32,587 nt of DNA from an uncultured Alphaproteobacteria bacterium (lineage in GTDB: Bacteria; Pseudomonadota; Alphaproteobacteria; Sneathiellales; Sneathiellaceae): contig CAJXWA010000017.1 of the NCBI GenBank assembly GCA_913062525.1, positions 1 to 32,587 on the forward strand, written 5' to 3'. Shown one piece after another: positions 1 through 32,587 of this stretch (positions within the stretch are counted from its first letter, which is position 1; each line of letters begins with the position of its first letter). A model generated the notes under the pieces. That model was not told the origin of the DNA, searched no databases, and saw nothing but the letters and a program-made list of their open reading frames with translations. The translations under genes and the position numbers were made by a program.

Positions 1-45
1 AAGTTTTATAGTTCTTCGCAAACTCTTTCTTCGATAGGAATTATC

Positions 46-1305
46 ATGCGTCGTGTAGTTGTCACTGGTCTTGGTCTCGTAACTCCCCTTGCAAATGGCG
101 TTAAGCCTAGCTGGGAACGTTTGATCAATGGTGAATCCGGTGCCGGTATGATCACCAAGTTTGATACAACAGACTTGACGGTTAAATATGGCTGTGAAGT
201 CCCTGTCGATGAAAGTATACCGGATTCCTTTAGGGTCGACGATGTGTTGGCCCCAAAGGAACAGCGTAAATTAGACAGCTTTATCATTTATGGTATTGCT
301 GCGGCTGAGGAAGCCATTGCGGATTCAGGTTGGAAGCCTGAAAGTGATGAAGAAGCCACTAGAACTGGCGTTTCCATCGGTTCTGGGATTGGTGGTCTTC
401 CGTCCATCGAAGCAAACTCTATTAAATTGCATGAACAAGGTCCGCGGCGTATTAGCCCGTTCTTTATACCGGGTGCGTTAATTAATCTGATTTCAGGTCA
501 GGTTTCAATTAAGCACGGTTTTAAAGGTCCAAATCATGCGGTGGTTACTGCGTGTTCCACTGGAGCCCATTCCATTGGTGATGCCGCACGTATGATCGTT
601 GATAATGACGCTGACGTTATGGTTGCAGGCGGCGCTGAAGCGGCTATGTGCCGGATCGGTTTTGCCGGTTTCTCATCGGCTAAGGCCTTGTCAAAAGGTT
701 TTCACGACGATCCAACCAAAGCCTCCCGCCCTTATGATAAAGACCGTGATGGTTTTGTTATGGGTGAAGGTGCTGGTGTTGTGGTTCTTGAAGAATACGA
801 GCATGCCAAAAAACGTGGCGCTAAAATTTACGCTGAAGTAGCAGGTTACGGCTTGTCTGGCGATGCCTACCATATTACTGCGCCTGCCAGCGATGGCTCC
901 GGTGGTTTCCGAGCTATGGAGATGGCACTTCGTAAATCAGGCTTAAACCCTGAGGATATCGGATATATTAACGCCCATGGGACTTCAACACCACTTGGTG
1001 ATGAAATCGAAGTCGGCGCGGTTAAGCGTTTGTTCGGTAGTTCTGCGTCTGAACTTGCAATGTCATCCACTAAATCGGCCATTGGCCATTTGTTAGGTGC
1101 TGCAGGCGGTGTGGAAGCTGTTTTCTCCATTCTTGCCATGAATGAAGGCGTCCTACCGCCAACCATTAATTTGGACAACCCATCAGATGGCCTTGATTTG
1201 AACCTTGTTCCAAATACTGCCCAAGAAAAGAAAGTGGACGCGGTTTTGTCTAACTCCTTTGGTTTCGGCGGAACAAATGCAAGCTTGGTAATGAAACGAG
1301 TTTAA
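46..1305 (+). CDS. fabF: 3-oxoacyl-[acyl-carrier-protein] synthase II
   Basis: Condenses malonyl-ACP with acyl-ACP in the cytoplasmic fatty-acid elongation cycle (KAS II). The 419-residue protein has the family's usual length and a complete catalytic set: Cys170 in VVTACSTGAHS, His311 in NAHGTSTPLGD, Lys343 in SSTKSAIGHLLG and His348. The C-terminal SNSFGFGGTNAS glycine-rich motif is intact. The ATG at 46 follows a modest purine stretch (ataggaa). In alphaproteobacteria acpP normally lies just upstream of fabF, but it would fall outside this window, and bases 1-45 show no recognisable coding end. mltG starts 19 bases downstream on the same strand, so the two are probably cotranscribed. FabB is the nearest alternative, but the sequence and the fabF-mltG order favour FabF. 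Confidence 0.97.
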   Translation: MRRVVVTGLGLVTPLANGVKPSWERLINGESGAGMITKFDTTDLTVKYGCEVPVDESIPDSFRVDDVLAPKEQRKLDSFIIYGIAAAEEAIADSGWKPESDEEATRTGVSIGSGIGGLPSIEANSIKLHEQGPRRISPFFIPGALINLISGQVSIKHGFKGPNHAVVTACSTGAHSIGDAARMIVDNDADVMVAGGAEAAMCRIGFAGFSSAKALSKGFHDDPTKASRPYDKDRDGFVMGEGAGVVVLEEYEHAKKRGAKIYAEVAGYGLSGDAYHITAPASDGSGGFRAMEMALRKSGLNPEDIGYINAHGTSTPLGDEIEVGAVKRLFGSSASELAMSSTKSAIGHLLGAAGGVEAVFSILAMNEGVLPPTINLDNPSDGLDLNLVPNTAQEKKVDAVLSNSFGFGGTNASLVMKRV

Positions 1306-1324
1306 CCGTTTCTACGGAGGCAGA

Positions 1325-2308
1325 ATGAAGCGCTTTTTGATCTTCTTTCTGGCTCTGTTTATCCTCGTCAGTGCAGTCGTAGGCAGTATCGCCGCTTATG
1401 GATGGCATCTATTCACAAATACAGGCCCCCTCCAAGAAGAGGTAACACTGATCTTTGAAAAGGGATCAGGACTTCGCAGTATTTCAAAAAAATTGGAAAC
1501 CGCCGGTGTCATTCATAATGAATTTTCCTTTATGTTTGGTGTTCGAGCCCGGTCTCAAGCGAAAAACCTCAAAGCTGGTGAGTTCGAAATAGCACCGGGT
1601 TTAAGCGGCGAACAAGTTCTGGCACTCTTGGTGTCAGGAAAGACTGCTGTATATTATCTAACCATCCCTGAAGGCCTGCAGAGCCGAGAGATTGCGGACC
1701 TAATCAGCCATAATCCTGTTTTATCTGGTGATTTAACAGTCCCGTTGGTTGAAGGCTCATTGCTCCCTGAAACATATCAATTGAGACGCGGAGACAGCAA
1801 AAATTCGGTGGCTGAACGAATGATGAGTCTTCAAAAAAAAGCCATAGATGATCTTTGGAGAAACCGAACACCAGATCCGCTGATTACCTCAAAAGCCGAT
1901 TTGCTCATTCTGGCATCCATTGTTGAAAAAGAGACTGGTCTGGCGACAGAACGCGCCCATGTAGCCGGTGTTTTCTTAAATCGATTGAAACGGAAAATGA
2001 GATTGCAGTCGGACCCAACGGTGGCTTATGGGGTGACTAATGGTGCAGCTGATCTCGGCCGCCCTATTTCAAAAAAAGACCTTGCAGCCAAGAATAAATA
2101 TAACACTTACACCTTGAAAGGATTGCCGGTAGGTCCAATTTGCAATCCGGGATTGGATAGTTTGAAAGCTGTTTTGAGCCCAATGAAAACCAAGGATTTG
2201 TACTTTGTCGCTGATGGCACAGGTGGGCATGTTTTTGCACCTACTTTGAAAGAGCATAATCGCAATGTTCGGAATTGGCGGAAACTCAAGAAGAGTAAAT
2301 CAAACTAA
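1325..2308 (+). CDS. mltG: Endolytic murein transglycosylase MltG
   Basis: Inner-membrane lytic transglycosylase that cuts nascent glycan strands and leaves 1,6-anhydro-MurNAc ends; in E. coli it acts as a terminase for wall polymerisation. The 327-residue protein has one N-terminal membrane anchor (about residues 3-25), a LysM-like part (about 36-110) and the YceG catalytic domain. Visible motifs are ASIVEKETG, with the predicted catalytic Glu201, then VAGVFLNRL, LQSDPTVAYG and, near the C-terminus, GLPVGPICNPG. The ATG at 1325 has an excellent Shine-Dalgarno (acggagg, 1314-1320). It is 19 bases from fabF, the usual alphaproteobacterial order. Nothing is missing. Confidence 0.96.
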   Translation: MKRFLIFFLALFILVSAVVGSIAAYGWHLFTNTGPLQEEVTLIFEKGSGLRSISKKLETAGVIHNEFSFMFGVRARSQAKNLKAGEFEIAPGLSGEQVLALLVSGKTAVYYLTIPEGLQSREIADLISHNPVLSGDLTVPLVEGSLLPETYQLRRGDSKNSVAERMMSLQKKAIDDLWRNRTPDPLITSKADLLILASIVEKETGLATERAHVAGVFLNRLKRKMRLQSDPTVAYGVTNGAADLGRPISKKDLAAKNKYNTYTLKGLPVGPICNPGLDSLKAVLSPMKTKDLYFVADGTGGHVFAPTLKEHNRNVRNWRKLKKSKSN

Positions 2309-2374
2309 TTTTCACCAAGATTGGCACAAACACCGACGTTAGGCGTCATACCCTCATATGAACTGTTAAGCGGT

Positions 2375-2381
2375 GAGGAGG
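2375..2381 (+). promoter_or_regulatory. Ribosome binding site that decides the start of the gene at 2390
   Basis: The bases gaggagg match the anti-Shine-Dalgarno closely and lie eight bases before the in-frame GTG at 2390. The earlier in-frame TTG at 2321 is preceded only by ttttcaccaaga. This favours the 406-residue product over a 429-residue one. Confidence 0.7.
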
Positions 2382-2389
2382 GCAAGTCG

Positions 2390-3610
2390 GTGACGAGTGA
2401 TTCAATTCAGACTTTGTTAAAACAAAGACGAGAGTTACGAGACTGTTTACAAGAACTTCGTAATGAAGTTGCAGGTATGCATCAAAATACTGAGAAAATG
2501 ATTGGGAACGCGCTTGGTGAAAACCAAACTGTCCCAGTTGTAGAAGGTAAAAAAGCAACAGCTGCTCCGCAAGATGCCTTGCCAGACCCCGCCACGGCCT
2601 TGAAACTAATTCAGAAACTCACCCAGGCCCAGAAAAGCGTTCAAGGTGATGATACATTAGTGGCTGAAGTAAAAGCACCGCAGAAAACAGTGCCGACAGA
2701 GCCCGTTGTTGATGCGCGCAAACTTGGGTTTGAGAATGCAAAGTTGACTGAATCGGAGACTTCTGCTGCGACCGCGTCTGTTACGGAAAATCTTATTGGA
2801 CCAGCAAAGCTTGATGCTAAGCCATCGCCAATAGATGCAGACCTTCATGTAAAATCAAGAACACCTGAAAATCTCAAGAGCCCTGTTGTTGAGAGGAAGG
2901 AGGATGAAGAGGCACCTGAAATTGATAACCTTCTAAATCACGCGATTTTAATCGCGGATTTTTTTCTACATCATCCGTCTTCTGCTGGAAATGAACAGCT
3001 CAACAAATTGGACGCGGCCATCTCTCAAATTAAAAGGCTGCCCGCTACGGATAAAAGTGATGCCGCGATTACTGCGCTTAAGAATGCCTACCGCAATGTT
3101 GTGTCGGCGACTTACGCTAAATCTGAAGTAACGGGTAAAAGTATTTCAGACAGCTCATCGGCAATTACTCTCCTCTGGGTATTGCCAATGATCATTTCAA
3201 GTCTTGTTCTGGTCATCCTCCCTTGTCTTTTACTTATGCGATCTCTTGTACAGAGAATGTTCGTTGATGAATTCTCTTCGGAGTTAATGTTGTCCATGGG
3301 CGGAGCTGTATCATTTGTTTGGGGAGCTACCGGGGCACTCGCTTTTCTAGCGTTTGTAATCGCAAGAGAGGCTAAAAATAAACGTTATATTAGAGGGGCA
3401 AATAGAGGCGTAGCTATTCGAGCGATCGTTGGAGCATTGCTAGGTCTGGGTGTTTTTCTGATTTTCTCTCTGACGGGTTTATTCGGCGGTCTTGAGCGTG
3501 ATGTTGCCGTGGGTCTACTTGCATTTTTATTGGGTGCTACGAGTTCTGGTGCAGTGGGATACTTTGAAAAAAGAGCGGAGGGTGCCAGAACAGCTAAGAT
3601 TACGCCGTAA
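2390..3610 (+). CDS. Uncharacterised protein: N-terminal coil, charged linker, four C-terminal membrane segments
   Basis: I do not recognise this family. Counting from GTG at 2390 the protein is 406 residues. Residues about 5-40 are a charged helix likely to form a coiled coil (LLKQRRELRDCLQELRNEV). Residues about 45-180 are Pro/Ala/Lys/Glu-rich and look disordered. A second helical part follows (about 178-245), then four hydrophobic segments at about 258-284, 303-325, 341-365 and 371-393, the last two glycine-rich (GALLGLGVFLIF, AFLLGATSSGAVGYF). There is no signal peptide, so the long N-terminal half is probably cytoplasmic. The frame also opens at TTG 2321, but that start has no ribosome site, while GTG 2390 has gaggagg eight bases upstream. 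It lies between mltG and yicC, which are usually closer neighbours. A link to envelope or wall work is inference from position only. Confidence 0.8.
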   Translation: MTSDSIQTLLKQRRELRDCLQELRNEVAGMHQNTEKMIGNALGENQTVPVVEGKKATAAPQDALPDPATALKLIQKLTQAQKSVQGDDTLVAEVKAPQKTVPTEPVVDARKLGFENAKLTESETSAATASVTENLIGPAKLDAKPSPIDADLHVKSRTPENLKSPVVERKEDEEAPEIDNLLNHAILIADFFLHHPSSAGNEQLNKLDAAISQIKRLPATDKSDAAITALKNAYRNVVSATYAKSEVTGKSISDSSSAITLLWVLPMIISSLVLVILPCLLLMRSLVQRMFVDEFSSELMLSMGGAVSFVWGATGALAFLAFVIAREAKNKRYIRGANRGVAIRAIVGALLGLGVFLIFSLTGLFGGLERDVAVGLLAFLLGATSSGAVGYFEKRAEGARTAKITP

Positions 3611-3625
3611 TTAGTGCCTGAATTC

Positions 3626-3654
3626 TTGTTTGATGCTTCATTTAACGATATACA
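3626..3654 (+). promoter_or_regulatory. Candidate sigma-70-type promoter for yicC-gmk
   Basis: TTGTTT (3626-3631) and TATACA (3649-3654) are separated by 17 bases in the 76-base gap before yicC. The matches are partial (three and four of six), so this is a suggestion from spacing and position. It would start transcription about 25 bases before the yicC ATG. Confidence 0.3.
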
Positions 3655-3686
3655 TTCAATATATTTAAACGAAGCGAGAGACCAAC

Positions 3687-4583
3687 ATGGCACTACAAAG
3701 CATGACGGGGTTTGCCCGGATAAACGGAACGCATGAAGAATATTCGTGGCTTTGGGAAGTGAAAAGTGTCAATGGCCGGGGGCTGGAAATTCGATGCCGG
3801 ATCCCCTACGGTTTTGATAAAGTTGAAGAAATTGCCCGGAAAAATTTAAAAAGTAAAATGCAGCGGGGAACTGTTAATCTGCACTTACAACTAAATCAGC
3901 CTTCAGGAACATCAGCCTATCAAATTAACCAGACGTTTTTGGATGAACTTATATCGATAGCCAAAGACAAATCAGAGAAAAATAATCTCGAAGCGGCCCG
4001 AATAGATGGTTTGATGGAGATTAAGGGCGTCATTGAACAGGCAGATAAATCTGCAATTGATGATAAAACGCAAGAAGCACTAGAGCAGGCGCTTAGTGTC
4101 TCTTTGAATGAGCTTTTTGATAATTTGATCAATACACGATTAGGGGAAGGTGCGCAGCTGCTTCCTGTTTTAAACAACCAGTTGAACGAGATTGAAGAAT
4201 TGAGCAAAAAGGCTCTCAATACGGCTGCATTACGCCCTGAGAATGTCCGGGCGCGCATGAAAACTCACTTAGATATGATATTAGGGGGCGGTGGATCAAT
4301 CGATGCAAACCGCCTTGAACAAGAACTGGCTTTACTTGCAACAAAGGCCGATATTTCAGAAGAGCTCGACAGATTGACCAGTCATGTGTTGACTGCGAGG
4401 GATGTTCTTGCCAGTGATAAGTCTGAAGGTATTGGGCGGCGGTTGGATTTTATTTGCCAAGAGTTTAACCGCGAAGCCAACACTTTGTGCTCAAAATCCA
4501 ATGATAAAGAATTAACCCAAGTCGGCCTTGATTTGAAAGTGGTCATCGACCGCCTTCGGGAACAAGTCCAAAATATTGAATAA
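3687..4583 (+). CDS. yicC: YicC family endoribonuclease/stress protein
   Basis: Member of the YicC/YloC family; the E. coli protein has been reported as an endoribonuclease acting on small RNA. The 298-residue length is normal. The N-terminal domain opens with MTGFARINGTHEEYSWLWEV and VNGRGLEIRCRIPYGFD, typical of the family. The C-terminal DUF1732 part carries RLEQELALLATKADISEELD, then GRRLDFICQEFNREANTLCS and DLKVVIDRLREQVQNIE at the end. The ATG at 3687 follows acgaagcgagag. It is nine bases from gmk, a classical pairing (yicC-gmk) in proteobacteria, so cotranscription is likely. Substrates cannot be read from the sequence. Confidence 0.94.
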   Translation: MALQSMTGFARINGTHEEYSWLWEVKSVNGRGLEIRCRIPYGFDKVEEIARKNLKSKMQRGTVNLHLQLNQPSGTSAYQINQTFLDELISIAKDKSEKNNLEAARIDGLMEIKGVIEQADKSAIDDKTQEALEQALSVSLNELFDNLINTRLGEGAQLLPVLNNQLNEIEELSKKALNTAALRPENVRARMKTHLDMILGGGGSIDANRLEQELALLATKADISEELDRLTSHVLTARDVLASDKSEGIGRRLDFICQEFNREANTLCSKSNDKELTQVGLDLKVVIDRLREQVQNIE

Positions 4584-4592
4584 GGTTTAACC

Positions 4593-5246
4593 GTGCCAAA
4601 ACAAATAATTGAGACAGTGCAAATTGATCATCGCGGGCTAATGCTCGTTTTATCGTCTCCCTCGGGCGCCGGTAAGACTACTATTTCGCGCGCTTTGCTT
4701 GAGGATGATGACAAATTGTCTATGTCAGTTTCCGCGACGACGCGGGCTCCAAGGCCCGGCGAGATCGAAGGTAAAGATTATTTCTTTATGGAACCGGTTG
4801 ACTTCAATCTACTGGTGAACCGTGACGAATTGCTTGAACACGCTAAGGTTTTTAGTAACTATTATGGGACTCCCAGCGGTCCTGTAAGGGAGAGTTTGGC
4901 AAAAGGGAACGACATTTTATTTGATATTGATTGGCAAGGCACCCAACAGCTTGCACAAAAAGCCGGTGATGATTTGGTCAGTATTTTCGTGCTACCACCC
5001 TCCACACAAGCACTGGAGAAACGCCTGAAAAGCCGTGCACAGGATAGCGATGAAGTTGTCGCACAGCGTATGTCCAAAGCGTCAGAAGAAATAAGCCACT
5101 GGGCCGAATATGACTATGTGGTTGTCAATGACGACGTTGAAAGATGTATTTTGGAAGTTAAGGCGATCCTAAAAGCTGAACGCGTTCGCCGCATTAGGCG
5201 GACAGGATTACTCACCTTTGTAAATGGGCTGCGAGAAGGTTACTGA
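4593..5246 (+). CDS. gmk: Guanylate kinase
   Basis: Phosphorylates GMP to GDP with ATP in the cytoplasm. The 217-residue protein has the P-loop [10 protein letters not shown] (residues 21-30), the GMP-binding stretch [17 protein letters not shown] (49-65), YGTPSGPV, and the lid arginines around 144-159. It starts at GTG 4593, nine bases after the yicC stop; an ATG at codon 17 (4641) would remove the residues just before the first strand, and alphaproteobacterial Gmk proteins usually carry a short lead before [12 protein letters not shown], so GTG is preferred. The stop codon overlaps the end of rsmA on the opposite strand. Confidence 0.96.
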
Positions 5247-6079
5247 CCTTTACGGTATAGTTCGGCTAGTCGGCAAAACTCTTCAACGGTCAACTCTTCT
5301 GCGCGCTGCGTGGGCTTAATGCCCGCAGCGATTAAATAATCCTCTGTTGGACCGCCGAGCGATTTAAGACTGGCCCGGAGCATTTTTCGGCGCTGACCAA
5401 AGGCTGTAGCAACAACTTTTTCCAGCGTTTTTAAATCAGCTGGGAATGCGGGGACTTCTCTTGGAACTAGTTTGACCACTGTACTTGTCACTTTAGGGGG
5501 CGGGGTAAAAGCTCTCGGTGAGATATCAAATTGCGGAGACACTTCACAAAGCCACTGACACAATATGGATAATCGGCCGTAGGCTTTGGTTCTTGGGACC
5601 GCTGTAATCCGATCACCAACTTCCTTTTGAAACATCAAAGTCATGCTCTTGAATTGTTCCCGGTTCTTGAGCCATTTTATCAATAGCGGGGTTGCTACAT
5701 TATAGGGTAGGTTCGCAATAATATGCGCCTTTTCTGCTCCCAGTAGTTCGCTTTCATTTACGTCCAGTGCGTCGCCGTTTATAACAGTAAGGCGGCCAGT
5801 AAAAGCGTCACTTACATCTTGCAAGGGGGCGAGACAGCGAGTGTCTTTTTCAATGGCAATTAACCGGGCGGCACCTAACGTTAAAATCGCACGCGTCAGG
5901 CCGCCAGGGCCGGGGCCGATTTCAAGAACAGTTTCGCCTTCAAGAGATCCGGGACATCTTGCAATGCGACCTGTCAGGTTGAGATCCAGCAAGAAATTTT
6001 GTCCCAGAGACTTTTCGGCCCGCAGTCCATATTGATTAATCACATCTCTCAAAGGAGGCAGAGAAGCACCGTCATCCAT
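5240..6079 (-). CDS. rsmA: 16S rRNA (adenine1518-N6/adenine1519-N6)-dimethyltransferase
   Basis: KsgA/RsmA uses S-adenosylmethionine to dimethylate two adjacent adenines in the 3' hairpin of 16S rRNA during small-subunit assembly. The 279-residue protein shows [11 protein letters not shown] near the N-terminus, the SAM-binding loop [12 protein letters not shown] (residues 51-62), NGDALD (101-106) and the adenine-methylase motif NLPY (123-126). The C-terminal domain contains [16 protein letters not shown] and [13 protein letters not shown]. Its ATG lies inside the end of pdxA (8-base overlap, 6072-6079), so translation is probably coupled. Its stop overlaps the stop of gmk on the other strand by seven bases. 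It is the last gene of the lptF-to-rsmA run. Confidence 0.97.
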
Positions 6080-7067
6080 TATTAGTTTCCTTGCTGACTG
6101 CTGCCATTTCTCTGGCGGTGTTGATTGCAGCGATTAAGCTCGCGGGATTGGCGATACCTTTTCCCGCAATATCTTCTGCGGTCCCGTGATCAGGAGAGGT
6201 TCGAATTATTGGCAAGCCGAGGGTAATATTCACGCCGCGATCAAAATCAATTGTCTTGATGGGGATAAGGGCCTGATCGTGATACATGCATATGGCGGCA
6301 TCAAATTTTTGCCTTGCCGCAGCATGAAATAAACTATCCGCAGGATAGGGACCAGACACAGAGAGACCGTCTTGATTAAGTTTTTTTACAAGCGGCTTGA
6401 GAATATTAACTTCCTGCTTGCCGATACTTCCATTTTCGCCTGCGTGAGGATTTAAGCCAGCAACAACAATCCGGGGCGTCTCAATTCCAAACCGAGTTGT
6501 TAAATCGTTGGCTGTTGTCCGAATTACATATTCAAGTAATTCCTCGGTTATTAAATCAGGGACTTGTTCAATGGGAACATGGATCGTCGCCGGTACAACT
6601 TTTAAACCGGGACAGGCAAACATCATAATTGATTTGTTGGGTGAATTTGTCAGGTCTGCTAAAAATTCTGTATGGCCAGGATGATTAAAGCCAGCATCAT
6701 ACAAGCGTTTCTTATGTATAGGGTTGGTAACCATTGCGGCGGCTAATCCGTCCATGCACAGCTGGGTTGCAACTTCAATAGCCGCTAGCGTTTTTCCCGC
6801 GTCAGTTGTCCCGAAACTTGGATCCAGTACAGGGAAATAGTCATTAAAGCAGGCAATGCCTTCATCAACTGAATGCACAACTTTGATGGCAACATCTGAA
6901 AAGAGCTGGTTTATTTGAACGTCAATTATCAGCGCATTGCCGATCATGACAAAAGGGGAAATATCTTCGCTATTTCGGGCAATCCAGGCTTTGGTAGCAA
7001 TTTCAATGCCAATGCCTGCAGGATCGCCCATTGTTAAAACCAAGGCTTCCCGGCTCATTTGTTCCAT
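6072..7067 (-). CDS. pdxA: 4-hydroxythreonine-4-phosphate dehydrogenase
   Basis: NAD-dependent enzyme of the DXP-dependent pyridoxal phosphate route, acting just before PdxJ. The 331-residue protein opens with [14 protein letters not shown] and has [52 protein letters not shown] and [15 protein letters not shown]. The three metal-binding histidines are at 163, 208 and 263, matching His166, His211 and His266 of E. coli PdxA. The ATG at 7067 has little ribosome-site support, whereas a second ATG three codons on (7058) sits behind ggatgga, so the true start may be 7058. surA is 37 bases upstream and rsmA overlaps downstream; surA-pdxA-rsmA is an old conserved order shared with E. coli. Confidence 0.96.
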
Positions 7068-7104
7068 CCGTTAATTTAAATTTCTGTAGAGGATCTATAA
7101 TTGA

Positions 7105-8370
7105 TTATCGTGATTCAATAACAGCTTCTCGGCGGAGATCTTTCAAATAGCGTTCGACACGGGTACCAATGCGTTTGTTGCCAATACTTCTACGGATAGC
7201 GTCTTCGCTGTCGCTTTGCATGGATGCATCTTGGCGATCACAAACAATGAAAATACGGTATGTATCTTTATCAAGGTACGGGACGCTGGCTTCGCCGCTT
7301 TTTAAATTTGCGACGAGAACTCGATATTTATCAGGAAGGCTGCTTAAAGAAACTTTCCCCATCTTCCCGCTTTGGCCATTGGAGATTTGATTGAAGAGGG
7401 TCGGTAGGTACGAGCAACCATCAACAAACTTACTTAAAGAATTAACAAGTTTGATATGACTTTCTTTAAGGCCTCTTTTTTCGGTGTCAGCGACAGGGAT
7501 GGCAATTTGGCTGAGTTCCATTTGGCTATCAGAGGCTTGTTTACTCAAAATTTTTCTAACATTTCTAATTGCCACCACATAGTAGCCATCCGTGGTGCGA
7601 ATGGGCGCGGTAGCACTTCCCTTTTTCGTTACGGCAATCGCTTGGGCAACTGCTGGATCCATATCTTCAAGCATACGCCAGCCAACGGTTCCGCCTTTTG
7701 CAGCTGTAGCGCCTTTACTGAACTGGGTTGCCATCCGAGAGAAACGGGCTCCTTTTTTTAATTGCTCCCGTAAACCTTGAATGAATTTCCGAACCTGGGG
7801 TTCTTCATTTGGCGTGGAGACAGGTAAGAATATTTCGCTGGTCAAATATTCATTCTTACCTTTATTTGCCCGCATTTTATCTTGGACAGATTTAACTTCG
7901 GCTTCTGTAATATTAATGCGAGGGAGAATTTTTTTCCGAACCAGCTTATCCCAAGCGATTGATACGGTGATTTGGTCCAATACTGCATCAATACTTATTT
8001 TTTTGGCCGCCAGTGCTTGCTCCAAAAACCCAGGACGAATTTTAAATCGCTTTTCCATTTTCTCAATAGCACTATTGATTTCTTCTGGGGATCCTTCAAC
8101 GTTATTGCGTTTCGCTTCTTGCATTTTTAGGCGCTCATCAATCAACGTGTTGATTGTTGAGGGAACAAGCTGTTGTCGGGTCTTGGAATCGCTAGGCAGG
8201 CCTGCCGCAAAAATAGTCATGTTAATTCTTTGGATTACATCGAACCCGGAAATGATTTCTTCATTTACAATGGCAACAATTTTTTGCACTTCCTGCGCTG
8301 CGATATGGCTCGCGGGCAAAATTAAAAATGTTGCAACAATTAGGCTATTTAAAACTTTCCGCATGACCAT
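7105..8370 (-). CDS. surA: Periplasmic peptidyl-prolyl isomerase/chaperone SurA
   Basis: Periplasmic chaperone that escorts unfolded outer-membrane proteins, including LptD, to the Bam machine. A signal peptide is clear: MRKVLNSLIVATFLILPASHIAA, cleaved probably before QEV. A SurA N-terminal chaperone domain follows with VAIVNEEIISGFDVIQRI. A parvulin domain then runs from about NEYLTSEIFLPV through KGGTVGWRMLEDMDPA to GYYVVAIR. The second parvulin-like domain is more divergent (SQMELSQIAIPV to YRIFIVCDRQ). The reading frame opens at TTG 8385, but ATG at 8370 or 8364 gives a normal signal peptide; I chose 8370. It follows lptD after 92 bases holding a hairpin, so part of its expression may be set there. 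Confidence 0.92.
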   Translation of the reverse strand: MVMRKVLNSLIVATFLILPASHIAAQEVQKIVAIVNEEIISGFDVIQRINMTIFAAGLPSDSKTRQQLVPSTINTLIDERLKMQEAKRNNVEGSPEEINSAIEKMEKRFKIRPGFLEQALAAKKISIDAVLDQITVSIAWDKLVRKKILPRINITEAEVKSVQDKMRANKGKNEYLTSEIFLPVSTPNEEPQVRKFIQGLREQLKKGARFSRMATQFSKGATAAKGGTVGWRMLEDMDPAVAQAIAVTKKGSATAPIRTTDGYYVVAIRNVRKILSKQASDSQMELSQIAIPVADTEKRGLKESHIKLVNSLSKFVDGCSYLPTLFNQISNGQSGKMGKVSLSSLPDKYRVLVANLKSGEASVPYLDKDTYRIFIVCDRQDASMQSDSEDAIRRSIGNKRIGTRVERYLKDLRREAVIESR

Positions 8371-8429
8371 CACTTGATTTCTCAAAACATACTTTTAATA
8401 GAAACGCTATCTTAGCATCTCAACAGGAA

Positions 8430-8457
8430 AATAACATCCACCAACTTGGCGGTTATT
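8430..8457 (-). terminator. Hairpin between lptD and surA (possible attenuator or weak terminator)
   Basis: On the minus strand, six bases after the lptD stop codon, AATAAC-CGCC can pair with GGTG-GTTATT around an AAGTT loop with a three-base bulge, giving about ten base pairs including one G-U. A short T run (TTATTTTCC) follows on that strand. It is weaker than a textbook terminator and could instead stabilise the 3' end of the lpt message. Confidence 0.4.
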
Positions 8458-8462
8458 ACGTG

Positions 8463-10637
8463 TTAGTTAAAGGGCAATAATCGAATTTTAAATCCGATTG
8501 TTGTTGACGATTCCACATCGCGATCACTTGTGAAGTCTCTGACGGCTTCCAAAGAAAAGCCAAAACATTCATCTAGGTATTCTAATCCAATAACGCCTTG
8601 AATTGAGGCACCATTATTTTCAAGGTCACGGCGGTACGAGCCGTAAGTACTCCAGTAATCGGCGACCTTGACTTTACCTTCGAAATTAATTTCATGGCGG
8701 CTTTCAATTCCAACATCGATTTGATCATCTTTAATGTTCAAATAACCGGCAGTAAACCAATTGTTTTCATTCCCAACAGTTAGATCGAGTTCGTGTCGAG
8801 CAAAGCTTAAATCTTCGGCGTCAATACGGACACGTTGAGTGAATTTGAACATTTCACTGGGTTGAATTTCCAGTCGGGCAACATAATCCGATATTTGATC
8901 TTCTAAGCCACTACCTTCGCTAAATTCTGATTTATTGCTCTCGTACAAACTTTGTCCGACAAGGAGTGACGTATAACCGCCATTAGCACCATAAAAGCCA
9001 AAATTCACACCATAATTTAATCGCGCTCCTTCTTCAACTTGATCAAGTCCGGCATAGCGATTGGAGCCGAATAAGTTGGTGTCATCGAATTCAAAGCTCA
9101 AGCTGTCTTCATTTGGAGTGTTCTTACTACCAAAGGCTTCAGACCACACTCCTTCAATAATAGGCTCGATAGTTTGTCGAATGCTGCCAGCTTGTCTCAC
9201 AAACGGATAGCTCCATTTCAATGATAAAGAAGGAATTACCCGACCTGTAAATTCATCTGAGGTAGCACTTGTGGTATCATAGGGATCTGCAAGTTGATCA
9301 AAGGAGTAATATGCATCCCCGCGAAGAGAGGTCTCCAAGGTGAAAATCTGTCCAGAGGGAGATGTATATGGCAAATGCCAGCCAGCATTAGCGGAAATAC
9401 GGTTTGTATCTTGACCTTCTGTCCGAACAAGGCTCAACCCGTCTACATCGAAATTGAACCTGGATCCGAATTTATCTGGCTGCCCAACATAGGAATACTC
9501 TAGCCATCCAGGGACAAATGGTGTCGTTCCACTATCATCGTCGGCATCGAGGCCCTGAAACCCAATGGCGCTTATTCTTGCATAATTTCGATCACGTAGC
9601 GCTTCCACATAAGCCGTAGAAGTTAAAGAGTCCAGACTACTGATGTCGTATTTATTTAGATAGGTATCGGTCGATGTTGCAAAGAAATCAAATCCCCACT
9701 TCCAGTCTTCTCTGAACTCAAATTCACCAATGCCGCGGATATGCCCTTGGAATTCTTGATCGCCGGTCTTTATATTTGTGTCATCTCGTTCATCAACGTA
9801 TGTCAAAGACCCATCAAGTGTCATTTCGCCCGTCTCAAAAGCTTGCCGATATTCTGTAGCAAGCTGGACACCTTCATCTGTTGTGATGGTTGGGGTGATG
9901 GTCATGTCTTTTTCGTCAGAAATGACATAGTAGTATGGGATGGTTACCCCGTATCCCAAATTCGAAGAAGAAAACGCTGATGGCGCCAAAAATCCGCTGT
10001 CTCGATCTACGGTTGGGTCCGGATGGCTAAAATACGGGGTGTACAGGACCGGGACACCAAAAAACTCAAGAACAGCATTTTCGTATGTTATTGTTTTAGC
10101 GAGCTTATCATGCTCAACTTTTGATGATTTTATTTGCCAAAGAGGATCTGCGTTACGATCGGTCTCGCACAGGTTACAGGTGCTATATACAGCCTGATTC
10201 ATTACCGTTTTATTTTCGTCAACCCGAACAGCACTCTGCGCGGCTAATCTAGAATTATCGGTAAACAAAATGCGGATGTCCCGAATAGCTCCAGTTTTCA
10301 ATTCATTAACTAATTCAACGTCATTAGCGAAAAGAACGTCACCTGATGGTTCTAGCAAAACAACGTTCCCAACGGCTCGTATTTTGTCTTCAGCGACATT
10401 GTAAATAACATTGTCAGCTTTTAGTACTCGGTCTCCTTGGACAATTTCAACATGTCCGGCGGCCGTTACTGTCTCTGACGCCTTGTCGTACTTAATTTCA
10501 TCGGCTGTGAACAGAGATTGCGCGTTGAATTGGCCTGTGGAAGACGACGGTACAAGTGGTGCCGCAGCCTGCACGTTTTGCAGGGCAACAACTGTGAAAT
10601 AAGTTGATGCGAGTAAGGGGACTAGAAATCTACGCAT
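8463..10637 (-). CDS. lptD: LPS-assembly outer-membrane protein LptD
   Basis: Outer-membrane barrel that, with LptE, inserts LPS into the outer leaflet. The 724-residue protein has a signal peptide ending near VQA-AAP (about residue 24), an OstA/LptA-like periplasmic jellyroll (about 40-140, with DEIKYDKASETVTAAGHVEI), then a long barrel domain rich in alternating aromatic strands, ending in the typical terminal strand TTIGFKIRLLPFN. Cys154 and Cys157 (TCNLC) and Cys691 (DECFGF) are available for the disulfides that link the periplasmic domain to the barrel. Length is normal for alphaproteobacteria. It starts three bases after the lptG stop, so coupling is likely. No lptE is seen in the window. 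Confidence 0.96.
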   Translation of the reverse strand: MRRFLVPLLASTYFTVVALQNVQAAAPLVPSSSTGQFNAQSLFTADEIKYDKASETVTAAGHVEIVQGDRVLKADNVIYNVAEDKIRAVGNVVLLEPSGDVLFANDVELVNELKTGAIRDIRILFTDNSRLAAQSAVRVDENKTVMNQAVYSTCNLCETDRNADPLWQIKSSKVEHDKLAKTITYENAVLEFFGVPVLYTPYFSHPDPTVDRDSGFLAPSAFSSSNLGYGVTIPYYYVISDEKDMTITPTITTDEGVQLATEYRQAFETGEMTLDGSLTYVDERDDTNIKTGDQEFQGHIRGIGEFEFREDWKWGFDFFATSTDTYLNKYDISSLDSLTSTAYVEALRDRNYARISAIGFQGLDADDDSGTTPFVPGWLEYSYVGQPDKFGSRFNFDVDGLSLVRTEGQDTNRISANAGWHLPYTSPSGQIFTLETSLRGDAYYSFDQLADPYDTTSATSDEFTGRVIPSLSLKWSYPFVRQAGSIRQTIEPIIEGVWSEAFGSKNTPNEDSLSFEFDDTNLFGSNRYAGLDQVEEGARLNYGVNFGFYGANGGYTSLLVGQSLYESNKSEFSEGSGLEDQISDYVARLEIQPSEMFKFTQRVRIDAEDLSFARHELDLTVGNENNWFTAGYLNIKDDQIDVGIESRHEINFEGKVKVADYWSTYGSYRRDLENNGASIQGVIGLEYLDECFGFSLEAVRDFTSDRDVESSTTIGFKIRLLPFN

Positions 10638-10640
10638 AAT

Positions 10641-11735
10641 CTAGCCATCCTCTAAATGGAACATCATCGAAAGACCAAGAAGAGTGATGGCGATTGCGGG
10701 TGTCCATGCAGCCATGAGGACAGGTAACGTTCCTGCCAACCCTAAAGCTAATATGATATCTGTAAAGAAGTAGAACACAAATCCGGATGCAATCCCTGAC
10801 AAAATTAACAAACCTGCTCGCCCTCTTCTTGTTGCCCGTAAACTGAAGGTTGCTGCAACTAGAACCATAGCAAGTAGCAAAACAGGTCCGGCAATCAGAC
10901 TATGCCAGTATATACGATGTTTAAGTGCTGAAAAGCCTGCTTCTTCCAAAGTTTTAATAAATCCTGGCAGGTCCCAAATCGACAGATTTTTGGGAGGTGC
11001 AAAGCTTTCTTGAATTTGGGAGACAGTTAAACTGGTTTCCAGCTGTAAAGTGTCAAGAAAAGTTCCTGGTAGCTCTGGGCTGGTTAGGAGGACATCTTTT
11101 AAATCCCAATAGCCTTTATTGAGTTTCGCATGGGAGGCTTCAATGCGGCCAACAAACTGCTCATTAGTGTCATATTGAAAAATAATTACATCAGTTAAAT
11201 CGATACCTTGGTTGATTGCACCAAGGGCATGAATGACGAACAAGCCGTCTTCATCAACTTGTCGCAACCAAAGGTTTTCTGAGGAAAGTTGAAGTATGTT
11301 TGTCTTCTTTTCAAAATATTTATTTTCCAACTGCGCTGCATGGGTCTCCATCGCAGCAGCAATTGGGTTGATAACCGTCAATATGAAAATACCGCCAAAA
11401 AAAGCGATGGCTAATGACGGCATCAAAAACAGCCAAGCAGACACACCAGACGCTCTAATCACAGTCAATTCACTGCTTCTGGACATTCTGAAGAACGTCA
11501 GCATTCCCCCAAATAAAGCAATAAACGGGAGTAGTTTTTGCGACAAAGTGGGGAGGCGCATCAACGTCATTTGAAGCATAAGGAAGATTGTTACATTTTC
11601 CTTGTCCGCGGATTTACGGAGCAGTTCGATGAAATCCACTAGAAAAATGATAGAAACTAGAGCGGCAAATATTATGCCCACATTGCGCAAAAATTGCTTA
11701 CCAAGATAAATGGATAGAGTTCCCCAGAGTTTCAT
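10641..11735 (-). CDS. lptG: LPS export ABC transporter permease LptG
   Basis: One of two inner-membrane permeases that, with the LptB ATPase, extract LPS and pass it to LptC. The 364-residue protein has three N-terminal membrane segments (about 15-38, 55-78, 99-125), a periplasmic jellyroll, and three C-terminal segments (about 275-297, 305-328, 334-356). The family-typical MSRSSELTVIRASGVSAW loop and the NLSIWDLPGFI stretch are present. The ATG overlaps the lptF stop in an ATGA junction (11732-11735), and lptD follows after three bases. lptB and lptC are not in the window, which is usual because they sit near lptA elsewhere. Confidence 0.95.
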   Translation of the reverse strand: MKLWGTLSIYLGKQFLRNVGIIFAALVSIIFLVDFIELLRKSADKENVTIFLMLQMTLMRLPTLSQKLLPFIALFGGMLTFFRMSRSSELTVIRASGVSAWLFLMPSLAIAFFGGIFILTVINPIAAAMETHAAQLENKYFEKKTNILQLSSENLWLRQVDEDGLFVIHALGAINQGIDLTDVIIFQYDTNEQFVGRIEASHAKLNKGYWDLKDVLLTSPELPGTFLDTLQLETSLTVSQIQESFAPPKNLSIWDLPGFIKTLEEAGFSALKHRIYWHSLIAGPVLLLAMVLVAATFSLRATRRGRAGLLILSGIASGFVFYFFTDIILALGLAGTLPVLMAAWTPAIAITLLGLSMMFHLEDG

Positions 11736-12865
11736 TTAGAGCCCTCAGATAGAGGCCTTGAGGCACTCAGTTTTTTGAAGGGATTTGTGAATTTTCCGTC
11801 CGATGTAAATCTTGCTGCAATAGCAGTCGCTATAAATGGAACAACATAAAGAAACGGTATAAGTTGAGGGCTGGAGTTTACGAGGCTGAATAATGCCATA
11901 GCTCCAATGAGTAATCCTACTCCCGATACCCCTGCGATCATGAGATTTTTTGCACGGCCCCGACGTGAGAATTCACCGCTGAGGACACCCGCAATAGCAA
12001 TATAGACCAACGCAAATGCGTAAAGTGGAAGTATAAGTCTCGTGTGTAGCTCTTTTCGGAGTTTACCCGCATTCTTGCGGTTGATTTCAGAATCTTCCGG
12101 CCAGACAAGTTCGCTGAAATACCGGGCTTCAGGTTTGAGCCAAAAAGCAGTCTTCTTTTTTTCAAACTGACTAATATCCAAGGTATAATTATCGAAATAA
12201 AGAATACTGAGCTTGGCTTGATCTTTACGAACTTCTTGAAGGTTACCATTTTTCATAACGAAACGTGGTCCGTCTCGTGTTGTAATGAATGCACCTTCTT
12301 GCGCCATATAAGTGACGGGTTTTTCAAGGTTTCGTTCATCATGCACAAGGATGCCAATGAGTTTCCCCGATTGGGTTTTTTCACGAATATAGACCGTTAC
12401 ACTTTTTGAGAGAGAGTTGAAAACACCTTCTCTCAAGACAACAGATGCCAAGCTTTCACGCCATTCATGCCGGAGCTCTTTCACTGTACGGATTCCGTAG
12501 GGGGTCAGGAAAAAACCAAACGCATATAGCAAAATAGAAACGATAAGTGCGAGGTACAGTGCAGGTTTTGCGAGAGCCCATTTACTCAAACCCGCCGACC
12601 ACATAACGACGAGTTCAGATTCAGTATATAAGCGGTTAAAAGCAAATAGCGTTCCGAAAAACAGGCCGAGTAGGAGCGTGTATTTTAGAATTCCGGGAAT
12701 AAGAAGAACGGTTAAATACAAAAATGTACTAATGGGTAAACCACTGATCAACTTCTCTACAAATTGCAGAGTTTGGGATAGCCAAATTATACCGGTCATG
12801 GCGAAGGTGATAAATGCCATCGGCCCCAGTATTTGCGTAATTATGTACCCGTTAATCTTTTTCAT
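11732..12865 (-). CDS. lptF: LPS export ABC transporter permease LptF
   Basis: Partner permease of LptG in LPS extraction from the inner membrane. From ATG 12865 the protein is 377 residues, beginning MKKINGYIITQILGPMAF. It has membrane segments at about 15-33, 46-76 and 97-120, a periplasmic domain, and three more segments at the C-terminus. The loop NRLYTESELVVMWSAGLS is characteristic of LptF/LptG. The frame is open upstream to an ATG at 12910, but those 15 residues (with PCFNQY) do not resemble LptF N-termini, so the inner start is chosen; neither start has a clear ribosome site. First gene of the lptF-lptG-lptD-surA-pdxA-rsmA run. Confidence 0.93.
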   Translation of the reverse strand: MKKINGYIITQILGPMAFITFAMTGIIWLSQTLQFVEKLISGLPISTFLYLTVLLIPGILKYTLLLGLFFGTLFAFNRLYTESELVVMWSAGLSKWALAKPALYLALIVSILLYAFGFFLTPYGIRTVKELRHEWRESLASVVLREGVFNSLSKSVTVYIREKTQSGKLIGILVHDERNLEKPVTYMAQEGAFITTRDGPRFVMKNGNLQEVRKDQAKLSILYFDNYTLDISQFEKKKTAFWLKPEARYFSELVWPEDSEINRKNAGKLRKELHTRLILPLYAFALVYIAIAGVLSGEFSRRGRAKNLMIAGVSGVGLLIGAMALFSLVNSSPQLIPFLYVVPFIATAIAARFTSDGKFTNPFKKLSASRPLSEGSK

Positions 12866-13170
12866 GGCTGCAGTATACTGATTGAAACAAGGAGCGCTAT
12901 AAAGAAGCATAAAAATGGTATAAAAAAGGCAGTGTTAGAGCCTTTTTTGCATAAGAGATTTAATGGAATAATCATGATTACTTAGTGAATAGTAATTCCC
13001 TTAGTTGCCTGGATTGCGATTTGGGCAAATTTATATTGCTCGGAGTAGAGCTTCGGTGCGTGTGACGCAAATGTTCGCAGTTGTTTATTGCTACTCTTAG
13101 CTGCGTAAGGTATTCAAGAGAGTATATAGAACCCTTCGAGGCGTTAATTTACAACAATCAGGTGCCAATC
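12866..13170. promoter_or_regulatory. Divergent lptF/pepA intergenic region
   Basis: About 305 bases without a supported gene once the lptF and pepA starts are corrected. It must hold promoters for both directions. For pepA a weak candidate is TTGCTA (13088-13093), 17 bases, TATTCA (13111-13116). I could not settle an lptF promoter. It also contains a terminator-like hairpin (12922-12948) and a 12-base palindrome, TAATCATGATTA (12969-12980). The frame of pepA stays open back to 13081, but that stretch does not look like protein. No RNA gene was recognised. Confidence 0.55.
12922..12948. terminator. Terminator-like hairpin in the lptF leader region
   Basis: AAAAAAGGC (12922-12930) and GCCTTTTTT (12940-12948) form a perfect nine-base-pair stem with a nine-base loop and a T run on either strand. 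Only three of the pairs are G-C, so it is weak as an intrinsic terminator. On the minus strand it would lie in the lptF leader, 57 bases before the lptF ATG, where it could act as an attenuator. Confidence 0.4.
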
Positions 13171-14676
13171 ATGAAATTCGCTTTTTCTGAAATATCCCTT
13201 CCAAAGCGTGGCTCGCTCGCCGTTTTGGTCTTTGCGGATAATACGTTATCCCCTATGGCTCAGGATGTGGATGACATCACTGGTGGTGTTTTAACACGCG
13301 CGCTTGAGACAAGCCGGTTTAAGGGTAAAAAGGGAGATTTGTTAGAAATTTTGGCCCCTCAAGACATGGATGTATCCCGTGTAATACTTGTTGGTGTCGG
13401 TGAACCTGAAGATTTGAAATTGGTCGATTTTGAAAATCTCGGCGGAAGTCTCGTACGTAAACTCAATACGTCAGGCGCGAGAAATGTAACGGTTATTCTT
13501 GACGGGCTGGAAAGTAACGATTTACGAGACAATGAAGCGGCGGCACATATTACATTTGGCGCTAAACTTGGATCGTACAGGTTCAATAAATATAAAACCG
13601 ACGAAGACGATGCAAGTGAACCTTCACTTCTGAGAATGACGGTTGCCTGTAAAGCATCTAGCGGTGCCCGGAAATTATTTACAGATTTAGAAGCAATTGC
13701 AGAAGGTGTTTTCCTGACGCGTGACCTCGTGAGTGAACCTGCAAATACGCTTTTTCCTGAAAGTTTTGCTGATAAATGCCGTGAGCTTTCTGCTCTGGGT
13801 GTGGACGTGGAAATTCTGGATGAAGATAAAATGGAGCGCCTTGGAATGGGAGCTCTCCTTGGTGTCGGTCAAGGGTCAGTTCGTGAAAGCCGGATGGCAA
13901 TTATGCACTGGAATGGCGCACCAAACAAAAAATCTAAAAACCCAATCGCATTTGTTGGTAAAGGCGTTTGTTTTGATACTGGTGGTATCTCATTGAAACC
14001 AGGCCCTGGTATGGAAGAAATGAAATGGGATATGGGTGGAGCAGGGACGGTTACTGGCCTGATGAAAGCACTGGCGGGGCGTAAGGCAAAAGCCAACGTC
14101 GTCGGCGTTATCGGCTTGGTTGAAAATATGCCAGACGGGAATGCGCAGCGTCCCGGTGATATTGTGACGTCAATGTCTGGTCAGACAATTGAGATTTTAA
14201 ATACTGATGCGGAAGGACGGCTCGTATTAGCTGATGCTCTTTGGTATACTCAGGATCGGTTTAAACCAGAATTGATGATCGACTTGGCAACACTTACAGG
14301 TGCAATCATTATTGCGCTTGGCCATGAAAACGCCGGTTTGTTTTCAAATGATGATGATCTAGCAGATCAGATTTTCGATGCGGGTAAAACAGTTGGCGAA
14401 GGTGTTTGGCGTCTGCCGATGCAACCAGAATACGCGAAACAGGTGAAGTCGCCGATCGCAGATTTTCAAAATATTGGAACTGGCGGGCGCGGTGCAGGGT
14501 CAATTGTCGCTGCAGAGTTTTTGAAGAAATTCGTAAACGATACGCCATGGGCCCATCTCGATATAGCCGGTATGGCTTGGTCTAAGAAAGATACGGCGAT
14601 CGTGCCAAAGGGCGGTACAGGTTATGGCGTTCGTCTCTTGGATCAATTCATTCGTAAACATCACGAAGGAAAGTAA
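13171..14676 (+). CDS. pepA: Leucyl aminopeptidase (M17)
   Basis: Cytoplasmic two-metal aminopeptidase removing N-terminal residues from peptides; the E. coli protein also binds DNA in Xer recombination and carAB control. From ATG 13171 the protein is 501 residues, the usual size. All active-site residues are present: Lys264, Asp269 and Lys276 in GKGVCFDTGGISLKP, Asp287 in WDMGGAG, and Asp346, Glu348 and Arg350 in the signature NTDAEGRLVLADAL. These are exactly six less than the E. coli numbers. The frame is open for 30 codons upstream to TTG 13081, but ATG 13171 has aggtg at a good distance and begins MKFAFSEI like a normal PepA. holC follows after eight bases, a conserved pepA-holC pairing. 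Confidence 0.96.
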   Translation: MKFAFSEISLPKRGSLAVLVFADNTLSPMAQDVDDITGGVLTRALETSRFKGKKGDLLEILAPQDMDVSRVILVGVGEPEDLKLVDFENLGGSLVRKLNTSGARNVTVILDGLESNDLRDNEAAAHITFGAKLGSYRFNKYKTDEDDASEPSLLRMTVACKASSGARKLFTDLEAIAEGVFLTRDLVSEPANTLFPESFADKCRELSALGVDVEILDEDKMERLGMGALLGVGQGSVRESRMAIMHWNGAPNKKSKNPIAFVGKGVCFDTGGISLKPGPGMEEMKWDMGGAGTVTGLMKALAGRKAKANVVGVIGLVENMPDGNAQRPGDIVTSMSGQTIEILNTDAEGRLVLADALWYTQDRFKPELMIDLATLTGAIIIALGHENAGLFSNDDDLADQIFDAGKTVGEGVWRLPMQPEYAKQVKSPIADFQNIGTGGRGAGSIVAAEFLKKFVNDTPWAHLDIAGMAWSKKDTAIVPKGGTGYGVRLLDQFIRKHHEGK

Positions 14677-14684
14677 GTCCTTAA

Positions 14685-15134
14685 ATGACGGAAGTCAGTT
14701 TCTATCATCTGCAAGCTCAACCGCTTGATCAGGCCCTGCCTCGTCTCCTTGAAAAAGTAGACGAGCGCGGCATGCGGGCGCTTATCCGGCTGAAAGAGAG
14801 TGAACTGATGATGCGTTTAAATGAGGCTCTCTGGACTTTTTCGGGCCCCTCGTTTCTTGCCCATTCAACCGATCAAGGTGACCAAGCTGAAGATCAGCCA
14901 TTATTGCTGACTACTCAACAGGCGGGTAACGCAAATAAAGCGACAGTTTTAGTTTTGCTGGAAGATAGCGCTGCTGCTGATATCGCAGATTTCGATCGTT
15001 GCCTATATATGTTTGATGGCAACGATCCTCAAAATCTGCAAGCAGCACGGCAGCGCTGGAAAGACTTAAAAGCCGAAGGTGTTGATGTTACCTATTGGCA
15101 GCAAGAAGCCGGAGGCTGGAAAAAGAAAGCATAA
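14685..15134 (+). CDS. holC: DNA polymerase III chi subunit
   Basis: Chi links the clamp loader to single-strand binding protein at the replication fork. The 149-residue protein has the family start EVSFYHLQAQPLDQALPRLLEK, the middle LNEALWTFSGPSFLAHS, and the end DLKAEGVDVTYWQQEAGGW, all typical of HolC. It starts eight bases after the pepA stop and is almost surely cotranscribed. The gene ends 14 bases from the end of the ABC-F gene on the other strand, and no intrinsic terminator is visible between them. No psi subunit (holD) gene is seen, as expected for alphaproteobacteria. Confidence 0.93.
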   Translation: MTEVSFYHLQAQPLDQALPRLLEKVDERGMRALIRLKESELMMRLNEALWTFSGPSFLAHSTDQGDQAEDQPLLLTTQQAGNANKATVLVLLEDSAAADIADFDRCLYMFDGNDPQNLQAARQRWKDLKAEGVDVTYWQQEAGGWKKKA

Positions 15135-15148
15135 TCACTTTCTTTTCC

Positions 15149-17065
15149 TTATGTGTTCTCAAGTGCTTCTAACTCTTCAAGGCCGCGCATCCAGATTTCT
15201 TCAGCAGCTTGTTTTTGTGTTTTTAGCTTTCCAATTTCGGCACTGAGCTTTGCTTGGAATTCTGGCCCTTTATTATAAGTATCTGGTGCGCCAAGGGTTC
15301 GTTCTAAGTTAGAAATTTCTTGTTCTAAGCTCTGAACATTCTTCTCTAACTTGTTGATTTCTTTTTTCTTAGGAGAAAGTGCAGCGCGAGCTGCGGCACG
15401 AGCTTTACGGGCTTCTTTCCCGTTAAGTCTAGGTTTTTTCTTAGCGCCATCAGCATCCGAAGACGCTGCTTGAGTGTCTTTTTTACCAGTGGCACCCGCA
15501 CGGGCTTGTTCCATTACCAACTTTTTATAGTCATTGATGTCACCGTCATAAGTAGAGACGGTTCCGTCAGATACCAGCCAAAGAGTATCGGCAACCAAAC
15601 TCACCAAATGAGGGTCATGGCTAATAAGCAGAACAGCGCCATCATAATCGTTCAAGCCCTGTACAAGTGCCTCTCGCGCATCAACATCCAAATGGTTGGT
15701 GGGCTCATCAAGGATGAGTAAATGCGGTTTGTCGATGGAAAGCAGACAGAAGGTTAAGCGAGATTTTTCGCCGCCTGACAATTGCCTCACTGGGACATCT
15801 GATTTTTCTTTTGAAAACCCAAACTGTCCAAGTTTCGATCGCACCTGAGATTCAGACGCTTTTCCGAGCTTTTCCTGTAAATGCTGAAAGGCATTTTCGT
15901 CAGGGTTCATTTCATCAAGTTGGTGCTGCGCAAAAAAGCCGATTTTCAATTTTGACGATTTCTGCATGTGGCCGGATTGGCGCTCCAGGCGACCAGCGAG
16001 CAATTTCGCAAAAGTTGATTTGCCGTTTCCGTTCGGTCCGAGCAAGGCGATACGATCATCCATATCTATGCGAAGATTCAGTCTTTGTAGGACTGGTTTG
16101 TCTGTTGCGTACCCTGCGGTACAGTTTTCCATAGCAATGATCGGTGATGATAACGGGGTGGGCGCCGGAAATGCGAAATTAACTGTATACTCTTCCATCA
16201 TGGAAGCGATCGGTTTCATCTTTTCTAGCATTTTAACACGGCTTTGTGCCTGGCGGGCTTTAGAGGCTTTTGCTTTAAAGCGGTCTACAAAGGACTGTAG
16301 ATGTTGTCTTTGCAAATCTTGTTTCTTCGCCATAGAGGCATTTTGGGCTAATCGTTCAGCCCGTGTTTTTTCGAAGAAATCGTAATTGCCTGTATATTTA
16401 ATTAGCCCTTTATTTTCCAGATGGATAATAGAGGTCGCCACGTTATTGAGTAGATCGCGGTCATGGCTGACAATGATCAGCGTTTGTGGATAATTCCGAA
16501 GAAAACTTTCAAGCCACAAGGTTGCTTCGAGGTCGAGATAGTTGCTCGGCTCATCGAGGAGCAGTAGGTCAGGATTTGAGAACAATGTCCCCGCAAGACC
16601 GACACGCGTCCGCCAGCCCCCTGAGAAAGAGGAGCAGGGGCGCTTCTGTGCGTCATGGTCAAAGCCGAGGCCGGACAGAATTTTGGCGGCTCTGCTTTCG
16701 GCCGTATGCGCACCAATATCGGCAAGCCGAGTATGAATATCCGCAATTCGCATGGGATCATCGGCTGTTTCAGCTTCGGTGAGCAGCGCACTCCGTTCCA
16801 GATCTGCAGCTAGAACGTTTTCCAGCAAACTTTCAGTGCCCGACGGTGCTTCTTGGGGGAGAACCCCGAGGCGAGCACCGTTGCGCAGCCGGATACTACC
16901 ACTGTCATTCTGAATCTCACCAATGATGAGTTTCAGGAGTGTAGATTTGCCTGTTCCGTTTCTGCCGATAAGGCCAACTTTATGTCCAGGAGGAATATGG
17001 GCACTGGCATCTTCTAATAGGATACGGCCCGCGACGCGGTATGTGATTTCTTTAATATGTAACAT
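15149..17065 (-). CDS. ABC-F family ATPase (YheS/Uup-like)
   Basis: Soluble protein with two ATP-binding cassettes and no membrane segments, the mark of the ABC-F group that acts on ribosomes. The 638-residue protein has Walker A GRNGTGKST (34-42), signature SFSGGWRTRVGLAG and Walker B LLLLDEPSNYLD in the first half. The second half has GPNGNGKST, LSGGEKSRL and LLILDEPTNHLD. A helical linker rich in Lys/Arg/Gln joins them, and a C-terminal coiled coil (KKKEINKLEKNVQSLEQEI) follows a lysine/alanine-rich stretch. The ATG follows tagagg at eight bases. Overall layout is closest to YheS; Uup is the other possibility, so no symbol is given. It is transcribed alone, convergent with holC and divergent from ndk. 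Confidence 0.92.
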   Translation of the reverse strand: MLHIKEITYRVAGRILLEDASAHIPPGHKVGLIGRNGTGKSTLLKLIIGEIQNDSGSIRLRNGARLGVLPQEAPSGTESLLENVLAADLERSALLTEAETADDPMRIADIHTRLADIGAHTAESRAAKILSGLGFDHDAQKRPCSSFSGGWRTRVGLAGTLFSNPDLLLLDEPSNYLDLEATLWLESFLRNYPQTLIIVSHDRDLLNNVATSIIHLENKGLIKYTGNYDFFEKTRAERLAQNASMAKKQDLQRQHLQSFVDRFKAKASKARQAQSRVKMLEKMKPIASMMEEYTVNFAFPAPTPLSSPIIAMENCTAGYATDKPVLQRLNLRIDMDDRIALLGPNGNGKSTFAKLLAGRLERQSGHMQKSSKLKIGFFAQHQLDEMNPDENAFQHLQEKLGKASESQVRSKLGQFGFSKEKSDVPVRQLSGGEKSRLTFCLLSIDKPHLLILDEPTNHLDVDAREALVQGLNDYDGAVLLISHDPHLVSLVADTLWLVSDGTVSTYDGDINDYKKLVMEQARAGATGKKDTQAASSDADGAKKKPRLNGKEARKARAAARAALSPKKKEINKLEKNVQSLEQEISNLERTLGAPDTYNKGPEFQAKLSAEIGKLKTQKQAAEEIWMRGLEELEALENT

Positions 17066-17141
17066 GGGGGCAACCTCTATAGGTTTTTATCGCTGGGAAC
17101 AATAAAATACGAGCTCATTTCAGAAAAAAGCGGTAAATCAG

Positions 17142-17170
17142 TTGCAGCCTGCCTCGAGGACAGCTATAAG
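17142..17170 (+). promoter_or_regulatory. Candidate sigma-70-type promoter for ndk
   Basis: TTGCAG (17142-17147) and TATAAG (17165-17170) are exactly 17 bases apart, about 45 bases before the ndk ATG. The -10 matches five of six consensus bases and the -35 three of six. It is the clearest promoter-like pair in the window. Confidence 0.5.
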
Positions 17171-17214
17171 GCGCGCAAATATCTTTTCATCCTAACATAA
17201 CCAGAGTGATCACA

Positions 17215-17637
17215 ATGGCTATTGAACGTACTTTCTCAATTATTAAACCTGATGCAACTCGCCGTAACCTTACAGGCAAAATCAATGCGCTGCTCGAAGG
17301 TGCTGGTCTTAGCATTATTGCTCAAAAACGCATCCAAATGACTCGCGAAAATGCTGAAACATTTTACGCAGTACATAAAGAGCGTCCATTCTTCGGTGAA
17401 TTGGTTGACTTCATGATTTCTGGCACAGTTGTTGTTCAGGTTCTCGAAGGCGAAAACGCTATCGCAGTAAATCGTGACGTAATGGGCGCAACAAACCCAA
17501 AAGACGCTGCTGAAGGTACAATCCGGAAAACTTTTGCTGAAAGCATCGAAGCAAACTCAGCTCATGGTTCTGACAGTGCAGAAAACGCCGCAATCGAAAT
17601 TGCTTATTTCTTTGCAGGCTCTGAATTGGTTGGCTAA
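17215..17637 (+). CDS. ndk: Nucleoside diphosphate kinase
   Basis: Transfers the gamma phosphate of ATP to nucleoside diphosphates through a phosphohistidine. From ATG 17215 the protein is 140 residues, the standard length, starting [14 protein letters not shown]. The active-site histidine is His117 in [25 protein letters not shown] (86-98) and [10 protein letters not shown] are also family motifs. An in-frame GTG at 17206 would add three residues and is unlikely. It is transcribed alone, with a promoter-like pair upstream and a strong terminator 25 bases after the stop. Confidence 0.98.
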
Positions 17638-17661
17638 CGCTAATACCAAATAACAGATATG

Positions 17662-17690
17662 AAAAAGGGCCCCGTAGAGGGCCCTTTTTT
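17662..17690. terminator. Strong intrinsic terminator between ndk and the bactofilin gene
   Basis: AAAAAGGGCCC (17662-17672) pairs perfectly with GGGCCCTTTTT (17679-17689) around a six-base loop, followed by a T run. Because the stem carries A and T runs on both sides it should also end minus-strand transcription arriving from the M23/bactofilin genes, whose last stop codon is at 17718. Confidence 0.9.
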
Positions 17691-17717
17691 ATTGTCGTTT
17701 TTCGATGAAGCTTAACG

Positions 17718-18134
17718 TCAGAGCGAGCTTTCAGTGTTCTCGAATAAGGCAACAGTTTCTGCCGCGTCGCGAGGATTGTCGCTATGACGGCAGTGGCCAT
17801 CAATGATGGCTCCAGGCTCAATGCTGAGAGAGCTGTTGAGGACATCGCCTTTAACACTAGCAGCCGCAAAAATGGCGATATTGTCGCCTCTTAAGTCACC
17901 ATCTACTTTTCCATGAATTTGGATATGGCAGGCCGATATATCGCCCGTGACATGGGAGGTCTCTCCAAGTGTCAGCCGTTCAGCGCGGATGTCTCCAATG
18001 ACAATTCCGTCAATTTGCAGTTCGCCGTCGCATTCAAGATTGCCCGTAACCACTAATCCTTTGGCAATAATGGAGGGCATTTCCCCGTTGAAATCATTGG
18101 GACGGTTTTTTTTGTCACCAGTTCCTGAAAACAT
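17718..18134 (-). CDS. Bactofilin family cytoskeletal protein
   Basis: Bactofilins self-assemble into membrane-associated filaments that position wall enzymes. The 138-residue protein has a short polar N-terminus, then a right-handed beta-helix core seen as regular short repeats (IIAKGLVVTGNLECDGELQI, DGIVIGDIRAERLTLGETS, VTGDISACHIQIHGKVDGDL), and a polar tail. The ATG at 18134 follows taaggaag at a good distance. It lies 36 bases after an M23 peptidase gene on the same strand, a pairing known from Helicobacter (CcmA with Csd proteins) and from alphaproteobacteria such as Hyphomonas (BacA with LmdC). A shared cell-shape function is therefore likely by inference. The gene ends 28 bases before the two-way terminator. 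Confidence 0.92.
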   Translation of the reverse strand: MFSGTGDKKNRPNDFNGEMPSIIAKGLVVTGNLECDGELQIDGIVIGDIRAERLTLGETSHVTGDISACHIQIHGKVDGDLRGDNIAIFAAASVKGDVLNSSLSIEPGAIIDGHCRHSDNPRDAAETVALFENTESSL

Positions 18135-18170
18135 TGATCAGCTTCCTTAATCTAATGAATAAGATGATAT

Positions 18171-19622
18171 TTAGTCAGACACGCTACTGGTTTTAAAGGC
18201 ATAATTGCCCGCTTTGAAAAACTTTTCGGGGCTTTGATTTTCGCCGTTATAGATTACTTCATAATGGACGTGGCGACCAGTACTGCGGCCGGTTGAACCC
18301 ATAGTTCCGACCTTCGTTCTGAAATCAACTTCTTGCCCTTTTTTGACATGGGTCTTTTTCAAGTGGCCATATTTTGATTTGAAACCCTGCCCATGATCTA
18401 TTTCAACCATCAAACCATAGGCACCGTTGCGGCCAACAAATATCACTTTTCCCGGTGCGGTCGCCAGAATGCTGGAATTCTTAGGGCCGCTTATATCGAC
18501 ACCAGAATGGAAACCCCGTTTCTTTGTAATGGGATCCCGTCTTTTGCCGTAGCTGGACGTGATGTAACCAGAGTCAACGGGTTTAGCGAGAGGAATATTT
18601 TTCAATAAAGCGTTCAGAGTGGTCCATTTTACAAGACTGGCTTCCATCTTCTGGGCGTCTTTATAGTAGCGCTGCTCTATTTCTAAAAGATTCTGTGAAT
18701 TGGAGTATCCATAAAACGGTCCGCCTTTACCTTCCACATTATCCATTGATAAAACAACATCCGGGTTTAAACCGGTTAATGTGATTGTCTCTGAAAGGGC
18801 ATCAATTCCTTGTTCAGCTTGTTGTTGAACACGAGCGATTAAGCCTTTGTTTTCACGAGAAATAGTTGAAATTCGTCCTTCAAGATTTTTAACCTGTCCA
18901 ACCAGACTTTCAACCGCTTTTTCTTTTTCTATACGATCTTTTTCAAAAGTAGAAAGACGCTTACGTGTGGATTGTAACTCATTGTAGATTTCGTCTTTGG
19001 TCGACTGAAAAATCTGCAATTCTCGGTTAAGAGAAGACAATCGTTTTTGCGCAATCAATTTACCTTCGGCATGTAAATCACGTTCTTCTGTTGTCTGATA
19101 GAGAGCCTTGTTGATTTTTGTTATTTTTAAAGAAAGCTCTTCGCTGCGCGTGTTGGTGTGTGAAAGCCGTGTTGATAGCATATTTATCCGGTTTTCTAAG
19201 TCGCGCGCATATTGATCACGGTTTGTAATGTCGTGGTTTTTTTGTTCCAGATTTGCCGTTGCTGTTTGGAGCGTTGTCTCAAGATTTCTACGTTCGTTGA
19301 GAATATTCTCGAGCCGGGCATATTGTTGGTCTAGTTCAGATTTTGTAAGCGTTAGGTTCGCACGGGAATACAGCAGATGTGATGAGACATCGCGAACTTT
19401 ATCCTGAAGCAACGTCAGTTGTTTGTTTTGATAACCAATAGCGTCATTCTGAGCGGAAGTATGAAGTGTCAACCCAACAATAATAGCGATGGCAGATACA
19501 CAGCTAGTTAGTGCCGCAATCTGAGCCTTCGTGCCGATATGCAGGTATATTGGCTGCCCGTCAGTACTGACAATGATTTGCCGAGGCGCAAATGCGCGTT
19601 CGAACATGGATATTTTTTTCAT
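18171..19622 (-). CDS. Membrane-anchored M23 metallopeptidase with coiled coil
   Basis: Predicted peptidoglycan endopeptidase. The 483-residue protein has a cytoplasmic N-terminal tail of about 33 residues, one membrane segment (about 34-52), a long periplasmic coiled coil (about 65-280) and a C-terminal LytM domain (about 345-470). The zinc set is complete: His372 and Asp376 in HSGVDISGP, His453 in RHVHYEV, with His420 (KYGHLKK) and His451 as catalytic partners, so an active enzyme is expected. The tail contains FAPRQIIVSTDGQ, which resembles the conserved tail of alphaproteobacterial bactofilin-linked M23 proteins (from memory). ATG 19622 follows gggggag. The bactofilin gene is 36 bases downstream, so the two form one operon. 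Confidence 0.93.
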   Translation of the reverse strand: MKKISMFERAFAPRQIIVSTDGQPIYLHIGTKAQIAALTSCVSAIAIIVGLTLHTSAQNDAIGYQNKQLTLLQDKVRDVSSHLLYSRANLTLTKSELDQQYARLENILNERRNLETTLQTATANLEQKNHDITNRDQYARDLENRINMLSTRLSHTNTRSEELSLKITKINKALYQTTEERDLHAEGKLIAQKRLSSLNRELQIFQSTKDEIYNELQSTRKRLSTFEKDRIEKEKAVESLVGQVKNLEGRISTISRENKGLIARVQQQAEQGIDALSETITLTGLNPDVVLSMDNVEGKGGPFYGYSNSQNLLEIEQRYYKDAQKMEASLVKWTTLNALLKNIPLAKPVDSGYITSSYGKRRDPITKKRGFHSGVDISGPKNSSILATAPGKVIFVGRNGAYGLMVEIDHGQGFKSKYGHLKKTHVKKGQEVDFRTKVGTMGSTGRSTGRHVHYEVIYNGENQSPEKFFKAGNYAFKTSSVSD

Positions 19623-19712
19623 TCACTCCCCCGATGAACAGAACCGCCTCCATTAAGCAAATTTTAACGAAAATATCAACTGGTGGACAACGGACTATTG
19701 GAGAGAATGGGT

Positions 19713-20522
19713 TTAAGAATCTGAATTTTGACGATGAGAAAGAGGTAAATAATAGTCAGGAGTTAAATCTGCTTGGGCTCGGGCTTCTTCATTAAAGGGA
19801 GGCTTTAAAAGGCCTCTAAAGTTCTTTCGCACTAAATTTTGCCAATATTCCTTCGGGCTTTTCTGCAATTTTCCGCATATAAAATGAAACCAACGGTTAC
19901 CGATCGCAACATGCCCAATTTCTTCAGCCAATATAATTTCGAGTATTTTGATGCTCTCGTAATCATCCATTTTGCCGAATCGCGTGATCATCCCAGGCGT
20001 CACATCCAGTCCTCTGGCTTCCAGAACCATGGGCACCACTGCTAACCTTGCGGCAATATCATTGCGGGTATCATAGGCGGCCTCCCACAGTCCATCATGG
20101 GCAGGAAAATCCCCGTAAGCGTAGCCAAGTTCAGCAACCCTATCGGACAGAAGCATGAAATGTTTGCCTTCTTCATCTCCGACAGATACCCAATCATCAA
20201 AGAATTCCCGAGGCATGTCATGAGATTGAAAACGCACGATCATATCCCACGCCAAATCAATGGCATTTAATTCAATATGAAGAACAGCATGGAGGAGAAT
20301 AGCGCGTGATCTAGCGGAAATACCGCGCCGCCTTGGCATGTCGTGCGGATTAATTAGATCCGGTTTTTCTGGTCGTGCCGGTCGATCTGGCGGTGATAGG
20401 GAGCCAATATTCATTTCAGGTGTTGCTCGCCAAAGTGCGGCATTCTTGCGGCTAAGAAGAGCTTTCTCTGTCGCGTTTGCGGTATTTAGAACAGCTAGTG
20501 CCAATTCGCTTAATGTGGTCAT
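19713..20522 (-). CDS. DUF455 ferritin-like protein
   Basis: Member of the DUF455 family, a ferritin-like four-helix di-metal fold related to tRNA hydroxylase MiaE; its reaction is not established. The 269-residue protein carries likely metal ligands Glu84 in HIELNAIDLA, Glu117/Glu118 and His121 in GDEEGKHF, Glu168 in VLEARGLD, and Glu200/Glu201 with His204 in LAEEIGHVAIG. GLDVTPGM and the HDMPRRR stretch near residues 60-66 are family-typical. There is no signal peptide, so it should be cytoplasmic. The start at 20522 has only a weak ribosome site. It is on the same strand as the M23 gene, 90 bases upstream of it, so cotranscription is possible but not shown. Confidence 0.85.
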   Translation of the reverse strand: MTTLSELALAVLNTANATEKALLSRKNAALWRATPEMNIGSLSPPDRPARPEKPDLINPHDMPRRRGISARSRAILLHAVLHIELNAIDLAWDMIVRFQSHDMPREFFDDWVSVGDEEGKHFMLLSDRVAELGYAYGDFPAHDGLWEAAYDTRNDIAARLAVVPMVLEARGLDVTPGMITRFGKMDDYESIKILEIILAEEIGHVAIGNRWFHFICGKLQKSPKEYWQNLVRKNFRGLLKPPFNEEARAQADLTPDYYLPLSHRQNSDS

Positions 20523-20654
20523 TCAACATCTATCATTTAAAAGGGACCTTACTCACGATATATCTTAAATAGGCTTTGGAATTCCAGATAAATAAGCGAG
20601 TTTATAACTTAGTAAATATCGAATACGGTTTTGACTGAAAAAGGAAACGATAAA

Positions 20655-21080
20655 ATGAAATATGATAATCAAAACATATTCGCAAAAATTTTGCGGGGCG
20701 AAATCCCGTCTGAATGTGTTTATGAGGATGATCATACTATGGTCATAATGGACATAATGCCACGCTCAAACGGCCATGTTCTCGTTATCCCAAAAACACC
20801 CGCAAGGAACATGTTAGATGCCAGTAGTGAGCAATTAGCGGCCTGTATGGGGACAGTCCAAAAAATCAGTAAGGCTTTACTTGTCGCCTTTGATGCAGAC
20901 GGAATTACTTTGCAACAGTTTAACGAAGCAGCCGGTGGACAAGAGGTTTTCCATTTGCATTTTCATCTTCTACCCCGCCATACGGACGATAAACCTGGTC
21001 GCCCGGGTATTATGGGCGATATGGCGGTGATTAAGAAAAATGCCGACAAAATTAGGACTGTTATAAATTCAGATATCTAA
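20655..21080 (+). CDS. HIT family hydrolase
   Basis: Histidine-triad nucleotide hydrolase of the HinT/Fhit-like bacterial group, usually acting on adenosine phosphoramidates or related nucleotides; the natural substrate is unknown. The 141-residue protein begins MKYDNQNIFAKILRGEIPSE, has NGHVLVIPK, and ends with the triad HLHFHLLPR. The ATG at 20655 has aaggaaa nine bases upstream. The frame also opens at TTG 20631, which would add eight residues (MTEKGNDK) and is not needed. It is divergent from the DUF455 gene across about 130 bases, in which I see short palindromes only, and is apparently transcribed alone. Confidence 0.93.
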   Translation: MKYDNQNIFAKILRGEIPSECVYEDDHTMVIMDIMPRSNGHVLVIPKTPARNMLDASSEQLAACMGTVQKISKALLVAFDADGITLQQFNEAAGGQEVFHLHFHLLPRHTDDKPGRPGIMGDMAVIKKNADKIRTVINSDI

Positions 21081-21091
21081 AATCAAGAAAT

Positions 21092-21102
21092 ATACAGTGT
21101 AT
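21092..21102. repeat. Short dyad ATACAGTGTAT downstream of the HIT gene
   Basis: A perfect odd palindrome (five-base arms about a central G) eleven bases after the HIT stop codon and about 130 bases before the next gene. With the longer dyad at 21120-21145 it may mark a control region, but alone it is short enough to be chance. Confidence 0.25.
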
Positions 21103-21119
21103 TCACATTAAAATATTAT

Positions 21120-21145
21120 CTGCAATTGTGGGTGAACAGTTGCAG
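21120..21145. repeat. Inverted repeat upstream of the small gene at 21231
   Basis: CTGCAATTGT (21120-21129) and ACAGTTGCAG (21136-21145) form a ten-base-pair dyad with one G-T mismatch and a six-base spacer GGGTGA. No T run follows on either strand, so it is more like an operator or an RNA hairpin than a terminator. Confidence 0.45.
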
Positions 21146-21230
21146 CATGGCGCCTTCGAAAAATGTAACTCAAAATTTGAAAAGCCGTTGGGCTGATCTA
21201 ACTTACCTTAATAGGAGTATGAATTAGGCA

Positions 21231-21629
21231 ATGAATTATACGTTTCAAATTTGGCCAATCCACAATTTAATTCTTGAAAAGATGGTTGGGAAAACTGGTC
21301 TTCAAGACTATTTCGGGGCTATGCAAATACCATTTTCAGACCCTGATTTCAGAAGCGGCATGAATGTTTTGACGGATTTGCGGCAAGTTGAACTGGAATT
21401 TGGATATGAGGACGCTCGTGCACTTGCCAACCAAATATCTGAGTCACCAGAAATGACTTATGGAAAAATTGCGGTAGTATCGACGGGAACTCTGAATTTT
21501 GGAACAATTCGCATGATGGGCTCTGCTGTTGAAGGAAAAGGTGTTTTCTCTGAATATCAAGTTTTTAAAGATTATTCTGAAGCGCGTAATTGGCTAGGTT
21601 TGCCCGAGACACTAGAATTGGTGATTTAA
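21231..21629 (+). CDS. Small uncharacterised alpha/beta protein (possibly STAS/SpoIIAA-like)
   Basis: The 132-residue protein has no signal peptide or membrane segment. Its pattern is beta strand (YTFQIWPIHNLILEKMVG), helix, then strand VLTDLRQVELEF, helix EDARALANQISE, strand KIAVVSTG, helix TIRMMGSAVE, strand EYQVFKDYS and a closing helix EARNWLGLPE. The FRSGMNVLTDLRQVE and EARNWLGL pieces recall a widespread group of small STAS/SpoIIAA-fold proteins of unknown role, but I am not sure of that. The ATG at 21231 is the only start after an in-frame TAG at 21225; aggag at 21213-21217 is 13 bases away, a little far. It ends 24 bases from the end of bcp on the other strand. Confidence 0.72.
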   Translation: MNYTFQIWPIHNLILEKMVGKTGLQDYFGAMQIPFSDPDFRSGMNVLTDLRQVELEFGYEDARALANQISESPEMTYGKIAVVSTGTLNFGTIRMMGSAVEGKGVFSEYQVFKDYSEARNWLGLPETLELVI

Positions 21630-21653
21630 CTAGTTGAATTAGATTGCACTCCT

Positions 21654-22115
21654 TTAAAGTGTATTCGCTGCTTCAAGTACAGCATCAACGTGACCTTTAA
21701 GACGGACTTTTCGCCAGATTTTGCAAACAGAACCGCTGCCATCTACAAGGAAAGTTGCGCGTTCAATCCCCATATATTTCCGGCCATACATATTCTTTTC
21801 AACCCAAACGCCAAAAGCATCACAAGCCACACCTTCTTCGTCGCTCGCCAAAATAACGCTTAAATCATGTTTTGCGCGAAATTTCTCATGCTTGGATATG
21901 GGATCTTTGGAAACACCAATGATTTTAACACCAAGTGCTGTAAATTCCGCCATCAGTCGAGAAAAACCAATAGCCTCTTTTGTGCAGCCCGGTGTGTCGT
22001 CTTTTGGGTAGAAATAAATAACGTAGGGGCTACCTTTAAGCGATTTATCGCTGACATCACCAAGGGTATCTGTTGGCATATTGAATGCGGGAACCTGTTG
22101 GCCTTCTTCAAACAT
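21654..22115 (-). CDS. bcp: Thioredoxin-dependent peroxiredoxin (Bcp/PrxQ type)
   Basis: Reduces hydrogen peroxide and organic hydroperoxides through a reactive cysteine. The 153-residue protein has the peroxidatic Cys44 in YPKDDTPGCTKEA, the helix that follows, GVSKDPISKHEKF, and YGRKYMGIERATFLVDG. The second cysteine found five residues after the first in E. coli Bcp is absent (CTKEAIGF); Cys98 and Cys131 are the only others. So it is either a one-cysteine form or uses a different resolving residue. The start has gaggaag four bases before ATG. It lies downstream of glnE on the same strand with a 66-base gap. Confidence 0.93.
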   Translation of the reverse strand: MFEEGQQVPAFNMPTDTLGDVSDKSLKGSPYVIYFYPKDDTPGCTKEAIGFSRLMAEFTALGVKIIGVSKDPISKHEKFRAKHDLSVILASDEEGVACDAFGVWVEKNMYGRKYMGIERATFLVDGSGSVCKIWRKVRLKGHVDAVLEAANTL

Positions 22116-22181
22116 TTGTCTTCCTCAATCGCGCGTAATTTCTATTCCAGAGTTATTTTTAAACAGTATAAGTGGCGAAAG

Positions 22182-25160
22182 TCATTCGCTCAATTGCTTG
22201 CCGACAATATTTTCAAAAATTTCTGAAACAGTGTGTTCTGTCTGTGTGACATGACAAGACAGCTGATCAAAGTCTGGCTGATTTACGGCAATACAAAGCG
22301 CTTCTTTCAGAGCGGCTGGGATATCATCCGTTACCAGCCGGTCTTTAAGCGATAACCTGATCAGTCCCTGCAAATTTAAATAAAGCGCCATTGCGCTTAC
22401 TAATTTGGTGGCGGTTTTTGGCTCCAAAATACCGTGTTCTGCCATCTCATCAAAACTTAGTATGGTATTGGTCTTTAAAATATCAGGATGATCATTTCCA
22501 TGTATGAGTTTTAGGAATTGGCAAATAAATTCCAAATCCATGAGACCGCCAGGATGAGTTTTGAGAGCCCAATTGGAAGTGGATGAGTGTTCTTTATGCA
22601 AACGTTGCTGCATATCCAAAAGATTTTTGGAAACGATGACGGTGTCGCGCTTTGTGCGAATAATCTGCGAGAGTACTTCATCTGCTTCAAGTTGCAGGTC
22701 TTTATCTCCCGCGACAGCGCGTGCGCGTGTTAGTGCCAAATGCTCCCACGTCCATGCGTCTTCTAAGTAATATTTTTTGAAGCCACTCAAGGACAACGCG
22801 ATAGGTCCTGAATTTCCGTGAGGTCGCAGTCTCATATCCACTTCATAAAGCATTCCCTCGCCAGTGAGTGCGCTTAGAGAATTTATGAAACGTTGTGATA
22901 ATCGAGTGTAATAGAGGCCAGGAGGGATAGGCTTTGCCCCATCAGTAAGGACATCCTCGTCCGGAAGATCATATATAAAAATTAAATCAGCATCTGATCT
23001 TGGCGTCATTTCCTGACTACCCAGTTTCCCCGCCGCTATAACCGCAAATCGTCCACCAGGAACATGGCCATGTTTATCAGAAAGCTCCTGTTCAACCTGT
23101 CCCAACAAGCTTTGCATTGTAATTTCAGCTATTCGTGTGAGGCTCTCGCCCGCAGTGACCGTGGCGCCATATTTTTCTTTACCGTTCACGTTGCTGAGGA
23201 TTTGAACACCTATCCGAAATTTTAGATCATTTAGCCAACGGCGCGAGATATCCAATATATCTTGGAAGTCTCTTGCTGTGTCGAGCATCATTTGTAAATC
23301 TTCTTCAAGATCGGCTTGCGGAGGAAGAGGGCTCATAAAATCTGATGTTAAAACGCCATCCAATAAAAGAGGGTTTTTGGATAATTGGTCAGCAAGCTCT
23401 GGTGCCATCCCCATAATTTTTGCAACTAGCTTTAACAAGCTAGGGTGGGCACTAAATAATGAGAAAAGTTGGACGCCAGCGGGCAGTTTTTTCAAAAACG
23501 CATCAAAACGCATAAAGGCAGCGTCAGGATTTACCGTGTTTGAAAGCTCTTCCAAAATTGCTGGCATCAACTCGGTTAGGAGTTGTTGGGCGCGAACTGT
23601 TCGGGTTGCGCGGTACCGTCCATGGTGCCACTCCCGAATAATTTGTGATAGAGCAGACGCGTCAGAAAAACCCAGTGCCGTTAGTGATTTCAACGTTTCA
23701 GGATCTTCATCTGATCCTGTGAAAACCAGTCTGCCGACTTTGTGGGTTTCGCTCTCTTCAAATTGGAACAGGTTGTCGTAATGGGTCTGCACGGTATTGA
23801 GAGTTTCTTCCAACTCTTTCCTGAAAAGATCGCTGTCGTTATACCCCATGAAAACGCCAAGTTGATTAAGGGCTTCTATTTTTTCAGGTAACAACTGTGT
23901 CTGTTCATCATTGATCATTTGCAGCCGATGTTCGAGGGTTCGAAGGAAGACATAGGCCTTCTCAAGGTCATCCCGAACAGAGGGGGCAACTTTACCGGCG
24001 TCTACTAAAGCATTTAAGGTGCCTAATGTTGTGGACGTCCTAAGGACTGGATTGCGTCCGCCTTCAATGAGTTGCTGTGTTTGACAGAAAAATTCAATTT
24101 CCCGAATGCCGCCTCTGCCAATTTTGATGTTGTGCCCATCAAGCGCAATCTCTGAAAATCCTTTATGTGTGTGAATTTGAGATTTGATCGCTTGAATGTC
24201 TGCAATGGCAGCAAAATCCAAATATTTTCGCCATACGAATGGTTTGAGGAAGTCGATAAACTCTTCACCAGCAGTTATATCGCCGGCTATTGGGCGCGCT
24301 TTAATCATGGCTGCCCGTTCCCAATTTTGCCCCTGACTTTCGTAATACACATGAGCCGCAATAAGGGGCAGAGCAATCGGCGTTGCGCCGGGATCCGGGC
24401 GAAGCCGCAAGTCCATCCGGAAAACATATCCATCTGCCGTCCGCTCATCCATCATTTTGACTAGATTTTTTGTGATCCTTATGAAGCATTCATCCATAAA
24501 TTTGCGGCCCGTATAGACCACTTTATCTGCATCAAAAAATACAATCAGATCTATGTCACTGGAATAATTCAACTCAAACGCGCCAAGTTTACCCATGCCA
24601 AGTATGATAAGACCACTGTCTTTAACTGGATTTTCAGGATGAGGAAGTACCAAGTCACCTTTTGTATGGGCTTCGAGTAAAAGATGCGCAACGCACAGGT
24701 CTGTTGCAGCACCCGCAAATTCTGAAAGAATCCGTGTGACTTTGCTGAGTGATAATGCGTTGGCTAAATCGCCTGCAGCAGCCAATAAAGCAATGCGTTT
24801 TTTTGCAATTCGAAGTGCCTTCATGATGCGGGCTTGATCTACTTCAGGCGGTGCGGATCTTGTGAGTTCTTCGTATATAAATTTGAGAGCCTTTTTGCTG
24901 CCATTCCTCAATAGATATGTGAAAAATTCGAGATCAGTGAGGGCACATTGGCTCAAAAAAGGACTGTTTCCGAAAATAGAAGCCAAAAACTGCATTCCGA
25001 CCTTAGAATTGCCCAATTCATTCGCCATATTGGAGAATTCGGAGTTCTGTCTGCATTGTTCAGCCCAATTTTCTAGTCCGATTTGAAGAAAATCGCTGTT
25101 TGATGGGGCTGGAAGATGTTTAACTTCGTTGAGAAATAGAAGTTTTTCGGGTGCAGGCAT
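22182..25160 (-). CDS. glnE: Bifunctional glutamine synthetase adenylyltransferase/adenylyl-removing enzyme
   Basis: Adds AMP to, and removes it from, glutamine synthetase in response to PII protein and glutamine, setting ammonium assimilation. The protein is about 992 residues from ATG 25160 (the frame opens five codons earlier at TTG 25175). Two nucleotidyltransferase domains are visible, numbering from the TTG: GMGKLGAFELNYSSDIDL at about 193-210, the removing half, and AAGKLGSQEMTPRSDADL at about 714-731, the adding half. Both keep the paired acidic residues (SDIDL, SDADL). Each is followed by a MDLRLRP or DMRLRPHG segment and a GGIREIEF or GGLMDLEF segment. Length and order are normal. 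It is divergent from the AsmA-like gene. Confidence 0.96.
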   Translation of the reverse strand: MPAPEKLLFLNEVKHLPAPSNSDFLQIGLENWAEQCRQNSEFSNMANELGNSKVGMQFLASIFGNSPFLSQCALTDLEFFTYLLRNGSKKALKFIYEELTRSAPPEVDQARIMKALRIAKKRIALLAAAGDLANALSLSKVTRILSEFAGAATDLCVAHLLLEAHTKGDLVLPHPENPVKDSGLIILGMGKLGAFELNYSSDIDLIVFFDADKVVYTGRKFMDECFIRITKNLVKMMDERTADGYVFRMDLRLRPDPGATPIALPLIAAHVYYESQGQNWERAAMIKARPIAGDITAGEEFIDFLKPFVWRKYLDFAAIADIQAIKSQIHTHKGFSEIALDGHNIKIGRGGIREIEFFCQTQQLIEGGRNPVLRTSTTLGTLNALVDAGKVAPSVRDDLEKAYVFLRTLEHRLQMINDEQTQLLPEKIEALNQLGVFMGYNDSDLFRKELEETLNTVQTHYDNLFQFEESETHKVGRLVFTGSDEDPETLKSLTALGFSDASALSQIIREWHHGRYRATRTVRAQQLLTELMPAILEELSNTVNPDAAFMRFDAFLKKLPAGVQLFSLFSAHPSLLKLVAKIMGMAPELADQLSKNPLLLDGVLTSDFMSPLPPQADLEEDLQMMLDTARDFQDILDISRRWLNDLKFRIGVQILSNVNGKEKYGATVTAGESLTRIAEITMQSLLGQVEQELSDKHGHVPGGRFAVIAAGKLGSQEMTPRSDADLIFIYDLPDEDVLTDGAKPIPPGLYYTRLSQRFINSLSALTGEGMLYEVDMRLRPHGNSGPIALSLSGFKKYYLEDAWTWEHLALTRARAVAGDKDLQLEADEVLSQIIRTKRDTVIVSKNLLDMQQRLHKEHSSTSNWALKTHPGGLMDLEFICQFLKLIHGNDHPDILKTNTILSFDEMAEHGILEPKTATKLVSAMALYLNLQGLIRLSLKDRLVTDDIPAALKEALCIAVNQPDFDQLSCHVTQTEHTVSEIFENIVGKQLSE

Positions 25161-25245
25161 ATCTATTGGTCCCAAAATCGGTCATAGTGTGTCAATCCAA
25201 AGCATTTTTAGATTTGATAATAGTTAATAAAGTGAATAGCACGTT

Positions 25246-28200
25246 TTGGTATTAACAGCTTCAAAAATACTAGCCCGAACCGTCCTGAGTGTATTGGTGC
25301 TTATCTTTCTTACAGCACTTATCTTGGTTGCGGCCTTAAGCCGTGGTCCAGTATCACTCACCTTTATGGCTCCCTACGTGGAACAGATTATGGCAGATCA
25401 ATATCCGAATATTGATCTCGGTTTCGAAGGGCTTGAATTGCAATGGGATGGCCGAGATAAAAATCTGGTGTTTGGCATTACAAACATGTCGGCTCTTAAA
25501 GACAATGAAACTGTCGCCTATATTCCAGCTGTGACGGTCACCTTCAGCGGTGACGCCCTCCTAAAAGGCCGCGTTGCCCCATCAGGGCTTGAATTTACAG
25601 GACTTGAAGTCGTTCTAACGCGAGCTGAAAACGGGGGCGTGCGACTTGGGTATAGTTATATCGGTGGCACATCTGGTGACGTGGCATCGAACGTAAAGCG
25701 AGACGCCACTCCCGAAACCATTCACGAACTATTCGCAGAGCTTGGCCGAAAATCAGGAGGTTCAGATTTAACGGCCTATCTTGAAAGATTAGAAATTTAT
25801 CAATTTTCTATTTTTGTCGAAGACCAGAAATTGGAAAAGAGCTGGAAAGTCACAGCGGCTGATCTAGTCGTTTGGAAGCGAGACGACGGACTTAATGGCC
25901 GGTTGCAAGGAGATATGCAAGTGGGAGAGGAGAGCGTCAATCTAGTGTTTGATGCCTCATATGACTCAGCTTCCAGAAATACGGTTATCAGAACAAATAT
26001 AGTTGAATTTCCGCTGAAATTGTTGGCAAAACATCGTCCTGACTTGGATATTCTTAAAGGCGCCGGTTTGTCCGTTTCAGGAGATGTCAATATCTCACTC
26101 AATGCTGCGTTTGATCCTGTCCAAATTGGATTTGTTTTGGGAACCGGAAAAGGACTTATAGATCTTCCGGATCTTTATAAGAAGCCACTTCCTATAAAAT
26201 CTATTGCGCTTGAAGGTCATAGTGCCGCCCCGTTTAACATGTTGAATTTGAACGTTGTGAAAATTGCTACGCAAGGTCCAGTAATTACCATGAGCGGAAC
26301 GTTTGAGAATTCTGAAAGTGGATTTGGTCTATCCATTGAAGGAAGTTCCCCAAATATGGAAGCTCGTGATGCGGCCATTTATTGGCCTTATTCGGCGGCG
26401 GCGGACGCTTATAACTGGGTTACAACCAAAATCACAGAAGGACATGCAACTGATATTACTTTCCGGGTAAACCTTCCCGCTGGAGCTCTTAAAAGCGGAA
26501 AAATTCCTGACGGTGCCATCGAGTTTAAATTTAGTTTCGACGGTGCGAGTGCTGATTATTTTGCGCCATTGCCAAAGGTACAAAATGTTAAAGGCAAAGC
26601 TATTTTAACAGAGAAACAGATCCACGTGTTTGATTTGAGCGGCGACGTAAATGGTCTTCCTCTTCCCATGGGTGATGTTCTTTTATATGACTTTGATAAG
26701 GACCTTCAAATTGCCGATATCACACTGACGGCTATTGGCAAAAATCGTCAGATCTTTGAATTTATCGATAAAGAGCCACTTGGTTTTGCGACCCCTTATG
26801 GGATTGTTCCTGAAAAAATGACTGGTGTCGGTAAAATAGAGGCCCAGTTTGTATTTCCGCTGAAAAATAGTCTCACTTTGGAGCAAGTTCACTTTGAAGC
26901 TAAAGGGCAGTTCGAAAACGCGTCTATACCCAATGTATTTGAAGATTATAGTCTGACCGACGGAAATATGGCTGCCTTAGTTACGCCAGATAAATTAACA
27001 GTAAAGGGCAACGGGAATATTCAAGGAACGTTAGCTGATATTTCGTTTCAATCGTGGTTTAAGGGCGCACAAGCAGGCAACCGAAGATACGAAATTGTTG
27101 CAAAGCTTGATGACAAGGCCCGTAAAGATCTCAAAATAATAGATACACCTTATCTAATTGGATCTGTCGGTGCATCCTTAGGCGTTGATTTGGACAGCCA
27201 TGGGCAAGCCAATGGTGTTGTCACGCTTAATTTGGTGGAAGCCGCGTTGGACATCCCTGATCTTAAATTATTAAAGCCTGTTGGTGTCGGCGGCTTGTTT
27301 GGCGCTCAATTCACCACGAATGGTGGCGGGGAAAGTAAACTATCCAATATCCGGTTAAGTGCAGAAAACATCGAACTGGTGGGTGAGGCAGAACTTGATA
27401 AAGAAGGCCTTAAATCATTTTCTGCAAGTAAACTGATTTACGGTAAAAATGATTTGTCTGTCATCATTAATCGTCAAAATTCTCAGTCTTATGATGTCTC
27501 GGTTAATGGGCGTATGCTTGACCTGCAACCATATATTTTAGAAGAAAATCCTGATGCAGGATTAGATGAAAGTGACAAAGATAAAAATAGTGATAACGAG
27601 GATGAGCTTAACATTAACGTCAATGTGGTGATTGAAAAGGCGCTTCTCGATGAAAAGGTTACGCTTGGCGCTGTGGCAGGATATGTCCAATATTCGGGTG
27701 GTTTAATTGCTAATAGTGAAATCCTCGCTAAACTGGACGGATTGCATGATGTGTCCTTCACGGTTAAGCAAAATGGCTTGAAAAGAAATGTTGTTTTTAA
27801 GTCAGCTCAAGCCGGGACCTTGCTGCGCGGGGCTGATATCTATGATAATAGCCGCGAAGGTGATTTGAAGATTACCGCTGAAATTGACGATAGTACCGAC
27901 GATACAGTCATCAATGGGCAGGTCAAAATCGAAAAAATCCAAATCATCGATGCACCAGTTCTTGGGAAAATCCTGACGGTTGGGTCACTAACCGGTATCG
28001 TTGAATTGATGCAAAATGACGGAATGACATTTGAGACAATTGAGGGTCCATTTTCGTACAAAAATGGCGTGTTTCAGACAAAGAACTTTAGAGCCGTCGG
28101 TGCCATCGGCCTGACATTTACAGGCAAAGTTGATAAAGAAAATGATACATTGGACGGGTTTGGTACGGTTATTCCAGCCTACACACTGAATTCTATTTTG

Positions 28201-28431
28201 GGCAATATTCCCATCCTTGGAAAATTACTGGTTGGCCGCGAGGGGGAGGGGATCTTTGGATTTTCGTATAAACTTGAAGGGCTTGTCAGTAATCCAAAAG
28301 TGATTGTAAACCCGGTTTCAGCACTAGCGCCGGGCATCTTGCGGCGCATGTTCTTCGAGCCATGGACCGATGCTGGTAGCACTGATCCAAATCCAACAAC
28401 TGACAATGAGAAATCGAGCGAAACACCTTAA
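25246..28431 (+). CDS. Large AsmA/YhdP-like envelope protein (DUF3971)
   Basis: One membrane anchor (about residues 8-29) followed by over a thousand periplasmic residues of repeated beta strands, the layout of the AsmA-like group. In E. coli its members YhdP, TamB and YdbH move phospholipid toward the outer membrane. The N-terminal SRGPVSLTFMAPYVEQIM is typical of YhdP/DUF3971. The C-terminal conserved part (about 890-1040) has VLGKILTVGSLTGIVELMQ and VIPAYTLNSILGNIPILGKL. A very acidic, Asn/Asp-rich loop lies near 767-790. The start is TTG 25246; an in-frame stop at 25237 rules out anything earlier, and no strong ribosome site is seen. The 1061-residue length is somewhat shorter than E. coli YhdP. 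Confidence 0.88.
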   Translation: MVLTASKILARTVLSVLVLIFLTALILVAALSRGPVSLTFMAPYVEQIMADQYPNIDLGFEGLELQWDGRDKNLVFGITNMSALKDNETVAYIPAVTVTFSGDALLKGRVAPSGLEFTGLEVVLTRAENGGVRLGYSYIGGTSGDVASNVKRDATPETIHELFAELGRKSGGSDLTAYLERLEIYQFSIFVEDQKLEKSWKVTAADLVVWKRDDGLNGRLQGDMQVGEESVNLVFDASYDSASRNTVIRTNIVEFPLKLLAKHRPDLDILKGAGLSVSGDVNISLNAAFDPVQIGFVLGTGKGLIDLPDLYKKPLPIKSIALEGHSAAPFNMLNLNVVKIATQGPVITMSGTFENSESGFGLSIEGSSPNMEARDAAIYWPYSAAADAYNWVTTKITEGHATDITFRVNLPAGALKSGKIPDGAIEFKFSFDGASADYFAPLPKVQNVKGKAILTEKQIHVFDLSGDVNGLPLPMGDVLLYDFDKDLQIADITLTAIGKNRQIFEFIDKEPLGFATPYGIVPEKMTGVGKIEAQFVFPLKNSLTLEQVHFEAKGQFENASIPNVFEDYSLTDGNMAALVTPDKLTVKGNGNIQGTLADISFQSWFKGAQAGNRRYEIVAKLDDKARKDLKIIDTPYLIGSVGASLGVDLDSHGQANGVVTLNLVEAALDIPDLKLLKPVGVGGLFGAQFTTNGGGESKLSNIRLSAENIELVGEAELDKEGLKSFSASKLIYGKNDLSVIINRQNSQSYDVSVNGRMLDLQPYILEENPDAGLDESDKDKNSDNEDELNINVNVVIEKALLDEKVTLGAVAGYVQYSGGLIANSEILAKLDGLHDVSFTVKQNGLKRNVVFKSAQAGTLLRGADIYDNSREGDLKITAEIDDSTDDTVINGQVKIEKIQIIDAPVLGKILTVGSLTGIVELMQNDGMTFETIEGPFSYKNGVFQTKNFRAVGAIGLTFTGKVDKENDTLDGFGTVIPAYTLNSILGNIPILGKLLVGREGEGIFGFSYKLEGLVSNPKVIVNPVSALAPGILRRMFFEPWTDAGSTDPNPTTDNEKSSETP

Positions 28432-28454
28432 GTGTGCCGCCCGATTTAAAAGGG

Positions 28455-29708
28455 TTAGTTTGGTAAAATCAAATGATGTCGTTTTTTACCGGCAGATAGT
28501 TTAATCCGTCCCGTTTCATTGACATCGGCTGATGTTACGATCCGTTTTTCATCAGATATTTTATCATCGTTTAAACGAGCGCCACCGCCTTTAATCAACT
28601 TGCGAGCTTCAGAGCTAGATTGGCAAAGGCCGACGCGATTAAATAAAGAAAAGGCTGGAATGCCCTCATCTAGTTCTGCTTTTGGAACTTCTGTGGTTGG
28701 CAGTGTTTCTGCAGTTTCACCAACTTCAAAAGTGCGGCGTGCCGTTTCTGCAGCTTCTGATGCGGCAGCTTCGCCATGAGCCAAGCGCGTACATTCGTTC
28801 GCCAGAATTTTCTTTGCTTCGTTTAAGCCAGCGCCTTCTAGGTTTTCAAGGCGGACAACTTCATCAATAGAAAGTTCTGTAAACAACCGCAAGAATTTAC
28901 CAACATCCGCGTCTTCAGTGTTCCGCCAGAACTGCCAATAGTCATAGGCCGACAACATGTCTTCATTTAACCAAATGGCGCCTGAAGCAGTTTTACCCAT
29001 CTTCGCACCTGAAGCTGTGGTGAGTAGGGGGGTAGTCAGTCCAAAGAGATCAAAACCATTTGTCCTGCGGCCAAGTTCAGTTCCGTTGACGATATTGCCC
29101 CACTGGTCAGAGCCACCAATTTGTAGAGTACAGCCATGGCGTTTCATAAGTTCAACGAAATCATAGGCTTGCAAGATCATGTAGTTAAATTCTAGGAAAC
29201 TAAGAGATTGTTCTCGCTCTAAGCGAATTTTGACACTTTCAAATGTGAGCATTCTATTGATCGAAAAATGACGACCATATTCCCGCAAGAATTTGATGTA
29301 GCCAAGTTCGCTTAACCAATCGTCATTATTGACCATAACGGCGTCCGTTGGGCCGTCGCCAAATTTGATGAATTTTTCAAAAACAGAGCGAATTCCGTCC
29401 ATGTTGTCTTGAATGATTTCATCGGTAATGACAGGGCGGCTTTCATCCTTACCGGACGGGTCGCCAACTTTCGTGGTGCCGCCACCCATCAAAACGATAG
29501 GTTTGTGTCCCGCTTGTTGCATGCGACGCAAAATCATGATTTGCATCAAGCTGCCAACGTGAAGACTGCGGGCCGTGCAGTCAAAGCCGATATATGCCGT
29601 AACTTGCTTTTCAGCGAAGGCCGTATCCAATTCGTCTAGATGGGTACATTGATGCATGTAGCCGCGTTCAACGAAAGTTTTCATAAAGTCAGAGCGTAAT
29701 TCAGTCAT
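28455..29708 (-). CDS. tyrS: Tyrosyl-tRNA synthetase
   Basis: Class I synthetase charging tRNA-Tyr. From ATG 29708 the protein is 417 residues, beginning [20 protein letters not shown]. It has the HIGH-type motif LHVGSL (about 49-54), [11 protein letters not shown], the tyrosine site [27 protein letters not shown], the KMSKS-type loop KMGKT (about 236-240), and a C-terminal S4 RNA-binding domain ([20 protein letters not shown]). The frame is open for 35 more codons up to ATG 29813, but that stretch ([12 protein letters not shown]) is unlike any TyrS N-terminus and lacks a ribosome site. The gene is divergent from anmK, a frequent alphaproteobacterial arrangement, and its end faces the AsmA-like gene across 23 bases. 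Confidence 0.95.
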
Positions 29709-29823
29709 TTGATCTATATTTGTCTTGTTGTAAAAATTGAATAGAGACAATCCTGTAGCACATTCTTTAAGTATTTTAAAAGGACTGCTTTTCCGGATGA
29801 GATAAAGAGGCATAGTTATTTGT

Positions 29824-30900
29824 ATGGATATGGTTTGGGCAATCGGATTAATGAGCGGTACGTCTATGGATGGTATCGATGCTGCGCTTATTAAAACTGA
29901 CGGTGTACATGTGCTTGAACATGGTACCGCAATTTCTATTCCTTATGAGCCCGCTTTCAGAAGTCGTTTTCAGGCGTACCTTGGGACGTTATCAGCTCCA
30001 GATGACGTCATCGATACGTTTACGGACTTAAATGCTGATGCTGTGCACCAACTTGTAGATCGCTCGAATTTGTCGATAGAGGAGGTTTCGATCATTGGTT
30101 TTCATGGTCAGACATTATTCCATGATGCGCCTAATAAATTAACAGTCCAAATTGGCGATGGACAGCGGTTGGCGGACAGATGTCAAATTGACGTTGTCAA
30201 TGATTTCAGATCCGCAGATGTGGCCGCAGGCGGTCAAGGAGCTCCGTTTGCCCCGCTTTATCATCAAGCCTTGGCGCAAAATATTGACGGCCCCATAGCC
30301 GTTTTGAATTTGGGCGGCGTTGGTAACGTCACCTATATAAATGGCGATGAAATATTGGCTTTTGATACGGGGCCAGCAAGTGCACTGTTGGATGACTGGG
30401 TTCGAGAGAGAGCGGGAATTGCTTTTGATGAAGGCGGAAAAATTGCGGAAATAGGGCGTGTTGATGAAACGACCTTAAAGGCTCTCTTGGACCATTCATA
30501 TTTTGGAAAAACTCCTCCTAAAAGTTTAGATAGAGACGATTTTTCCAAGTCACCCTTAGGGCATTTATCTCTCGAAGATGGCGCGGCAACCTTGACGGCG
30601 TTTACAGTGAAAACCGTCGCCCTATCAAGGGATCATCTACCAATAGTACCTCGTCGCTGGTTGGTGACAGGAGGCGGACGTCATAATACTTTGATGATGC
30701 AGAAAATCCAGGCAGAGATGGGAACTGCTTTGGTGGAACCCGTGGAGAGTATCGGCTGGCGTGGAGATGAACTCGAAGCCGAAGCATTTGCGTTCCTTGC
30801 AGTTAGAAGCAGGGCTCAATTACCCCTTAGCCTTCCGACAACAACTGGCGTACCAACGCCGATGATGGGCGGTGTTTTTTACGAAAAGGCTGTAATCTAA
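29824..30900 (+). CDS. anmK: Anhydro-N-acetylmuramic acid kinase
   Basis: Phosphorylates and opens 1,6-anhydro-MurNAc released by lytic transglycosylases, giving MurNAc-6-phosphate for wall recycling. The 358-residue protein opens with [19 protein letters not shown]. It has GFHGQT (92-97), [19 protein letters not shown] (126-144), NLGGVGNVT (162-170), FDTGPA (180-185, with the likely catalytic base Asp181) and [11 protein letters not shown] 29824 is followed by another ATG two codons on; neither has a strong ribosome site. It shares a 115-base divergent region with tyrS. Its last four bases overlap the stop of the kinase gene on the other strand. MltG, in the same window, makes anhydro-MurNAc ends that feed this step. 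Confidence 0.95.
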
Positions 30901-32582
30901 TCAGTGTCTAATGTGGTCCGAATTGCGGTTGCCAACTGGGTAGACGTATAGGGTTTTGGCAACGTGCGGCGACTGATATCACCAATCAAATTTTCCGCTT
31001 CAGCAGTTAGAAGTTCGTCTGCTCGTGAGTATCCACTTGTGAGGAGTATTTTGATATGAGGGGTCTTCTCTCTGACGTTTACCGCGAGGTCGTATCCGCT
31101 GAGAGTACCCGGCATAACGATATCGCTGAACATCAGATCAATATCAGGCTGTTCTTTTAGGATTTTTAAAGCTGCATCACCATCGGTGGCAAAATAGGTT
31201 TTATATCCAAGCCCTCTCAGTTTAATCTGAGCAATTTCTGTTAAATGAATTTCATCATCAACAATGAGAATGGTCTCCGTACCGCCCACAAGCGGGAGGT
31301 TTTCTTCAGGAGTATCAAGTTTAGTGCTTTGGTTTGCGCTGCGGGGAAGATATAGGATGAAGTTTGTGCCAGTGCCATCACCAGATTTAATTTGAATGTG
31401 GCCTTTAGCACGTTTGACAAACCCAAACACCATACTCAAACCAAGACCAGTTCCTTTTTCTCGATTTTTTGTGGTAAAAAAGGGTTCAAAAACGCGATCC
31501 CTAATGCTGTCGGAGAGACCTGTGCCGTTGTCACTCACACTTACCGCGAGATAATCCCCAGGCTTGGCATCCGGATTTAGTTTGGAGAATTCTGCATCCA
31601 ATGTTGTGTTAAAGGTTTCGATGCATAGAGTGCCGCCGTTTGGCATGGCATCATAGGCATTGATAGAAAGGTTGATGATTGCGTCTTCAAAATCACTGGG
31701 ATCGACATCTACCCGCCATGCATCCTCTGCCAAATGTGTTTTAAGGGTGATTGCCGCTGTTACCGATTTGGCGATCAGATCTTCAATGCTTAAAATCAAT
31801 TCGTTGACATCAGTGATTTTACTTATGGAAGAGTGGTCACTCGAAAAACTCAATAGTTTTTTTGTGATTTTCGCGCCACGTTCAGCCCCATGGATAGCAG
31901 AACCTACAAGTGTTTGAAGTTTTTCGTCGTCTGGGATCTGTTCTGCTAAGAGTTCAAGGTTACCAAGTATGATACCGAGTAAATTATTGAAATCATGTGC
32001 TATACCACCAGAAAGCTGTCCAACAGCATCTAGTTTTTGGCTGCGCTGGAGATTACGTTCTAACAATTTGCTCTCGGTTACATCCATGCCAGAGAAAAAT
32101 AATAAACGTTGGCCATCAAACTCTAAGATTTCAGCGTTTAGAATAAAATCCCTTATCTCACCGGACCGCATAACCGATTGTGTTTCGTAATTTCGAAGGT
32201 GGCCGTAGGTATTGATATCATCAAGGATCTTTTGTCGGTAGGTAGCGTCGCTGCCCCATATATTAAGCTCGTCGGCGGTTTTACCAATAGCTTCTTCGCG
32301 TGAAAATCCGCGGGTCTGCAGCCAAGTGTCGTTGACGTCTATAAATTTTCCTGTAGCGACTTCGGATACAGAATAAAGCTGAGAACTTGCATAAAAAGCC
32401 GTGTTATATAACGCACTTAAATACGCCAAATCGCTTTGGCTCTTTGCAAGTGTGATTTTAGTGTCGAAAAGCTGCTGTTCGAGAAGTTTGTTTTGATACT
32501 GCAGGTTTTCGTATGCTTCGCTCAAAGCACGGGGCGTTACTAATTTGGCGAAATAGGTCGAAATTAGATTTAAAAACGCCAT
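30897..32582 (-). CDS. Hybrid sensor histidine kinase: PAS, HisKA, HATPase, receiver (possibly partial at its N-terminus)
   Basis: From ATG 32582 the protein is 561 residues. It has an N-terminal helix likely to coil (about 18-55), a PAS domain (about 62-170, FIDVNDTWLQTRGFSREEAI), HisKA with the phosphoacceptor His196 in GGIAHDFNN, and HATPase with N-box NLSINAYDAM (304-313), DNGTG (351-355) and GTGLGLSMVFG. A C-terminal receiver follows, with acceptor Asp487 (FSDIVMPG) and Lys543 (LPKPY). No membrane segment is visible, so it is probably cytoplasmic. The ATG lies five bases from the window end behind tgagg, so the protein could extend further. No partner regulator is in view. The GGIAHDFNN type is shared with CckA-like kinases, but the domain set is not that of CckA. 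Confidence 0.9.
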   Translation of the reverse strand: MAFLNLISTYFAKLVTPRALSEAYENLQYQNKLLEQQLFDTKITLAKSQSDLAYLSALYNTAFYASSQLYSVSEVATGKFIDVNDTWLQTRGFSREEAIGKTADELNIWGSDATYRQKILDDINTYGHLRNYETQSVMRSGEIRDFILNAEILEFDGQRLLFFSGMDVTESKLLERNLQRSQKLDAVGQLSGGIAHDFNNLLGIILGNLELLAEQIPDDEKLQTLVGSAIHGAERGAKITKKLLSFSSDHSSISKITDVNELILSIEDLIAKSVTAAITLKTHLAEDAWRVDVDPSDFEDAIINLSINAYDAMPNGGTLCIETFNTTLDAEFSKLNPDAKPGDYLAVSVSDNGTGLSDSIRDRVFEPFFTTKNREKGTGLGLSMVFGFVKRAKGHIQIKSGDGTGTNFILYLPRSANQSTKLDTPEENLPLVGGTETILIVDDEIHLTEIAQIKLRGLGYKTYFATDGDAALKILKEQPDIDLMFSDIVMPGTLSGYDLAVNVREKTPHIKILLTSGYSRADELLTAEAENLIGDISRRTLPKPYTSTQLATAIRTTLDTD

Positions 32583-32587
32583 CCTCA

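Follow-up and report, generated by a model that had tools for sequence, protein, structure and literature searches.

Tethered division proteins of the ZipA type consist of a membrane anchor, a disordered linker and a terminal element that binds a partner, and in ZipA itself one N-terminal membrane helix is joined to a folded C-terminal domain. One study reports that DivIVA, a cytoplasmic coiled coil, binds MltG and affects its localisation in Streptococcus suis (PMC10269899), and another that MltG associates with synthases (PMC8135044).

The protein described here, X, is encoded beside mltG in a window of 32,587 nucleotides (the whole stretch of DNA analysed) from an uncultured alphaproteobacterium, whose genus was identified as Sneathiella from named relatives (Sneathiella sp. 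HT1-7 and S. sedimenti). X and the ZipA-type proteins have in common an anchor, a disordered linker and a terminal element, but the layout of X is reversed, with four helices and a coil. The comparison with DivIVA is a works-like analogy only: in both cases a cytoplasmic coiled coil would come to lie at the membrane, close to MltG, and an interaction between X and MltG is a candidate. DivIVA, unlike X, is not known to have membrane helices. What is new here is the link, drawn from profile comparisons, between the core of X and an unnamed superfamily.

Gene X and its place between mltG and yicC

A sequence-only reading of the window had placed a 406-residue protein between mltG and yicC, and its frame, start and gene order were borne out (Table 1). 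A mechanical ORF caller gave a longer X frame of 429 aa from a TTG at 2321. GTG 2390 was preferred because GAGGAGGG lies just upstream of it, because the alignments of most relatives begin at about residue 22–23 of the longer frame, and because 17 of the 18 other X frames have a start codon within three codons on the upstream side of the matching point (the sole listed start of L003 lying at −3), the exception not being one of the frames listed as complete. When the window was scanned, promoter-like sites were at the level of chance (5 seen, 5.4 expected) and terminator-like sites numbered 7 against 3.6 expected; the terminator scan gave no site in the mltG–X interval on the plus strand, nor in the X–yicC interval.

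When relatives were searched with the single protein, X was found in 23 of 60, namely 22 of the 24 Sneathiella genomes (the window's included) and G024, which belongs to a different genus within the family and was the sole carrier outside Sneathiella among these 60. The X profile matched 23 of 25 genomes of the order. X was missed in G009 and G012, genomes of 65 and 70% completeness; the G009 contig stops five bases past a partial match to mltG, with no yicC found in that genome, and the search of G012 gave neither of the two flanking genes. Across the class, the profile matched 7 of 385 genomes, which were five Sneathiella and the superfamily relatives G088 and G361. Far from being absent from close relatives, X was kept in all 18 good genomes of the order, and its frame and place are therefore beyond chance. 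These results confirm that X is a real, conserved bacterial membrane-protein gene.

The order mltG–X–yicC, which lies on one strand in the window, was present in 19 of the 19 Sneathiella genomes that carry the three genes on one contig (contig ends interrupt it in G006, G016 and G023), and the order in G024 is mltG–X–dehydrogenase–yicC. Among genus members, the median identity to the window protein was 30% for X versus 55% for MltG and YicC. The frame was disrupted in 2 of the 22 X-bearing genus members, G005 and G008, both listed as 100% complete. In G005 (L026 1498–2834), X lies in two frames of 274 and 171 aa; in G008 (L005 1504–2838), the frame stops past the second membrane segment and related sequence resumes in another frame. 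These disruptions may be real losses or sequencing errors.

The mltG–yicC interval was surveyed at the 30 best mltG loci of Alphaproteobacteria. yicC was located in 16 of them, the window included, and was not within the 1.5 kb examined at the remaining 14. At the 15 non-Sneathiella loci with yicC, the gap measured 38–217 bases in 7 and 822–1005 bases in 8. The filler was identified in four of the eight large gaps as a short-chain dehydrogenase gene on the opposite strand, and simple ORF picking gave no clear filler in the other four. Judged from these loci, mltG–(gap)–yicC–gmk is an old and stable order in the class, and X occupies a gap that is elsewhere empty or otherwise filled. As G024 carries both X and the dehydrogenase, its arrangement suggests that X entered the gap first and that the dehydrogenase was lost later in Sneathiella.

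Table 1. Features of the X locus and of related loci (window positions unless a locus is named; aa, amino acids)
Feature	Position	Strand	Remarks
mltG (YceG-like, PF02618)	1325..2308	+	81 bases upstream of X; Pfam 271.5 bits
Shine-Dalgarno-like GAGGAGGG	2375..2382	+	7 bases 5ʹ of the GTG; read in the sequence
Gene X	2390..3610	+	406 aa; GTG start 2390, TAA stop 3608–3610
N-terminal coil, residues 1–36	2390..2497	+	Conserved amphipathic helix, four heptads: I6, L9, R13, L16, L20, L23, V27, M30
Variable acidic linker, residues 37–174	2498..2911	+	From the 18-member alignment
Three-helix domain, residues ~178–244	2921..3121	+	'LLxxAxxLxxYxxxHP ... LxxAYRxV ... Y'; common to the wider superfamily
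Four predicted membrane helices, residues ~256–400	3155..3589	+	256–290, 295–330, 340–364, 368–400; limits from a low-confidence model
yicC (PF03755, PF08340)	3687..4583	+	76 bases downstream of X; Pfam
Short-chain dehydrogenase between mltG and yicC	Loci L129, L130, L136, L140, L023	opposite	Other alphaproteobacteria; G024 has the dehydrogenase and X
C52-form member with cNMP-binding/EAL neighbour	L112 7484–10194 (G000:C52); also L114, L115		Neighbour missing in G003 (L113)

Coil, linker and membrane part of X

The anatomy was read from 18 X proteins of the genus, with the disrupted G005 and G008, the contig-end copies of G006 and G023, and G024 left out. Mean pairwise identity was 60% in the coil, 18–23% in the linker, 34–48% over residues ~173–365, 35% over residues 366–392 and 28% in the last 14 residues. 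The coil was thus the most conserved part of X, as conserved as the flanking enzymes. In one heptad register, I, L, V, M, F or C stood at 126 of 162 a/d places (nine counted per protein: residues 6, 9, 13, 16, 20, 23, 27, 30 and 34), compared to 76 of 162 in the best other register, upholding the coil of the sequence-only reading. R13, which stands at an a place, was invariant, as were Q7, L9, L10, Q12, L16, L20 and L23, and residue 34 was never hydrophobic. Continuous heptads with hydrophobic a/d places, as expected of a parallel dimeric coiled coil, were found in the coil. When the 25 genomes of the order were searched with a 40-residue coil profile, the only strong matches were X, in 22 Sneathiella genomes, and the next-best matches, from E 3.9e-4, lay in frames of ~1160 residues. 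Outside the genus, the best match to this profile had an E value of 5.8e-4 (class sample of 190 genomes). No convincing coil match was obtained with it in G024, where the best value (0.104) lay elsewhere in the genome.

The linker had been described as long and charged, and it measured 90–210 residues with a negative net charge in 18 of 18 members (−1 to −21; −4 in the window protein). Between the linker and the membrane part lies the three-helix domain (residues ~178–244), which was absent from the earlier description.

The four C-terminal membrane segments first proposed held up as about four. A hydropathy scan (19-residue window, cut 1.3) counted exactly four in 11 members, five in 5 and three in 2; the window protein scored five, its long first segment being split. 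Two AlphaFold models, each built from four sequences only, both had three soluble helices followed by four long C-terminal helices, with mean pLDDT of 54.4 and 54.2 and a pTM of 0.31, and only the soluble helices reached pLDDT 57–82. The motifs of the membrane part were W-G-x-x-G-A in helix 2, R-x-x-x-G-x-x-x-G at helix 3 and A-F-x-x-G in helix 4. As the loop between membrane segments 2 and 3 and the tail are rich in K/R and the other loops are not, both the N- and C-termini are probably cytoplasmic.

The core of X and an unnamed superfamily

No significant match for X was obtained in Pfam, NCBIfam, PADLOC or PHROGs, nor a significant sequence match in the PDB, and the open-licence literature, judged by titles and abstract openings, yielded nothing on X. 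The best PADLOC value for X (E 0.0067) fell on residues 43–98, within the linker, and four other families each matched 1 of 19 family members weakly; an identity in anti-phage defence was rejected, there being no significant PADLOC model match. DUF4153, TgpA_N (on the paralogue L038) and PD-T4-6 (on L085, E 0.0012) were rejected as hydrophobic or low-complexity matches. A match to a characterised family, which could have overturned the first impression that no family was recognisable, did not occur, and that impression stands for named families (Pfam, NCBIfam, PADLOC and PDB); it does not stand for the C-terminal part, which has relatives, including two encoded by the same genome.

By profile comparison, residues ~175–406 of X (three helices and four membrane helices) are a member of an unnamed proteobacterial superfamily defined here. 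The compared profiles share no members. When the X profile A1 (without G005, G008, G006 and G023 but with G024) was aligned by hhalign with A7, the compact form, the probability was 99.1% over 226–233 columns with a raw score of 134. With A4, the long form, it was 96.6% over ~100 columns covering membrane helices 2–4 (95.6% in a repeat run; raw score 70.8), and with A8, the form with a C-terminal tail, 95.7% over 215 columns (raw score 68.5). A8 comprised 4 sequences after L072 had been dropped for a wrong frame, and L074 and L084 were left out of the superfamily alignments because a wrong frame had been picked (that of L074 being the neighbouring bactofilin). Reversed-profile controls gave 1.9%, 0.8% and 0.4% for A7, A4 and A8, respectively. 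Block-shuffled controls, in which 20-column blocks leave truly related stretches whole, gave 94.4%, 82.1% and 8.8%, with raw scores of at most 60.7, 49.7 and 30.1. As these controls reached up to 94.4%, the superfamily claim rests on scores and alignment length, not on probability alone. The signature positions, tested as (W/Y)G..GA in helix 2, G...G at helix 3 and AF..G in helix 4, were present: in the 11-sequence alignment A2, G315, G348, G352 and G382 were invariant and W311, G312 and F379 nearly so. For a common fold, where the models stood at pLDDT 54, one fold search gave a best PDB match of E 0.84.

The X profile matched a 276-aa protein of the window's own genome (C59), a 296-aa protein of G088 and, weakly, a 395-aa protein of G361. 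The core profile had matches in 17 of the 385 genomes searched in the class, which fell in 12 of 276 genera, and in 3 of 398 across the phylum, and it revealed a third member in the window's own genome, the ~405-aa C52 protein, whose form was in turn found by profile in 14 of 289 class genomes and in 2 of 78 genomes of the class of G446. The distribution of the superfamily is scattered and not universal, with further examples in G116, G308, G575 and Vibrio replicons labelled as megaplasmids. X and its relatives share the core, whereas the conserved coil and long tether belong to X alone and the relatives carry other inserts or tails. Since proteins that stand alone, with neither coil nor linker, align with the core over 233 columns, coil and tether would have been added to a module that is older than they are.

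No scanned member of the superfamily scored above the cut-off of any family in Pfam, NCBIfam, PADLOC or PHROGs. The phage search gave no match for L090 and the plasmid search none for L037; among plasmids only three Vibrio replicons matched, for L038 and L088, and of 10 pattern matches for superfamily relatives in viral contigs none was confirmed. On these searches, whose queries were L090, L037, L038, L088 and other relatives of X, a mobile or defence origin was rejected.

To describe the genes beside superfamily members, 14 stretches were fetched and the ORFs were read in 13 (four plus nine), those of L121 (G361) being seen only in the smaller locus L037; nine neighbour genes were checked against Pfam and the rest named by eye. 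Inspection of the stretches by eye revealed no wall-synthesis gene, mltG included. The third Sneathiella form (C52) sits among coaD, queA and tgt-like genes, as named by eye, and in 3 of 4 Sneathiella stretches it adjoins a cNMP-binding/EAL protein (Pfam-checked in L112). Pfam placed an M24 peptidase gene near the C59-form member. In L074 (731–1812, G253:C259), a bactofilin gene (PF04519, 71 bits) lies directly 3ʹ of the superfamily member on the same strand.

Candidate roles of X

The anatomy, the conservation pattern, the superfamily relation and the fixed place in the genus are computed, not inferred. From this anatomy, our tentative preference is that X is most likely a membrane-tethered adaptor. 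X would be an inner-membrane protein with an N-terminal coil, a disordered acidic tether and a membrane module. The coil of four heptads would probably dimerise, and the charge distribution of X would put its long N-terminal part, like the basic TM2–TM3 loop, in the cytoplasm. The membrane module, made of the three-helix domain and the four membrane helices, would fix the place of the protein, the tether would supply reach, and the conserved coil face would pair with itself and/or hold one cytoplasmic partner near the membrane. As the coil keeps 60% identity while the whole protein drifts (median 30%), the constraint on it resembles that on a binding face. An adaptor also agrees with a linker that varies in length yet keeps its net negative charge, with the single heptad register (126 against 76 of 162 places) and with the presence of X in every good genome of the order. 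Against it, so short a coil may do no more than oligomerise the protein, the models are poor and the membrane part may hold a channel or an enzyme, and G024 keeps the place without a convincing coil match, so that the coil would not be needed for all members. The disrupted copies in G005 and G008, unless they reflect sequencing errors, speak against X being essential.

An envelope role had first been suggested from the adjacency to mltG. In its specific form, X would be a dedicated wall factor that uses its coil or its membrane part to recruit MltG and peptidoglycan synthases or to position them, as DivIVA does with MltG. mltG and X do lie 81 bases apart on one strand, in all 19 Sneathiella genomes with both flanks on the contig and also in G024, and the DivIVA–MltG study offers a precedent, with MltG itself reported to associate with synthases. 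However, the surrounding gene order is old and stable in the class, and the linkage is therefore expected by descent; mltG was present in 92 of 96 genomes of the class sample, among which X occurred only in Sneathiella; and the superfamily members in the stretches read were not seen beside mltG or wall-synthesis genes, one further member having a cytoskeletal neighbour (bactofilin). An envelope role thus gained no support beyond the adjacency: gene position makes a role in the wall or with MltG possible, descent explains the order equally well, and we regard a dedicated wall factor as unlikely. A more general version is more doubtful still, namely that the module is a membrane platform not described before, to which different cytoplasmic parts were joined in different lineages, the Sneathiella coil serving as a scaffold that would bring wall machinery with MltG in it, or else a cytoskeletal polymer, to its place at the membrane, as an alphaproteobacterial counterpart of DivIVA–MltG coupling. 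The bactofilin gene after the L074 member is a faint sign in its direction.

The membrane part could instead carry the function, as an oligomeric channel, sensor or transporter whose coil merely oligomerises the four-helix module. The features conserved in the superfamily, small residues in the membrane helices together with a charged R preceding helix 3, are compatible with this, as is the second-messenger gene (cNMP-binding/EAL) beside one paralogue. It is nevertheless improbable, as no conserved acidic or polar residue was seen inside the membrane helices across the family alignments, neither structure nor sequence matched any channel, and most superfamily members have no coil. A dispensable role, with X a membrane protein peculiar to its lineage and under weak constraint, would fit the fast divergence of X and the two disrupted frames, but a coil conserved like the flanking enzymes and the retention in all good genomes make this quite unlikely. 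Far less credible is that X has diverged from within an already catalogued family, be it DUF4153, DUF1129 or the TgpA N-terminal domain: X scored 15.8 bits (E 0.0081) for DUF4153 (PF13687) and L038 scored 22.0 bits for TgpA_N, but both lie far under the cut-offs, which are 27 and 30 bits, a DUF4153 match was seen in 1 of 19 family members, and such weak scores are usual for hydrophobic helices.

X at present is a well-kept, uncharacterised membrane protein that brings no surprise of mechanism. It turns from an orphan gene into a testable case, in which a superfamily without a catalogue model for its scanned members has a tethered-coil form in one genus. A partner of the coil, if found, would tell how the module is used and whether the linkage to mltG matters.

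Two further arrangements were observed beside superfamily members. In L116 (10571–12333, G000:C59), the compact member and a 311-aa protein without a Pfam match are arranged tail to tail, and in L125 (765–2925, G088:C28), a 427-aa protein of unassigned kind is encoded after the G088 member on the same strand.
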